From Marinomonas sp. TW1 (GTDB lineage Bacteria; Pseudomonadota; Gammaproteobacteria; Pseudomonadales; Marinomonadaceae), in contig NZ_JSEE01000001.1 of assembly GCF_001625355.1 (NCBI RefSeq), positions 248,001 to 312,000 on the forward strand: DNA of 64,000 nucleotides, in the 5' to 3' direction. Every line of letters starts with the position of its first letter. The first letter of the stretch is position 1. The notes below the pieces were generated by a model that had not been told where the DNA came from, made no database searches, and saw only the letters and a list, made by a program, of their open reading frames with translations. Below, piece after piece: positions 1 through 64,000 of the stretch. Made by a program: the position numbers and the translations under genes.

Positions 1-617
1 ACGGTCGGTAGAATTGCCAGCCCATCAAGGCCATCCGTCAAGTTAACGGCATTACTGGTGCCTACGATGACAAAATACGTCAACACCACAAAGAAAATGC
101 CAAGCGGTATAACGATGTCTTTAAACAATGGCACAATCAATGACGTCTCAGCAGGCGTTGTCGCGGTTATATACAAAAATATCGCCGCGGCCAAGCCAAA
201 AAAACTTTGCCAAAAGTATTTCCACTTTGCTGGCAAACCTCTAGGATTTTTCTCGACGACTTTACGATAATCGTCCACCCAGCCGATAGCACCGAAACTT
301 AACATCACCAAGAGCACCAACCAGACATAATGGTTGGTTAAATCTCCCCACAGAATCGTGCTCACCGAAATGGAAAAAATAATTAACGCCCCCCCCATAG
401 TGGGGGTGCCCGCTTTTGATAGGTGAGTTTGCGGACCATCATCGCGAATCGCCTGACCAATTTGCAGACGTTGCAACATGACAATCACTTTATTACCAAT
501 AAGCAACGAAATAACCAGAGCCGTCAGCACCCCCAAAATGGCACGCAGTGACAGGTAATTAAATACGGTAAAAAAGGTATAGTGCTTACTTAAATAGGTC
601 GTTAGAAGAAGTAACAT
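1..617 (-). CDS. mraY: Phospho-N-acetylmuramoyl-pentapeptide-transferase (MraY), 3' end outside window
   Basis: Inner-membrane enzyme that moves phospho-MurNAc-pentapeptide from UDP to undecaprenyl phosphate, making lipid I. Reading the minus strand from the ATG at 617 gives about 205 codons without a stop, ending at the window edge. The protein begins MLLLLTTYL and is strongly hydrophobic. It carries the family motifs TPTMGG (about residues 74-79), GWVDDYRK and [10 protein letters not shown] near the window edge, which include the conserved acidic residues of the polyprenyl-phosphate transferases. It is the last gene seen in the minus-strand dcw cluster, 14 bp after murF. The C-terminal part is missing only because the window ends. 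Confidence 0.95.
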
Positions 618-631
618 CGTTCAAGAACATC

Positions 632-1978
632 CTAATCTTTTAATCTTTCTATAATTTTTTCCATCTTAGCTGAGCGTGAGCCCTTCACTAAAATAGCATG
701 GTTTTCATTTAGCTCTTGTACTACAACAGCCGCTTCTTCATGATTCTCACAAAAATATACGCTCCCACCTTGCTGCCTAAACACCTCTCCAGCAATCGCT
801 GCCAAAGCCCCTAAACAGACCAAGTGAGTAATCCCTTTGGTTTTTGCATACTCTCCCAGTTCTGCATGAAATTCATTTTGGCGCTCGCCAAGTTCCCCTA
901 AACCGCCTAATACCAACCAAGTAGATTGAGCAGACTGCATTGTTAAGACGTCAATTGCCGCCTTAACTGAAGTGGGGTTGGCATTGTAACAATCATTGAT
1001 CAACAGAGCCCCTTTTTTTGTTTTTAGGCGCTCCATCCGACCAGCGACTTGAATCGGCTGAGCCAGTTTCTCTACGGCCACCGCAAAAGGGAAGCCCATT
1101 GACAACAGCGCCAACACCATCGCCATGCCGTTGGCAATTTGATGACGACCAGGGCTTGCAATCAACACCGACAAAGATTCACCCTGATAACAGAATATGG
1201 CTCGACTACTATCCGCACCTAATTCAATGTCTTTCGCATACAAATCCGCCTGCTCAGTAAAACCAAAAGAAAGCACCTTTCTTTGGTCTGCTAAGCCACA
1301 CCAATACCCAAAAAAATCGTCATCCGAGTTTAAAATCACCGTCGCATTTTGCGCCGCCCCGGAAATCAAACAACCTTTCTCTTTCGCAATACCTTCTAGT
1401 GACCCTAAACCTTCAAAATGACTACCACTGGCATTGGTCAAAATCACTAAATCTGGTGCAGCAATATGAGCTAAATTGGCAATTTCACCGGGGTAATTTG
1501 TACCCGCCTCAATGACGGCCACTTGATGGTCCGACTGCAATTCCAACAATGTCTGCGGCAAACCAATTTGATTATTCAAATTGGCGCGTGTTTTTAACAC
1601 ATTTCGACAACTAAGGGATTGCGCTAACCAATCTTTTACAGTGGTTTTACCATTACTTCCGGTAATACATATCACAGGACCAGTAAATGCCTGACGCATC
1701 AAATTGGCAATACGGCCATACGCCTCTAATGTGTTAGCCACTTTCACATGGCAAACACCCTCTAACGCCACTTCACTCAACACCGCAACAGCACCAGCGG
1801 ACAGAGCCTGATCAATAAAATCATGCCCATCAAAGCGCTCACCACGCAAAGCCACGAACAAACAACCTGGAACAATGCGTCGAGTATCCGTCACTATGCT
1901 ACTGAGTGACTGGTCGTCTCCCACTAACTCACCATTACAAGCAAGGGCGACATCACTAAGAGACAAATTAACCAACAT
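632..1978 (-). CDS. murF: UDP-MurNAc-tripeptide--D-Ala-D-Ala ligase (MurF)
   Basis: Cytoplasmic ATP-dependent Mur ligase that adds D-Ala-D-Ala to UDP-MurNAc-tripeptide, the last soluble step of peptidoglycan precursor synthesis. The 448 residues match the family length. The N-terminal domain has the TDTRR motif (about 30-34) and FVALRGERFDGHDF substrate-binding region. The ATP-binding P-loop GSNGKTT is at 107-113, and the C-terminal part has NDCYNANPTS. Its ATG at 1978 lies inside the end of murE (11 bp overlap), so the two are probably translationally coupled. It belongs to the minus-strand dcw operon. Confidence 0.97.
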   Translation of the reverse strand: MLVNLSLSDVALACNGELVGDDQSLSSIVTDTRRIVPGCLFVALRGERFDGHDFIDQALSAGAVAVLSEVALEGVCHVKVANTLEAYGRIANLMRQAFTGPVICITGSNGKTTVKDWLAQSLSCRNVLKTRANLNNQIGLPQTLLELQSDHQVAVIEAGTNYPGEIANLAHIAAPDLVILTNASGSHFEGLGSLEGIAKEKGCLISGAAQNATVILNSDDDFFGYWCGLADQRKVLSFGFTEQADLYAKDIELGADSSRAIFCYQGESLSVLIASPGRHQIANGMAMVLALLSMGFPFAVAVEKLAQPIQVAGRMERLKTKKGALLINDCYNANPTSVKAAIDVLTMQSAQSTWLVLGGLGELGERQNEFHAELGEYAKTKGITHLVCLGALAAIAGEVFRQQGGSVYFCENHEEAAVVVQELNENHAILVKGSRSAKMEKIIERLKD

Positions 1979-3434
1979 AATCTTCTAACACCCTGCAAGC
2001 TTCTTCTTTATCGTCAAAATGGTGCTTGACGCCATCAATCTCTTGATAAGCCTCATGCCCTTTACCTGCTATTAAAATAACATCATTCGGACTGGCTGAC
2101 ATCACGGCCTCATGTATCGCCAGACGACGATCCGCCTGCAGGTGATAACTGGCGTGATCGCTTGTTTGCGCCACCACATCTGAAAAGATTTGTTCAACCG
2201 ATTCCGTTCTTGGGTTGTCTGATGTCAACCATACTGCATCCGCATAGGTCATTGCAGCCGACATCATCAGCGGTCGTTTACCACGATCTCGATCTCCGCC
2301 ACACCCAAAGACACAAATCAAACGCCCTGCCACATGCTCTCGAATCGCTTTCAAAGCGCTCTCTAAAGCATCCGAGGTATGAGCAAAATCAACAACAACG
2401 AGTGGCGCATCCGATACCTCAACTTTATCCATTCGACCAGGCGCACCCTTTAACTTTGACAAACCAGCAATGAGATCAGCCTTATTCTTTGTCGAAGACC
2501 ACACACTGGCCAAAGCAGCTAAGGCATTTTGCACATTAAAGCGCCCCAACAAAGGCAAGAACACCTCTGCCTCACCCTCTGGGTGACATAAAACAAAACG
2601 ACACCCGGTGGACTCTAATGACAATTCTTTGGTGTAAAAATCAGCCTGTGGATTGGCCTCACTATAATAAAAACAATTGGCATTAATGGCAGGTTGCGTC
2701 ATAAAACCAACATACTCATCATCCAAGCAATACACGGCCTCTTCCACACTAGGAAACGCAAACAGCTTCTGCTTGGCGGTGGCATAAGACGCCATATCCC
2801 CATGATAATCCAGATGATCACGAGTCAAATTAGAAAAAACCGCCGTCTGAAAAGGCACCCCGTTGATTCGCCCTTGATCCAGAGCATGAGAAGAAGCCTC
2901 GAAAGCAACATAATCGACACCTTGCTCGGTCAATGACATCAAGGTTTGATGCATGGTCAAAATATCTGGCGTTGTTTGATCCGCGGTTTGCAACTGCCCC
3001 AAGGGACCAATTCCAAAGGTTCCAACCAAACCACTTTTGTAGCCCATCATCTCAGCAAGCTGTGCAGCATAAAAACAAATAGATGACTTTCCGTTCGTAC
3101 CAGTGACCGCCATCATCTTGCTTGGCATATGACCAAAGCATTGATGCAAACACGTCACTAATAACGCCGCAGGATCATCGACGACAACAAGCTCGATGTC
3201 ATTACGTTCAAGCTCTACGCCAGTCGGTACGATGGCCATTTGACAGCCTAGGGCGACCACATTATCTAAGTAATCCCAACCATTGGAACCAACCCCAGCC
3301 AACGCAAAGAAAACCCCATTCACATCGAGTTTTCGACTGTCTATTTCTAAATGGGTATATAAAGCAGAACGCGGGCTAGTCTTTTCAGAATAGCCCGCCA
3401 AATTTAGTATTTCTTGATGTGATATAACTGGCAT
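1968..3434 (-). CDS. murE: UDP-MurNAc-L-Ala-D-Glu--meso-diaminopimelate ligase (MurE)
   Basis: Adds the third amino acid of the peptidoglycan stem peptide. The 488-residue protein has the Mur ligase order: N-terminal uridine-binding domain with DSRK (about 32-35), ATP-binding GTNGKSS at 112-118, and a C-terminal ligase domain. The DNPR motif (in SDNPRTES) marks enzymes that select meso-diaminopimelate over lysine, so a Gram-negative A1-gamma peptidoglycan is expected. It follows ftsI by 4 bp and overlaps murF by 11 bp. Confidence 0.97.
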   Translation of the reverse strand: MPVISHQEILNLAGYSEKTSPRSALYTHLEIDSRKLDVNGVFFALAGVGSNGWDYLDNVVALGCQMAIVPTGVELERNDIELVVVDDPAALLVTCLHQCFGHMPSKMMAVTGTNGKSSICFYAAQLAEMMGYKSGLVGTFGIGPLGQLQTADQTTPDILTMHQTLMSLTEQGVDYVAFEASSHALDQGRINGVPFQTAVFSNLTRDHLDYHGDMASYATAKQKLFAFPSVEEAVYCLDDEYVGFMTQPAINANCFYYSEANPQADFYTKELSLESTGCRFVLCHPEGEAEVFLPLLGRFNVQNALAALASVWSSTKNKADLIAGLSKLKGAPGRMDKVEVSDAPLVVVDFAHTSDALESALKAIREHVAGRLICVFGCGGDRDRGKRPLMMSAAMTYADAVWLTSDNPRTESVEQIFSDVVAQTSDHASYHLQADRRLAIHEAVMSASPNDVILIAGKGHEAYQEIDGVKHHFDDKEEACRVLEDYVG

Positions 3435-3438
3435 ATTG

Positions 3439-5202
3439 CTAGCTTCCTTGCGCTACCTGATAAGGAAGTTTCTTCGTCTTCAATCTTACCTCCCTTAACC
3501 CCTCTGGCAAATCTGGATAAATATTTAACGTTGTGAGCGCACCTTCCATCACCCGGGAGAATACCGGAGCGGCTACCTCACCACCATAGTACTCTCGACC
3601 CTTGGGATCATTCACCATCACCACCATCGCCAATCGAGGATCAGAGGCTGGCGCGACGCCAGCAAACAAAGCAATGTACTGATCGTACTCATATCCTTTC
3701 GAGCCAACCTTATGCACTGTACCCGTTTTACCAGCCACTCGATAACCTGGAATCTGAGCCGCACGACCTGAACCACGTTGAACCACCGCCTCCATCATCT
3801 TCACCACATCTTTTGCGACTTGATGAGGAATGACTTGCTTACCTTCCGCCGGCACATCTTGCTTGAAAATAGTGACAGGCACACGATAACCGCCATTCGC
3901 CAATGCCATATAAGCTTGCGCTAACTGCAATGTCGACACAGACAAACCATAACCATACGATAAGGTGGCAATTTCTGAAGGGTGCCACTTCGGATGCGAA
4001 GGCAATACTCCGGATGCTTCTCCTGGAAAACCAATTCCAACAGGTGAGCCAATCCCTAACTCATAATCCATATTCCACACCGCATCCTGCGGTAACGACA
4101 AGGCAATCTTAGACGCACCAACGTTACTCGATTTAATCAATAGCTTTTCAAAATCAATGACGCCGTAATTTGCCGCATCACGAATAGTGAAACGGCCAAA
4201 ACGCAAGTAACCAGGAGAAGTATTAATGGTTGTTTCCGTAGAGTATTGACCCGACATCAGCGCCGCCGATATCGTAAAAGGCTTCATCGTGGAGCCTGGC
4301 TCAAACAAATCAATGACAGCTCTATTTCGTAGATCTTCATACTCTAATTTCGTTCTGTCATTTGGGTTATAAGATGGCTGATTCACCATCGCTAAAATTT
4401 CACCCGTTTTGACATCCAAAATCACCGCAGAAGCGGACGTTGCCCTATGTTCATTGACCGCCGCTTTAAGCTCACGATAGGCTAAATACTGCAACCTCAG
4501 ATCGATACTTAACTCAATGTTTTCACCCGGACGCTCATTTTTCTCCGCCCCAATGCCGCGAATAATATTACCCGACAAATCTTTTACATAACTTCGCTGA
4601 CCTGGCTGCCCCTGCAACGCACCATCGTAAGCCAATTCAATGCCTTCTTGGCCTTTGTCATCAATATTGGTAAAACCCACAACGTGAGAAGCCACTTCAC
4701 CGGCTGGATAGAAGCGTTTGTATTCTTTCGTTTTGCTGACACCAACTACTTTCGCCGCCATGATCGCATCCGCCTCTTGCGGTGGAATCTGACGACGTAA
4801 ATACATAAAAGAGCGTTTTTTGTTGGCCTCAAACTTTTCTTGCAACCAAGCTCGGCCCACACCCATCACTTCGGCTAGGCGCTTAATTTCTTGCTCAGGC
4901 CCCACTCCGATGGTCGGATCACTGGGCATTTTCCACAACGCCCTAGGGTTAGCAATAATGGTCCAAGTCGGCGTGCTGACCGCTAAAGGTTCGCCCCGAC
5001 GATCCAAAATCATTCCACGAGTCGCCGGTATAGACTCCGTTCTTACTGCACGAATTTCACCTTGATTCTGCAAAAAGGCTTTATCGACAACGGTCAAATA
5101 AAACAAGCGTCCGGCCGCAACCAGAAACAATACAAAAGCGACGCCATACACAAAACGTAAGCGCCACTTTCCAATATGTTGAGAACTATCTACAGTCTTC
5201 AT
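3439..5202 (-). CDS. ftsI: Peptidoglycan D,D-transpeptidase FtsI (PBP3)
   Basis: Septal class B penicillin-binding protein that cross-links peptidoglycan at the division site with FtsW. The 587 residues show one N-terminal transmembrane anchor (about 15-38), a PBP dimerisation domain and a transpeptidase domain. The three active-site motifs are STMK at 304-307 (nucleophilic serine), SSN at 358-360 and KTGT at 492-495. The start overlaps the end of ftsL by 4 bp, and murE begins 4 bp after its stop. The acyl-enzyme motifs are intact, so it should bind beta-lactams. Confidence 0.97.
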   Translation of the reverse strand: MKTVDSSQHIGKWRLRFVYGVAFVLFLVAAGRLFYLTVVDKAFLQNQGEIRAVRTESIPATRGMILDRRGEPLAVSTPTWTIIANPRALWKMPSDPTIGVGPEQEIKRLAEVMGVGRAWLQEKFEANKKRSFMYLRRQIPPQEADAIMAAKVVGVSKTKEYKRFYPAGEVASHVVGFTNIDDKGQEGIELAYDGALQGQPGQRSYVKDLSGNIIRGIGAEKNERPGENIELSIDLRLQYLAYRELKAAVNEHRATSASAVILDVKTGEILAMVNQPSYNPNDRTKLEYEDLRNRAVIDLFEPGSTMKPFTISAALMSGQYSTETTINTSPGYLRFGRFTIRDAANYGVIDFEKLLIKSSNVGASKIALSLPQDAVWNMDYELGIGSPVGIGFPGEASGVLPSHPKWHPSEIATLSYGYGLSVSTLQLAQAYMALANGGYRVPVTIFKQDVPAEGKQVIPHQVAKDVVKMMEAVVQRGSGRAAQIPGYRVAGKTGTVHKVGSKGYEYDQYIALFAGVAPASDPRLAMVVMVNDPKGREYYGGEVAAPVFSRVMEGALTTLNIYPDLPEGLREVRLKTKKLPYQVAQGS

Positions 5203-5477
5203 GGTTTCACTATTATCAATTCATCTTGTGATGGTGCGTGCATGTTTAAATCTTTAATGGCCGTCTGCTCCAATCGACTGGGCTGAGTTAAAGCGCTTTG
5301 TTCCAAAAGCAACTGCCCCCATTTCACTTCAAAATCTACTTCTTCTTGCTTGAGCTTCTGCAAATAAGAAAAGTCTTGCCGAAACTCATAAACCTGTACA
5401 ACAACAGCCATAGAGACCAAAGTCAGAACCACCACACCGGATAAGTAAATCCACGGCGTGAATCTCGACTTAATCAC
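5199..5477 (-). CDS. ftsL: Cell division protein FtsL
   Basis: Small bitopic divisome protein that works with FtsB and FtsQ upstream of FtsW/FtsI activation. The 92 residues have a short basic cytoplasmic tail, one transmembrane helix (about 9-29, [20 protein letters not shown]) and a periplasmic coiled-coil-like region rich in Leu, Glu and Gln. Sequence conservation in this family is low, and the call rests on size, topology and position between rsmH and ftsI. It overlaps rsmH by 8 bp and ftsI by 4 bp. Confidence 0.92.
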
Positions 5478-6408
5478 TCACCCTCTCCAGCACTCTCAAC
5501 ACCGCACTGCGCGAACGCACGTTGTCACCCACTTCGTTTTTTGAGGGTTTAATGGCTTTACCAATCGTTTTAAATTTAATGTCTAAATGCGCATTTCGAA
5601 TCGGCAAATGACGAGGCAACTCCGGCCCCTTTGCTTTCAACTTCATAAAACGCTTCACTATACGATCTTCCAGGGAATGAAAACTGATCACCACCAAACG
5701 GCCACCGACTTTTAACGCATCAACCGCCGCTTCCAAACCTTTCTCTAAATCCCCAAGCTCGTTATTGATATGAATTCGAATACCTTGGAAGGCTCGTGTT
5801 GCTGGATTTTTACCTTTTTCCCAAGCTGGATTAGCTTCCGCGACAATTTTTGCTAACTGCAATGTCGTGACAATGGGCGTGTGAGAACGGTATTCACAAA
5901 TTGCTTTCGCAATACGACGAGAAAATCGCTCTTCTCCGTATTGGTACATCACATCGGCGAGATCCTTTTCATCAACACGGGCAATCCATTCGGCTGCACT
6001 CAACCCTTCATTTGGGTTCATACGCATGTCCAAAGGACCGTCATTCATAAAACTAAAGCCACGTTCAGCATCATCTAACTGAGGTGAAGAAACCCCTAAA
6101 TCCATCATGACACCATCAATTTTGGTATCACCAAACACCTCAGGAATGCGCTCAGCCATATTGGCAAAGCTGTCTTGAACAATACTAAAACGTGCATCTT
6201 CTGCCGCTAACTCACGACCAAACCCAATCGCCACTGGATCTTTATCGAACCCCAGCATACGACCCTCTTTGAGTCGACTGAGAACCAAACGCGTGTGACC
6301 ACCTCGGCCAAAAGTACCATCGACATAATCACCATTTTCATTGGTGACCAACATATCGACGGATTCATTTAGCATCACACTGATGTGTTCGTGTTCGGCA
6401 TTCGTCAT
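5470..6408 (-). CDS. rsmH: 16S rRNA (cytosine1402-N4)-methyltransferase RsmH (MraW)
   Basis: S-adenosylmethionine-dependent enzyme that methylates N4 of C1402 in the 30S decoding centre. The 312 residues begin [18 protein letters not shown], typical of the family. The SAM-binding GTFGRGGHT (about 32-40) is present, as are [19 protein letters not shown] and the C-terminal [11 protein letters not shown]. It overlaps mraZ by 4 bp and ftsL by 8 bp, the usual dcw arrangement. Confidence 0.97.
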
Positions 6409-6893
6409 AAAGAAATATCCATCATGGTTTCTGTCTGTAAGTCCTCAAGCGCATCTTGGGACAAGTAATCTTCTCTTTGTGCTTCCCACTCTTCTTGGCT
6501 CCAAATCTCAAGCTTTTTCCCTTGCCCAAGAATGGTCAGCTTTTTATCTAATCGAGCAAACTCTCGTAGTGGCGCGGGCAACAAAATACGTCCCGCTTTA
6601 TCCACCTCTAAATCGGTTGCATGACCGACTAACAAACGCTGTAAACGTCGAGCTTGTGGCTGAAACGTGGGTAATTTATCTAATTTCTGTTGAATCACTT
6701 CCCACTCAGACAAGGGATACAGCAACAGACAACGAGACACAGGGTCTATGGTGACAACCACACCTTCGTCGTCGTATTGGCTGAGTTCATCGCGCAGGCG
6801 AGCAGGAAGCGACATTCGCCCCTTTGCATCCACACTGACTTGATGAATCCCTCTAAACACAACCCTACCCCACTTATCGACACTTTCTCCCAC
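6405..6893 (-). CDS. mraZ: Transcriptional regulator MraZ
   Basis: DNA-binding protein of the SpoVT/AbrB fold that heads and represses the dcw operon in enterobacteria. The 162 residues contain the two tandem repeats of the family, each with a DxKGR/DKAGR core followed by LPA ([17 protein letters not shown] and [16 protein letters not shown]). It is the first gene of the minus-strand cluster and overlaps rsmH by 4 bp. The AT-rich leader upstream has GGG-containing boxes that could be its operator, but their spacing is not canonical (see findings). Confidence 0.96.
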
Positions 6894-7164
6894 AATTTAA
6901 CACCATTCACCCCAAATAGTAAAAAAATATTGATTAAAAAATGAAAAAATGCCGTAACGCAGACACACCCACCCCTTCAAGCCATTGAGAAAGTGGTAAA
7001 GAAATGCCTACATGGAAGTAAAAAAGACTTTAAAAACAAGAATAAAGGAAAAAAATGGAGAAACATCCCAAATACCCCATCAAAAAAATCAAAAAAAGGG
7101 CAAAAAGTGGGAAATAAGGATTTCTAAAAAGGAATTTTTCTAAACAAGGAATTAAAACGATAGG
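6894..7164 (-). promoter_or_regulatory. AT-rich leader upstream of the dcw cluster
   Basis: About 270 bp without an open frame between mraZ and rnpB, unusually rich in A-runs on the plus strand. By position it must hold the promoter(s) for mraZ and the division operon, but I could not pick one convincing sigma70 promoter. On the minus strand, TGGGGTATTTGGGATG (7065-7080) and TGGGGTGAATGGTG (around 6905-6920) are GGG-box pairs of the kind MraZ binds. Their 9-nt period differs from the 10-nt period known in E. coli. Confidence 0.4.
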
Positions 7165-7172
7165 AAAAAAAA

Positions 7173-7521
7173 GCAAGTTGGTCGATAAGCCGGGTTCTGT
7201 CGTGGACAGTCATTCATCTAATCCGTACATCACTGCACGTCTCTAGCAACCTACCCGAACTCAGCGCGGGTCACGCCAAAGAGTTCCTATTTGGTCTTGC
7301 TTCAAGTGGGGTTTACCATGCCACGAACTGTTACCAGTCGCGCGGTGCGCTCTTACCGCACCATTTCAACCTTACCGGCAGTAAACTGCTTAGGCGGTAT
7401 ATTTTCTGCTGCACTTTCCGTAGGCTCACGCCCCCCAGGCGTTACCTGGCACTTTACCCTGCGAAGCCCGGACTTTCCTCCCCCCATAAAATGAGCGGCG
7501 ACTGTCTGACCAACTTGCGAC
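7173..7521 (-). ncRNA. rnpB: RNase P RNA, bacterial type A
   Basis: Catalytic RNA of ribonuclease P, which trims the 5' leader of tRNAs. The minus strand shows the conserved GGAGGAAAGTCCGGGCT near the 5' end, the GGTAAGAGCGCACC block in the middle, and CAGAACCCGGCTTATCG near the 3' end. The outermost bases CAAGTTGG (5') and CCAACTTG (3') pair as helix P1. The 3' end runs straight into eight T residues, a terminator-like tract at 7165-7172. The exact ends are estimated from pairing and promoter position (plus or minus a few bases). Confidence 0.96.
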
Positions 7522-7525
7522 GCGC

Positions 7526-7554
7526 ATAGTACGTTTCTCTCCGCAGAATGACAA
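7526..7554 (-). promoter_or_regulatory. Sigma70 promoter of rnpB
   Basis: Minus-strand -35 TTGTCA (7549-7554) and -10 TACTAT (7526-7531) are separated by exactly 17 nt, placing transcription start near 7519-7521 at the 5' end of RNase P RNA. The GCGCG just after the -10 is a GC-rich discriminator, typical of stringently controlled stable RNA genes. It sits just downstream of the stop of the sensor kinase gene. Confidence 0.85.
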
Positions 7555-7580
7555 GGCATTTTGGCAGATTAGATAAGTTT

Positions 7581-8888
7581 CTATTTCATCGGCAGGCAAA
7601 AACACACTTCCAACCCACCTTCGGGGCGATTTCGTGCCGTAATTCGACCTTTGTGGGCTCTAATAATACGCTGAGAGATGGTCAAGCCGACACCGAAGCC
7701 ACCACTATTCGCCTCTCGTGCCTCAGATGAACGATAAAAAGCATGAAATATCTTCTCCAACTTCTCATCATCGACTCCAGGGCCATTATCCCGCACATAA
7801 ATAAAAGCCTCTCCCGCCTTTTCTTCTGTGACAACCTCAATGACACCACCATCACCCGCATAAAAACACGCATTACGCAGCACATTTTCAATAGCATGAC
7901 GCAGTTGCAAGGGATCACCAAACAAGGTTTTAGGCAGTCGACCTGTTTTAAAAACAGAAATCCCCTTAAGCTGACTTTCGAAACTGACATCCGCCACAAT
8001 TTCATCCAACCAAGCCTGTAGATCCATAGGCTCTTTCACTAGAGCTGCCGCCTCTAAACGACTTAATGTCAGCACTTGACCAATTAGCTCATCCAATTCA
8101 TGTAATTCAGTTCGTATACGACACAAATAATTTTTTTGAGCCTCCATACCGTGCTTATCTTCAGCAATGGTCAATGCCACCTCAATTCGAGCCAAAGGCG
8201 TGCGCAATTCATGAGACACATCTCGCATCAGACGCTCTTTCGACGACAACAGTGTTTCAATTCGCTCAGCCATTTCATTAAACTCACGAGCCAATTTACC
8301 AACCGCGTCACTTCGACGAGCCATTTTGCGCTCAACCCGAGCCGACATGTCACCACGACCAAACGACCTAGCGACTCGCTGCAACTTCAGTAAAGGCCCC
8401 AGCAACCAATACGCCAACACACCACTCGAGACCAATAAGCCCAACAATGAAAATCCGACAACAGCCTCAGGCGCTAAAGAATTGATCTCTGGATTTGGCT
8501 TAAAAATCAGCAAATACTGAACATTGTTCCCGCCAATCACTTGAATGAATTGACTATGTAGAAAATCTACTGACGGCTGACCAGTCGCACTCGCCGAATT
8601 TTGCTCACGAAAATTACGCGGCAAGGCTTTTAATAAAGGCCGGCCATTCTCTTGATACAAATAGATAGAACCTGATAAACGCTTCTCTGCCTTTGCAGTT
8701 TCCTCTTCCAAGGATTCAACACCGAATTGCTCATAACTTGAAACCAACTGAACACCGATGTCGCCCAAAAGATCAGCGGAAACTTGATTTTGCTTCTGAA
8801 TAAAGTGCACCATTCCCAAACCAATACTCACAACAATAATATTGGAGAGAAGCACAACCAGAAACACACGCAGAAAAGTGTTTTTCAT
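7581..8888 (-). CDS. cpxA: Sensor histidine kinase, CpxA-like
   Basis: Membrane kinase of a two-component system. The 435 residues have transmembrane helix 1 (about 7-30), a periplasmic sensing domain of about 110 residues, helix 2 (about 142-163) and a HAMP linker. The H-box is SHELRTPLARIE with phospho-accepting His226. ATP-binding N-box (NVLRNACFYA) and G-boxes (DNGPGVDD, GGFGVGLTIS) follow. It starts 6 bp after the cognate regulator. The arrangement and regulator match the envelope-stress system CpxAR, but no CpxP-type gene is next to it, so the specific name is an inference. Confidence 0.85.
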   Translation of the reverse strand: MKNTFLRVFLVVLLSNIIVVSIGLGMVHFIQKQNQVSADLLGDIGVQLVSSYEQFGVESLEEETAKAEKRLSGSIYLYQENGRPLLKALPRNFREQNSASATGQPSVDFLHSQFIQVIGGNNVQYLLIFKPNPEINSLAPEAVVGFSLLGLLVSSGVLAYWLLGPLLKLQRVARSFGRGDMSARVERKMARRSDAVGKLAREFNEMAERIETLLSSKERLMRDVSHELRTPLARIEVALTIAEDKHGMEAQKNYLCRIRTELHELDELIGQVLTLSRLEAAALVKEPMDLQAWLDEIVADVSFESQLKGISVFKTGRLPKTLFGDPLQLRHAIENVLRNACFYAGDGGVIEVVTEEKAGEAFIYVRDNGPGVDDEKLEKIFHAFYRSSEAREANSGGFGVGLTISQRIIRAHKGRITARNRPEGGLEVCFCLPMK

Positions 8889-8894
8889 GAATAA

Positions 8895-9593
8895 CTATGC
8901 ACCCTGATCGTTTGAAACAAAAATATAACCCACACCCCGAACCGTTTTAATACGAGGATCACCATTTTCTAAATTGCCTATTTTCTTACGTAGATTACTA
9001 ATATGCATATCCAAACTACGGTCATACATAGTCAATTTTCGGCCCAGCGCTTTTTCAGACAACTCTTGTTTCGTTAAAACTTGCCCCGGTGCCATTAGCA
9101 TACATTCTAATAAGGTATATTCAGAGGTGGTTAATTCAACCAACTCACCCTCTAAATACACAGTACGATCTTTACGACGCAATAAAACACCTGCCAGCTC
9201 AATATCAGCAGTAGGATCATCTTCTCTTTCTTGACTAGCACGACGTAAAATAGCCTTAATTCGCGCCAACAACTCACGAGGGTTGAATGGCTTAGACAGG
9301 TAATCATCCGCGCCCATTTCCAACCCTAAAATTCGATCGATATCATCGCCTTTGGCCGTCAACATAATGACAGGAACCGAGCTCTTATTGCGAATTTGCT
9401 TAAGCGTCTCAAAGCCATCCAACTCCGGCATCATGACATCTAGAATCACAATATCCGGCATATCATTCGCCATTAATTCAAGCGCTTCTCGACCATTCCA
9501 AGCATGCACTACTTCATAACCTTCGCCGTCAAAATATTCCTTTATCAAATCTGATAAGCGCGCATCATCATCCGCAAGCAATAACTTCATCAT
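8895..9593 (-). CDS. cpxR: OmpR-family response regulator, CpxR-like
   Basis: DNA-binding response regulator of 232 residues. The receiver domain has acidic DDD (8-10), phospho-acceptor Asp52 and Lys101 in the GADDYLSKPFN motif. The C-terminal winged helix carries LGRKLTMYDRSLDMHISNLR, which closely resembles the matching stretch of E. coli CpxR as I recall it. It is first in a two-gene minus-strand operon with the kinase 6 bp downstream. The ATG at 9593 was chosen for the MMKLLLADDD start. Target genes cannot be told from here. Confidence 0.85.
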   Translation of the reverse strand: MMKLLLADDDARLSDLIKEYFDGEGYEVVHAWNGREALELMANDMPDIVILDVMMPELDGFETLKQIRNKSSVPVIMLTAKGDDIDRILGLEMGADDYLSKPFNPRELLARIKAILRRASQEREDDPTADIELAGVLLRRKDRTVYLEGELVELTTSEYTLLECMLMAPGQVLTKQELSEKALGRKLTMYDRSLDMHISNLRKKIGNLENGDPRIKTVRGVGYIFVSNDQGA

Positions 9594-9753
9594 AACTAAT
9601 ATCCTCTTCCTCTATTCTTTATTATGTCGGCGTTTTTATGCCATCAATTCAATTGTAAAGATTACCTTAGAGGTCGTCCCACTCGCGCCCCTCTTTTCAC
9701 TCTATTTACAAAGAATGCTAATAAGTTGAACGAACCTATTTAGAGAAACAAAA

Positions 9754-9773
9754 AAGCCGCAAAACTGCGGCTT
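9754..9773. terminator. Bidirectional rho-independent terminator between purA and cpxR
   Basis: Perfect 8-bp stem AAGCCGCA / TGCGGCTT with a 4-nt loop. On the minus strand it is followed by TTTTTTG and lies just past the purA stop, so it probably ends the purA transcript. It is the only strong terminator between purA and the cpxR promoter region. Confidence 0.85.
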
Positions 9774-9808
9774 TCTTTACAAAACAATCAAGTCAAAAAT
9801 AGAATAAC

Positions 9809-11122
<1,314 letters not shown>

Positions 11123-11151
11123 TTAGATAGTTCTTAAAGAAAAGTCTTGCG

Positions 11152-12321
11152 TTAACGTGGCAGCAATTGCCATGCGCCATCCACCATATCCAGCTTATAA
11201 TCCGCTTCGCTCGCTGACACATCATCAAGTGACTCAATCACCTGATAACCTTCAGCACGCAATGCATTGACTTTTTGCCAAAGCTCAACGCTTTGACTCA
11301 CTGGTGACACGACTGTTTTTGACTTAGCAACCTCAACTTCGGTAAGACCTACCAAAGCCTTCACGTCGGTACTAAACCCTGTCGCAGGACGCGAACGACC
11401 AAACACTTGACCAATATTGTTGTAACGACCGCCACGAGCGATCGCATTACCGTGACCTGGTACATAAGCCGCAAATACCACACCAGTGTGGTAGCTGTAT
11501 GACATCAAATCACTTAAATCAAAATGCAAGCCAACCGTTGGAAAACGCTGAGTGATCGCCGCAGCCATTTCTTTCAATAAAGCAATGGCGTCTTTTACCG
11601 GCGTAGAAATTGGCGCCAACAGTATATCGGCTTGCTCTAGCACTTCCTGACCACCACACAAGCGCGGCAACTCAGACAACCAAACTGACTGCTCTTCATT
11701 TAACCCTAAGGTTTCAACATAACGCTCAAGTTCAGGCAAATCTTTGGATCGGTATAAATCGGCTAATTTACTTTCTTGCTCAGAAGTTAATTGGCAAGCC
11801 GATACCACACCGTTCACAATATCTATATGACCAAGATCCAGTACCACATTTGATAATCCAGCGACGGACAGAGTCTGCAACATCAAAGACAAGACTTCGA
11901 TATCACTTTCAACGCCACCGTGACCATACACTTCAGCACCTAATTGAATCGGGCAACGCGTACCATCCAAACCTGATGGCACAGTACGCAAAACACTGCC
12001 GCAGTAACTCAAACGCTGAACACCTTCTTCTTTAAGGCAATGCGCATCGATACGAGCAACCTGCGATGTAAAGTCAGCGCGCACCCCCATCAAACGACCA
12101 GATAACTGATCAATTACTTTGAAGGTTTCAATTTCTAGGTCTGAGCCAGCACCCGTCAAAAGGGAGTCCAGATACTCTAAAAGAGGAGGTATTACTAATT
12201 GATATCCCCAACTTTGATGGAGATTAAGCAGAGTTCTTCTAAGGTGTTCTATTTTAGCAGCCTGCTCAGGCAAAGCTTCGTCTACTCCCTCAGGGAGTAA
12301 CCAGCGATCTGCTAATGTCAT
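11152..12321 (-). CDS. hisZ: ATP phosphoribosyltransferase regulatory subunit (HisZ)
   Basis: HisRS-like regulatory paralogue needed by short-form HisG to start histidine biosynthesis. The 389 residues resemble the class II aminoacyl-tRNA synthetase core. An N-terminal motif 1-like region (WGYQLVIPPLLEYLDSL) is seen, with MGVRADFTSQVAR and ARGGRYNNIGQVFGRSRPATGFS near the C-terminus. There is no anticodon-binding domain, as expected for HisZ. The position between a DUF2065 gene and purA is typical of gammaproteobacteria that use short HisG. Confidence 0.93.
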   Translation of the reverse strand: MTLADRWLLPEGVDEALPEQAAKIEHLRRTLLNLHQSWGYQLVIPPLLEYLDSLLTGAGSDLEIETFKVIDQLSGRLMGVRADFTSQVARIDAHCLKEEGVQRLSYCGSVLRTVPSGLDGTRCPIQLGAEVYGHGGVESDIEVLSLMLQTLSVAGLSNVVLDLGHIDIVNGVVSACQLTSEQESKLADLYRSKDLPELERYVETLGLNEEQSVWLSELPRLCGGQEVLEQADILLAPISTPVKDAIALLKEMAAAITQRFPTVGLHFDLSDLMSYSYHTGVVFAAYVPGHGNAIARGGRYNNIGQVFGRSRPATGFSTDVKALVGLTEVEVAKSKTVVSPVSQSVELWQKVNALRAEGYQVIESLDDVSASEADYKLDMVDGAWQLLPR

Positions 12322-12333
12322 TAAATTATCCTC

Positions 12334-12531
12334 TTAGCTTCGTGTCAGCAAAAGAAGTACTACTCCAAGAAACATACTAACCGCCCCCAGAATACGTAGA
12401 TTAAAATCCGAGCTTGCGACAGCCCTTGCCATGATTTCTCTCCAAAAATGTGGAGCGAGAAACGGCAAAATCCCCTCAGCGATCAATAAAAGGCTGACGC
12501 CAACCAGTAGCGACTGCAACAATTCCTGCAT
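12334..12531 (-). CDS. DUF2065 (YjeT-like) small inner-membrane protein
   Basis: A 65-residue hydrophobic protein with two predicted transmembrane helices, about 5-24 (LLVGVSLLLIAEGILPFLA) and 44-63 (ILGAVSMFLGVVLLLL). The LxEGxxPFLxPxxWR pattern is the DUF2065 signature; function is unknown. The ATG at 12531 with AAAGAGA just upstream is preferred over a TTG at 12549. It lies between the hflC terminator and hisZ, the conserved context of this family next to hflKC. Confidence 0.85.
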   Translation of the reverse strand: MQELLQSLLVGVSLLLIAEGILPFLAPHFWREIMARAVASSDFNLRILGAVSMFLGVVLLLLTRS

Positions 12532-12555
12532 AGATTCTCTTTGTTCCAACCATTA

Positions 12556-12580
12556 AAAAACCGGGCCTGACCCGGTTTTT
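12556..12580. terminator. Rho-independent terminator after hflC
   Basis: Stem AAACCGGG / CCCGGTTT around a 5-nt loop with A-run and T-run flanks, so it can work in both directions. On the minus strand it ends the hflX-hflK-hflC transcript before the DUF2065 gene. Confidence 0.85.
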
Positions 12581-12641
12581 GTAATAGTACCATGTTTCCT
12601 ATTTTAACAAATAGGCTTGTCGTACGATTATTCGTGATTAT

Positions 12642-13523
12642 CTATTTTGAACCATCACCTGCAGAGCTATTCAAATATTTGAAAAACTCGCTATCAGGCT
12701 CAAGAACAAACAGATTACCATTACCCTGAAAGCTTTCACGGTAGGCTTGCAAGCTACGATAGAATTCATAGAACTCTGGATCTTGCTTGTAAACTTTCGA
12801 GTAAATAGCCGCCGCTTTCGCATCACCATCACCACGGATCATTTCCGCATCACGCTGTGCTTCGGCTTCTAAAACCACTTTCTGACGATCCGCATCCGCA
12901 CGAATACCTTCCGCTAGCTCTAGACCTTTCGATCTGTGCTCACGAGCTTCACGCTCACGTTCAGTACGCATACGCTGATAAACCGACTCACTCACATCTG
13001 GCGGAAGATCAATTCGCTTCACACGGATATCGATAATGGAAATACCCAACTCGTTTTGCGCAACCTGATTCAGATCATCACGCAATTCCGTCATCAGCAA
13101 ATCACGCTCACCAGACACCACTTCGTGCATGGTTCGCTCACCGAACTTGTTACGCAAACCTGTGTCTACTCGTGAAGACAAGACTCGATTCGCTACAAAC
13201 TCGTCACCAGAAGTGGCTTGATAGAACTTAGCAACGGAATCAATCTTCCATTTCACGTAAGAATCCACCACAACGGCTTTTTGCTCAAGCGTCAAATAAC
13301 GCTGTGGGCGTGAATCCATTGTTAGGATACGTGCATCAAACTTCTTCACTTCGTTCATGATCGGCAGCTTGAAGTGCAAACCTGGCTTCACATCGTCTTC
13401 AACGATCTCACCAAAACGCAAAACAACGGCTCGTTCAGTCTCTTTCACGACATACAACGTCTGAGACCCCACCAAAACGACAAGAAGAAGTACAAATAAA
13501 ACGACAAAAGAAAAGCCTTTCAT
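12642..13523 (-). CDS. hflC: FtsH protease modulator HflC
   Basis: SPFH/prohibitin-family membrane protein that forms a large periplasm-exposed cage with HflK around the FtsH protease. The 293 residues have one N-terminal transmembrane helix (about 4-24), an SPFH domain starting VKETERAVVLRFGE, and an alpha-helical region rich in Glu, Arg and Ala (about 180-250). Its ATG overlaps the hflK stop by one base (TAATG), implying coupled translation. Confidence 0.96.
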   Translation of the reverse strand: MKGFSFVVLFVLLLVVLVGSQTLYVVKETERAVVLRFGEIVEDDVKPGLHFKLPIMNEVKKFDARILTMDSRPQRYLTLEQKAVVVDSYVKWKIDSVAKFYQATSGDEFVANRVLSSRVDTGLRNKFGERTMHEVVSGERDLLMTELRDDLNQVAQNELGISIIDIRVKRIDLPPDVSESVYQRMRTEREREAREHRSKGLELAEGIRADADRQKVVLEAEAQRDAEMIRGDGDAKAAAIYSKVYKQDPEFYEFYRSLQAYRESFQGNGNLFVLEPDSEFFKYLNSSAGDGSK

Positions 13524-14767
13524 TAATTTCTACCCTCTCTACGAACGGTGACACCTTGGCGTTTACGTAACTCGTTTAATACCTGATCAGTTAAACTGCT
13601 GATATCAGACGACCCCAAATTTGCAGAACCAGTCGCTGATGCAGCCGATTGCTTCATTAATTGATCAAGCGGTAAATACATCATGTTATTGCCACCTTCA
13701 GTGTCAACCACAACCTTGTTTACGTCTTTATAAACAGACTCAACCGTTTCGATGTATAAACGACGACGCGTCACTTCAGGCGCTTTAGTATATTCGCGAT
13801 ACAAACGATCAAAACGATCCGCCTGACCACTCGCACGAGCAACAATCTCAGAACGATAAGCTTCCGCTTCTTCACGAATACGCTGAGCACGACCACGAGC
13901 CTCTGGAATCACACCATTAGCATAGGATTCCGCTTCGTTCTTCACTCGCAACTCATCTTCTTTCGCTTTGATAACGTCATCAAACGCCTCTTGCACCTGA
14001 GTTGGCGCTTGAGTGTTTTCAACGTTTACTTTAGAAATAAGTAAACCTGTACCATACAGATCGCTGTATGACTGGATACGCGCTTTCACTTCATCAGCCA
14101 ACAACTCACGACCTTCTGTTAGGATTTGCCCCATTTCTGAGCTACCCACAACATGACGAAGCGCACTTTCTGTCATTTGAGCCAAAGACTCTTCAGGATT
14201 ACGCACATTGATCAAGAAATCTTTCGGATTCTGCACCGAGTACTGAACCGAAACACCCACCTCAACAATCGCATCATCAACCGTCAACATAAGTGCTTTG
14301 TGATCGTGTGAGCGAACTTTCGTGACATTGACTTTGCTAACGGAATCAATCATAGGTGGATTCCAATGCAAACCTGGCATAACAGTCGAATGATATTCAC
14401 CCAAACGCAACACCACGCCTCGCTCCTGTTGGTCAACCTGATACACACCAGTTGCCGCCCAAAGCGCGCACAAAGCCAACAACACAATAGCGATCAAACC
14501 ACCACTGAATTTGCCAGACAAACCAGAACCGCCGCCATTTGAGCCGCCGCCTTTGCGAGATTTTCGAACCCCAAGCATGTCCATCAACTTATTAAAGGCT
14601 TCATCAAGATCAGGTGGCCCTTGATCTTTTCCGCCAGATTGACGACCCCAAGGATCATTACTCTTCTCTTTATCACGACCTTCATCTGGGCGACCAGCAC
14701 CATTATTACGGTTTTTATCTGGATTCCATGGGTCGTTGTCGTTATTACCCGGTTCATTCCAGGCCAT
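13523..14767 (-). CDS. hflK: FtsH protease modulator HflK
   Basis: Partner of HflC in the membrane complex that regulates FtsH. The 414 residues start with a Gly/Asn/Asp-rich cytoplasmic tail (NEPGNNDNDPWNPDKN) and a Gly/Ser-rich linker. A transmembrane helix (about 88-108) is followed by the SPFH domain (VDQQERGVVLRLGEYH) and an Ala/Glu/Arg helical segment. The C-terminus is hydrophilic. It follows hflX by 39 bp and overlaps hflC by 1 bp. Confidence 0.96.
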   Translation of the reverse strand: MAWNEPGNNDNDPWNPDKNRNNGAGRPDEGRDKEKSNDPWGRQSGGKDQGPPDLDEAFNKLMDMLGVRKSRKGGGSNGGGSGLSGKFSGGLIAIVLLALCALWAATGVYQVDQQERGVVLRLGEYHSTVMPGLHWNPPMIDSVSKVNVTKVRSHDHKALMLTVDDAIVEVGVSVQYSVQNPKDFLINVRNPEESLAQMTESALRHVVGSSEMGQILTEGRELLADEVKARIQSYSDLYGTGLLISKVNVENTQAPTQVQEAFDDVIKAKEDELRVKNEAESYANGVIPEARGRAQRIREEAEAYRSEIVARASGQADRFDRLYREYTKAPEVTRRRLYIETVESVYKDVNKVVVDTEGGNNMMYLPLDQLMKQSAASATGSANLGSSDISSLTDQVLNELRKRQGVTVRREGRN

Positions 14768-14806
14768 ACTACATCTCCACTTTATTTTAATGATAATTCC
14801 AGTGAC

Positions 14807-16096
14807 CTATGCCGCTACAATCTGATCTTCAGACATACCAGCACGAGCTAAAATCTGTAAATAATCTTTCTTAGGCAGTTTCACATCCAACACAAAATGG
14901 CCGTTTTCATCAAAACGCTCTGACCTTACAGCTCCATGTTCAAACAACATAGCGCGCAAGCGTCCGTAATGACTCGGCAAATTCAATGTTTCACTGAATA
15001 CATCCACAGCCAACAGTTCTGCAATAGCTTGCTTTAGCAACTCTAAACCATCGCCATCACGAGCAGACAACCAAACTCGTCTCGGGTTCCCTTGCTCGTC
15101 TCTATCTATACGAGGCTCGGCCGTAGGAAGTGCATCAATTTTATTAAAAACCAACAAAGTTGGCACTTCATTCGCACCAATCTCTTCCAACACGGCATCC
15201 ACATGAAGCATATTATCATCACGGGAAATATCCGCTGCATCAACCACATGCAATAACAAATCCGCTTCCGCCGACTCTTTCAAGGTCGCCTGAAACGCTT
15301 TAATCAATCGGTGTGGTAATTGACGTATAAACCCAACCGTATCCGCCAAGACAATCGAACCAATCTGTTCAATATCAAGACGTCTTAGCGTCGGATCCAG
15401 TGTCGCAAATAATTGGTCCGCCGCATACACTTCAGAGCCAGTAATACGGTTAAATAATGTCGACTTACCTGCGTTTGTGTAACCCACTAAAGAGACAGTA
15501 GGGACAGCAGAACGCGCACGAGAACGGCGACTTTGATCGCGTTGCGTGCCGACTTTTTCAAGGCGCTTCTGAATGGATTTAATGCGTACACGAAGCAAAC
15601 GTCGGTCCGTTTCCAACTGGGTTTCACCAGGGCCACGCATACCGATGCCGCCTTTTTGGCGTTCTAAGTGAGTCCAACCTCGAATCAAACGGGTTGACAT
15701 ATGCTGTAACTGAGCCAGCTCAACTTGCAACTTACCTTCATGGGTACGCGCTCGTTGGGCAAAAATATCCAGTATCAGACCGGTACGGTCAAGTACTCGA
15801 CATTTCAAAACACTTTCTAAGTTACGCTCTTGAGATGGCGATAAGGCATGATCAAACAACACCACTTGGGCTTCTTCATGATCTACAATATCTTTAATTT
15901 CATCTAATTTCCCGCTACCAACAAAATACTTGGCGTCAGGACGCTGACGGGACCCCGTAACAACAGCAACAGGGTCTGCACCAGCCGACATAGCAAGCTC
16001 AACAAACTCTTCTGGTCCATAGCTTTCGCTTTGATCATTAAAATCAATGTGGACCACAACAGCAATTTCACCACTATCAGGGCGTTCAAAAAACAA
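14807..16096 (-). CDS. hflX: Ribosome-associated GTPase HflX
   Basis: GTPase that binds 50S and splits stalled or hibernating ribosomes. The 429 residues have an N-terminal nucleotide-binding HflX domain, a coiled-coil linker with GGIGMRGPGETQLETDRR, and a TRAFAC GTPase domain with G1 GYTNAGKST, G3 DTVGF and G4 NKID. It starts 33 bp after hfq, the standard hfq-hflX-hflKC order. Confidence 0.96.
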   Translation of the reverse strand: MFFERPDSGEIAVVVHIDFNDQSESYGPEEFVELAMSAGADPVAVVTGSRQRPDAKYFVGSGKLDEIKDIVDHEEAQVVLFDHALSPSQERNLESVLKCRVLDRTGLILDIFAQRARTHEGKLQVELAQLQHMSTRLIRGWTHLERQKGGIGMRGPGETQLETDRRLLRVRIKSIQKRLEKVGTQRDQSRRSRARSAVPTVSLVGYTNAGKSTLFNRITGSEVYAADQLFATLDPTLRRLDIEQIGSIVLADTVGFIRQLPHRLIKAFQATLKESAEADLLLHVVDAADISRDDNMLHVDAVLEEIGANEVPTLLVFNKIDALPTAEPRIDRDEQGNPRRVWLSARDGDGLELLKQAIAELLAVDVFSETLNLPSHYGRLRAMLFEHGAVRSERFDENGHFVLDVKLPKKDYLQILARAGMSEDQIVAA

Positions 16097-16129
16097 TCTT
16101 ATATTCCTCTGTTTGTCTTGTCAGACAAA

Positions 16130-16375
16130 CTATTCAGCGGCATCTTCCGGCTGATCAGGAGACGGCATGCGGATAGTACGAGAAGGCACAACAGTCGAAA
16201 TAGCATGTTTGTACACCATTTGGCTAACTGTGTTTTTCAAAAGAATCACAAACTGATCAAATGACTCAATCTGGCCTTGAAGTTTAATTCCATTCACAAG
16301 AAAGATAGAAACAGGCACTCTTTCTTTGCGTAGAATATTTAGGTAAGGGTCTTGTAACGATTGCCCTTTTGACAT
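16130..16375 (-). CDS. hfq: RNA chaperone Hfq
   Basis: Hexameric Sm-like protein that pairs small RNAs with mRNAs. The 81 residues contain the full Sm fold: [28 protein letters not shown] with distal-face residues (Tyr25-like region, Gln8), and the Sm2 YKHAIST motif with proximal-face Lys/His. The C-terminal tail is short and acidic (PDQPEDAAE). An 89-bp gap after miaA probably holds an hfq promoter as well as read-through. Confidence 0.97.
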
Positions 16376-16464
16376 CGGAATCTCCTTAAAAAAGCGAAAA
16401 CTAATAAATTAAATATTGAAAAAACAATACCGTAGATACTACACCAAATTTTTTATTATTTCCC

Positions 16465-17397
16465 CTATATAATCCTGCTTTCTATGTAATTCAAGGCCTC
16501 AGAGGTAAGTTCTTTCGATAAACTGTCAAAAATCATCAAATCTTCCCAACCTCGCAACCAAGTCAGCTGCCGTTTCGCCAATTGACGAGAAGCAACAACT
16601 CCTTTAAAGATAGCATCTTCTAACAAATCGTCACCTTCTAAATACTGCCACAGCTGACGATAACCAACACAACGCATGGAAGGCATATCAACAGTAAGGT
16701 CACCACGGCGATACAAAGCGTCCACCTCGGCCAAGAAACCTTGCTCCATCATTTGCTGAAAACGCAGTTCAATACGCTCATGCAAGACACTACGCTCTTT
16801 CGGCATCACCGCCATGTTAATCATGTCAAACGGCAGAGCCACTGTGTCTTGTTCAGCCCACCATTGCGTCATCGTCTTACCGGTTAAACGATAGACTTCC
16901 AGCGCACGCTGAAGGCGTTGTGGATCATTTGGGTGGATGCGCGCAGCGGCGTCAGGGTCTACGGTCGCCAACTCCGCGTGTAAGGCAGCCCAGCCATTTT
17001 GCTCCGCTTCCAATTCAATCTGTTGACGTAATGCCGCGTCAGCTTTCGGCATATCCGCTAAACCTTTTTGCAGAGCATTGAAATACATCATGGTGCCGCC
17101 GACCAACAAAGGCGTCTTGCCTTTCGATAAAATGTCTTCAACATGCGCCACAGCATCAACTAAAAAATCCGCCGCCGAGTAAGACTCAATGGGGTCAATA
17201 ATATCGATTAAACGATGGGGAGCCCTGGCCAGCAACTCGGCATCCGGCTTTGCCGTGCCAATATCCATCCCCTTATATACCAGAGCGGAATCAACACTGA
17301 TGATCTCAAAATTATGTTGCTCAGCCAGCTCAACAGCCAAGCCAGTTTTACCCGAGGCGGTTGGCCCCATTAAACATACCACTTGCGGTTTAGCCAT
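16465..17397 (-). CDS. miaA: tRNA dimethylallyltransferase (MiaA)
   Basis: Adds a dimethylallyl group to A37 of tRNAs reading codons that begin with U. The 310 residues start [19 protein letters not shown], with the P-loop GPTASGKT at about 11-18. [16 protein letters not shown] and the catalytic region [14 protein letters not shown] follow. It begins one base after the mutL stop (17399), so the two are almost certainly cotranscribed, as in many gammaproteobacteria. Confidence 0.96.
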
Positions 17398-17398
17398 T

Positions 17399-19351
17399 TT
17401 AGCGACCTCGTAAAAAGAGTTTGTCTAAATCAGACATACTCAAGTATGCCCAAGTTGGCCGTCCATGGTTACACTGCCCACTGCGCTCAGTCACTTCCAT
17501 ATCACGCAACAAGCTGTTCATTTCTTCAATTGTGAGTTTGCGATTGGCGCGTACTGCGCCATGGCACGCCATAGAAGCCATCAATTCGTTGGCTCGAGAC
17601 TCCAGCAAATCAGACACACCATTGGTCGACAAATCACTGATCACATCCCGCACTAGATTTTCAACGTCACCACGAATAAGGATAATAGGCACTTCTCGCA
17701 CCATGACACTTTCTAATCCAGTTCGCTCAACGTTAAAGCCAAATGCCTTAAACACCTGACCGTTTTCTTCAACCAAGTCAGCCTCGCTTTGCGAAACAGA
17801 AATGTTGATCGGCACCAATAGAGGCTGAGTGGCGATATTCTTTTCATAAAACGCATTTTTCATGCGCTCATAAACAATCCGCTCATGAGCCGCATGCATG
17901 TCCACAACAATCAACCCCTGTTCACTCTCCGAGAGAATATACACACCGTGTATCTGCGCTACGGCATAGCCTAACGGTGGCACTTTTTGATAATCGTTTT
18001 CGGCCACATGATGAAAAGGCGAAGCCGATTGAGCCATTGTCACCGTTTTAATTTCACCTGTATCAGGATCAATTTCTTCAGTGACTTGCGAACCAGACTG
18101 AGCAAAATCTCCCGCGTAACCTGAGAGCCTCTGCATCCCATCTAATTGGCTACGAATGGAATCACCACTTGGATTTGGTGAACTCACTTGAGCACCACTC
18201 TGGTAACCCGTTTGACGCATCCAATCCATACTAGAGGCTGCTGGACGATTGGCCAATGGCAATGCCGACTGCTCCGATATCGCACCGATAGAGGAGACTG
18301 AGCCTTGCTGACTGTCCGCCACTCCAGTCGGAGCAGAATCCGATTCAGGTCGAACATCGGCGATGGCTTTGTGAATGCGACTAAATAAGAAATCATGAAC
18401 CAAACGCCCATCACGAAAGCGCACCTCATGTTTCGTTGGGTGCACGTTCACATCGACCGTAGAAGGGTCCAATTCCAAATACAAGACAAAGGTCGGGTGA
18501 CGACCATTGTACAAAACATCGCGATAGGCTTGACGTACAGCGTGCGCTACCAATTTATCTTTGACTACTCGACCATTCACAAAGAAATACTGCAGATCGG
18601 CCTGAGAACGTGAAAAGGTCGGTAAACCAATCCATCCCCAAAGACGTAAGCCTGCCGCCTCCACATCCAGCGTTAATGAATTCTCAATGAATTTCTTGCC
18701 TAACAACGTCGCCAGGCGATGCTCGGCATGCAATTGATCCGTCACAGGGCGTAAGTCATATACTTGCTTGCCGTTATGACTCAAACGAAAACCCGTTTCG
18801 TAGCGACTTAACGCCAAACGCTTAACCACCTCTTCAAGATGTGAGAATTCGGTTTTCTCAGTACGCAAAAACTTACGGCGTGCCGGTGTATTAAAAAACA
18901 AATCTCGTACGTCTATCGTGGTACCTTGCGGATGAGACGCAGGGCGAACGGCCGCGGCCATATCTTTACCTTCCGCCTCGACACGCCAAGCTTCACTTTC
19001 ATTTTCAGCTTGAGAGGTCAGATGCATTCTCGACACGGAACTAATACTGGCCAACGCCTCACCACGAAATCCTAGCGTGTTCACCGCCTCAAGATCGTCC
19101 AGTGTGACAATTTTACTGGTCGCATGGCGACTCAAAGCAAGGGACAAATCGTCTTTTACGATACCGACACCGTTATCACGAATTTTAATTCGCCTCACAC
19201 CGCCCTGCTCGACATCGATATCCAGTTGGGAAGCGCCAGCATCCAAGCTATTTTCCAGTAATTCTTTTACCACGGAAGCTGGACGCTCAACCACTTCACC
19301 AGCCGCAATTTGGTTAGCAAGACGTGGCGATAAAAGATTGATTCTTTTCAT
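17399..19351 (-). CDS. mutL: DNA mismatch repair protein MutL with endonuclease motif
   Basis: Links MutS mismatch recognition to strand removal. The 650 residues show the GHKL ATPase N-terminus: [15 protein letters not shown] and [11 protein letters not shown] variable linker (about 340-455) precedes the C-terminal dimerisation domain. The C-terminal domain keeps [12 protein letters not shown] (from D484), which fits the DxHA(X)2E(X)4E nuclease motif. ACHGAVRA and CNHGRP (about 625) metal-site motifs are also present. E. coli MutL lacks these motifs. This suggests a MutL that nicks DNA itself. Cotranscribed with miaA. Confidence 0.96.
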
Positions 19352-19399
19352 TAACGACCTTATTTATTTTGACCCATTGATAGTGGGTACCTGATCAGA

Positions 19400-20728
19400 T
19401 TATCCGGCCGGAATAACGAGCTTTTGCCCCACCCAGATAACATCATTTTTTAACTTATTGGCTTTTCGTAAAACCGCCAAAGAAACCTGATTGCGACGTG
19501 CAATTTGCGACAAGGTATCGCCCTTGCTCACTGTGTAGACATAGTCAGAATGTTTTTTCTGCTTCCACGCCACCAAAGTGCCTTCCGGCGCATTTTTAGT
19601 GAAATACCCAATCACACCTTTGGAAATAGACGCGGCCAACTTCACTCGATACGCTCGGCTGGAGAGATTTTTCGCTTCCGTTTTATTCGAAACAAATCCA
19701 GTCTCGATCAGGATAGAGGGTATGTCTGGTGATTTAAGCACCACAAAGCCAGCTTGCTGAACGGAGTTTTTGTGTAATTTGGCGACGCCCTTCATTTGAC
19801 CAAGCACACTTTCCCCGACGTTAAGACTCATCTGGATGGTCGAATTCATTGACATATCGAGCAAAACTTCGGCCAACAATTGATCTTTGTCGTCCAACGA
19901 AATGCCCCCCACTAAATCCGCCGAATTTTCTTGTTGTGCCAACCAACGCCCCATTTCCGAACTTTTACCGCTTAACGACAAAGCCCACACAGAAGCGCCT
20001 CGTGCACTGGCCTTGGTAAAGGCATCCGCGTGCACAGAAATCATCAAATCCGCGTTCGCTTCCCGAGCCACTCGAGAACGGTCGCGCAATTTCAGGTAAA
20101 CGTCCGTTGAACGAGTCAACACCGCCTTAAACCCATCTACCGCATTAATTCGCTTCGCCAATTCTTTCGCGATCGACAACACAATGTCTTTTTCACGCAC
20201 CTTGTATTGCCCTAATGCTCCTGGGTCTTTACCACCATGCCCAGGATCAATAGCAATCACAATGTCGCGCTTTTCTTGGGAGATATTGGCCAGACTTTTC
20301 ACTATGGTGGCTGGTTTTTTCTTTCCGTATTCCAGCTCAACCAAGATCCTTGGCCCATAAGTATCATTAGCAGACAGAACCGTACTTTTGGCGCGTGCAG
20401 CCTGCGCTAAATCCAAAACAAAACGAACACCAGTATTACGCTTAGCATAACGTACGCGCATCAACACATCTGACGACAAAGCAGTCAAACCATTGACCAC
20501 TGCATTACTCAAATTAGCATCACTGATATCAACAACGATGCGATCAGGATTAGACAAAGGAAAAATACGATGCTCAGACTTGCTGGATAGCTCAAAGACC
20601 AAACGCGTTACCCCTTCCTGTTGGGCAACACGAATATCACGCACTTCAGCCGCAGACACTTCCATTGCAACAATGGAAGTCATCCAGACCAAAATGATAC
20701 TTAAAAAATTTTGAAATTTAGTTTGCAT
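19400..20728 (-). CDS. amiB: N-acetylmuramoyl-L-alanine amidase, AmiB-type with LysM
   Basis: Periplasmic zinc amidase that cleaves septal peptidoglycan for daughter-cell separation. The 442 residues begin with a signal peptide (about 1-27, ending VSAAEV). An AMIN domain (about 30-125) follows, then the Amidase_3 catalytic domain from IAIDPGHGGKDPGALG with zinc His and the later SVHADAF and ILIETGFVSN motifs. A C-terminal LysM domain (YTVSKGDTLSQIARR) binds glycan. It lies between tsaE and mutL, a common arrangement. Confidence 0.95.
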   Translation of the reverse strand: MQTKFQNFLSIILVWMTSIVAMEVSAAEVRDIRVAQQEGVTRLVFELSSKSEHRIFPLSNPDRIVVDISDANLSNAVVNGLTALSSDVLMRVRYAKRNTGVRFVLDLAQAARAKSTVLSANDTYGPRILVELEYGKKKPATIVKSLANISQEKRDIVIAIDPGHGGKDPGALGQYKVREKDIVLSIAKELAKRINAVDGFKAVLTRSTDVYLKLRDRSRVAREANADLMISVHADAFTKASARGASVWALSLSGKSSEMGRWLAQQENSADLVGGISLDDKDQLLAEVLLDMSMNSTIQMSLNVGESVLGQMKGVAKLHKNSVQQAGFVVLKSPDIPSILIETGFVSNKTEAKNLSSRAYRVKLAASISKGVIGYFTKNAPEGTLVAWKQKKHSDYVYTVSKGDTLSQIARRNQVSLAVLRKANKLKNDVIWVGQKLVIPAG

Positions 20729-20815
20729 ATCAGACAGCTAGCTATATATAAGAGACACACTATAACGGCTGAACCAGTGGATCTCAATCTTACTGATCGT
20801 AAAGAATTCGATAGG

Positions 20816-21286
20816 TTAGTCGACAACCAAGTCTTGTAACTTTGTCATTGCGATCAACCCTTTATCCGTTGTCGCTTCAAGCGCGACATGTCGACCTTGA
20901 CGAATCAAATCCAAGCGCACAATTAAATCGGCTTGCGGTAGAATACCTCGTCCCATTTCCGCCCACTCAATCAAACACAAGCTCTGCTCCGTGAAATAGT
21001 CCCGAATGCCCATAAACTCCAACTCTTCGGGGTCGCCAACTCGATATAAATCAAAGTGGTAAACCTCTAAATCTACTAATTCATAAGGCTCAACAATGGT
21101 ATAAGTTGGGCTCTTTACTGGCCCGTCGTGCCCCATACCTCGCAACATGCCTCGAACCAAAGTGGTTTTACCCATTCCTAGATCTCCCTCTAGGTACACC
21201 ACACCACCAGTTTGTAAGACAGCCGACAATTTCGCCCCGAAGGCCTCCATGTCCGCTTCACCATATATCTCTTTTACTATTTGCAT
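20816..21286 (-). CDS. tsaE: tRNA threonylcarbamoyladenosine biosynthesis ATPase TsaE
   Basis: ATPase that works with TsaB and TsaD to install t6A37 in tRNAs reading ANN codons. The 156 residues have the P-loop GDLGMGKTT (about 35-43), the SPTYTIVEPY switch motif and HFDLYRVGDPEELEFMGI with LIEWAEMG, all diagnostic. It is the first gene of the minus-strand tsaE-amiB-mutL-miaA-hfq run. The nnr gene that often precedes tsaE is not here. Confidence 0.95.
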   Translation of the reverse strand: MQIVKEIYGEADMEAFGAKLSAVLQTGGVVYLEGDLGMGKTTLVRGMLRGMGHDGPVKSPTYTIVEPYELVDLEVYHFDLYRVGDPEELEFMGIRDYFTEQSLCLIEWAEMGRGILPQADLIVRLDLIRQGRHVALEATTDKGLIAMTKLQDLVVD

Positions 21287-21425
21287 TCGTTTTTAAACCT
21301 TCTACGTCCAATCACACTAGGACCCACTGAAACTCAAACAATTCTAATACACAAAGCTTTTGAAACAAGCTCTGTTACCGCATAATCAAGCACTTATCAC
21401 TAATAAGTTTGTTCTAAGGCATTTC

Positions 21426-22175
21426 ATGGATTGGCTACTCATTACATTAATCGCGATAGCGGTGTTCATTACGGGCATTTCCAAAGGTGGATTTTCTGGT
21501 GCCTTCGGCATCCTCGCCGTACCATTAATCTCGTTACAAACCTCTCCGCTTTATGCCGCCGCCATTATGTTGCCCATCCTATGTTTAATGGACATTTTTA
21601 CCGTGCAAAAGTTTTGGCGAAAGTGGCATAAAAAAGAGCTGATTAACTGCATTCCCGCCGCCATTACAGGCGTACTCATCGGCGGTTTAACCGCCTCGTG
21701 GTTTTCGGCGGACTGGCTAAGAATCATGGTTGGCATCATTGCCGTTGGCTTCACCCTGAATTCATGGCCTCGCAAACACCGTACCAAGCAACCCAAACCA
21801 CTTAGCTCGATTGCAGGCCGTTTATGGTGTGCATTAGGCGGCTTCACCAGCTTTATTGCCCATGCGGGCGGCCCACCAATGAGTGTGTATCTACTCAGAG
21901 CCAATTTAGAAAAAACACAATATGTCGCCACGGCAGCGGTTATTTTTACCGCCATCAATTACGTCAAGTTGATCCCCTACAGCCTGTTAGGTCAACTTAA
22001 CGTCTCTAATATATTGCTGTCACTGTGCTTCGCGCCATTAGCCTATGTCGGCGTACAACTTGGCGCTTGGCTACATTATCGAATTTCAACCGGACTCTTC
22101 TTCAAATGCATGTACAGTTTTCTGTTTATCACAGGTCTAAAATTGATCTGGGATGGCAGCATGGCGTTGCTATAG
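21426..22175 (+). CDS. TauE/SafE-family permease (sulfite or organosulfonate exporter-like)
   Basis: Multi-pass inner-membrane protein of 249 residues with about seven or eight hydrophobic segments. The N-terminal half carries the TauE motif GISKGGFSGAFGILAVPL and the second half has the related FTSFIAHAGGPPMSVYLL, the usual internal duplication. Family members export sulfite, sulfoacetate or related anions; the substrate here is unknown. I start at ATG 21426, with TAAGG upstream, rather than the TTG at 21360. It is a single gene divergent from tsaE. Confidence 0.85.
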   Translation: MDWLLITLIAIAVFITGISKGGFSGAFGILAVPLISLQTSPLYAAAIMLPILCLMDIFTVQKFWRKWHKKELINCIPAAITGVLIGGLTASWFSADWLRIMVGIIAVGFTLNSWPRKHRTKQPKPLSSIAGRLWCALGGFTSFIAHAGGPPMSVYLLRANLEKTQYVATAAVIFTAINYVKLIPYSLLGQLNVSNILLSLCFAPLAYVGVQLGAWLHYRISTGLFFKCMYSFLFITGLKLIWDGSMALL

Positions 22176-22190
22176 GCTTGCAACATAAAA

Positions 22191-22210
22191 AAACGAGCCA
22201 ACGCTCGTTT
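22191..22210. terminator. Bidirectional terminator between the TauE-like gene and orn
   Basis: Stem AAACGAGC / GCTCGTTT with a 4-nt loop and A- and T-rich flanks. It lies between two convergent genes and can end both transcripts. Confidence 0.8.
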
Positions 22211-22245
22211 CTTTATGTCATTTATTCACGCTATTTAAAGCCACA

Positions 22246-22797
22246 TTAGACATCCAAGCCAAACATGGTTTTACGATAATGCTTGAGCTCACCAATGGAC
22301 TCCATAATATCATCCAAAGCCAAATGCGCACCGGATTTTGTGAATCCCTCTAATGCTTCTGGCTTCCAACGACGAGCCAATTCCTTAATGGTACTCACAT
22401 CAAGATAACGATAATGGAAATACGCCTCTAGCTTGGGCATATAACGGTATAAGAAACGACGATCTTGCCCCACACTGTTACCACAAATGGGTGATACACC
22501 AGCAGGTACATATTGTTCAAGAAAGGCGATGGTCTGCGCTTCCGCCGTTGCCATATCAATGTCAGATGCCAACACCTTAGCAGTTAAACCTGACGCACCA
22601 TGATGCTGAGTGCACCATTCATCCATAGCATCCATGACCGATTTCTCTTGATGAATGACCAAATTAGGCCCTTTTGCCAATACATTTAAATCTTTATCTG
22701 TGACCACTGTCGCAATTTCAATAATGGTGTCTTGCTCTGGTTCCAAACCCGTCATTTCAAGGTCAATCCAGATTAAATTGTCTTTATTCAAACTCAT
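22246..22797 (-). CDS. orn: Oligoribonuclease (Orn)
   Basis: 3'-5' exoribonuclease that degrades diribonucleotides, including pGpG from c-di-GMP turnover. The 183 residues show the DEDDh motifs: [17 protein letters not shown] (ExoI), [12 protein letters not shown] (ExoII) and [11 protein letters not shown] (ExoIII with His). It is divergent from rsgA across a 74-bp gap, an arrangement common in pseudomonad-like genomes. Confidence 0.96.
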
Positions 22798-22871
22798 ACT
22801 TACTCAAATCCTTTATTATCATTGCCAAGCATTATACTCTATGCGCCTTACTATAGGATCAGAAAAGACGA

Positions 22872-23906
22872 ATGTCGAAGCGAAAACTCACCAAACAGCA
22901 AACTTGGCGCATTGAGAAGATTCAACAAGAGCGCATTGAAAGAACCAAGAAACGCAGCAATAAAGCAGAAGAATTGCTGCAGTCTTCTGACCTTGGTCCG
23001 GAAACCCAAGGCATCGTTATTTCCCATTTTGGCACCCAAGTGGAAGTAGAAGGTACGCAACCTCCTTTTGTCGGCGTCTCCACCCGTTGTAACTTAAGAG
23101 CCAACCTAGGCCAATTAGTCACTGGGGATAAAGTGATTTGGCGCCCCAAACAACAAGCCGGTGGTGTCGTTGTTGCGACAACAGACAGACAAACGTCTCT
23201 GTCACGACCTGACATGCATGGTCGCCTAAAACCGGTTGCCGCAAACATAGATCATATTGTCATTGTGATTGCCGCAGAACCTGTTGCCCACGCCAATTTA
23301 ATTGATCGCTATTTAGTCGCCGCTGAAACCGTTGGCATACCACCCGTGATTTTGCTTAACAAGTGCGACCTGATCAATGACAGTAACCGCGAGCAACTCA
23401 ATGCTTTACTAGAGACTTATGAGAAGCTCGATTATCGAATCATTCGAACCTCCACCAAAGACCAAGCTGGAATGGAATCTCTTTATCAATTCCTAGGAGA
23501 CAAAACCAGTGTGTTTGTTGGTCAATCTGGGGTTGGTAAATCATCGCTAATTGGCACCCTATTACCAGGCATTGAAATCAGCGTCGGTGAGTTATCGCAA
23601 AAACGCAAAAAAGGCACTCACACTACGACCACAGCACGATTATTTCATATGCCCAAAGGGGGTGACTTGATCGACTCTCCAGGCATCCGAGAGTTTGGAT
23701 TGTGGCACATTAGTGAAGATGAGCTGCTTAATGGCTTCATTGAATTTCGCCCCCACATTGGCTACTGCCGCTTTCGCGACTGCGCCCATGAAAAAGAGCC
23801 AGGCTGTGCCATTTTAGACGCCTTAGAAAAAGGTGAAATTTCTGAGCATAGATTCCAAAGCTACTTACGCATTAAGCAATCTATCCGAGAAAACCAAGCG
23901 TTTTAA
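22872..23906 (+). CDS. rsgA: Ribosome small-subunit-dependent GTPase RsgA
   Basis: Circularly permuted GTPase acting in late 30S assembly. The 344 residues begin with a basic tail (MSKRKLTKQQTWR), followed by an OB-fold domain. The GTPase motifs come in permuted order: G4 NKCDL, then G1 GQSGVGKSS, then G3 DSPGIREFG. A C-terminal zinc knuckle follows (CRFRDCAHEKEPGC). The ATG at 22872 gives the typical start. A strong terminator follows the stop. Confidence 0.96.
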   Translation: MSKRKLTKQQTWRIEKIQQERIERTKKRSNKAEELLQSSDLGPETQGIVISHFGTQVEVEGTQPPFVGVSTRCNLRANLGQLVTGDKVIWRPKQQAGGVVVATTDRQTSLSRPDMHGRLKPVAANIDHIVIVIAAEPVAHANLIDRYLVAAETVGIPPVILLNKCDLINDSNREQLNALLETYEKLDYRIIRTSTKDQAGMESLYQFLGDKTSVFVGQSGVGKSSLIGTLLPGIEISVGELSQKRKKGTHTTTTARLFHMPKGGDLIDSPGIREFGLWHISEDELLNGFIEFRPHIGYCRFRDCAHEKEPGCAILDALEKGEISEHRFQSYLRIKQSIRENQAF

Positions 23907-23910
23907 ATCA

Positions 23911-23944
23911 AAAAAATGCGAGCCCAATCAGGCTCGCATTTTTT
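23911..23944. terminator. Terminator after rsgA
   Basis: Perfect 9-bp stem ATGCGAGCC / GGCTCGCAT with a 6-nt loop, A-run before and T6 after. It lies between the convergent rsgA and motB and should act on both. Confidence 0.9.
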
Positions 23945-23988
23945 ATAACACCACCACAACGCAATCTCGTTAAATAAAGACTGCTTTA

Positions 23989-24897
23989 CTAAAAAACCAT
24001 TTCTGGCGTGAGCTTCAAATCGGATTGTTTTGCTGGGTTGCCAAAGTTACGTCGATTTTGGTTTAGCAATTTACGATAGGCCTCATCCGTCATTAAAGTA
24101 ATGCTTATACGTCGATTTTCTGGGCCCGCTGGGTTTAAACGATTATATGGAATAGTACCCCCTAACCCGGTCACTTGAGCAAACCGAGCATCGCTCACTC
24201 CCCCTTCCTCTAGAATTTGACGTGCTGCATTTGCCCGCATGGCCGATAAATCCCAATTATTCAATCTCGCCGAGCCTGAATACTTAGAAGAGTCCGTATG
24301 GCCACTGATCACAATCGGATTTTTCACTCTATTAAACAGTGACGACATTGTTAGCAACGTATTCTCAATGTCTGGCATCATACGCGCGCTACCACGCTCA
24401 AACATCGGTTTATCCGGTGTGTCTAGTAATGTAATACGGACACCGATGGGAGTAATTTCAAGCCGTAAGTTTTTCTGCTTAGATAAAACTATGTTGTTTT
24501 TTTCTAATTCATCTTTGACCAAATCATTCAAACTCTGCGATACCGAAGACTCCTCACCGTTCCCTACCCCTGTTTCATGACTGGGCACATCAGTACTGCC
24601 TGGCTCAGGCAATTGCAAATCCAGCTTCTTCTCTATACTCATGGCGGGACTACCGCCTAAATCAATAGGATTAGCGCTAAAGCCTGCCGTACCGGCTCCC
24701 ATAGGGTCTTGAAAATACCCTTGAATGGTCTCTCTTTCTTCTGGGGATGCCACACTAATGATCCATAACACCAAAAAGAACGCCATCATCGCCAACGCAA
24801 AATCCGCTAGAGCAATTTTCCATGCGCCACCATGATGACCACCTTTCTTAACCTTTTTTACCCTTCGAATTACTAAGCTATTTGAACCTAAGGCCAT
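23989..24897 (-). CDS. motB: Flagellar motor stator protein MotB
   Basis: Stator subunit that anchors MotA to peptidoglycan and carries the ion-binding Asp. The 302 residues have a basic N-terminus (VIRRVKKVKKGGHHGG), then one transmembrane helix starting WKIALADFALAMMAFFLVLW with the conserved Asp in ALADF. A C-terminal OmpA-like domain has SGHTDSSKYS and NRRISITLM. ATG 24897 has a strong AGGAGAG just upstream; a TTG at 24918 is less likely. Hydrophilic residues in the pore cannot settle H+ versus Na+ use. Follows motA by about 30 bp. Confidence 0.95.
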   Translation of the reverse strand: MALGSNSLVIRRVKKVKKGGHHGGAWKIALADFALAMMAFFLVLWIISVASPEERETIQGYFQDPMGAGTAGFSANPIDLGGSPAMSIEKKLDLQLPEPGSTDVPSHETGVGNGEESSVSQSLNDLVKDELEKNNIVLSKQKNLRLEITPIGVRITLLDTPDKPMFERGSARMMPDIENTLLTMSSLFNRVKNPIVISGHTDSSKYSGSARLNNWDLSAMRANAARQILEEGGVSDARFAQVTGLGGTIPYNRLNPAGPENRRISITLMTDEAYRKLLNQNRRNFGNPAKQSDLKLTPEMVF

Positions 24898-24927
24898 CCT
24901 ACTCTCTCCTGATACCAAACGTTCAAA

Positions 24928-25782
24928 TTAGCGATACTGCTGCAATTCAATGGACAACTCAGCAAAACTTGGGCGCATGTCCGGCGGTAATAATTTACGC
25001 CCCGTTTCGACCGCAACTGGCGGCGCATAACCAGATACCACTGAGTTCAAACTGGCCTTGACACACAAATACGCTTTTAACTCATGACTCCCAAGCGTCT
25101 CAAGATGCGCAGATGCAGGGCCAACAAAACCATAAGCGAAGAAAATCCCCAAAAACGTCCCCACCAAAGCCGCCGCCACATGATAACCAATTTCCTCCAT
25201 CGGCCCACCAATCGACCCCATAGTAATAACGATCCCCAGTACTGCGGCAACAATACCAAAACCAGGCAAACCTTCAGCCACGCGATTCAAGGCATGACCT
25301 GGCTCGACTAACTCTTCTTGGATTTGCTCTATCTCATTGTCCATGATGGCTTCGATTTCGTAGGCTGGTAAGCCGGTCAAAGTGAAGATACGGTAATTGT
25401 CGGTGAGAAAATTGACGACTTCGTGATCACGCACAACATCAGGAAAACGGTTAAACAAATCGCTGGTGAAAGGCGATTCAATGTCCTCTTCAATAGACAA
25501 AAAGCCCTCTTGACGACTCTTCTGAAACAAACAAAACATTAAGCCCAACAACTGAGAATAAAAGCGCTTGTTATGTCGACTTCCCGTCACCACTTGCGGC
25601 AGCATAGTAAAGACTTTCTTCTGCACGATAAAAGGGTTCGCTATCATAAAAGCCCCTAATGCCGCACCACAAATAATGATAATTTCAAAAGGCTGCCATA
25701 ACGCCAATAACTGTCCATGTGCGGCCACGTACCCAGTGACAACACTGACGATAACGACCAGCAGGCCCGCTAATGCAAACAT
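24928..25782 (-). CDS. motA: Flagellar motor stator protein MotA
   Basis: Four-helix membrane stator subunit that converts ion flow into torque on FliG. The 284 residues have helices at about 3-20, 32-50, 172-192 and 203-223. The cytoplasmic loop between helices 2 and 3 has the charged Arg/Glu residues that contact the rotor. The proline-containing GLPGFGIVAAVLGIVITMG and ALVGTFLGIFFAYGFVGP motifs are typical. The C-terminus (YAPPVAVETGRK) matches the family. No other flagellar gene is in the window, as is usual for motAB next to orn/rsgA/psd. Confidence 0.96.
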   Translation of the reverse strand: MFALAGLLVVIVSVVTGYVAAHGQLLALWQPFEIIIICGAALGAFMIANPFIVQKKVFTMLPQVVTGSRHNKRFYSQLLGLMFCLFQKSRQEGFLSIEEDIESPFTSDLFNRFPDVVRDHEVVNFLTDNYRIFTLTGLPAYEIEAIMDNEIEQIQEELVEPGHALNRVAEGLPGFGIVAAVLGIVITMGSIGGPMEEIGYHVAAALVGTFLGIFFAYGFVGPASAHLETLGSHELKAYLCVKASLNSVVSGYAPPVAVETGRKLLPPDMRPSFAELSIELQQYR

Positions 25783-25906
25783 ATTTTTACTTCCTTAATA
25801 CTGACAAAGTATGCTCTTACATAAATATACAGTATGATTAATCAGATACGAAATATAAGAGCATGATGCATACTTATAAACAACCGAGTCAGCAAAGTCA
25901 CCTTTT

Positions 25907-27382
25907 ATGAGCAGCAAATCTCCATCGGGCCTAAACGAATGGCTGAGTTTTCTTAAGACGAAAAAATTCCCAGTACGAGCGGGTAACTTGGCGCGTCTTA
26001 AAACCCAAATAAAGCGCACGGAAGACACACTGGAGAACATGCAAAAAAACATTGCTAGCGACCCACTTCTCGCTTTTGCTATTTTAAATGAAGCGAATCG
26101 AATCGTGGTGAACAAGCACAATGAGATCAACACACCGTTTCATGCCGCCGCCATGGTTGGCATGAATGGCATTCACAACTTATTTAAACGCTTCGCTCCT
26201 TACGAAACACGCAATAGACAACTACCAGACAATCTCACGGCATTTCTAGCCGAAATTCAAACCAGCTACGAAGCCGCCACGATGGCTAGACACTGGTCAA
26301 TCGAAAACCTCACCAGCCACGAAGATGATATTTTCTGGATCACTCTGTTTCGTGATGCCGCCAAATGGCTACTTTGGTATTATGCCTACCCTGTTATGCA
26401 AGAAATACAGAACCGAATCTTAAGAGGTGAAAAAGCCAGTCAGGTTGAAATGACTGTATTAGGCTGTCGTATCGATGAATTAACCGTACACTTATGCACT
26501 TTCTGGGGAACCCCAAATAAAATCATCGAATCGTTTTTAACAAAACACATCCCCAATGCCAATGAACTGCAGTCGCTCGCCCATTTAGCACATCACCCAG
26601 ATGAATTACCGGGCTTCACTGAAGATAAGCGCTTAACCATCCTGATGAATAACCCACTGATTTTTTCATACTGCGCATCGAAAGTGGCAGAAGAAGCAAG
26701 CAACAAAGGCTGGGATTCAAAAAATCTTGCGTTTTTTTACCGCGTGGTGGCAACGGTAATGCATCGCCGCATTGGTGATGTCATCAGAACCGCGCACTTT
26801 GCCTCAACTGAAGCTGCAAAACTGTACAATCATCGCGGCAAACGTCCTATGGCCCTGCAATTACTTGACCCTGATTTGTACACCAAAAACAGCGCATCCG
26901 TTAAAAAGACCGTGAGCATTTCGCCGCTGGCCAATCTAAAGAAAAACTTAACAAAAAGCGAACATCAGGGCTGTAAAAACCAAGCTAATCTGGCCCTAAA
27001 AGCCATTAAGCAAAGCATCCCAAATACACAACACGTCATTCTCTTCAGGCACAATTCAACGGGATTCCAGCCGCTCTTTCAATCTGGCTATAAACTGGAC
27101 ATCTTGAAGAAAATTCGTTGGAATGCAGATTCAAAAGTATTTGCCAAACTGGCCAAGCAAAAGTCTGCGAGCCACCTATTTGGCGACAAACTCAATGCAT
27201 TGCTCTCAGATTTACCCGATACCTCGGATCAGATCATCGATGAACAAAGCCACCTTATCCTAGCGTCAGCCATCATCAACCAACAAGAAATGATGCTCTT
27301 TTGGCTTGAAACCCGAACCGAATTTAACGAAAAAGATTTTAAAACCTTGAAACAAATCGTATCCCTTATTAATAATGCCTAA
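25907..27382 (+). CDS. HDOD-domain protein, possible signalling regulator
   Basis: A soluble 491-residue protein. The first 290 residues look like an HDOD domain: FPVRAGNLARLKTQI, ASDPLLAFAILNEANR and the helical repeats through WITLFRDAAKWLLWYY and HRRIGDVIRTAHFAS. HDOD domains resemble HD phosphohydrolases without catalytic residues and often act in chemotaxis or second-messenger pathways. The C-terminal part (about 340-490) looks GAF-like (HVILFRHNSTGFQPLF) but I am unsure. It is divergent from motAB and 23 bp before psd, so it may be cotranscribed with psd. Confidence 0.75.
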   Translation: MSSKSPSGLNEWLSFLKTKKFPVRAGNLARLKTQIKRTEDTLENMQKNIASDPLLAFAILNEANRIVVNKHNEINTPFHAAAMVGMNGIHNLFKRFAPYETRNRQLPDNLTAFLAEIQTSYEAATMARHWSIENLTSHEDDIFWITLFRDAAKWLLWYYAYPVMQEIQNRILRGEKASQVEMTVLGCRIDELTVHLCTFWGTPNKIIESFLTKHIPNANELQSLAHLAHHPDELPGFTEDKRLTILMNNPLIFSYCASKVAEEASNKGWDSKNLAFFYRVVATVMHRRIGDVIRTAHFASTEAAKLYNHRGKRPMALQLLDPDLYTKNSASVKKTVSISPLANLKKNLTKSEHQGCKNQANLALKAIKQSIPNTQHVILFRHNSTGFQPLFQSGYKLDILKKIRWNADSKVFAKLAKQKSASHLFGDKLNALLSDLPDTSDQIIDEQSHLILASAIINQQEMMLFWLETRTEFNEKDFKTLKQIVSLINNA

Positions 27383-27405
27383 ACTCAAACATCAGGACGA
27401 ACACT

Positions 27406-28266
27406 GTGACTAAAGACCAACTGTTTGCTTTCGCGCAACACATCACACCTCAAAAAACGCTTTCACGAGCCATCGGCCGAATTGCGGAATGTGAAAATAA
27501 CTGGGTGAAAAATACCTTTATCAGTCAGTTTGTTAAAAAATATCAAGTTGATATGTCCGAGGCCGTCAATAGTGACCCGCTTTCTTACCGAAACTTCAAC
27601 GATTTCTTTACTCGTGCGATTCAACCTGAATTACGCCCAATTGCCGAAGGTGATGACAGTCTAGCTTGTCCTGCTGATGGCGCGATCAGTCAATTAGGCA
27701 AAATTGAACACGGCACCATTTTTCAAGCCAAAGGCCATCATTACAGCCTAACCACGCTACTAGGTGGCGACGCCTCTTTATCTGATCAATTTCTTGGCGG
27801 CTCGTTCGCTACTGTGTATTTGTCTCCAAAAGACTACCACCGCGTACACATGCCATTAACGGGCAAGCTAACCAAAATGATTCACGTACCGGGAAAATTA
27901 TTTTCGGTAAACAAGGTGACAGCCGAACAAATCCCTAACGTCTTTGCACGCAATGAACGCACCGTTTGTTTATTTGAAACCGAAGCAGGCCCAATGGCCA
28001 TCATCCTAGTGGGCGCTATGATAGTCGCTAGCATTGAAACCGTCTGGGCAGGCCAGGTCACACCTTTTAATAAAAATGTCGTGACTTGGGATTATGCCGA
28101 ACTTAATGACATTGAATTGAAAAAAGGCGAGGAAATGGGTCGCTTCAAACTGGGCTCGACCGCCATCGTCCTGTTCGGCAAAGACGCCGTTAATTGGGAA
28201 GAAAGTCTGCAAGCGGAAAGTCCAACACAAATGGGCATGCCATTTGGCACACTAAATAAACACTAA
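27406..28266 (+). CDS. psd: Phosphatidylserine decarboxylase proenzyme
   Basis: Inner-membrane pyruvoyl enzyme making phosphatidylethanolamine from phosphatidylserine. The 286 residues carry the self-cleavage motif LGST at 249-252; Ser251 becomes the pyruvoyl group of the small alpha chain. Other family motifs are YRNFNDFFTRAI, CPADGAIS and SPKDYHRVHMP. The start codon is GTG at 27406, with AGGA about 8 nt upstream. It acts downstream of the phosphatidylserine synthase at about 48.6 kb. Confidence 0.96.
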   Translation: MTKDQLFAFAQHITPQKTLSRAIGRIAECENNWVKNTFISQFVKKYQVDMSEAVNSDPLSYRNFNDFFTRAIQPELRPIAEGDDSLACPADGAISQLGKIEHGTIFQAKGHHYSLTTLLGGDASLSDQFLGGSFATVYLSPKDYHRVHMPLTGKLTKMIHVPGKLFSVNKVTAEQIPNVFARNERTVCLFETEAGPMAIILVGAMIVASIETVWAGQVTPFNKNVVTWDYAELNDIELKKGEEMGRFKLGSTAIVLFGKDAVNWEESLQAESPTQMGMPFGTLNKH

Positions 28267-28290
28267 ACAGACATTCAAATAACCAGACAC

Positions 28291-28318
28291 AAAAAAGCCT
28301 GCAATCGCAGGCTTTTTT
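28291..28318. terminator. Bidirectional terminator between psd and secF
   Basis: Perfect 12-bp stem AAAAAAGCCTGC / GCAGGCTTTTTT with a 4-nt loop between convergent genes. It is one of the strongest hairpins in the window. Confidence 0.92.
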
Positions 28319-28340
28319 AGTCAAGATTGACGCGCAACCA

Positions 28341-29255
28341 CTAGGGCAACTCGTCCTCTAACTCTTCTTTTGGTGTCGGCACCAAGTCTTCTCTTGTGAC
28401 ATTCAACGCCAGCAACAAGTTTGCCGCCACAAAGATAGACGAATAAGTACCAATCACAATCCCCACAAGTAAAGCCATGGAGAAATTATGAATGGCTTCA
28501 CCGCCAAACAAGAATAAAACCACCAACACAAACAAGGTCGTTAAAGAGGTAATCAAAGTACGACCCAATGTTTGATTGATGGATTCATTAATCAAATCAT
28601 AAGGTTCCGTTTCTCGCATAATGCGGAAGTTTTCACGAATACGGTCACAAACAACAATGGTATCATTCAAAGAATAACCCACCACCGCCAGCAAGGCCGC
28701 CAACACCGTCAAATCAAATTCCACATCAAAAAGCGAAAAGAAACCGAGCGTAATAATGACATCGTGCGCCAACGCCGCAACAGACGCTAAAGAGAACTTA
28801 AATTGGAAACGCACCGCAACATAGAGCATCACGATCAATAGCGCCAACAACATCCCCAAGCCGCCTTGCTCACGCAACTCTTCGCCCACTTGCGCACCAA
28901 CAAACTCTGAGCGCTGCAAGGTCACCGATACTTCGCCGTGATTTCGCAAGCTCTCAAGCACTTCGTCACCTAAAGTAGGCGTATAAGCATTGGCCATACG
29001 CACCACCACATCCGTCGGTGAACCAAAGTTCTGTACAACAATGTCGTCATAACCATTGTCTGCTAACAACTGGCGAACATCATCCAATTGAGGTGCTTGA
29101 TCGTAAGCCACCTCAACCAAAGTACCGCCGGTAAAATCCAGACCAAATTGCAGGCCTTTCACGGCCAATGACCCTAAGGAGATGAGAATAAGTGCAACGG
29201 AAAAACACGCCACAATCTTACGCATCGCCATAAACGGAATAGTTGTCACTTTCAT
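28341..29255 (-). CDS. secF: Protein translocase subunit SecF
   Basis: RND-family membrane subunit that, with SecD, uses the proton gradient to help protein export through SecYEG. The 304 residues have six transmembrane helices and the motifs GLQFGLDFTGGTLVEV and DVIITLGFFSLFDVEFDLTVLAALL, plus GYSLNDTIVVCDRIREN. ATG 29255 with AAGGAGAG upstream is preferred; a longer in-frame start at 29306 has no ribosome site. It follows secD by about 10 bp. Confidence 0.96.
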   Translation of the reverse strand: MKVTTIPFMAMRKIVACFSVALILISLGSLAVKGLQFGLDFTGGTLVEVAYDQAPQLDDVRQLLADNGYDDIVVQNFGSPTDVVVRMANAYTPTLGDEVLESLRNHGEVSVTLQRSEFVGAQVGEELREQGGLGMLLALLIVMLYVAVRFQFKFSLASVAALAHDVIITLGFFSLFDVEFDLTVLAALLAVVGYSLNDTIVVCDRIRENFRIMRETEPYDLINESINQTLGRTLITSLTTLFVLVVLFLFGGEAIHNFSMALLVGIVIGTYSSIFVAANLLLALNVTREDLVPTPKEELEDELP

Positions 29256-29265
29256 GGCTCTCTCC

Positions 29266-31116
29266 TTAAATATACAATTTCTTGTTTTTACGACCGCCGT
29301 AAACAAGATTCACTTGTGAACGCGTTACCACAATGGCCGTAAACATAGAGGTCAAAATACCCAACGACAGGGTTACTGCAAACCCTTTTACTGGACCAGT
29401 CCCGACAGCAAACAAGATCACCGCCACCAACAAGGTCGTAATGTTGGCATCAAAAATTGTCGTGAATGCACGATTAAAGCCGGAATGAATCGCTTGCTGA
29501 CTGGGTACACCATTCGCTAACTCTTCCTTTATCCGAGAAAAAATCAACACATTGGCATCCACCGCCATCCCCATTGTCAACACAATACCCGCAATACCAG
29601 GCAAGGTTAACGTGGCCGACATCAAAGACATACATGCCATTAGCAACACGATGTTCAGCGCCAAGGATACATTGGCAAAAATACCGAATACCTTGTAATA
29701 CACCAACATGAACAGCATCACGACCAATAGTCCAATTTGCGCAGAAGTCACACCCAACTGAATGTTCTCTGCCCCTAGGCTTGGCCCAATGGTACGTTCT
29801 TCAACAAAGTAAATTGGCGCGGCCAGAGCACCGGCACGTAATAACAAGGCCAATTCAGAAGACTCACGAGGACTGTCTAAGCCAGTGATACGGAAAGAGT
29901 TGCCCAAGGTGGTTTGAATCGTCGCTAAAGAAATAATACCTTTCTCACTGTAACTGCGACGCACTTCTTCCATCTTGCCGTCTTTCTCAACAAAACGACT
30001 ACGGGATTTGTGTTCGATAAACACCACCGCCATATTACGACCCACGGCAGAGCGAGTCACTTTTGTCATCTGCTTACCACCCTTGGAATCAAGACTGATA
30101 TTCACCTGAGGCTGGCCATTTTCATCGAAAGACGAACTTGCATCGGCTACGCTGTCACCCGTAATGATGATGTCACGCTCTAAACGTGCCGTACGACCAC
30201 TGCCATCACGGAAAGACAAGGTTTCAACATCCGCACCTTGATCATCCAAACCCGCTTCCAAATGGAATTCTAGGTTGGCTGTCGCACCGATGATACGTTT
30301 TGCCGCGGCGGTATCTTGAACACCAGGCAACTCAACCACAATACGATTACTGCCCTGACGCTGAACCAAAGGTTCTGCCACACCCAGCTCGTTTACACGA
30401 TTACGTAAGGTCGTTAAGTTCTGTTGCAACGCATATGACTCAATCTCTTTGGTTTCCGCTTCGGTAAAGCTCACATCCAAAAAGTAATCGGTATCTTCTT
30501 GACGAGTGCTGTAGCGATACTCAGCAAACTCACCTTTCAATAGATCTTCCGCTAACGTTAAATCCGATTCCTTTAAGAAGCGAATCGACAACACACCATC
30601 AGCAATGCTCACACTACGGTAACGCACTCTGTCTTTACGCAGAGCCGCCTTCATTTCGCTGCTGCTTACTTCTAAGCGCTGTTTCAACGCCGCTGGTGTA
30701 TCCACCTCCAGCAAAAAGTGCACACCACCACGCAAGTCCAAGCCTAATTTAGCCGGCCCAGCACCTAAAGAAGACAACCATTCTGGCGTGGTTGGCACTA
30801 GGTTCAACGCCGTCACATAGTCTTCCCCAAGGGCCGCCGCTACGACAGGTTTAGCCGCTAATTGGTCCTCACCATTATTGAAACGCAAGGTACCGCCAGC
30901 AGAGGTTAACTCTGCTTTTTTCAATTCTATATTTGCTTTACTGAGTGCCAGCTCTGCTTTTTGCAAAGCTTGCTGATCAACCACGGAAGTCGCTTTTTGA
31001 GTAGAGAGTTGTAACGCTGGATCATCCGGATAAAGATTTGGGAAGGCATAGAGTAGCCCCAAAGCCAAAACAAGAAGAATTAGCAAATACTTCCACAAGG
31101 GGTACTTGTTAAGCAT
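29266..31116 (-). CDS. secD: Protein translocase subunit SecD
   Basis: Partner of SecF with a large periplasmic domain that pulls on emerging preproteins. The 616 residues have an N-terminal helix (about 6-24), a long periplasmic P1 domain with LGLDLRGGVHFLLEVD, and five C-terminal helices carrying GIVLTMGMAVDANVLIFSRIKEE. ATG 31116 has AAAGGA 6 nt upstream and gives the standard MLNKYPLWKY start. A hairpin lies between yajC and this start (31161-31194). Confidence 0.96.
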   Translation of the reverse strand: MLNKYPLWKYLLILLVLALGLLYAFPNLYPDDPALQLSTQKATSVVDQQALQKAELALSKANIELKKAELTSAGGTLRFNNGEDQLAAKPVVAAALGEDYVTALNLVPTTPEWLSSLGAGPAKLGLDLRGGVHFLLEVDTPAALKQRLEVSSSEMKAALRKDRVRYRSVSIADGVLSIRFLKESDLTLAEDLLKGEFAEYRYSTRQEDTDYFLDVSFTEAETKEIESYALQQNLTTLRNRVNELGVAEPLVQRQGSNRIVVELPGVQDTAAAKRIIGATANLEFHLEAGLDDQGADVETLSFRDGSGRTARLERDIIITGDSVADASSSFDENGQPQVNISLDSKGGKQMTKVTRSAVGRNMAVVFIEHKSRSRFVEKDGKMEEVRRSYSEKGIISLATIQTTLGNSFRITGLDSPRESSELALLLRAGALAAPIYFVEERTIGPSLGAENIQLGVTSAQIGLLVVMLFMLVYYKVFGIFANVSLALNIVLLMACMSLMSATLTLPGIAGIVLTMGMAVDANVLIFSRIKEELANGVPSQQAIHSGFNRAFTTIFDANITTLLVAVILFAVGTGPVKGFAVTLSLGILTSMFTAIVVTRSQVNLVYGGRKNKKLYI

Positions 31117-31160
31117 GAAAAATCCTTTACACCTAAAAATTTGAGTGGGCAAGAAAGAAG

Positions 31161-31194
31161 AAAAGCGCCTTAGATTCTCTCTTCAGGCGCTTTT
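31161..31194 (-). terminator. Terminator- or attenuator-like hairpin between yajC and secD
   Basis: Perfect 10-bp inverted repeat AAAAGCGCCT / AGGCGCTTTT with a 14-nt loop, followed on the minus strand by TTTT then CTTCTTTC. It sits inside the expected yajC-secD-secF operon, 45 bp before the secD ATG. It could reduce SecDF relative to YajC, or a secD promoter may follow it. Confidence 0.65.
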
Positions 31195-31203
31195 CCAGCA
31201 ACA

Positions 31204-31530
31204 TTAAATCGACTTCAATGTTCCTTTAGGTAACACAGCAGCAACAGAAGATTTTTGAAATTTCATTTCAACACCTTCTGAAACTTCTAGAGCGACATAG
31301 GCATCGTCTACTTTTGTTACCTTACCTAGGACACCACCGCCAGTTACGACTTCAGTTCCTTTCTCCAGAGCAGCAATCAAGTTTTTATGCTCTTTCGCAC
31401 GCTTTGCTTGAGGGCGCCACATTAAGAAGTAGAAAATAACGACAAAGCCAGCAAGTAGGACTAGGTTAAAAATACCCGCGTCCGCTGGTGCGCCACCTTC
31501 AGCGTAAGCTGGTGAGATCAATGCGATCAT
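31204..31530 (-). CDS. yajC: Preprotein translocase accessory subunit YajC
   Basis: Small single-span protein that copurifies with SecDF. The 108 residues have a short N-terminus (ISPAYAEGGAP), one transmembrane helix (about 20-38), the family motif FYFLMWRPQAKRAKEHKNL and a conserved cytoplasmic SH3-like tail (GTEVVTGGGVLGKVTKVDD). It lies between tgt and secD as usual. Confidence 0.95.
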   Translation of the reverse strand: MIALISPAYAEGGAPADAGIFNLVLLAGFVVIFYFLMWRPQAKRAKEHKNLIAALEKGTEVVTGGGVLGKVTKVDDAYVALEVSEGVEMKFQKSSVAAVLPKGTLKSI

Positions 31531-31602
31531 GGTTTTAGCTCTCCAATGGTTTATGAAACTTTTACAATTCCCTGAAAAGAGAAAATTGTCATATTTTGTT
31601 TA

Positions 31603-33815
<2,213 letters not shown>

Positions 33816-33926
33816 GAAATGAAAGCTACCTAGAAAAAACGACCCGATATTCTAGCGAAAAACCAGATAAAAAGGTACTTCCAACCCACTAGATATTAAA
33901 AAGATAAAAAAATATTCAACCAATCG

Positions 33927-33954
33927 TTGACATCCTTTCAAATTAACCTAGAAT
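33927..33954 (+). promoter_or_regulatory. Sigma70 promoter of the tRNA-Leu gene
   Basis: -35 TTGACA (33927-33932) and -10 TAGAAT (33949-33954) with a 16-nt spacer. The predicted start is about 12 nt before the tRNA. The discriminator includes CGCC, as seen in stable-RNA promoters. Confidence 0.75.
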
Positions 33955-33973
33955 ACGCCTCACCTTTTTCAAG

Positions 33974-34058
33974 GCCAGTGTGGTGGAATTGGTAGACACG
34001 ACGGATTCAAAATCCGTTGCCGAAAGGCGTGGCGGTTCGAGTCCGCCTACTGGTACCA
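33974..34058 (+). tRNA. tRNA-Leu (anticodon CAA)
   Basis: 85-nt class II tRNA. The acceptor strands GCCAGTG and TACTGGT pair, and the D-loop has TTGGTAGACACG. The anticodon stem ACGGA/TCCGT encloses TTCAAAA with anticodon CAA (reads UUG). A long variable arm (GCCGAAAGGC) and a T-arm GGCGG TTCGAGT CCGCC follow. The CCA end is encoded. Confidence 0.97.
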
Positions 34059-34066
34059 TTTAGATG

Positions 34067-34095
34067 AAGCCCTAGCTATTTTTTAGCTAGGGCTT
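34067..34095 (+). terminator. Hairpin after tRNA-Leu
   Basis: Perfect 12-bp stem AAGCCCTAGCTA / TAGCTAGGGCTT with a short T-only loop, just after the tRNA, followed by TGTTGTTT. A probable terminator with a weak T-tract. Confidence 0.75.
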
Positions 34096-34324
34096 TGTTG
34101 TTTCTAACGCACTGAAAACAACCTCACCTCAACGTTTCACTCATTCAATAGTGTTAAACGCCAAACGGCATCATTAAACAGTATTGCCTAAAATTTAAAT
34201 ATCTCCTTCATTAAAAAACAGTAGAAAAACTACACCCTTGACGTTTTTTAATCACGCGCAAAATCTTATCAAAATGGCTAGAATACAAAGCGACACTAGC
34301 CGCCGCTTGATTGGAGAAAATGGT

Positions 34325-35221
34325 ATGATGAGAAGCTATGCTGCATTACTCGCTCTGGGCATTATTTGGGGATCGAATTTTATTTTCATGAAATGGTCTA
34401 CTTTGCTCATAACACCAACCCAAACCGTTTTACTACGAGTTCTGTGTGGCTTCATTCCTCTTTTTCTGATCGCGCTCTACACAAAAGCTCTACGCAGAGA
34501 GCAATTTAAACACCTTCTGCATTTTGCCGTCATGTCCGTACTGGCCACCACATTTTACTATTACGGTTTTGTGGCCGGCACTGCCTTACTTCCAACCAGC
34601 GTTGCTGGTCTTTTGAGTGGCTCTATTCCTATCTTCACCTTTATATGCGCTTTCCTTTTTTTAAGAAAAGACCGTCCGACCTGGCAAATGCTCATCGGGG
34701 TTCTTCTGGGGTTTTCAGGCATCCTAGTCAGCGCTCGTCCATGGGAGAATGTTGAAGGAGTCAACTTGATGGGCGTCATTTGGATGATAGCAGGGACCAC
34801 CAGTTTAGGCGTGTCATTTGTCTATGCTCAGCGCCTTTTATCACCTCATAAAATTCCACCACTAGCCTTGGCAACCTGGCAGACTGGCTTCGCTTCGTTG
34901 ACCTTATTAATCCTCACAGACTTTACCGGTATGTCCGAAATAATATCGAACACGCAAACCCTCTTGGGTGTGGTTATTGGTCTTGGATTACTCGGTACTG
35001 GAGGGGCTTTTTTCCTCTATTACTATGCAATAGAAAAGCTGGGATCTGTGAAAGCATCTGGAGCCACTTATATCGCTCCCGTTGTTGCCGTTATTATTGG
35101 CGCCATTGTCGGAGAAGAAATACACCCATTACTGTTCATCGCATTGGCCTTAATCCTAACCGGTGTCATCCTCATTCAGACAGGGGCAAAAAAGCCGCCC
35201 AGCTTGCCACTCGAAGAATAA
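34325..35221 (+). CDS. EamA/DMT-family transporter
   Basis: Multi-pass inner-membrane transporter of 298 residues with ten predicted helices in two EamA repeats. The first repeat starts ALLALGIIWGSNFIFMKW and the second MGVIWMIAGTTSLGVSFVYA. YAIEKLGSVKASGATYIAPV is the typical end-of-repeat motif. The family exports amino acids or small metabolites; the substrate is unknown. ATG 34325 with GGAGAA upstream is preferred over a TTG at 34238. It is convergent with the LysR gene. Confidence 0.85.
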   Translation: MMRSYAALLALGIIWGSNFIFMKWSTLLITPTQTVLLRVLCGFIPLFLIALYTKALRREQFKHLLHFAVMSVLATTFYYYGFVAGTALLPTSVAGLLSGSIPIFTFICAFLFLRKDRPTWQMLIGVLLGFSGILVSARPWENVEGVNLMGVIWMIAGTTSLGVSFVYAQRLLSPHKIPPLALATWQTGFASLTLLILTDFTGMSEIISNTQTLLGVVIGLGLLGTGGAFFLYYYAIEKLGSVKASGATYIAPVVAVIIGAIVGEEIHPLLFIALALILTGVILIQTGAKKPPSLPLEE

Positions 35222-35239
35222 CAAACCTCCCATTGCAAA

Positions 35240-35266
35240 GCGGTTAACCTATCTTTGTTTAACCGC
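35240..35266. terminator. Stem-loop between the EamA transporter and LysR gene
   Basis: Inverted repeat GCGGTTAA / TTAACCGC with an 11-nt loop between two convergent genes. There is no long T-run, so its use as a terminator is tentative. Confidence 0.45.
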
Positions 35267-35281
35267 ACAGGACGTTCTAGC

Positions 35282-36157
35282 TTATTTGGGTACAAACTCG
35301 TCTAGACACCATTGCCAAACGGCATTCACCGCCGCAGATACTTGCACACCTTTCTTTTTCACCAGAAAGTAATCTGGCTTAATAAAAAATGAGTGATCCA
35401 ATAATGGCACCAACCGACCTAACTCAATGTCTTGCGCAACAAACGCTCGACACACTAACGCAACACCTTGACCCGCTAAGGCGGCATCAATCGCTAAAGA
35501 CGTTTGATTAAACTTAGCGCCGGCAATCTTTTCAGTCGTTTGAAGTACGGTGGGCCAGTGATTATGCGCATCATGCAATAATGGAAACTGCGGCAATACC
35601 TCTAACGATAGAGAGGTACTCTGCCCTTTTAACAAGAGAGGGCTTGCCACCACAACTAGTTCCTGAGGAAATAAAGGCTCTGCATGTAAACCAGAGGAAA
35701 AAGGCGCATGACTTAGCCGAACAGCAATATCCACTTGATCCACATCAAAATCCGAAATGGACTCGGTGGCAACCGTTTTTAATTCAATATCCGGAAACAA
35801 TGCATTCAACTCACCAAGACGAGGAATGAGTAATTTCGCCGCAAACGTTGGTGTGACACTGATAGTCACGGTATTGGAGCGCTCTGCCATCACAGACGTC
35901 GCTTCCCCCATGATATCAAATGCTCTCGTCATGCTAGCAAGATAGACAATGCCTTTTGGAGTAAGCGCCAAACCACGCGGCAATCGCTGAAACAGCAACA
36001 CACCCAGATGCTCTTCAAGGGAACGTACTTGTTGTGCAACAGCCCCTTGCGTCACGCCGAGCTCTTCTGCTGCACGACGAAAGCTCAGACAACGCCCTGC
36101 CACCTCAAATGCTCGCAGTGCATTTAATGCGGGAAGCTTTCTACGTGACAACATCAT
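35282..36157 (-). CDS. LysR-family transcriptional regulator, GcvA-like
   Basis: DNA-binding regulator of 291 residues. The N-terminal winged helix (about 8-66) reads LNALRAFEVAGRCLSFRRAAEEL with VTQGAVAQQVRSLEEHLG as recognition helix. The rest is a periplasmic-binding-like effector domain (SVTPTFAAKLLIPRLGELN). It resembles the GcvA group. Its target is unclear: a perfect ATAGCGCGCTAT palindrome lies just upstream (36185-36196), before a small plus-strand DUF2986 gene. Confidence 0.88.
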   Translation of the reverse strand: MMLSRRKLPALNALRAFEVAGRCLSFRRAAEELGVTQGAVAQQVRSLEEHLGVLLFQRLPRGLALTPKGIVYLASMTRAFDIMGEATSVMAERSNTVTISVTPTFAAKLLIPRLGELNALFPDIELKTVATESISDFDVDQVDIAVRLSHAPFSSGLHAEPLFPQELVVVASPLLLKGQSTSLSLEVLPQFPLLHDAHNHWPTVLQTTEKIAGAKFNQTSLAIDAALAGQGVALVCRAFVAQDIELGRLVPLLDHSFFIKPDYFLVKKKGVQVSAAVNAVWQWCLDEFVPK

Positions 36158-36379
36158 GACTTAACCTCATCGTTTTCATCTATCATAGCGCGCTATATTG
36201 ACAGACTTAACATTCACAAACGACTCCAATGAAATCAAAATCGTATCTTGTCGATCGTAAAATACATCCATGGCCTTTCGAACGATAAGCAAGACTGGTA
36301 TAGTCTGCTCGATATTTTCGGTGAGGTTTTAACGCATTTCGCTGGAGTTCTACCACACAATTATTTCGAGCACAGCACT

Positions 36380-36571
36380 ATGAACCGTCGTAAGAAAATT
36401 AAAAGCATTCTGACCAAAAAGGCGAAACAGGCCAACTTAAAAGCCAACCCGAAGAGCAAGCCCAAATACATATCCAAAGCAGAGCGAGCCAAATTGGAAA
36501 CGGAAACCAATCAGGTCGAATCTGATGCTTGTCAACCAACCCACATCGAAGACAATACTATTCAGTCTTAA
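36380..36571 (+). CDS. DUF2986-family small basic protein
   Basis: A 63-residue protein with a very basic N-terminal half (MNRRKKIKSILTKKAKQANL) followed by SKPKYISKAERAKLE, the hallmark of DUF2986, and an acidic tail. Function is unknown; the charge suggests RNA or ribosome contact. The open frame extends to 36248, but the family start and loss of similarity upstream favour ATG 36380. Confidence 0.75.
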   Translation: MNRRKKIKSILTKKAKQANLKANPKSKPKYISKAERAKLETETNQVESDACQPTHIEDNTIQS

Positions 36572-36595
36572 CTCTCCTCTCTTACGGTTGAATAC

Positions 36596-36949
36596 TTATT
36601 TTAACGGCCCCCATACCGCCCATTCATTGCCGCAAGGGTCTAAGAAGTGAAAACGACGACCACCCGGGAATTCAAAAATCACTTGTTCTATGGTGCCACC
36701 TGCGGCTTCGACATGGCTCACTGCACTTTCAAGATCGTCACTGTATAAAACCACCAATGCCGCCCCTGCTTGCGGTCGCGAACAAAAGTCGGCTTGAAAG
36801 AAACCACCGTCTAGACCAGCATGTTTAAACGCGCTGTATTCTTGACCATAGTCTTCGAAATCCCAACCAAACGCTTGTCGAAAGAAAGCTTTATTGAGCT
36901 CAAGATCTCGTGCTGGTAATTCCACATAGTTTATTTTTGTTGATTGCAT
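36596..36949 (-). CDS. VOC-family (glyoxalase/bleomycin-resistance fold) protein
   Basis: A 117-residue single VOC domain: YVELPARDLELNKAFFRQAFGWDFEDYG, then FQADFCSRPQAGAALVVLYSDDLESA and a C-terminal FPGGRRFHFLDPCGNEWAVWG, where the last Glu would be a metal ligand. Members are lactone- or metal-dependent enzymes or binding proteins; the substrate is unknown. It begins 7 bp after the DMT transporter stop and is probably cotranscribed with it. Confidence 0.85.
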   Translation of the reverse strand: MQSTKINYVELPARDLELNKAFFRQAFGWDFEDYGQEYSAFKHAGLDGGFFQADFCSRPQAGAALVVLYSDDLESAVSHVEAAGGTIEQVIFEFPGGRRFHFLDPCGNEWAVWGPLK

Positions 36950-36956
36950 AACAGTC

Positions 36957-37844
36957 TCACTTTACGGTTGATGCCACGACGAGAATCACACTGATCAATA
37001 TCATTGTACCGCCGAGCCACTGCTGCTTATTAAGCGTCTCTGAAAAACGCACTTTAGAATAGTACAAAGTCCCCAGAATTTCGATTTGACCGAGGGTTTT
37101 AACCAAGGCGGGATTCACTAAAGCAAAGCCTGTAAACCAACCTATTGACCCCAGCGAACTTAATACACCCACTTGGCAACTCAAACGAAACTCATGTTTA
37201 AACGGCGCTTTGAAATCGCGCATTTTAATCATCTGAAGCGAACACAAAACAATCGATTGAAGAACGAGAACAAACCATAAGGTAACGCCAGCAGACGTGA
37301 TGATCGAACCAGATAAAGCATGACTTGCCATCGACGCCATCACCGAAGTCATGGCGAAGCACAGGCCACTTGCCAAACCGAACAGCAGAGAAACATCACG
37401 ATGAGCATGACGAAGATTATGCCACTTTACCGTCATCACCACAGCGCCCAACACACCTAACCCAATCCCCACCCAAGAACCAAAAGTAAGTGTGTAATGT
37501 AACAAAGGCAAACCAATCAATGCAGCCAATACTGCTTCCGTCTTAGCCAACAGTGTGCCAATGGCATAACTGCCAGACTGAAACGCTCTCAGCATAAAAT
37601 AGGTCGCCAAAATTTGAGCCAAGGCACACACAGAGGCCGCCCACCAAAACGTCATGGTACCGTTCAGGGAAACCTCGCCGAATAGCCACCAAATCACGAA
37701 TAAATAAAAGCTCACCAAAGGCAAACCATATAAAGAACGAGCCATGGTGGCATGCAAGAATCCAGCTTCGCGAGCTAAGGTATTTTGATAGGCGGTTCTA
37801 GCCGATTGACATGCGGCTGCGAAAAGAGTGATGAAAATCCACAT
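36957..37844 (-). CDS. DMT-superfamily transporter
   Basis: Hydrophobic protein of 295 residues with about ten predicted helices and an EamA-like fold (FITLFAAACQSARTAYQNTLAREAG at the start, GVLSSLGSIGWFTGFALVNPALVKTLGQIE late). The conserved end motif ...QWLGGTMILISVILV is present. Substrate unknown. ATG 37844 is preferred over a GTG at 37877. Operon with the VOC gene. Confidence 0.8.
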   Translation of the reverse strand: MWIFITLFAAACQSARTAYQNTLAREAGFLHATMARSLYGLPLVSFYLFVIWWLFGEVSLNGTMTFWWAASVCALAQILATYFMLRAFQSGSYAIGTLLAKTEAVLAALIGLPLLHYTLTFGSWVGIGLGVLGAVVMTVKWHNLRHAHRDVSLLFGLASGLCFAMTSVMASMASHALSGSIITSAGVTLWFVLVLQSIVLCSLQMIKMRDFKAPFKHEFRLSCQVGVLSSLGSIGWFTGFALVNPALVKTLGQIEILGTLYYSKVRFSETLNKQQWLGGTMILISVILVVASTVK

Positions 37845-37930
37845 ACTGACGCTCGATAATAGAAAGGTAAAAAACACGAAGCGCTAGCATGCGATGAACT
37901 TAACTATTTGTAAAAGGAATTAAACTAATC

Positions 37931-37957
37931 GTGTTCATTCCACTTAGGAATGAGCAC
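37931..37957 (-). terminator. Hairpin between the tautomerase and DMT genes
   Basis: Near-perfect inverted repeat GTGTTCATTCC / GGAATGAGCAC (10 of 11 pairs) with a 5-nt loop, just after the tautomerase stop. No T-run follows on the minus strand, so termination is tentative. Confidence 0.4.
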
Positions 37958-37972
37958 GCTAGCATGAATATT

Positions 37973-38176
37973 TTATGTGTTCTTCTTACGCAGCTCCGTC
38001 ACCTGCTCACCCGCAATCCCCCAGTTATCGGTCTCAACTTCATCAATCACTACCACAGTAGTGGATGGGTTTTTGCCTAGTACATCCACCAATAAATCTG
38101 TTGCACCTTTGATCAAAGCCTGCTTTTGTTCCTTTGTGACACCTTCATTGGTGATGCGAATATTCACGTATGGCAT
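37973..38176 (-). CDS. 4-oxalocrotonate tautomerase-family protein
   Basis: A 67-residue tautomerase that starts MPYVNIRITNEG, leaving the catalytic Pro1 after removal of Met. The conserved VTKEQKQALIKGATDLL and IDEVETDNWGIAGEQV match the family. It likely works as a hexamer on a keto-enol substrate, which cannot be named. ATG 38176 has AAGGAGA upstream; the longer frame to 38218 would bury Pro1. Confidence 0.9.
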   Translation of the reverse strand: MPYVNIRITNEGVTKEQKQALIKGATDLLVDVLGKNPSTTVVVIDEVETDNWGIAGEQVTELRKKNT

Positions 38177-38256
38177 TCCATTTCTCCTTTTTATCATCAT
38201 TAGAGCACGAGAGTGCATTCATCTTTTTTTGACAACTACCGCCTTAGAATCGCACG

Positions 38257-38694
38257 ATGAACAACATTTTAAAACACTCATATTACCGTTTTGCTTTAGT
38301 CGGTGGCATCGGCTTCTTAGTCGATCTCAGCAGCTTGATGCTATTGTCACAATACGCGCCTTACACGATTGCTAGAGGACTTTCCTTCTGGGTCGCTGCC
38401 AGCTCAAACTGGTGGTGGAATCGACACTTTACCTTTTCCAACAACCGTCATAAAAAAACCGCTGTGGTGGAATGGCTACAATTCCTCAGCGGTTCATTAT
38501 TGGCCTTCATTCCAAACCTTGGCGTCTATCTCTTGCTCATACACATTCAACCATGGATACATGATCATGAACTCAGGGCGATTTGGCCTTACTTTGCGAT
38601 GATACCTGGGGTAGCCATTGGCCTGTGTATTAACTATTCACTGTCACGCTATTGGGTCTTTCGTGATCGCCAAATAACACCTCAAAAGCCCTAA
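38257..38694 (+). CDS. GtrA-like membrane protein (putative flippase component)
   Basis: A 145-residue protein with four predicted transmembrane helices. YYRFALVGGIGFLVDLSSL and ASSNWWWNRHFTFSNN are GtrA hallmarks, and NYSLSRYWVFRD is the second-half repeat. GtrA proteins are thought to flip undecaprenyl-linked sugars for glycosyltransferases such as the GtrB and PMT-like pair at 41.9-44.3 kb. It overlaps the pirin gene end by 4 bp in convergent orientation. Confidence 0.85.
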   Translation: MNNILKHSYYRFALVGGIGFLVDLSSLMLLSQYAPYTIARGLSFWVAASSNWWWNRHFTFSNNRHKKTAVVEWLQFLSGSLLAFIPNLGVYLLLIHIQPWIHDHELRAIWPYFAMIPGVAIGLCINYSLSRYWVFRDRQITPQKP

Positions 38695-39692
38695 TTCGAC
38701 GCACCTTGCTCAGCAAAACGCCCCTTGTCTTTGTCATGCACTTGATCGTGACGAGGCCAAGGCCAACCACCAAATTGAGTACGCTGATAATCTTGAAAGG
38801 CTTGCTGTAACTCAGCACGGGTATTCATGACAAAAGGACCATGTTGTTCAACATGCTCATTGATAGGTCGCCCTTGTAGCATGAGAAAGCGAGCCGCTTT
38901 GCCCAAATTCTTTAACACCACACGGACATCGCTTTGAAGCACAAACGCCTGATCCACAGACACCGTTGCCTCGTCTATCGCAACTCGATCCCCTTCAAAA
39001 AAGTACAAGGTTCGAGACAGTCCAGCCATGCCCGCAGGTAACGTCCATTCCGCTTGTTCCGCCAAATCAACCAACCAGATCGCGACTTGATTCTGCTCTT
39101 CAGCCGCCCAAGAATTCGGTGGACACGGTGCCGGTTGCACGTCACTAATCGGGCCAGCAATGACCTTAACCTTGGTTGCAAAACCTTTTGCGTCCTGCTC
39201 TGTTAGCACTGGAGTGTCCTCATTCCATAACATGGTGAAATGCGGAGGCACCATTTTATTCTTGCTTGGCAAGTTCAACCAGACTTGGAACAGTTCAACA
39301 GGATTACGGTCTTTTTCATTTAACAAAGGAAACATTTCCGAGTGCTGCACGCCCTGACCCGCGGTCATCCACTGTGTATCGCCTTGACCATAACGACCTG
39401 CGGCTCCCATGGAATCGGCATGGTCCACAAAACCTTGGTTAACAATGGTGACCGTTTCGAAACCACGATGTGGGTGAGCTGGAAACCCCGGCACTTTGCT
39501 GCCGTGGTACATGCGCCAACCGTCAATACCTGAAAAATCTTGGCCGATAGGCCGATTACTTAACGCTTCATCCGGCCCCATTTCACTGTTCGCTTTAGGG
39601 TAATTATCGTTGTGAAAGGCACAGAACAAGAAAGGGTCAAATGTTGGCCAAAACATCTCTAGTGGCATTTTTTTAAGGATTGCAGCGCTCAT
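38691..39692 (-). CDS. Pirin-family protein
   Basis: Cupin protein of 333 residues. The N-terminal pirin domain has FPAHPHRGFETVTIVNQG and the metal-binding AGQGVQHSEMF, with His and Glu ligands. The C-terminal cupin (GRPINEHVEQHGPFVMNT) is conserved. Bacterial pirins act as quercetin-dioxygenase-like enzymes or regulators; the role here is unknown. Single gene. Confidence 0.9.
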   Translation of the reverse strand: MSAAILKKMPLEMFWPTFDPFLFCAFHNDNYPKANSEMGPDEALSNRPIGQDFSGIDGWRMYHGSKVPGFPAHPHRGFETVTIVNQGFVDHADSMGAAGRYGQGDTQWMTAGQGVQHSEMFPLLNEKDRNPVELFQVWLNLPSKNKMVPPHFTMLWNEDTPVLTEQDAKGFATKVKVIAGPISDVQPAPCPPNSWAAEEQNQVAIWLVDLAEQAEWTLPAGMAGLSRTLYFFEGDRVAIDEATVSVDQAFVLQSDVRVVLKNLGKAARFLMLQGRPINEHVEQHGPFVMNTRAELQQAFQDYQRTQFGGWPWPRHDQVHDKDKGRFAEQGASN

Positions 39693-39778
39693 ATTGTCTC
39701 TCCAAAAACCGTTTCATTCATTCTTTAAAGGCATTCACCCTCAAGAACAATGGATAATATGACGCCATAATAACATCA

Positions 39779-39828
39779 AAAAAATCGATTGAATTATGCT
39801 AAAAATAAATCCAATCAATCGATTTTTT
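39779..39828 (-). terminator. Terminator after the two-component operon
   Basis: Perfect 14-bp inverted repeat AAAAAATCGATTGA / TCAATCGATTTTTT with a 22-nt loop, just past the kinase stop. On the minus strand it ends in T7. It is unusually AT-rich and long-looped, so it could also be a binding site. Confidence 0.7.
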
Positions 39829-39836
39829 GAATAAAA

Positions 39837-41090
39837 CTAAGGAAAGAACACACTGGCAACGCACCCTTTCTTAGCATTATCTTGTAGACTAAATTCACAA
39901 GCGTATTTCACACAAATGTCGCGCACAATCATTAAACCTAAGCCATAACTTTCACCACCCGGTTTCCCCTTCAAACCGCAGCCCGTGTCAATCACCTCAA
40001 TTTGCTTGCCTACCACTTGGATATCTATTCGTCCTTTTTCGGTGGATGCCATGGCATTTTTAAGCAGATTGCCCAACAAAATATGAAAAATAGGCTCGGG
40101 CATCTTGGTCTCTAAGCCATTCTGCATCTGAATCTGCACCGACACTTGATCATCCACCAAATACACCATGTGCGCTTGCTTGATGCGTTCCAGTTCTTCC
40201 ATTGTCACTTGACGTTTAGGAATACTGGAAAGATCCTCTTCTCGGGTCAAAGACAATAAGGTTGAAATATAGTCTTCCATTTCCTGACAAGCTTGACGCA
40301 TCCTGACTTGCTGGCGCTGAATAAACTCAGGAGAGTCCGTTTTTCCAAGCAAGGTAACCGCCCCTTTCATCACCATCAGAGGGGTTCGTAACTCATGACT
40401 TGCATAACGATTAAACGCTCGTTCACGCTCAATCAATCCTTGAATTTGCTGTTGATAATCATTGAAACAAGCCACCAGCAAATGAACCTCACGTGTCGCC
40501 GCCCCTTCGGGTAAAGCAATCGGAGACAAATCACTTGGACGCCTTGCCGTTAAAAATTGAGACAGCTGGGACAGTGGTTTGGTTAAGCGCATGGAAATTT
40601 GCATCACAACCCATAAACTGACAACCAACAAAAGCAAAGAAAGCATCAGCTGAGTGCTTTGAGTCTGAAACATCTGTGCTTCACTGATCTCATAAATTTC
40701 ATCGTAGTGGATAACATATAAGGTTTTTGGCTGCCCATTGATGGTCACCTGTGAACGCATCGAAAAGACTTCCAAATCCGTATCTGACGCCTCATCCAGC
40801 TCATAGGTCAAATCATCGGTCATATTAGGGTCAAGAACGACGCCCAAGGGCAAGTTCTCCTCACCCACATACACCTCTGAAAAAGGAGGAATAGAAACAT
40901 GTGTTAATTGTGTGCCTTGCAAACGCTCTACGGCGGTATTTTTATCTTTCAACATACGATTTTCAGCGTAGATCATTTCCACATTTTCAATCACTGATTG
41001 AAACATGGAAAAATGAAAGGCAATGATGGCAAACGCGACAATGGAGAAATAAGTAAAGGTTAACTGTTTAGCGGTTTTAATACGTTTCAT
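39837..41090 (-). CDS. Sensor histidine kinase, QseC/PmrB-like
   Basis: Membrane kinase of 417 residues: helix 1 (about 13-33), a periplasmic domain of about 110 residues, helix 2 (about 146-166) and a linker. The H-box is SHELRTPLMVMKGA with His232. The N-box is LLGNLLKNAMAS, with G-box DTGCGLKG and SYGLGLMIVRDIC. It overlaps the regulator gene by 4 bp, so they form one operon. The adjacent divergent glycosyltransferases suggest control of surface modification. Confidence 0.88.
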   Translation of the reverse strand: MKRIKTAKQLTFTYFSIVAFAIIAFHFSMFQSVIENVEMIYAENRMLKDKNTAVERLQGTQLTHVSIPPFSEVYVGEENLPLGVVLDPNMTDDLTYELDEASDTDLEVFSMRSQVTINGQPKTLYVIHYDEIYEISEAQMFQTQSTQLMLSLLLLVVSLWVVMQISMRLTKPLSQLSQFLTARRPSDLSPIALPEGAATREVHLLVACFNDYQQQIQGLIERERAFNRYASHELRTPLMVMKGAVTLLGKTDSPEFIQRQQVRMRQACQEMEDYISTLLSLTREEDLSSIPKRQVTMEELERIKQAHMVYLVDDQVSVQIQMQNGLETKMPEPIFHILLGNLLKNAMASTEKGRIDIQVVGKQIEVIDTGCGLKGKPGGESYGLGLMIVRDICVKYACEFSLQDNAKKGCVASVFFP

Positions 41091-41767
41091 TCTTGGACTT
41101 CCGCAACAAGTCGGTAGCCCACTTTCGACACAGTCTGTAAATAGGCATGCTCAAACGGTCGGTCAATTAAGCTGCGCAACTGATAAATATGACTTCTTAA
41201 TACTTTACTGTCTGGCTCTTCATCCCCCCATAGGGCATCCGAGATTTCATTTTTACTCACCACATCAGGCGCCTTTTGCATAAGCAGCCTTAAAATAGTG
41301 TACTGAGATGGGTTTAATGCATAACGACTCCCTTCCCGCTGCAAAATACGCGTATTCATATCGAGTTTTAAGTGCCCGAATTGCAATTCACGATTTGCCA
41401 CTTTGCCTTTTTGGCGCCGAACTAAAGCTTGAATTCGAGAGTCCAGAATGTCCAAATCAAAGGGCTTCACTAGGTAGTCGTCTGCTAAACTTTCGAAGCC
41501 CGCTAAAATATCCTCTTTCGTATCTCGAGCCGTCAACATCAAAACAGGGGTATCTACCCCCTGCTCGCGCAACGATTTACATACAGTTAAGCCGTCCATT
41601 TTTGGCAACATAACATCCAATATAATGACATCGTACGACTCTGCGACCGCTAAATTAAATCCATGCTGTCCATTATTGGCATAATCCAACTCGTCACCTT
41701 TGAGTTCGAAATAGTCAAAAATAACACCCGCAATGTCTTTATGGTCTTCCACCAACAGTAACTTCAT
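41087..41767 (-). CDS. OmpR-family response regulator, PmrA/QseB-like
   Basis: A 226-residue regulator: receiver with Asp51 and Lys101, and a C-terminal winged helix (LNPSQYTILRLLMQKAPDVVSKNEI, SKVLRSHIYQLRSLI). The usual GADDY motif reads LADDY (about 94-98), a rare change near the switch region. It is divergent from the GtrB-like gene across about 130 bp, the likely control region for both units. Confidence 0.88.
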   Translation of the reverse strand: MKLLLVEDHKDIAGVIFDYFELKGDELDYANNGQHGFNLAVAESYDVIILDVMLPKMDGLTVCKSLREQGVDTPVLMLTARDTKEDILAGFESLADDYLVKPFDLDILDSRIQALVRRQKGKVANRELQFGHLKLDMNTRILQREGSRYALNPSQYTILRLLMQKAPDVVSKNEISDALWGDEEPDSKVLRSHIYQLRSLIDRPFEHAYLQTVSKVGYRLVAEVQE

Positions 41768-41898
41768 ACAATTTTATTTCTGACCTCATCTCATTTAACA
41801 CTATTGTGACACAAAGAAATGAAAAAAAAGTGAATCATCTTTTTGCGACAAAGCACTCACTAGTATGACCGCATTATGAATTTAACAGAGGAAACACC

Positions 41899-42921
41899 AT
41901 GAGTGCGGTTGCCTATCAGCACTTTGTGCAAGCAAAAGCCGATGAGAAAGCAGAAAAACAAGCGCCTTTCGTCAGCGTCATCATCCCTTTTTTAAACGAG
42001 CGAGATGTCTTAGAACAATGCCACCTGCGAGTTTGCAATGCTTTATCCGCTCTCAATCAATCTTGTGAAATCGTCTATGTGGATGATGGTAGCCAAGATT
42101 CTAGCTGGCAATTGGTCAGCCAATTCCAACACCCAACGCACAGCATCCGCAGCTTAAGACTCAGTCGAAACTTCGGCAAGGAAGCAGCGTTAAGCGCGGG
42201 ATTAAAAGCGGCCTTGGGACAATGCGTGATATTATTGGATGCCGACCTTCAGGATCCACCCGAATACATTCCCGATATGGTTGACGCTTGGCAACAAGGC
42301 GCTCAAGTCGTCGAAATGCAGCGTCGAGAAAGACACGGTGAAAATTGGCTAAAACGCACAACCGCCCATTGCTTCTATCGCTTTATGTCGTATATCAGCG
42401 ACTCCCCCATCACAGAAAATGTGGGAGACTTTCGACTTATGGACCAGAAGGTAGTCGAGGTCATCAACACCCTGCCTGAACGAACTCGCTTTATGAAAGG
42501 CCTATTAGCTTGGCCTGGTTTTACCCGCCAAGTCATGACCTTTGATCGGGACCCAAGACTGGCTGGCGAAACAAAATGGAATTACCCAAAACTCGTCCAC
42601 CTTGCCTTAGAAGGCATTACCTCTTTCAGTACGAAACCGTTACGTTGGGCGACCCTAGCAGGACTGACTACATCGTTTTTTACCTTTGTCATGGCCATGG
42701 TCGTGCTGACCAAAACCTTAGTATGGGGCGAGCCGGTAGTTGGTTATCCTTCAACCGTTTTGATCATCTTATTTTTAGGCGGCATTCAACTCCTATCGAT
42801 TGGCGTTTTAGGGGAATATGTCGGTCGCCTCTTTATCGAATCCAAGCAACGCCCTTTGTATGTCCTAATGGAAGAAACCACCTCAGCACCTACTTTTGCC
42901 CAATCGGAAACAACAAAATGA
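41899..42921 (+). CDS. GtrB/DPM-type family 2 glycosyltransferase
   Basis: Membrane glycosyltransferase of 340 residues that loads a sugar onto undecaprenyl phosphate. The GT2 catalytic domain has VSVIIPFLNERDVL, YVDDGSQDSSW, LSRNFGKEAALSAGL and the metal-binding LDADLQDPPE. Two C-terminal transmembrane helices (about 238-300) precede GVLGEYVGRLFIESK. The next gene overlaps it by 4 bp (ATGA), so the two are translationally coupled. The sugar is unknown. Confidence 0.92.
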   Translation: MSAVAYQHFVQAKADEKAEKQAPFVSVIIPFLNERDVLEQCHLRVCNALSALNQSCEIVYVDDGSQDSSWQLVSQFQHPTHSIRSLRLSRNFGKEAALSAGLKAALGQCVILLDADLQDPPEYIPDMVDAWQQGAQVVEMQRRERHGENWLKRTTAHCFYRFMSYISDSPITENVGDFRLMDQKVVEVINTLPERTRFMKGLLAWPGFTRQVMTFDRDPRLAGETKWNYPKLVHLALEGITSFSTKPLRWATLAGLTTSFFTFVMAMVVLTKTLVWGEPVVGYPSTVLIILFLGGIQLLSIGVLGEYVGRLFIESKQRPLYVLMEETTSAPTFAQSETTK

Positions 42922-44339
42922 TAAAACCTACTCATTCCATTCTTAATAAGACTCTGATATGGCTTCTGGCCCTTTGCGTCGGTCTGCGCTTTGCTTCTTT
43001 AGCCCTTTACCCTTTGATGGATACCACCGAAGCCAGGTATGGGGAAATGGCCCGCATCATGTTCGAAACCGGAAACTGGGTGACCCCTATGTTTGATTAT
43101 GGGATTCCATTTTGGGGGAAACCGCCTCTCTTCACTTGGTTAAGCAGTTTAGGATTTACTGTATTTGGGGTAAATGAGTTCGGCGCACGAATACCACACT
43201 TGCTGGTCGGTGTTGGCATTATCACGTTGCTTTATCAATTTGCTCGCGATGAGTATAAAAGCAAAGCACTTGGCTTACTCTGCGCCGCCATTTTAGCTTC
43301 AACATCCTCCTTCATTCTATTAAGCGGTGCCGTTATGACAGACACCGCCCTAACGTTTTCGATCAGCCTTAGTATGGTCAGCTTCTGGCAGGCTTGGAAT
43401 GGAAAACACAAAATCTGGGGCTATCTGTTCTTCGTTGGCTTAGCACTTGGCATGCTCTCAAAAGGTCCACTAGCCATCGTACTTGTCGGCATTAGCCTTA
43501 CCCTTTGGTTACTGCCGAATGGTCGATGGAAACAGCTTTGGCAACGTCTACCTTGGGGTTATGGCAGCATGTTATTCATCGCCATTGCGTTACCTTGGTA
43601 TCTCATTGCTGAACATCGAACGCCCGGTTTCTTAAATTATTTTATTGTTGGCGAACACATTAAGCGTTTTATTGTCAGTGGTTGGCAGGGCGATTTGTAT
43701 GGTTCAGCTCACGAAAGAACGCGCGGTACCATCTGGCTTTACGCTTTCTTAGCCATGCTTCCTTGGAGTCCGATACTTATTTGGCAATGGCTTCGTAACC
43801 TCAAAGAAAATCGTGATGTTGAGCAAAGCGAAAATGGTATGACGAGTTTTCTGCTCCTGTGGATGCTTGCTCCCATGCTGCTGTTTAGCTTTTCCGGTAA
43901 TATTCTGGCCAGTTATGTTATGCCCGCCTTACCAGCAATGGCCTTATTGCTGACGCAGTTACACCTGCAACGACCGCTCCCCTTCAGACTTTATCAACTT
44001 GGTTTCGTCACCCCTTTGCTATTAATTGGCTTAGTGAGTGCGCTACATTTCCAATGGGTCAAGGTAAAATCTGAACGTGATCTGCTCACACAATGGCAAG
44101 CACAAGAGGAAGCGCAACATAGCGATTTATTCTATCTTCATAAACGCCCATTTTCAGGACAATATTACTCAGCTGGTCATGCAAAAGAACGCTCAGCGAA
44201 CATTCATACTTGGTTGCCAAATCAGCTAAACACGTTTTTCATTATCCAAGCCAAAAAGGACCATACTGACTACCTAGATTGGTCATGTCAGGAAAGAGGT
44301 CAATCTAAGGCGGAAACGTTACTCTTTTGCCAATCCTAG
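42918..44339 (+). CDS. ArnT/PMT-family membrane glycosyltransferase
   Basis: GT-C/GT39-fold transferase of 473 residues with about eleven helices. The first periplasmic loop has the catalytic acidic motif MDTTEARYGEMARIM, followed by FGKPPLFTWL-like (FWGKPPLFTWLSSLG) as in ArnT. It should transfer a polyprenyl-linked sugar to lipid A, a glycan or protein. The ATG at 42918 overlaps the GtrB-like stop; the open frame upstream to 42576 runs inside the previous gene and is rejected. Compared with about 550 for E. coli ArnT, the C-terminal periplasmic domain is short. Confidence 0.88.
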   Translation: MIKPTHSILNKTLIWLLALCVGLRFASLALYPLMDTTEARYGEMARIMFETGNWVTPMFDYGIPFWGKPPLFTWLSSLGFTVFGVNEFGARIPHLLVGVGIITLLYQFARDEYKSKALGLLCAAILASTSSFILLSGAVMTDTALTFSISLSMVSFWQAWNGKHKIWGYLFFVGLALGMLSKGPLAIVLVGISLTLWLLPNGRWKQLWQRLPWGYGSMLFIAIALPWYLIAEHRTPGFLNYFIVGEHIKRFIVSGWQGDLYGSAHERTRGTIWLYAFLAMLPWSPILIWQWLRNLKENRDVEQSENGMTSFLLLWMLAPMLLFSFSGNILASYVMPALPAMALLLTQLHLQRPLPFRLYQLGFVTPLLLIGLVSALHFQWVKVKSERDLLTQWQAQEEAQHSDLFYLHKRPFSGQYYSAGHAKERSANIHTWLPNQLNTFFIIQAKKDHTDYLDWSCQERGQSKAETLLFCQS

Positions 44340-44345
44340 ACATAA

Positions 44346-44377
44346 AAAAGAGCGTCACTAGATAATGACGCTCTTTT
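44346..44377. terminator. Terminator after the glycosyltransferase operon
   Basis: Perfect 12-bp stem AAAAGAGCGTCA / TGACGCTCTTTT with an 8-nt loop between convergent genes. Works in both directions. Confidence 0.88.
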
Positions 44378-44408
44378 CAAATCCAATCATGGAAACAAGC
44401 ATGATGCC

Positions 44409-45527
44409 TTACATCACAACAGAACCATAACTGGGCTCAGCATGGGAGTGATCCAGAGCCTCTTGAGCATGCGCCATCTTCAACACATCACCACTATTTG
44501 GTAATTGAAAGTCGCCTTGCACTTGATTACTCCATGCTTGCTTACGCTCATCTCGCGGCGATACACCAATGTGTTTACGATAGCAGCGACTAAAATGCGG
44601 GGTCGAGATAAAACCACACGCCATGGAAATTTCGACAATGGACATATTCGATTGCTTGAGCAATTTTCGAGCTCGCTCTAATCTAAGTTTCAAATAATAT
44701 TTTGATGGTGAGCAGTCCAAGTGTCGATGAAACATACGCTCAATTTGACGGCGAGAGACATCAACAAACGTCGCCAACTCGTCCAACTCTATTGGCTCCT
44801 CCAAGTTGTTCTCCATCAACTCAATCACATCCACCAACTTGGTCGCACCAGCACCGCCCGTATTGAACTGACGCATCGGCATACGCTGTTGATCTGACTC
44901 ATGACGAATCCGCTCACAAATAAACATGTCTGAAATAGCGCTGGATAAACGCGGCCCATGCTGCTTCGCAATCATGGTTAACAACATATCCATAGACGCG
45001 GTACCACCAGAGGACGTAATCCGATCACGATCCAGAGAGAAGAGTCGATTATTGCATTTCACCTTAGGAAAAATTTCTTGCAGTGCCGTCAAACACTCCC
45101 AATGCACACTGCATTGATAGCCGTCTAGCAAGCCAGCATACGCCAGCAAGTAGGCCCCAGTGCAGATGCCACCTATGGTCACGCCTTTGCGAGCTTGCTT
45201 TGATAGCCAGGAAGCTTGCTTAGCCGTATAGGCTCGGGTGATGTCGACACCGCCCGCCACTATAATTAAGTCAAAATCGGCCGTGTCATAAATGGACAGA
45301 TCCGGTGATAGACTTAAACCATCACTGGCGGTAACGGGCTGACCGTCCTCGGAGATAAGACTCCAATTATAAAGCGTGTCCGCCGATAATTGATTGGCCA
45401 TGCGTAATGGCTCAATGGAAGAAGCCAATGCAATCATTGTAAAATGATCCAGTAGCAAAAAGCCCACTTTGGTGGTTTTTTTCGAGCCAAGCGTGGTGGT
45501 TGCGCTAGAGCGTGTTGCCATTACCAT
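44409..45527 (-). CDS. gbdR: GlxA/AraC-family regulator of glycine betaine catabolism (GbdR)
   Basis: Activator of 372 residues with an N-terminal DJ-1/PfpI-like domain (KVGFLLLDHFTMIALASSIEPLRMAN, GGICTGAYLLAYAGLLDG) and a C-terminal AraC helix-turn-helix pair (VDVSRRQIERMFHRHL, IVEISMACGFISTPHFSRCYR). In Pseudomonas, GbdR senses glycine betaine or dimethylglycine and activates gbcA and gbcB, which lie next door here. The N-terminal start MVMATR may be M1 or M3. Confidence 0.88.
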   Translation of the reverse strand: MVMATRSSATTTLGSKKTTKVGFLLLDHFTMIALASSIEPLRMANQLSADTLYNWSLISEDGQPVTASDGLSLSPDLSIYDTADFDLIIVAGGVDITRAYTAKQASWLSKQARKGVTIGGICTGAYLLAYAGLLDGYQCSVHWECLTALQEIFPKVKCNNRLFSLDRDRITSSGGTASMDMLLTMIAKQHGPRLSSAISDMFICERIRHESDQQRMPMRQFNTGGAGATKLVDVIELMENNLEEPIELDELATFVDVSRRQIERMFHRHLDCSPSKYYLKLRLERARKLLKQSNMSIVEISMACGFISTPHFSRCYRKHIGVSPRDERKQAWSNQVQGDFQLPNSGDVLKMAHAQEALDHSHAEPSYGSVVM

Positions 45528-45833
45528 ATTAATGCCCTCATCTATGCACTTTCCCTACTACACAGCAAAATACAGACCATGTTTGAGGTGGCGCTTTTTA
45601 TTTTTAAAGGAAACACAAAAGCAATTGCTAAGACTTTGTCATGTTTGAGGAAGATGCCAAGTAGCCATTGGACTTGTGCGACCTTCCACAGTGTTCATAA
45701 CGTGTTTCAATGGGCTTTATTCGAACCCTAAGAAATACCTCATTGCACTAATATAGACCAAGTTTGCTCTTTTATTGAACGCTTATTTAACAAAAATGAA
45801 CACGCTTGTGCCAAATTTATTTTCTACTGGCTT
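45528..45833. other. Intergenic region between gbdR and gbcB
   Basis: About 306 bp without a gene. It must hold the gbdR promoter (minus strand). A direct repeat CATGTTTGAGG occurs at 45579-45589 and 45640-45650 (61-bp period), a possible regulator site. No clear terminator for gbcB was seen. Confidence 0.5.
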
Positions 45834-46955
45834 TTAGTACTCGATAATCACATCCGATTTCGGGACGGTACAGCAAGATAAAACATAGCCAGCGTCAACA
45901 TCTTCATCGGTGATACCACCATTATGATCCATCTGGGTTTGGCCCTCTTTTATCATTACCTTACACGTTCCACATATCCCCATGCCACACGCTTTTGGAA
46001 TCATTAAATCCAGTTTGGCCGCGGCATTATGTAAGGTTTCACCTGCGGCAACTTGGATACTCTTGCCACTGCCTTCAAACTCCACTCTCAACAGATCGGC
46101 CTGACTAACAGCATCCGCTTCAGCCTGCGCGACTTCAGCTAACTCAATGGCATCCTCCACCACATCCACAGGAGTCGAACCAAATGACTCTTCATGGTAA
46201 TGAGACATATCAAACCCTCTTTCTTTCAGAAGGTTTTTCACGGCTCGCATATAAGGCGCAGGGCCACAGCAGAAAATTTCTCGCTCCATAAAATCCGGGG
46301 AAATCATGTCTAATTTAGACGCATCCAAATAACCACGATAGCCCTGCCAAGGCAAACCGTTTTCCATCCGCTCCACAATCAGATACAAACCAAAGTTATC
46401 CAAACGTGCCGCCATGTGATCCAACTCACGAGAAAAAATGACATCCCTCGGGGAACGTGCACTGTGAATGAACGTCATGTCCACTTCTGCATTGGTATCA
46501 AACCACCAACGCGCCATGGACATCAGCGGTGTAATGCCCACACCACCAGATAACAAGAGCACTTTCTCAGCTGGAAAATCAATACAGTTAAACTGCCCAA
46601 CAGGACCATGCACTGCGAGCTCGACACCCACCTTCATATTGTCATGCAGCCAGTTGGACACTTCACCGCCAGGCACTCTTTTAATCGTGATGGAAAAACT
46701 GTAAGGCACGGATGGAGAACTGGAGATGGTATAAGAACGCATCACTTGTTTATTGTCGATTTCCAACTCTAAAGTGACAAATTGACCAGGTTTGAAGAAA
46801 AACATGACCGGTTGTTGTGCCATAAAACAGAAGGTCTTCACGTCCCATGTTTCATGGATCACCTTCACACAACGTACATTATGGCGACCATTTACCCAAG
46901 TTTGAGTATTAACGGGAGCAAAGTAATCGGCTGGAGCATTGTTCATGTCTGTCAT
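45834..46955 (-). CDS. gbcB: Glycine betaine monooxygenase, reductase component (GbcB)
   Basis: Electron-transfer partner of GbcA in oxidative demethylation of glycine betaine to dimethylglycine. The 373 residues have an FAD-binding domain (RSYTISSSP), an NAD-binding domain (LLLSGGVGITPLMSMARWW) and a C-terminal plant-type 2Fe-2S domain with CGMGICGTC and the later SCC cysteines. It is divergent from gbcA, so one control region serves both. Confidence 0.92.
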   Translation of the reverse strand: MTDMNNAPADYFAPVNTQTWVNGRHNVRCVKVIHETWDVKTFCFMAQQPVMFFFKPGQFVTLELEIDNKQVMRSYTISSSPSVPYSFSITIKRVPGGEVSNWLHDNMKVGVELAVHGPVGQFNCIDFPAEKVLLLSGGVGITPLMSMARWWFDTNAEVDMTFIHSARSPRDVIFSRELDHMAARLDNFGLYLIVERMENGLPWQGYRGYLDASKLDMISPDFMEREIFCCGPAPYMRAVKNLLKERGFDMSHYHEESFGSTPVDVVEDAIELAEVAQAEADAVSQADLLRVEFEGSGKSIQVAAGETLHNAAAKLDLMIPKACGMGICGTCKVMIKEGQTQMDHNGGITDEDVDAGYVLSCCTVPKSDVIIEY

Positions 46956-47212
46956 CGCATCTGTCCTTCAAAGTAAAGAAGTCGTTATCACCATTTCGAG
47001 CCATTTTGGTGGCTATGCTCAAAGTCAATTTAACCCTGAACGACAATAACTTGCTCATGGCAGCCAAGCGCATGATTCATCGACGGTTGAGCGTCGATTT
47101 AAATGCCAACCTGTGTCGTGATTGGGCATTTTCACATCCACTATTTAAGACAATATGGCGACATTAATGCCACCTAACTCCATCAATCTTTTTGTCAGTA
47201 AGGTCCAGAAAG
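46956..47212. promoter_or_regulatory. Divergent control region between gbcB and gbcA
   Basis: The 257 bp hold two inverted repeats: ATCGACGGTTGAGCGTCGAT (47079-47098), with 7-bp perfect arms, and AAATGCC / GGCATTT (47101-47131) with a 17-nt spacer. They are adjacent and closer to gbcA, and are candidate GbdR sites. I cannot name the exact -10 elements. Confidence 0.55.
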
Positions 47213-48484
47213 ATGAATCAACAAGATTTACTCAATATTCGTCATGCTAGTGTAGCCGATGCCAAAACCGCCATGCGCGATCTACTAACGTCTCGCCCAA
47301 CTCATTATTCGTTAGAGGCGCCGCTTTATAATGATCCACATATGTTTCGCATCGACATGGAAGAAATTTTTCAAAAAGAATGGTTGTTTGTTGGCATGAC
47401 CAGCGAAATCCCAAAAAAAGGGGATTATTTTACGGTTGAAATTGGCCAGAACCCGGTACTCATTGTTCGAGACGCCGAAGGCAAGGTGAACGCTTTTCAC
47501 AACACCTGTAGACACCGTGGTTCCATCATTTGCACTGAACACAGGGGCAAGGTTGCCAACCTCGTTTGTCCTTATCATCAGTGGACTTACGACTTAAAAG
47601 GCAACCTGTTGTTTGCTGGCACCGAAATGAACAAAGATTTTCAGTTAAAAGAACATGGTTTGAAATCAACCCACTGCAAAAACGCTGGCGGTTTCATTTT
47701 TATCTGTTTAGCGGAAGAGGCACCAGATGATGGTTTCGATGACTATCTAGCGACACTGGAACGCTATATGGAACCCTACGATGTCGAAAACACCAAGCTT
47801 GCTGTCGAGTCCACCATGTATGAAAAAGCCAATTGGAAACTGGTGCTCGAAAACAACCGAGAATGCTACCACTGCTCTGCCAGTCACCCAGAGTTGTTAA
47901 ACACCTTATTAGAATGGGATGACACCGAAGATCCTCGAGCTTCACAAGAATTTCTTGATCATTATGCAGAACAATCGGCTCAATGGGACGCCGAAGGCAT
48001 CCCACATGAACACCAAAGTTTTGGCACAGTGCAACGGAACCGCATTGTGCGTATGCCTCTTAAAAAAGGCACACATGTTATGACCATTGACGGCACAACG
48101 GCCTCCGCTAAATTATTAGGGCGAATCCAAAACCGCTCACTTGGTTCCATGCGCATTCTGCATCTACCGAATTCTTGGAACCACATGCAATCGGATCACT
48201 TTATTGTGTTCAGAGTGCTGCCAATCTCTGCGCAAGAAACCTTAGTGACAACCAAGTGGTTTGTACATAAAAACGCAGTTGAAGGGGTAGATTATGACCC
48301 TGATAATTTGCGCAAAGTGTGGGATGCGACTAACGAACAAGACAAAGTTCTCGGTGAACGTAACCAACAAGGGATTAATTCCATTGGCTATCAACCAGGT
48401 CCTTACTCTGAAACCTACGAGTTTGGTGTGATCAATTTCCTTAACTGGTACGCCCATACAATGCAAAAGAACCTAACGGTGTAA
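47213..48484 (+). CDS. gbcA: Glycine betaine monooxygenase, oxygenase component (GbcA)
   Basis: Rieske non-heme iron oxygenase of 423 residues. The Rieske centre uses C99-R-H101 and C119-P-Y-H122. The mononuclear iron site includes ENNRECYHCSASHPEL with His220 and His225. It removes one methyl group of glycine betaine as formaldehyde, using electrons from GbcB. ATG 47213 is preferred; the TTG at 47192 is too far from a ribosome site. The family starts near DLLNIRHASVADAKTAMRDL. Confidence 0.93.
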   Translation: MNQQDLLNIRHASVADAKTAMRDLLTSRPTHYSLEAPLYNDPHMFRIDMEEIFQKEWLFVGMTSEIPKKGDYFTVEIGQNPVLIVRDAEGKVNAFHNTCRHRGSIICTEHRGKVANLVCPYHQWTYDLKGNLLFAGTEMNKDFQLKEHGLKSTHCKNAGGFIFICLAEEAPDDGFDDYLATLERYMEPYDVENTKLAVESTMYEKANWKLVLENNRECYHCSASHPELLNTLLEWDDTEDPRASQEFLDHYAEQSAQWDAEGIPHEHQSFGTVQRNRIVRMPLKKGTHVMTIDGTTASAKLLGRIQNRSLGSMRILHLPNSWNHMQSDHFIVFRVLPISAQETLVTTKWFVHKNAVEGVDYDPDNLRKVWDATNEQDKVLGERNQQGINSIGYQPGPYSETYEFGVINFLNWYAHTMQKNLTV

Positions 48485-48513
48485 TATCCCAATAAGGCCA
48501 ACAGTAAAGCATT

Positions 48514-48542
48514 AAAAAAGCGAGCACTCTGCTCGCTTTTTT
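48514..48542. terminator. Bidirectional terminator between gbcA and pssA
   Basis: 13-bp perfect stem AAAAAAGCGAGCA / TGCTCGCTTTTTT with a 3-nt loop, between convergent genes. Confidence 0.9.
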
Positions 48543-48570
48543 AATGTGTCATGAAATGCCCAAAATAGGC

Positions 48571-49908
48571 TTACAAAATACGTTTTAACAAGCGATCTGC
48601 TTTTACTCGAAACACACGTTTCAGTAGCTTCTGAATGGCCACTGGATAATCACGACGCGTATCAAGCTGAAGGTAATTAGAAACGGTTTTCGTGTGATCA
48701 AATATGTTGCCAAATTCAGCCAGAAACTTCTCTTCAAGAAGCTGATGATTATCTTGAACCAATAAACCATTTTCTAAATCTAATGCCCAGGCCCTTGGAT
48801 TAACATTATTGCCGGTCAACAAGGCTTTATTTCGATCCACCCACAAACCTTTCAGATGAAAGCTATTAGCCTCATGACGCCATAAATAAATGGATAAATC
48901 GCCGGAAGCGAGGTATTTGCGATTCGCACGCGCAAATTTACGTAAAATAATTTCGTACAAATAAGGCAAGCCACCAATGGCTTTAAACGTCTGATCTTGT
49001 GGAATATAAAAATCGTTTGCGACCTTATCACCCACAATGATATGCGTTTTCACACCACGTTTAATGGCTCGTTTCACCTCTCTCAAAACCACTTTAGGTA
49101 AATTGAAATAAGGGGTACAGAGGTACAACTCATGCTTTGCCTCGGCAATCATTTCGACAATGCATTGATTTAATTGATTGTCTTTTTTACCAATGCCCAC
49201 CAGCGGAGTAATGCCAACATGGTGTTCGTCAATCAACTCACTTTCTAATGGATAAGACGCTTCCGACAATGACATTCGGTATTGCTTGATTAAGGGTTTC
49301 AACTTCTTCGTCGTTGGCCACTCACCTTTGGTAAAATCTTTTACCGCGATGTGACCTATCATGACTTGCTCGATAAAACTGACCATGCTGTCTGCCAGTT
49401 TTTGATTCTCAATGACATGATAACGGTCAAATCGATATTTATCATGACGATGCAAATAGACATTATTCAAACTCGCGCCACTGTAAATCACCGTATCATC
49501 GATAATGAAGCCTTTTAAATGCAACACACCAAATACTTCTCGATGACGAACCGGCACCCCATAAATGGCAATTTGCTCTTTGTATTTCTGAGCAAATTCT
49601 TGATACATCGCCGCATTGCCCTCGCATGCTTCGGCACCAATTAACCCTCGTTGCGCACGATGCCAATCAACACAGATCACAATATCTAAGTCTGGACTAC
49701 GCTGCTTAGCCTCATACGCCGCCGTCAAAATCTCACGCCCAGCCTCATCATTTTCCAAATAAAGTGCCACCAGGAAAATTCTCGACTTCGCCGTTCGGAT
49801 AGCCTCTAAAAGGTACTTACGATACTCAACAGCAGAATGAAGGATATTAAAATTGTCTGGATGAACAGAAAAAGCGGGTAAAGAAACAAACAAAGAGGCT
49901 TGTGGCAT
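48571..49908 (-). CDS. pssA: CDP-diacylglycerol--serine O-phosphatidyltransferase (PssA, PLD-type)
   Basis: Makes phosphatidylserine, the precursor of phosphatidylethanolamine via Psd (27.4 kb). The 445 residues (from M at 49908) have two phospholipase D-type HxK motifs, HLKGFIIDDTVIYSGASLNN and HLKGLWVDRNKALLTGNNVN. This is the E. coli-type soluble enzyme, not the integral membrane type. The longer frame to 49953 is not supported by the family start. Confidence 0.92.
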   Translation of the reverse strand: MPQASLFVSLPAFSVHPDNFNILHSAVEYRKYLLEAIRTAKSRIFLVALYLENDEAGREILTAAYEAKQRSPDLDIVICVDWHRAQRGLIGAEACEGNAAMYQEFAQKYKEQIAIYGVPVRHREVFGVLHLKGFIIDDTVIYSGASLNNVYLHRHDKYRFDRYHVIENQKLADSMVSFIEQVMIGHIAVKDFTKGEWPTTKKLKPLIKQYRMSLSEASYPLESELIDEHHVGITPLVGIGKKDNQLNQCIVEMIAEAKHELYLCTPYFNLPKVVLREVKRAIKRGVKTHIIVGDKVANDFYIPQDQTFKAIGGLPYLYEIILRKFARANRKYLASGDLSIYLWRHEANSFHLKGLWVDRNKALLTGNNVNPRAWALDLENGLLVQDNHQLLEEKFLAEFGNIFDHTKTVSNYLQLDTRRDYPVAIQKLLKRVFRVKADRLLKRIL

Positions 49909-50076
49909 GATAATTAAATGCGACCTTAATAAAAAAACAGTGAACTGTAACAAAACGGCTTAGCTTTTGCTCGTAAAGCGCCAAGATAATTAAAATTAAA
50001 GCGCACTGAATCTAAATAAACTTGAATTCCTTACGAGATTACAAAAGTTTACATTTAAATTCAAGCTTACCAATCA

Positions 50077-51033
50077 TCAGCTCATCTTGATTTCTCTGAA
50101 GCTCTGATGTGCCTCAAGATAGGTTAACCAAGATTCATCAATGCGCTTAACCTCCCCTTTGATCCAGCGGCGAAAGCTCTGAACCTTGTCATACCGAAAA
50201 TGCGGTGCTGGGGCGACCAAATAAAAATCGTATTTAGATTTCATATAAACAGGCAAAGGACAAATGAGCAGCTTTTTCTGAAGCAATTCATAGACCAAAC
50301 TAAAACGCATCATGGCGAGCCCTTGTCGGGACAGCAAAGCCTCCACCAAGGAGGTGGAGTCGGCAACGTGAAGGTGAGACTTCAAAGGCATATCATACAT
50401 TTTCAAGAAGGTTTGTAACTTTGGCCACACATGGTCCATATCCGGCCCAGTATCTGTGATGATAGGAATGTGACTTAACTGTTGCTCAATCGGCTCTTTT
50501 TCATGAAACAGGTCTGGGTGACAAACCGGGATTAAAAATTCTTCAAATAACAGTTCAGACTGCAACCCTTCATACTGTCCATGCCCTAAACGAACGCAGA
50601 GATCTAAATCACTATTAGCAAAGTCAGATAGTCCAATACTCGGGCTTAGACGTAAATTAATATCCGCTGCCTGTTGCTGAAACAGTCCTAATCGTGGCAC
50701 CAGCCATCGACTGGAAAAAGACGGAACCACGCTGATCACCAAGGTATTTGGATTTGCGTCTTCTGATATTCCTCTTACCCCCTCTTCCATCAATCGAAAC
50801 GCCTTCTCTATATAATCAAAGAGGTATCGACCTTCCGATGTCAACGCCACTTGTCGAGTATGTCGCTCAAATAAAGCCACGCCAAGGTGTTGTTCTAGGG
50901 TTTTGATCTGCTGACTCACCGCCGCTTGGGTGACAAATAACTGATCCGCCGCGGCTTTAAAACTCAAAACTTCGGCGGCATAACGAAACGCCTGCATAGA
51001 TTTTAAAGGCGGTAAGCCTCTTGATCTGGACAT
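50077..51033 (-). CDS. LysR-family transcriptional regulator
   Basis: A 318-residue regulator with an N-terminal helix-turn-helix (LKSMQAFRYAAEVLSFKAAADQLFVTQAAVSQQIKTLEQHLG) and a GcvA-type effector domain (ISVVPSFSSRWLVPRLGLF). It is divergent from a small DUF1127 gene. A palindrome TTAAG-N5-CTTAA lies in between at 51047-51061 and fits the LysR T-N11/13-A pattern. The signal it senses is unknown. Confidence 0.88.
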   Translation of the reverse strand: MSRSRGLPPLKSMQAFRYAAEVLSFKAAADQLFVTQAAVSQQIKTLEQHLGVALFERHTRQVALTSEGRYLFDYIEKAFRLMEEGVRGISEDANPNTLVISVVPSFSSRWLVPRLGLFQQQAADINLRLSPSIGLSDFANSDLDLCVRLGHGQYEGLQSELLFEEFLIPVCHPDLFHEKEPIEQQLSHIPIITDTGPDMDHVWPKLQTFLKMYDMPLKSHLHVADSTSLVEALLSRQGLAMMRFSLVYELLQKKLLICPLPVYMKSKYDFYLVAPAPHFRYDKVQSFRRWIKGEVKRIDESWLTYLEAHQSFREIKMS

Positions 51034-51149
51034 AACAGCACCATGGTTAAGTTTTTCTTAATCATAGACGCTTTTTTCTCGTTTGTCGCCACACACTAAA
51101 TTGATCATTATTCAATCACCAAATGACAAAAACACATCAGGAGATCACA

Positions 51150-51389
51150 ATGAAAACGCATTCCAATCAATCATCCGAACTGGTAAACGTTTGCTCAACG
51201 ATCGTTGAAAAACAGCACAATGCATTAGCCAGACTAAACAGTAAAAACTGGCGAATACTGATCGCTAAAATGCATCATAACTGGAGAACCCGTCGTCAGT
51301 TGAATCGACTGGATGACTCGCAACTGAAAGACTTGGGCTTAACCTCAAGCGATGTTTACCAAGAAGTACACAAACCTTTATGGAAATAA
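51150..51389 (+). CDS. DUF1127-family small protein
   Basis: A 79-residue protein whose C-terminal half, WRTRRQLNRLDDSQLKDLGLTSSDV, is the DUF1127 (YjiS-like) domain with its arginine-rich helix. Family members have been tied to RNA turnover and phosphate or carbon metabolism in alphaproteobacteria; the role here is unknown. ATG 51150 has GGAGA upstream. It is followed by a terminator hairpin. Confidence 0.8.
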   Translation: MKTHSNQSSELVNVCSTIVEKQHNALARLNSKNWRILIAKMHHNWRTRRQLNRLDDSQLKDLGLTSSDVYQEVHKPLWK

Positions 51390-51410
51390 TCTTATTGCAA
51401 CGCATCATTA

Positions 51411-51435
51411 TCCGACCCTGCGGCATCGGGTCGGA
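51411..51435 (+). terminator. Terminator after the DUF1127 gene
   Basis: 8-bp stem TCCGACCC / GGGTCGGA with a 9-nt loop, followed by TCTTTCC. Moderate terminator. Confidence 0.7.
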
Positions 51436-51595
51436 TCTTTCCATGTTTAGGTAAGCCGCTCAGAAACCCATTTAGTCAAACTAGAAGCACTAACACCACT
51501 CTCAAACTTATTTTTTTGTTTATTTTTTAACCAAAAGATACTAACTTTAAAAAAACCTCCCTCTAAGTAATCCAATTACAGACAAGGAAATAACA

Positions 51596-53350
51596 ATGAA
51601 GGCCTTCATTTTATTGCTCGTCAGTTTTGTGCTGATTGCGTGTTCCAGTAATCCTACAGGCACCGTTAGCGTTCGTTCAGTTGAGCCAGATGGCACCCTG
51701 AAAGAGCCCCTCATTTCCACTGCAAATCTTATAAAAGATGGTAATACCATTTTTAAAACCGAAGCCGACGGCTCTACTGATGGAAATGATGTATATGCTA
51801 TTTATCTTACGGATGCCTATTTGAAATACTTAGCCGACTGGTGGGGAGTGAATGAGGTGATTTTTGTCGTCGAATTCACCGAAGCCGTTACCGGAGAAAC
51901 AGATTCAGACATCACTACCAAAATTTTAGGGCCATACGAAAAATTGGCCGATGGTATCAAAGCGCCTTTTCTCAATAAGGCATTATATGGTCCGAAAAAA
52001 ATGGAAAGTGACCTGCTGAGCATGAACATTAAAGTCTATGAATATGACTTGGATGAAAACGATGGAAGCTCGGCCATGCTGGAATTCATTGCCGCCACCG
52101 CCGAAAGCTTCTCTTTATCCAATCCCATTACACTTGGTGAAATCAAACTCGCGAAAGAAATTGCAAACACCTTATTACTCGCAAACGAAAACGATTTAGT
52201 CATGGAGATGGATATTGACTTTGTTGCAGGGAACAGTAAATACACGTCTAGCCATCATTCTAATGTTGTGCCGCTAAAAGATGGCGAAGTCATTATGGTC
52301 AAACAAGAAGGATGCGCTGTGATGACATGTTATGACTATTTTAGTAAAGATTGGTCTAACCTCCCTGGACTCCTTCCAGATCTCTTTATGTTGATACCAA
52401 CCACATTAAACAGAGCTTTTGTTGATACCCCCGACCACTCGAGTCTCAAGGACTTTAACGACGAGAAATTAATCGTCACCAAGGATGGCATTACTGAAGT
52501 AGATGATCAAAAAAAACCGAAAGGACTCTACAAAGATAAAACTTGGCTCAGACTAAACATTGTGAAAGGCGGCGATGCATCACAATGGTCTTTCAGAAAG
52601 AAACTCTACCCAACGGCAGAAGAAGTTGAAAAGCTATTAAAAAATCCATATTCACTCAACCAAGACAATATCGATTCTATTTTGAAAGGCATAAATGATG
52701 CGCAAAAAAGCTTAACGGATGTGACAAAACAAGCGGTTGTTCAACTGACTTCCGAAATGAGTCAAAATAACATCCACTTTATCGAGGCAAGTGAAGAGAC
52801 TAAAACCAGCGGTTTGTGCTTACATCATCCAGAGAATGTCACCATTATTAATCTGGCTTCAAGACCAACAGATAATAATCAAACCTTCCTTTATAAAAAA
52901 GTAAGTTCATCAAAGCAAGGAAGCTGCTACACAGTAACGGCTTCACCAGAGGGCACCGCCTTTACTCAAGGTAAGGGAGATTTCATTGTCAATTATGACG
53001 TCAATGACACGGTCAACGTTCAAAATTTACCCTATTTGGTACGTTCCAAACTGGCCGATGGGGATGTTACACTTAGCTGTCATCCTAATACCGACAACAC
53101 CAGCTACCAACTTGTGCTTAACCCTAAAGAAGGTCGTGAGGATAAACTCCCACAAATCACCGACATTACCTTTAGTGACGCGAATCAAGACATTCCTTTT
53201 ACGACAACCGACCAAGACATTAAGACGAACAGTGACTTTGACCAAAAGAACAGTGTTAGCCTCAAAGTAAAAGATATCTTCGGTGCTGTCATTACACCTA
53301 GTATTCCACTTGCTGACATTCAGACCTGCTTAAAGCTTCCTCAAAGCTAA
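51596..53350 (+). CDS. Large uncharacterised lipoprotein
   Basis: A 584-residue protein with a classic lipoprotein signal (MKAFILLLVSFVLIAC), lipidated Cys16, and Ser at +2, which favours the outer membrane. I recognise no family in the rest. It has six further cysteines, enough for three disulfides, and many Asp/Glu and Asn/Thr. Predicted parts are an N-terminal domain with YLTDAYLKYLADWWGVNEV, a central helix (DNIDSILKGINDAQKSLTD) and a beta-rich C-terminus. SD AAGGAAA and ATG 51596 are clear. It is single, with a terminator on each side. Confidence 0.75.
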   Translation: MKAFILLLVSFVLIACSSNPTGTVSVRSVEPDGTLKEPLISTANLIKDGNTIFKTEADGSTDGNDVYAIYLTDAYLKYLADWWGVNEVIFVVEFTEAVTGETDSDITTKILGPYEKLADGIKAPFLNKALYGPKKMESDLLSMNIKVYEYDLDENDGSSAMLEFIAATAESFSLSNPITLGEIKLAKEIANTLLLANENDLVMEMDIDFVAGNSKYTSSHHSNVVPLKDGEVIMVKQEGCAVMTCYDYFSKDWSNLPGLLPDLFMLIPTTLNRAFVDTPDHSSLKDFNDEKLIVTKDGITEVDDQKKPKGLYKDKTWLRLNIVKGGDASQWSFRKKLYPTAEEVEKLLKNPYSLNQDNIDSILKGINDAQKSLTDVTKQAVVQLTSEMSQNNIHFIEASEETKTSGLCLHHPENVTIINLASRPTDNNQTFLYKKVSSSKQGSCYTVTASPEGTAFTQGKGDFIVNYDVNDTVNVQNLPYLVRSKLADGDVTLSCHPNTDNTSYQLVLNPKEGREDKLPQITDITFSDANQDIPFTTTDQDIKTNSDFDQKNSVSLKVKDIFGAVITPSIPLADIQTCLKLPQS

Positions 53351-53362
53351 TCTAGCCTATTA

Positions 53363-53396
53363 AAAAAGGGAATCGACACGCTGCGATTCCCTTTTT
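53363..53396 (+). terminator. Terminator after the lipoprotein gene
   Basis: Stem AAAAAGGGAATCG / CGATTCCCTTTTT with an 8-nt loop, just after the stop. Confidence 0.88.
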
Positions 53397-53505
53397 AACC
53401 CAATTCAAATAGAGCCAATTCCATTTGATGCAACACCTTGTTAAGGTCTTTCCATGTTAACCCCGTGGCTTTTTTTGCTCGGCTTGCCAAAGGATAAGCA
53501 AAACA

Positions 53506-53883
53506 CTATTTTGCTGGCAAATTCTGATTCAACCCCAATTCCTTTTGTTTTTTCTTCGTCAAACCCAGCGATACAATGCGATAGGATTCTTGAAAATAAT
53601 ACATTAACTCTTCATCTAACTCTTTCGAGCCCGCAAACTGCTGTATCCACTTCATACCGCGTGACGCAAGATACGGCGCTGGTCGATAACCCTCTTTATT
53701 GCTTAAAAAATCGTAGTTCAAATCCGATGTTTTAAACGTAAACGCAGGTATCTTACCTTTGCTCCAACCACCAACGGCAAAAACCTTGCCGCCCACTTTC
53801 CAGACTTGAGCACCTCCCCACTGTACAACCAATGTCGTCGCGGGTAACGCACCACAGAATTGATTAAACTCATCATAGGTCAT
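53506..53883 (-). CDS. MmcQ/YjbR-family protein
   Basis: A 125-residue single-domain protein with the CyaY/YjbR-like fold: YDEFNQFCGALPATTLVVQWGGAQVWKVGGKVFAVGGW and C-terminal SYRIVSLGLTKKKQKELGL. This family often binds DNA or small ligands, but its function is unknown. It is downstream of the MarR gene in the same direction with a 68-bp gap. Confidence 0.85.
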   Translation of the reverse strand: MTYDEFNQFCGALPATTLVVQWGGAQVWKVGGKVFAVGGWSKGKIPAFTFKTSDLNYDFLSNKEGYRPAPYLASRGMKWIQQFAGSKELDEELMYYFQESYRIVSLGLTKKKQKELGLNQNLPAK

Positions 53884-53951
53884 TGACGTGTCTGCCTAAA
53901 CTATTTGGACTCGTGTTCATGTTCTGAATTGAACTCGTAACATTGGGTCAT

Positions 53952-54428
53952 TTATTTATCACGCGCTTTGTCTAACACGACTCTCAATTTACGTAAAAAA
54001 GGTAACGCCGCCTGAGCATCCTCTAAACCAAATTGAGGGATAATATCGGCCATATCTGGGGCGATATCTTGTATCGCTCGATTGCGCACGGTTTCACCAG
54101 AATCTGTTAGACGTACTAATTTACCTCGCCCATCGTCAGGATTAGGCTCCATACGGATTAAGCCTCGTTTCTCAAGGCCTGCTAAAGTATGCGACATACT
54201 GGTTTTTGGAACTTGAAAAGCACGGGCCAAGTCCATGGGTGTTTTGCCATCACCTAATCGAACCAAATGATTGAGTGCAGTGAAATGATGGATGGTCAAG
54301 CCATCATCCAATCTAGACTCCATTAATGTCCGGCTGAGCTGAGCGATAATTCCCACTTCATTCAACAGCTCAAACATGACGAGAGCTGCATCCTTTTCAC
54401 GGCCATCATGTTCGTTTGATTTTGTCAT
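53952..54428 (-). CDS. MarR-family transcriptional regulator
   Basis: A winged-helix regulator of 158 residues: LTIHHFTALNHLVRLGDGKTPMDLARAF, the recognition helix VPKTSMSHTLAGLEKRGLI and the wing RMEPNPDDGRGKLVRLT. Its start overlaps the end of the nitroreductase gene by 23 bp, so the two are cotranscribed. A palindrome upstream of the nitroreductase (55608-55625) is the likely operator, giving autoregulation. Confidence 0.92.
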   Translation of the reverse strand: MTKSNEHDGREKDAALVMFELLNEVGIIAQLSRTLMESRLDDGLTIHHFTALNHLVRLGDGKTPMDLARAFQVPKTSMSHTLAGLEKRGLIRMEPNPDDGRGKLVRLTDSGETVRNRAIQDIAPDMADIIPQFGLEDAQAALPFLRKLRVVLDKARDK

Positions 54429-55569
54429 CTAGGCTCCATCTTGGGGTTTGTGCAACGGGTGCAGCATACCCCAAACGACCTAGCATTTGAATGGTTTCTC
54501 CTGAGCGACCGAGCTGTTGGTGTACGTTTTTATAGTGAGCCGCCATCTCTGGGAATTCCTGCAAACACTGACTAATAGGATGCAATGCTAACCCCTTCTG
54601 CGTCGTCAGCAAATTAAGACGAAGCCAAGCCCGTCCAGCAGCAATCTGACTCGCACGACGATTATTACTGGTCGCTAACCAAACAAAAGCAGGCGTAGCG
54701 TCTAACATGGGTTTATACATATCAATCCCGGCTTGATAACTACTGGTACCAGGTGTGGCGAGATCTTTTTTCGTGATAAGGCCTGCGGCTATTAGGCCTT
54801 CTAAGGGCATTCCCCCTAAATCAATCCCATCAGGATTGGCATTGATCTCGGTTTTACCTAAACGCATCAAATCAACACTCTCCTGTAGCGTAGCCGGAGT
54901 TTCGTATTCTGTTAGCCAGGCTTCCCAAGTCAATTTTTGCAATGCTCTGACTTGCTTCTGATCCGTCGCGCCTGAAAATCGAACATCTGAAAGTTGCGGA
55001 TCCAAACCATTTAATGTCATGACAGAAACCGTTTGAGTCATATCGTAAGGCTCTTTGGTCGAACGACGTCCCAGAATATAAGCAAACAGTGGATCAACTG
55101 CTTTGGCTTCCGCGACAAAGCGTATTCGCGCAATCGGCAAGCTTCCCAACGCCTCCGCCGACTCTCCTTCGGGAAATAAGGTCGTTTCAACCCGATATCC
55201 AATCGCAGTAGCCGCAATAGACATTTGCTCAAGAAAACACCCAAGTCCAATGGTCAATTGACGATCAAAAGGGTCAGTTGCCGCCAAGCGTCTTGTCGGA
55301 TCAGGCAATAAAGTCACAATCCCATCTTCGTGCAAGTCCACTAACCACGGCTGCAAATTATGTGGATTGGGCGCAAGAATCGCATATGACAAGGCAAACC
55401 TTCTTGGCTCAGAATACTGACCCGCCTGATCCCATGGCCTCAAAGCGTCATGAGGCGTACGAGTCAATGAAAATACCGTACCACCAATCCCTGCTGCGAC
55501 AACAATGCCACCGCCAGCCAAAGACAAAAAATGTCGACGAGATAACCCAGTTGATTTTTGATAACTCAT
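54406..55569 (-). CDS. Tat-exported nitroreductase-family protein (Acg-like)
   Basis: A 387-residue protein with a twin-arginine signal SRRHFLSLAGGGIVVAAGIG (about 9-28). The mature part looks like the Acg-type nitroreductase fold: SYAILAPNPHNLQPWLVDL, LGCFLEQMSIAATAIGYR and the DP/ILGRRSTKEPYD region. It probably binds FMN and folds before export. ATG 55569 with AAGGAG upstream is preferred over the longer frame to 55662. Overlaps marR by 23 bp. The substrate is unknown. Confidence 0.8.
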   Translation of the reverse strand: MSYQKSTGLSRRHFLSLAGGGIVVAAGIGGTVFSLTRTPHDALRPWDQAGQYSEPRRFALSYAILAPNPHNLQPWLVDLHEDGIVTLLPDPTRRLAATDPFDRQLTIGLGCFLEQMSIAATAIGYRVETTLFPEGESAEALGSLPIARIRFVAEAKAVDPLFAYILGRRSTKEPYDMTQTVSVMTLNGLDPQLSDVRFSGATDQKQVRALQKLTWEAWLTEYETPATLQESVDLMRLGKTEINANPDGIDLGGMPLEGLIAAGLITKKDLATPGTSSYQAGIDMYKPMLDATPAFVWLATSNNRRASQIAAGRAWLRLNLLTTQKGLALHPISQCLQEFPEMAAHYKNVHQQLGRSGETIQMLGRLGYAAPVAQTPRWSLDDKIKRT

Positions 55570-55607
55570 AATGCGCTCCTTAATTAACCTTGATAGAGCA
55601 CAGCATA

Positions 55608-55650
55608 TAGTACGAAATCGAACTAAACAAGAGCAATATCGTACTATATA
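55608..55650 (-). promoter_or_regulatory. MarR-type operator and promoter of the nitroreductase-marR operon
   Basis: TAGTACGAAATCGAACTA (55608-55625) is an 18-bp palindrome with one mismatch. A further TCGTACTATATA (55639-55650) mirrors the left end, with arms ATATAGTACGA / TCGTACTATAT. On the minus strand, TTGCTC and TACTAT (18-nt spacing) form a plausible -35/-10 with the palindrome overlapping the -10. Confidence 0.65.
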
Positions 55651-55903
55651 ATCAAAATCCACCCGGCTTGCGATTTCATCGATAGAATAATGGGCTTGGA
55701 AGGGTAAGGGACAAAGCCCTTTTCCATGTAGGCGTGTTGTTTCCGATAGTACGGTGGAAGAAAAGAGGTTCGGCCCTTTGGCTAGTTGTTAGCGACCAAC
55801 ATCTGATTACGGTTATGCCTCCCTAATGCAGACCTACGGGGTGAGTCAGGACACGAGACATTTTGGTGGTTGATGTGGGACAAGGCGGACGCCAAGAACA
55901 AAG
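55651..55903. other. Gene-free stretch with a diverged repeat copy
   Basis: About 250 bp with no convincing gene. At 55877-55903, GGGACAAGGCGGACGCCAAG resembles the start of the 61-bp repeat found at 56495 and 56737, and is probably a decayed third copy. The stretch looks like the flank of the toxin-antitoxin islet. Confidence 0.45.
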
Positions 55904-56167
55904 CTAATTGTTTTTATATACTGAAGATCTGTGTGCGACTTTAATCACGTTTATGATCAATACAGCGTCTCTTATCTCATAGATGATCCGATATAAACCT
56001 TGCCTTATACGATAATTATCTAAACCCGATAGCTTGATACAACCTTCAGCTCTTGGATTGTCTGCTAGACTTTCGATTTTTTGAAGTATTTTGGGTACGT
56101 CTTTTTTAGGAATACTCTTAAAATCTTTGCCAACTGATTTTTTAAAAGAAATTTTATATTTTGCCAT
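55904..56167 (-). CDS. RelE/ParE-superfamily toxin
   Basis: An 87-residue protein starting MAKYKISFKKSVGKDFKSIPK with the typical RelE/ParE fold: KILQKIESLADNPRAEGCIKL, LDNYRIRQGLYRIIYEI and C-terminal IINVIKVAHRSSVYKN. The basic residues and late His-Arg pattern match mRNA-cleaving RelE members, but ParE-like gyrase inhibition cannot be ruled out. It overlaps the antitoxin gene by 14 bp. Confidence 0.88.
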   Translation of the reverse strand: MAKYKISFKKSVGKDFKSIPKKDVPKILQKIESLADNPRAEGCIKLSGLDNYRIRQGLYRIIYEIRDAVLIINVIKVAHRSSVYKNN

Positions 56168-56387
56168 TCGCTTTCAGCTCGTTTAAAAAAACTTCATAAG
56201 TCACTTCTGGCTCATTTACTCGTTCTGATATGGCAGCAAGGTCTTCTTGATCCTCTCTCATAAGCAAACGAACCGCTTCATCAATTAGCTCTGAAACAGA
56301 AACATCTGATGATGCAGCTCGCATTTTTAGCGCTTGATGAATAGCAGGTTCAAAGTAGACAGTTGAACGTTTTGATAAATTACTCAT
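56154..56387 (-). CDS. Ribbon-helix-helix antitoxin
   Basis: A 77-residue protein. The N-terminal ribbon-helix-helix reads RSTVYFEPAIHQALKMRAASSDVSVSELIDEAVRLL. The acidic C-terminus (EDQEDLAAISERVNEPEVTYEVFLNELK) should wrap the toxin. It comes first in the operon, as usual for type II systems, and overlaps the toxin gene by 14 bp. Confidence 0.88.
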   Translation of the reverse strand: MSNLSKRSTVYFEPAIHQALKMRAASSDVSVSELIDEAVRLLMREDQEDLAAISERVNEPEVTYEVFLNELKANGKI

Positions 56388-56413
56388 GTTACACCTCGAC
56401 GATTCTTTTGGGG

Positions 56414-56449
56414 TTTTAACATTGTAGCGTTATAACGTTAAAACATCAA
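56414..56449 (-). promoter_or_regulatory. Autoregulated promoter of the toxin-antitoxin operon
   Basis: Minus-strand -35 TTGATG (56444-56449) and -10 TACAAT (56421-56426) with a 17-nt spacer. The perfect palindrome CGTTATAACG (56428-56437) is in the spacer. Outer arms TTTTAAC / GTTAAAA (56414-56420, 56437-56443) add a second symmetry. Confidence 0.75.
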
Positions 56450-56494
56450 AATCGAAAAATTTCGAGCGGTCTCGTTTTATACTGGAGAGATTAT

Positions 56495-56555
56495 GGGAGC
56501 AAGGCGAACACCAATAGCGAGGTCAAACGGCAATCCAAAACAGTAACGTCAAGCG
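56495..56555 (+). repeat. 61-bp direct repeat, copy 1
   Basis: 59 of 61 bases match copy 2 (56737-56797), with a 242-bp period. Starts GGGAGCAAGGCGAACACCAA and ends GTAACGTCAAGCG. The right inverted arm present at copy 2 is missing here. Confidence 0.9.
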
Positions 56556-56736
56556 ATTTTTGGTTTGCGCATCTCCGCAGAGGTCAGGGCTAAAGAGCCA
56601 AATAACCCCATATTCCGTCTTCCCCTTGAAGAAAGGGGAAGAGACTTATCCGTAGTTTGATGAATTATTCTGTAATGACCAACGGCAGTTTACGCTTCGC
56701 TCATCGTGCCATACAGGGTGGCGATGGTGGTTTTAA

Positions 56737-56816
56737 GGGAGCAAGGCAAACACCAAGAGCGAGGTCAAACGGCAATCCAAAACAGTAACGTCAAGCGGTG
56801 GTGTTTGCCTTGCTCC
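56737..56816 (+). repeat. 61-bp repeat, copy 2, with 17-bp inverted arms
   Basis: GGAGCAAGGCAAACACC (56738-56754) is mirrored perfectly by GGTGTTTGCCTTGCTCC (56800-56816), enclosing 45 bp. The unit can form a cruciform or RNA hairpin. It lies 15 bp past the xdhC stop, and may also end the xdh transcript. Confidence 0.85.
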
Positions 56817-56830
56817 TGCTAACAAATAGC

Positions 56831-57697
56831 CTAGATCTGAGCCTTTTCCTCACTCAAGACGTTGTTGATTTCTTTCCAACTCAGCCCACTGCCCTTTTTC
56901 GTGGATGTTTTGGTTTGGGTCACTTGGATGATTTGCCCCGCAATGGAAATGGCAATTTCAAAAGGCTTTTTCCCTGCCACTTCCGAAATGCCCACTGGAC
57001 TGTGTACCGACTCAATTTCCGCTTTGCTAAATGATGCACTGGCCAAACGCTTTTTAAAGCGTAGGGCTTTGGTCTGTGAGCCAATTAAGCCAATAAAACG
57101 ACAATCTTTGCGATCCAACAAAGCTTCCACTAGATGATAATCCAAGGCGTGATCGTGGGTCATGACCAAGGCGATTTCGTTATGACTCATGTGGTCGATG
57201 TGATCCAACATAGATTCATAAAGAAAGGGCGTGACGTTGCTCGGTAAGCCATTGATACTGTGGTCTTGAGCAATATTTTCACGGCTATCGACCCATGAAA
57301 TTTTCGCCTGCATGTTGCCCAACACATTCACCAAGGTGGTTGCGACGTGCCCCATACCAAAAATGGTAACTTTCGCCGCAGGTTCTGGAAAATATTCCAA
57401 CAAGACACTCACCGCCCCACCACAGCATTGATTGGTTTTGGCGGCGAGCGGAAAGTTTTCCAACAAGTGAGAAGGCCCATCGCCCGCTTCTAATATGGCA
57501 CGGGCTTTTTGACAGACAGCGTATTCCAACTGTCCACCACCAATGGTGTCAAAACTGTGTTTTGAGGTAATCACCATCTTACTGGCCGACTCTCGCGGTG
57601 ATGAACCCTTGGTGCCGATCACAGTGGCCATCACCCAAGCCTGACCAGATTTTTCCACCTCAGCCAAGGCGTGTATCCAATCAAGAGAAGACATCAT
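56831..57697 (-). CDS. xdhC: Xanthine dehydrogenase accessory protein XdhC
   Basis: Molybdenum-cofactor insertion factor that sulfurates Moco and delivers it to XdhB. The 288 residues have an N-terminal XdhC/CoxI domain (VIGTKGSSPRESASKMVI, GGGQLEYAVCQKA) and a C-terminal Rossmann domain with IFGMGHVATTLVNVLG and the ARG-like SPVGISEVAGKKPFEIAISI. Start overlaps xdhB end by 4 bp. Confidence 0.93.
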   Translation of the reverse strand: MMSSLDWIHALAEVEKSGQAWVMATVIGTKGSSPRESASKMVITSKHSFDTIGGGQLEYAVCQKARAILEAGDGPSHLLENFPLAAKTNQCCGGAVSVLLEYFPEPAAKVTIFGMGHVATTLVNVLGNMQAKISWVDSRENIAQDHSINGLPSNVTPFLYESMLDHIDHMSHNEIALVMTHDHALDYHLVEALLDRKDCRFIGLIGSQTKALRFKKRLASASFSKAEIESVHSPVGISEVAGKKPFEIAISIAGQIIQVTQTKTSTKKGSGLSWKEINNVLSEEKAQI

Positions 57698-60054
57698 ACG
57701 CGAACCTCCTGTCCCTCTTGTTCTGCTGCCTTAGCGCCAGCTTGATAAGCCTTTGCCGATTGCAGCGCATAATATACCGCTTCAGGCGTTGCTGGTGCCG
57801 CCAAAGGTGGCGACAGCTGATAATCACAGACCGAAGCACAAGCGTCTTTTAACGCACACCAAACGGAAATGCCCAGCATCAATGGCGGCTCACCGACGGC
57901 TTTGGAACGATAAACACTTTCTTCACTGTTAGCACGATCAAACAATTTCACGGTGAGCTTTTCAGGCACATCGGCCGAGGTTGGAATCTTATAATTTGCC
58001 GGACTGTTGGTGGTAATGCGGCCTTTATCGTCCCAGCTTAATTCTTCCGAAGTGAGCCAGCCCATCCCTTGTACAAAGGCGCCCTCGATCTGGCCAATAT
58101 CAATGTGCGAGTTAATGGAATCCCCCACATCATGCAGAATGTCCACTTGTGTGACCTTGTATTCACCCGTTAAGGTATCGACAATCACTTCCGATACCGA
58201 CGCACCGTTGGCGAAATACAAGAAAGGTCGTCCTTTCGCGGCTTTTCGGTCGTAACCAATTTTCGGCGTTTTATAAAACCCCGTCGAAGATAAAGACACT
58301 CGATTCATATACGCCAACTTAATGAACTCAGGAAAGCCCATGGTCTCGCGGCCTAGAATGACTTGATCGCTTTCAATAGCGAAGGCGTCCGCTGCGATAG
58401 CAAAATGCTCCATGGCGAATTCACGCAATCGCTCTTTGATGGTATTCGCGGCGTCTAAGGCCGCCATACCGTTCAAATCAGTTCCTGCTGATGCTGCCGT
58501 TGGTGACGCATTCGGCACCTTGTCGGTACGCGTAGAGCCGACATTGACCCTTTGGTAGTCGATACCAAAAGCCTTAGCGACAATTTGCGCCACTTTAGTG
58601 TACAAACCTTGGCCCATCTCCGTACCGCCGTGACTCACATGGACACTGCCATCTGTGTACACGTGGACCAAAGCACCACCTTGGTTTAGGTGTTTAGAAG
58701 TAAAGGAAATACCAAATTTCACTGGCGTTAACGCCAAGCCTTTTTTCAAAAATGGGCTTTGTTGATTGTAGGCTTTGATGGCGTCACGACGAGCGCGATA
58801 GTCGGAGCTCACCTCCAACTCTTCAATTAAGGTCAACAGCACATCTTCTTCGATCTGCTGGCCATAAGGCGTCCTGTCCTTGCCGGTTTGATAACAATTC
58901 AGCTTACGAATGTCCAACGCGTCTTTGCCGACCTTACAGGCAATTTCTTCAATAATGTTTTCGGCTAGCAAAACGCCTTTTGGTCCGCCAAAACCACGAA
59001 ACGCGGTATTGGACACAGTGTGGGTTTTACCGCGATAACCGCTGATACGAGCGTTTGGCAAGAAGTAAGCATTGTCGGCATGGAACATGGCTCGGTCGAC
59101 CACGCCGTCAGATAAGTCTGCGGTACAGCCGCATTTGCCCACCATGTCGTATTCCGCCGCAACGATCTCACCTTGCTGGGTGAAACCCACTTGATAAGAA
59201 TTCCAAAAGTCGTGACGCTTACCCGTTTGCACCATATCATCTTGACGTGGCATGCGGTATTTCACCGGACAACGATTACGTATTGCTAAGACAGCGGCCA
59301 TACAGCCGAGGGTCGCGGCTTGAGATTCTTTGCCACCAAAACCACCGCCCATACGGCGAGTTTCCACCAACACCTGAGCAACGGGTAAATCTAATACTCG
59401 CGCCACCAGCTTTTGCACTTCTGCTGGGTGTTGTGAAGAAGCAAACACCTGTACACCACCGTCTTCGTTTGGCACGGCCACACTGATTTGGCCTTCTAGA
59501 TAAAAGTGTTCCTGACCTTTTATGTAAAGATCCGACGATAAAGTATGCGCGGCTTGAGCCAACGCCGCTTTACTGTCACCGCAGCTGATGGTGTGAGTGG
59601 GCAAAACAAATTCTTGTCGAGCTAATGAGTCTTTCGGATGCAAGGTGGCCGCTTTGCTTTGATAAGTAATGTCTGCCAACTCGACCGCTTGTTTCGCCGC
59701 ACGCAAACTGGTGGCCGCGACAGCAAAAATCGGCTGACCAATATAATGAACAAAATCCCCTGCCAACAACATATCGCCACTTAACACAGGTGAAACGTCA
59801 GGGTCGCCGGGAATGTCGGCTTGTAAAATCACATCCACCACCCCCGGATAGGCTTTTACCTTATCGAGATTAATGGACACTATGTCAGCAAAGGCTTCCA
59901 CAGATTTGCCGGTGGCCACATGAAGCTCGTTAGGCCATTCAGGCATATCATCAATGTAAACGGCTTGTCCGGTTACATGCTTCATGGCCGATTCATGAAT
60001 GGGTAAGGCTTTGTCATCCTGCGCGGTGACAAGATTGTCTGGTAATTTACGCAT
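57694..60054 (-). CDS. xdhB: Xanthine dehydrogenase molybdopterin-binding subunit XdhB
   Basis: Catalytic subunit (786 residues) that hydroxylates hypoxanthine and xanthine to urate. Moco-binding motifs include RRMGGGFGGKESQ, TAFRGFGGPKGVL, GTEMGQGLYTKVAQIVA and the VGEPPLMLG motif with the catalytic Glu. It overlaps xdhA by 8 bp and xdhC by 4 bp, so the operon order is xdhA-xdhB-xdhC. Confidence 0.95.
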   Translation of the reverse strand: MRKLPDNLVTAQDDKALPIHESAMKHVTGQAVYIDDMPEWPNELHVATGKSVEAFADIVSINLDKVKAYPGVVDVILQADIPGDPDVSPVLSGDMLLAGDFVHYIGQPIFAVAATSLRAAKQAVELADITYQSKAATLHPKDSLARQEFVLPTHTISCGDSKAALAQAAHTLSSDLYIKGQEHFYLEGQISVAVPNEDGGVQVFASSQHPAEVQKLVARVLDLPVAQVLVETRRMGGGFGGKESQAATLGCMAAVLAIRNRCPVKYRMPRQDDMVQTGKRHDFWNSYQVGFTQQGEIVAAEYDMVGKCGCTADLSDGVVDRAMFHADNAYFLPNARISGYRGKTHTVSNTAFRGFGGPKGVLLAENIIEEIACKVGKDALDIRKLNCYQTGKDRTPYGQQIEEDVLLTLIEELEVSSDYRARRDAIKAYNQQSPFLKKGLALTPVKFGISFTSKHLNQGGALVHVYTDGSVHVSHGGTEMGQGLYTKVAQIVAKAFGIDYQRVNVGSTRTDKVPNASPTAASAGTDLNGMAALDAANTIKERLREFAMEHFAIAADAFAIESDQVILGRETMGFPEFIKLAYMNRVSLSSTGFYKTPKIGYDRKAAKGRPFLYFANGASVSEVIVDTLTGEYKVTQVDILHDVGDSINSHIDIGQIEGAFVQGMGWLTSEELSWDDKGRITTNSPANYKIPTSADVPEKLTVKLFDRANSEESVYRSKAVGEPPLMLGISVWCALKDACASVCDYQLSPPLAAPATPEAVYYALQSAKAYQAGAKAAEQEGQEVRV

Positions 60055-61540
60055 GATTTGCCCCTTTTGTTTGACCGACTTCTTGACCTAATGCCAACCA
60101 GGATTCTGGCACTGGGTGACCGGAAAAGCTTGGTACAGTATGACCATTTAGCTCTAACCAAGCTTTACGGACTAAACTACACGCCATGTCGAGTCGGTAT
60201 TGCGCACTGGCGCGCATGTCGCTCATCGGCTTCAATTCTTCGCGCAGCGCCTGTAAAACTTGTTGCAGCGCGACGTCATCCGTCACCGCCACATTTTGCA
60301 AACACGCCTCAGCGACTTGCGCACGAATGGGCGTGGCCGCCATGCCACCAAAGGCTAGACGAATGTCTTCAATACGCCCTTCATTGACAGTAAATCGCGC
60401 GGCCAATAAAACACTGGAAATATCGTCTTCCATACGTTTAGAGACTTTATAAAAGCGATGAAACTCTGCGAGCTTATCAAGCGAGATATGAAACGCGACA
60501 ATGCATTCATCGTCTGCTAATTGGGTTTGCTTGTAGCCTAAATAGAATTCCGACATAGTCACGACACGGCTAGAACCATCGGCCTTATCCAAACGCACAT
60601 CCGCATCAAACGCCAATAAAATAGGTGGCATATCCGCAATAGGAGAGCCATTTGCCACATTGCCACCTATGGTGCCGCGATTACGAATTTGTCGTGAGGC
60701 GATACGACTTAACAAATTATAAAGCTGTGGGTAAGACGTTTTACTAAAGTCTTCCAATTCGCTGTAAGTCACACCTGCCCCAATGATGAGTTGCTCGCCC
60801 TGCTCTCCTAACTGTCGAATCTCAGCCACATTATTGAGATCAATCAGCACACCAAAATCTTTATAACGCTGAGTGTTTTCCAGCATTAGATCCGTCCCCC
60901 CTGCGATGAACTCAGCGTTAGCATGTTGCCGCTTTGCCGCCAAAGCTTGCGCTAGACTATTAGGACGCAAGTATTCTGTGGCTAATGCCTGATTGTCTAG
61001 ATCTGCTAAAGCCGCTTTCAGCCAATCTTGCTGGCTCAATAAATGTCCTTGCTGTCCTTCCATCGCTAGCCCCGCCTCAATAATGGGTCGGTAGCCAGTA
61101 CAACGACATAGGTTTCCGGAGATGGCATCACACACAGATTCACGGTTCAGGCCTTGTTCTTTTACCGCCGCATTCTCATACAAACCGGCGAGTGACAAAA
61201 CAAAACCTGGTGTACAAAAACCACATTGTGAACCATGAGCATCAACCATGGCTTGTTGAGCGGGATGAAGACCGTCTCCCAACTCGGCTAAATATTCAAC
61301 CGACACCACATGCTTACCGGCTAACGATTGCACAGGAGTAATGCAGGCATTTAAGGTGGAATACGTCACGTCGCCCGCTTCCAACGCACCAACAAGGAGC
61401 GTGCATGCGCCACAATCGCCCGATGCACAACCTTCTTTCGTCCCCGTTAAACCACGCTTTTCTCGCAAGTAGCGTAAAGCGGTAAAATCACTGGGGAGCG
61501 ATGTTTCCTCGACGACGCGATCATTTAATATAAATTTCAA
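60047..61540 (-). CDS. xdhA: Xanthine dehydrogenase iron-sulfur and FAD subunit XdhA
   Basis: Electron-carrying subunit of 497 residues. The N-terminal 2Fe-2S domain has EGCASGDCGACTLLVG, then CGFCTPGF and CRCTGYRP for the second cluster. The FAD domain has FIAGGTDLML and GGNVANGSPIADMPPILLAFDA. The start codon is TTG at 61540, supported by AAGGAGAG 4 nt upstream. A sigma54-like promoter lies 30-50 bp upstream. Confidence 0.94.
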   Translation of the reverse strand: MKFILNDRVVEETSLPSDFTALRYLREKRGLTGTKEGCASGDCGACTLLVGALEAGDVTYSTLNACITPVQSLAGKHVVSVEYLAELGDGLHPAQQAMVDAHGSQCGFCTPGFVLSLAGLYENAAVKEQGLNRESVCDAISGNLCRCTGYRPIIEAGLAMEGQQGHLLSQQDWLKAALADLDNQALATEYLRPNSLAQALAAKRQHANAEFIAGGTDLMLENTQRYKDFGVLIDLNNVAEIRQLGEQGEQLIIGAGVTYSELEDFSKTSYPQLYNLLSRIASRQIRNRGTIGGNVANGSPIADMPPILLAFDADVRLDKADGSSRVVTMSEFYLGYKQTQLADDECIVAFHISLDKLAEFHRFYKVSKRMEDDISSVLLAARFTVNEGRIEDIRLAFGGMAATPIRAQVAEACLQNVAVTDDVALQQVLQALREELKPMSDMRASAQYRLDMACSLVRKAWLELNGHTVPSFSGHPVPESWLALGQEVGQTKGANHA

Positions 61541-61573
61541 AGCTCTCTCCTTATGTCTCTTTGCTTGTAGCGA

Positions 61574-61590
61574 TGCAAAAACCTGACCAA
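61574..61590 (-). promoter_or_regulatory. Sigma54-type promoter of xdhA
   Basis: Minus strand TTGGTCAGGTTTTTGCA: GG at -24 and GC at -12 separated by exactly 10 nt, with the -12 TTGCA perfect. The predicted start is about 20 nt before the TTG start codon. Confidence 0.6.
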
Positions 61591-61836
61591 TCGTACAAAC
61601 TTTTAATCATTAAAGCTCATTCCCAGTCATTTCACAATTATCTCAACCAGATTGGTTGTGCACCATGCCTTATGAAACCATGACATTAAGCGTGCACACT
61701 TATGTTTCATTTAAAGGGAGTTCGCCCTATTTAGCGTACCTTGATCACTTTAACGTCTCTCATATCAATCATTAAAAAACGTAGTTTTTCTTATTTATTT
61801 CAGACCGTTAGAGATTATTTAAGAGAATAAAAAGAA

Positions 61837-61853
61837 TTGGAACAATTGTTGCA
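61837..61853 (+). promoter_or_regulatory. Sigma54-type promoter of the ABC importer operon
   Basis: TTGGAACAATTGTTGCA fits YTGGCACGNNNNTTGCW with two mismatches; GG and GC are exactly 10 nt apart. The predicted start is near 61864, about 70 nt before the first ATG. Confidence 0.65.
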
Positions 61854-61865
61854 GAGTTTTTAAGA

Positions 61866-61890
61866 ATGAAACACAAGACTCATGTTTCAT
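61866..61890. promoter_or_regulatory. ATGAAACA inverted repeat just after the ABC operon start
   Basis: Perfect arms ATGAAACA (61866-61873) and TGTTTCAT (61883-61890) with a 9-nt spacer. A second, wider pair with ATGAAAC (61672-61678) and GTTTCAT (61704-61710) lies upstream. Likely a regulator binding site. Confidence 0.55.
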
Positions 61891-61933
61891 ACATTTTCCT
61901 TATTAAGGCCTCGTAAACCAACGGAGAGAATCC

Positions 61934-62914
61934 ATGAAAAAAGCATTACGCGTTTCCTTACTTGCCAGTCTGATTTCCAGCACCTCTGTCATTGCAGCAG
62001 ACCAGGTCACTTTTCAGCTAGATTGGTTACCAGGCGGCGATAAAGCACCTGTTTATGTAGGGATTCAACAAGGATTTTTTGCCGAGGAAGATTTGGAAGT
62101 CAAGATCGCCAGCGGTCGCGGTTCTACCGATGCGTTGACTAAGATGGCAACGGGCCAATCTGACATTGGCAGTTCAGACATCAGTGCCCTAATGGCAGCA
62201 AAAGCACAAGACAACGTGCCAGTGGTTGCCGTTATGCCCTATTTCACTCAAGCTCCCCACGCCTTTTTCGCGTTAAAAAGCAGTGACATCCGTTCTATTA
62301 AAGACTTAAAAGGCAAAAAAATCGCAACGTCGCCTTTTACCTCCTCTAATGCTTTTTTGCCTTTGGTCTTGAAACAAAATGGTTTGAGCGAAAGCGACAT
62401 TAAATTAGTGAAGTCTGACCCTGGTGCTTTAGCCCCCATGATGATCACCGGCAATACCGATGCCATTATTGCTTGGGTCACGAACACCGCGTTATTTATC
62501 GCACAAGCAAAAGAAGCGGGTAAAGAGATTGTTGAAATGCCTTGGTCTGATTCTGGCTTGTCTTTATACAGCTCCTCTCTGCTTGCTTCCGAGCGCTTCC
62601 TAGAAGAACGCCCAGAAGTGGCTAAACGCTTTATCAAGGCCTTTGCTAAAGCCGTGGAGTTTACCTATGAAAACCCGCAAGCCGCAGGGGAAGACCTTCA
62701 CAAAATGGTGCCTGAAGTGGATGCCAACATAGTGGCCGCACAAATCAAAAACATCACAGGGTTAGTTTTTAACGATGTCACAGAACAAGATGGCTTTGGT
62801 CACTTCACTTCAGAGCGCATCAAACAAACTTGGCAATACGCCGCTGAAGCGAATGGCCTAAGTCAAGACGCCCTTGATCCAGAAACAGCCGTAAATAGCC
62901 GTTTTTTCAAGTAA
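61934..62914 (+). CDS. ABC transporter substrate-binding protein, NMT1/THI5-like
   Basis: Periplasmic binding protein of 326 residues with a signal peptide (about 1-21, cut after VIAA). DQVTFQLDWLPGGDKAPVYVGIQQGFF is the hallmark of the NMT1/THI5/SsuA-like group, which binds sulfonates, nitrate, pyrimidines or riboflavin precursors. It is the first gene of an importer operon divergent from xdhABC, so a purine or related N-heterocycle is a reasonable guess for its ligand, but not shown. Confidence 0.9.
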   Translation: MKKALRVSLLASLISSTSVIAADQVTFQLDWLPGGDKAPVYVGIQQGFFAEEDLEVKIASGRGSTDALTKMATGQSDIGSSDISALMAAKAQDNVPVVAVMPYFTQAPHAFFALKSSDIRSIKDLKGKKIATSPFTSSNAFLPLVLKQNGLSESDIKLVKSDPGALAPMMITGNTDAIIAWVTNTALFIAQAKEAGKEIVEMPWSDSGLSLYSSSLLASERFLEERPEVAKRFIKAFAKAVEFTYENPQAAGEDLHKMVPEVDANIVAAQIKNITGLVFNDVTEQDGFGHFTSERIKQTWQYAAEANGLSQDALDPETAVNSRFFK

Positions 62915-62924
62915 TTCAACAGGT

Positions 62925-63728
62925 ATGAAGCAAGGTAGTCTTTACATGGATCAAGCAAAAAACTCAGCCTACGTCAGCATGCAAGGCGTCGGCCACCAAT
63001 ACGACCCTCAAGCCCCACTGGTCGTAAAAGACATTGATTTGGACATTCATCGTCACGAATTCGTGGCGGTGGTTGGCCCTTCCGGCTGCGGCAAATCCAC
63101 CTTACTGCGCATGGTGTCAGGCTTGCTGATCCCGTCACAAGGTGAAGTTTCCGTATTTAATCGTCCCGTCACCGAGCCTAGAGATGATGTGGGCATCGTT
63201 TTTCAAAAAGCGAATTTATTACCTTGGTTGACCGTGCGTAAAAACGTGCTATTTCCACTCAAACACAAATACGGCAGCTACTCCGCCAGCGATGAAAAAC
63301 GCGCCAACGAATTACTGGAAATGGCTGGCTTGACACAGTTTGCCGACAAAATGCCAGATGAATTGTCTGGTGGTATGCAGCAAAGGGTTGGCATAGTACG
63401 AGCATTGCTGTTGAACCCAGACATTTTATTAATGGACGAACCTTTTTCCGCGTTAGACGCCTTAACACGAGAACAGATCGGCTTCGATCTATTAAAGATA
63501 TGGCGTGAGCACCCAAAAACAGTGCTCTTCATCACTCACTCCATCAGTGAAGCGGTATTACTTTCAGACCGAATTCTGGTAATGAGCAAACGTCCTGGTA
63601 CGGTTTTGGATCTGATCGAAGTGGACTTACCTCGTCCTCGTTCTTCTAAAACCATCAACTCCCCGCGCTATGCTGAGCTAACCGACCTAATCCGAGGCTA
63701 TATTTATGAACCAGACGTCCCAGCCTAA
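62925..63728 (+). CDS. ABC transporter ATP-binding protein, nitrate/taurine type
   Basis: Cytoplasmic ATPase of 267 residues (260 if the Met at 62946 is used). It has Walker A GPSGCGKST, the Q-loop VFQKANLLPW, signature LSGGMQQR, Walker B DILLMDEPFSALD and the H-loop FITHSISEAV. This is the TauB/SsuB/NrtD group. The next gene overlaps its end by 23 bp. Confidence 0.93.
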   Translation: MKQGSLYMDQAKNSAYVSMQGVGHQYDPQAPLVVKDIDLDIHRHEFVAVVGPSGCGKSTLLRMVSGLLIPSQGEVSVFNRPVTEPRDDVGIVFQKANLLPWLTVRKNVLFPLKHKYGSYSASDEKRANELLEMAGLTQFADKMPDELSGGMQQRVGIVRALLLNPDILLMDEPFSALDALTREQIGFDLLKIWREHPKTVLFITHSISEAVLLSDRILVMSKRPGTVLDLIEVDLPRPRSSKTINSPRYAELTDLIRGYIYEPDVPA

Positions 63729-64000
63729 ACGTTGGCTTGCTCAGCAAGCAAACCGTTTCGCTCCCGTGCTTTTCTTTATTGGTTTAGTGTTGTTATGGGA
63801 GCTTGTTTGTCGAATTGCTAAGGTGCCAAATTACATTTTACCTTCCCCATCCGCCATTATAGCCGCCTTCTTTAATGTGGACTTTTCTCGTTGGATGATA
63901 CATTTGTGGGCCACGTTAAGAGTGGCACTGATGGGCTTTGTGCTGTCGATCCTAATCGCCATTCCTTTGTCTATTGGCATGATGCGCTCGCAATTAATGA
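63706..64000 (+). CDS. ABC transporter permease, 5' part (continues past window)
   Basis: From ATG 63706 the frame stays open to the window end (98 codons). It has a hydrophobic helix (FAPVLFFIGLVLLWELVCRI) and LPSPSAIIAAF, typical of TauC/SsuC-type permeases. It overlaps the ATPase gene by 23 bp and completes the importer. Confidence 0.88.
   Translation, partial: MNQTSQPKRWLAQQANRFAPVLFFIGLVLLWELVCRIAKVPNYILPSPSAIIAAFFNVDFSRWMIHLWATLRVALMGFVLSILIAIPLSIGMMRSQLM

Follow-up and report, generated by a model that had tools for sequence, protein, structure and literature searches.

VolA is a surface lysophospholipase lipoprotein of Vibrio cholerae. Lipase toxins accompanied by immunity lipoproteins are also known, among them Tle3/Tli3 and TslA/TilA (PMC9860674; PMC10730906). 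Tli3 is a beta-rich outer-membrane lipoprotein that partners the T6SS phospholipase Tle3 (PMC9860674), and TilA (DUF576) is a lipoprotein encoded beside a phospholipase A, the T7SS lipase TslA (PMC10730906). One immunity protein is reported to be needed to activate its own lipase (PMC11470151). The locus analysed here lies in a window of 64,000 nucleotides from Marinomonas sp. TW1 (contig NZ_JSEE01000001.1, positions 248,001 to 312,000), to which all coordinates below refer unless another locus is named, and it encodes a 584-residue lipoprotein. We propose, as a tentative reading that we hold to be possible rather than probable, that this protein is an outer-membrane-anchored accessory lipoprotein, either an adaptor or a control protein, for lipid-cleaving enzymes that are themselves probably lipoproteins. 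The features of the locus were as follows, with the support for each in brackets.

51410-51436, + strand: weaker terminator-like stem that follows the upstream DUF1127 gene (z -2.3; 4 of 200 shuffled sequences did as well)
51510-51600, + strand: upstream stretch common to the window and the copy in another Marinomonas genome, G039 (76% over 91 columns)
51596-53350, + strand: lipoprotein gene, 584 aa (ORF, homologues, dN/dS)
51596-51640, + strand: signal peptide, residues 1-15 (read by eye)
51641-51646, + strand: lipid-bearing Cys16 and Ser17, the +2 residue (read by eye)
51644-52750, + strand: conserved front, residues 17-385, with the close cysteine pair 240/245 (alignment, dN/dS, model)
52757-53047, + strand: first predicted Ig-like domain, about residues 388-484, with cysteines 408 and 444 (model, fold match, alignment)
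53048-53347, + strand: second predicted Ig-like domain, about residues 485-584, with cysteines 495 and 578 (model, fold match, alignment)
53363-53396, + strand: terminator-like stem of 13 pairs (-17.8 kcal/mol, z -6.2, none of 200 shuffles as good)
53431-53480, - strand: putative scar of the xdhC 3' end, about 51 bp, behind the terminator (sequence comparison)

The lipobox of the window lipoprotein, read from the translation, was LIA-C16-S17, and a signal peptide, a lipobox and a lipid-bearing cysteine were found by eye in all eight sequences of the family. The +2 residue was Ser in five, Thr in two and Ala in one of them, and Asp was absent from this position in 8/8. Lipoproteins without Asp at +2 are sorted to the outer membrane. 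The window lipoprotein contained seven cysteines, Cys16 and six others at residues 240, 245, 408, 444, 495 and 578, and these six were kept in 8/8 aligned family members. Since the pair 240/245 lies in the front and one further pair in each tail domain, three disulfides are likely. The earlier note on this DNA had read the product as a lipoprotein with a clean lipobox, predicted to be in the outer membrane by Ser at +2 and carrying six extra cysteines, and all three readings were borne out, Ser17 being in agreement with the sorting rule. Orthologues with 58-77% identity to the window protein were present in five further Marinomonas genomes. The lipobox, the kept cysteines, the purifying selection on residues 17-385 and the orthologues together indicate that the 584-residue ORF is a genuine gene.

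Among the eight sequences, the mean pair identity was 65% over residues 17-385 and 77% over residues 60-215 compared to 34% over residues 386-584. Invariant columns numbered 132, with 119 within residues 17-385 and 10 within residues 386-584. The dN/dS values for residues 17-385 and 386-584 were 0.037 and 0.212 for the pair G000/G040, and 0.046 and 0.125 for the pair G005/G031, respectively, all of them rough because dS was high (1.5 to 3.7). In the closest pair, G005/G028, dN/dS was 0.188 for the front and the tail gave no value, and three other pairs were saturated. Judged from the alignment and these ratios, the front is under stronger constraint than the tail, and the tail is fast-evolving. 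Moreover, the invariant residues included 13 Asp and 6 Cys compared to no His, suggesting that a binding protein fits better than a His-dependent hydrolase.

The whole-protein model was confident from about residue 380 onward, and the pLDDT was below 50 over residues 1-379. A second model of the front, made for residues 20-400 from the eight sequences, had a mean pLDDT of 37.6; with both front models mostly below 50, the fold searches speak for the tail only. The tail was modelled as two beta-sandwiches, for which 404 Foldseek matches were obtained at E 0.001 or better, to tandem Ig-like proteins of many kinds. The best fold match was a pilus chaperone (rmsd 7.0 A) with antibody chains scoring nearly as high, and its Z of 8.4, the highest for the tail, is close to the background level typical of common folds. 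As modelled, the tail is two Ig-like beta-sandwiches. The earlier note had been unable to assign any domain and had asked for a comparison of the AlphaFold/Foldseek type. That comparison overturned the statement for the last third of the protein, which matched the Ig-like fold, and left it standing for the front two thirds, where no confident model and no assignment were obtained. The idea of a C2-like domain in residues 60-215 was dropped, no Pfam match being found.

The lipoprotein family is rare and absent from the libraries searched. The window protein had zero matches in Pfam, and over the eight members the best E was 0.029 in Pfam and 0.043 in NCBIfam, none being above a curated cut-off. 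The best E was 0.26 in PHROGs, searched with the window protein only, and 0.75 (protein) and 0.8 (profile) among PDB sequences, none of which was significant. This upholds the claim that the protein belongs to no recognised family. The lipoproteins of the window, Alteromonas confluentis (L015) and a second Alteromonadaceae genome, G466 (L018), designated P0001, P0003 and P0005, respectively, had no match in PADLOC, and there was no paper on this lipoprotein family among the literature matches listed. The presence of the gene across Marinomonas strains, a check that the earlier note had suggested, was patchy: it was found in 6/48 genomes, own genome included, and the family search covered the same 48 genomes. 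Searches at the level of order, class and family covered samples of genomes. In the order-level sample 5/390 genomes matched, all of them Marinomonas, and in the class-level sample of 369 genomes only the own genome was found together with one weak match in G941 (E 0.009, 15 bits, tail only), which was taken for chance. When species genomes were scanned for two peptide patterns, M. aquiplantarum, M. profundimaris and A. confluentis were found. Outside Marinomonas, the two relatives found were those of A. confluentis and G466. Sampling around A. confluentis gave 2/395 genomes of its family and 1/394 of its order, and at the genus level 1/59 Alteromonas genomes and 1/3 genomes in the genus of G466. 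No match was found among 72,556 plasmids searched with P0001 and P0005, among 50,697 phages searched with P0001, or in viral contigs scanned with P0001 and the family alignments.

In all six Marinomonas copies xdhC was found near the lipoprotein gene, at a distance of 62 bp in G031, 85 bp in G039, 1.8 kb in G005 and G028, 3.5 kb in G000 and 8.4 kb in G040. A DUF1127 gene and a LysR gene were present on the other side in four of the six (G000, G040, G005 and G028). A YjbR-like neighbour without the lipoprotein occurred in 12 genomes; the site comparison took in three of these (G019, G029 and G046), leaving out G941 and the other nine. In these three genomes the DUF1127, LysR and YjbR genes were close together without the lipoprotein gene, with 88 bp between the YjbR and DUF1127 matches in G029 and a different gene order in G046. 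In G039, the lipoprotein gene was flanked by xdhC on one side and by a duplicate of about 278 bp of the xdhC 3' part on the other (L023 8926-9204 and 11211-11486), the repeat being 93.5% identical and its ungapped pieces 96-97%. The scar in the window resembled the G040 allele (86% identity) more than it did the window's own intact xdhC (56831-57697; 71% over 45 bp). Given the xdhC 3' duplication in G039 and the scar in the window, it looks as if the lipoprotein gene was inserted and spread by recombination at xdhC. The stretch at 51510-51600, which likely holds a promoter, resembles that of G039 though the genes further upstream differ, and the promoter may therefore travel with the gene.

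The earlier description of a single gene was confirmed in Marinomonas. In the window the gene lies between terminator-like stems, the strong one at 53363-53396 sitting just past the lipoprotein stop and the weaker one at 51410-51436 upstream; a simple pattern-based terminator scan listed neither. No lipase gene adjoined any of the six Marinomonas copies when the ORF lists were read (G028 by positions and the near-identical G005), and a search of the 48 Marinomonas genomes, made without a positive control, gave no relative of P0002, the A. confluentis neighbour enzyme presented below. A hydrolase-like lipoprotein gene recognised by eye about 6.5 kb (G040) and 3.8 kb (G005) from the lipoprotein gene was not retained as a candidate partner, since G000 and G028 lack it at this position. 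The arrangement of the gene in Marinomonas would suit a structural or adhesive protein of the envelope that acts alone, for which lipase neighbours in two genomes would be coincidental. The single gene between terminator-like stems, the lack of an adjacent lipase in all six Marinomonas copies, and a variable tail of tandem Ig-like domains, as in many adhesive proteins, are consistent with it. Nevertheless, the strongest conservation was found in the front and not in the tail, and both copies found outside the genus had lipid-cleaving neighbours, unrelated to each other, at 10 and 25 bp. On balance we regard a stand-alone protein as unlikely, though as one of the two main alternatives.

Other genes were observed near these sites. 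A ParE-type toxin gene is located in the window at 55904-56167 (Pfam 8.1e-10), and G019 and G031 carry copies 95% identical to it in the vicinity of their YjbR-like gene. In G031 (L022 11469-16025), a gene for a 614-aa protein with no family above the cut-off adjoins the lipoprotein gene; further on, about 4 kb from the latter, a PifA-like KAP NTPase is encoded (PADLOC 2e-52). In G040, tandem near-identical genes resembling those of methyl-accepting chemotaxis proteins by eye (L019 3078-5027 and 5523-7496) lie near the lipoprotein gene.

In A. confluentis, the gene for P0002 was found upstream of the lipoprotein gene on the same strand, with 10 bp from its stop to the lipoprotein start. P0002 is a 665-aa patatin-like protein (Pfam Patatin 1.7e-7) with a probable lipoprotein signal and, by eye, the motifs SGGGMRSA, TVSGGG and DGA, which we take to be the active-site motifs. 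In G466, the gene for a lipase, P0004, was found downstream on the same strand, with 25 bp from the lipoprotein stop to its likely ATG; read in a longer form, this ORF would share 26 bases with the lipoprotein gene. P0004 contained GHSLGG and a probable lipobox, and it matched Lipase_3 (5e-6), Mbeg1-like (3.8e-6) and, far below the cut-off of that family, NCBIfam SA1320_fam (2.5e-9). The lipoboxes of both enzymes were read by eye and are not textbook (TTG-C, LFG-C). The lipoprotein gene was thus found beside a lipase gene in 2/2 Alteromonadaceae copies compared to 0/6 Marinomonas copies, the enzymes being of two unrelated families and the pairings only two in number. The earlier view of a stand-alone protein held for the six Marinomonas copies and failed for the two Alteromonadaceae copies with their same-strand lipase or phospholipase gene at 10 or 25 bp. 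Viral contigs scanned with P0002 and P0004 and plasmids searched with P0004 gave nothing useful; for P0002, 12 plasmid records showed remote similarity of the patatin type over part of the sequence. The stretch around the lipoprotein-lipase pair of G466 (L018 3263-17222) also encodes a GajA-like protein (PADLOC 1e-191) and a helicase of the ResIII type, as well as a protein of 1460 aa to which no family was assigned.

The lipid-cleaving neighbours of both relatives suggest that the lipoprotein family helps or restrains such enzymes. At the membrane, the front would carry out the function common to the family, for instance by holding the enzyme or presenting lipid. The variable Ig-like tail would form the partner-specific contact, so that one kind of front could pair with unrelated enzymes. 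Since there is no adjacent enzyme in Marinomonas, the protein there would serve an enzyme encoded elsewhere, in trans, or be an orphan. An accessory lipoprotein whose tail is specific to its partner is consistent with the conserved front, the variable tail and the two unrelated lipase neighbours. That it is a mobile outer-membrane accessory lipoprotein, whose undescribed conserved front is combined with an exchangeable Ig-like tail coupling to unrelated families of lipid-cleaving lipoproteins, is a bolder statement that we put forward with considerable doubt.

The same neighbours could be accounted for by an immunity lipoprotein against lipase toxins, orphan in Marinomonas, which would be located in the envelope, bind an incoming lipase and block it. 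The toxin pairs named at the outset provide a precedent, and the patchy presence in Marinomonas and the sub-threshold match of the G466 lipase to SA1320_fam point the same way. However, the neighbour enzymes seem, in contrast to T6SS effectors, to have export signals of their own, the front is conserved though the two enzymes are unrelated, and no Pfam or NCBIfam immunity family was found above the cut-off; we consider an immunity function improbable, though a serious alternative. It is very improbable that the protein is a defence cargo acting at the envelope, by blocking phage adsorption for instance, and residing in islands together with further defence genes. A GajA-like gene does occur in the stretch around the G466 copy, and the distance from the G031 copy to the gene for the PifA-like KAP NTPase is some 4 kb, but P0001, P0003 and P0005 themselves had no PADLOC match and no such genes were recognised, mostly by eye, beside the other copies.

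If the accessory reading is true, the family would represent a novel type of protein that partners the lipoprotein lipases of marine Gammaproteobacteria, built on a two-module logic of shared front and partner-specific tail, and a family absent from the libraries searched would gain its first functional lead. If it is false, the gene would still be a clear single-gene cargo, coming and going near one chromosomal place.

Among known proteins, the pilus chaperones YadV and Caf1M resemble the tail only, with two tandem beta-sandwiches over residues 373-574 (Z 8.2-8.4); at 8-10% identity and an rmsd of about 7 A, a common fold alone is shared. Tli3 differs in that its partner is a VgrG-delivered effector and in that it has three stacked beta-sheets (PMC9860674) compared to two Ig-like domains behind a front here. 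TilA is from Bacillota (PMC10730906). The window family differs from Tli3 also in having no Pfam or NCBIfam match, and from TilA in having no Pfam match and in neighbour enzymes that seem to have export signals of their own. VolA, like perhaps P0002 and P0004, cleaves lipids as an outer-membrane lipoprotein, but it is the enzyme itself and not a partner protein, the role tentatively proposed here for the window lipoprotein.
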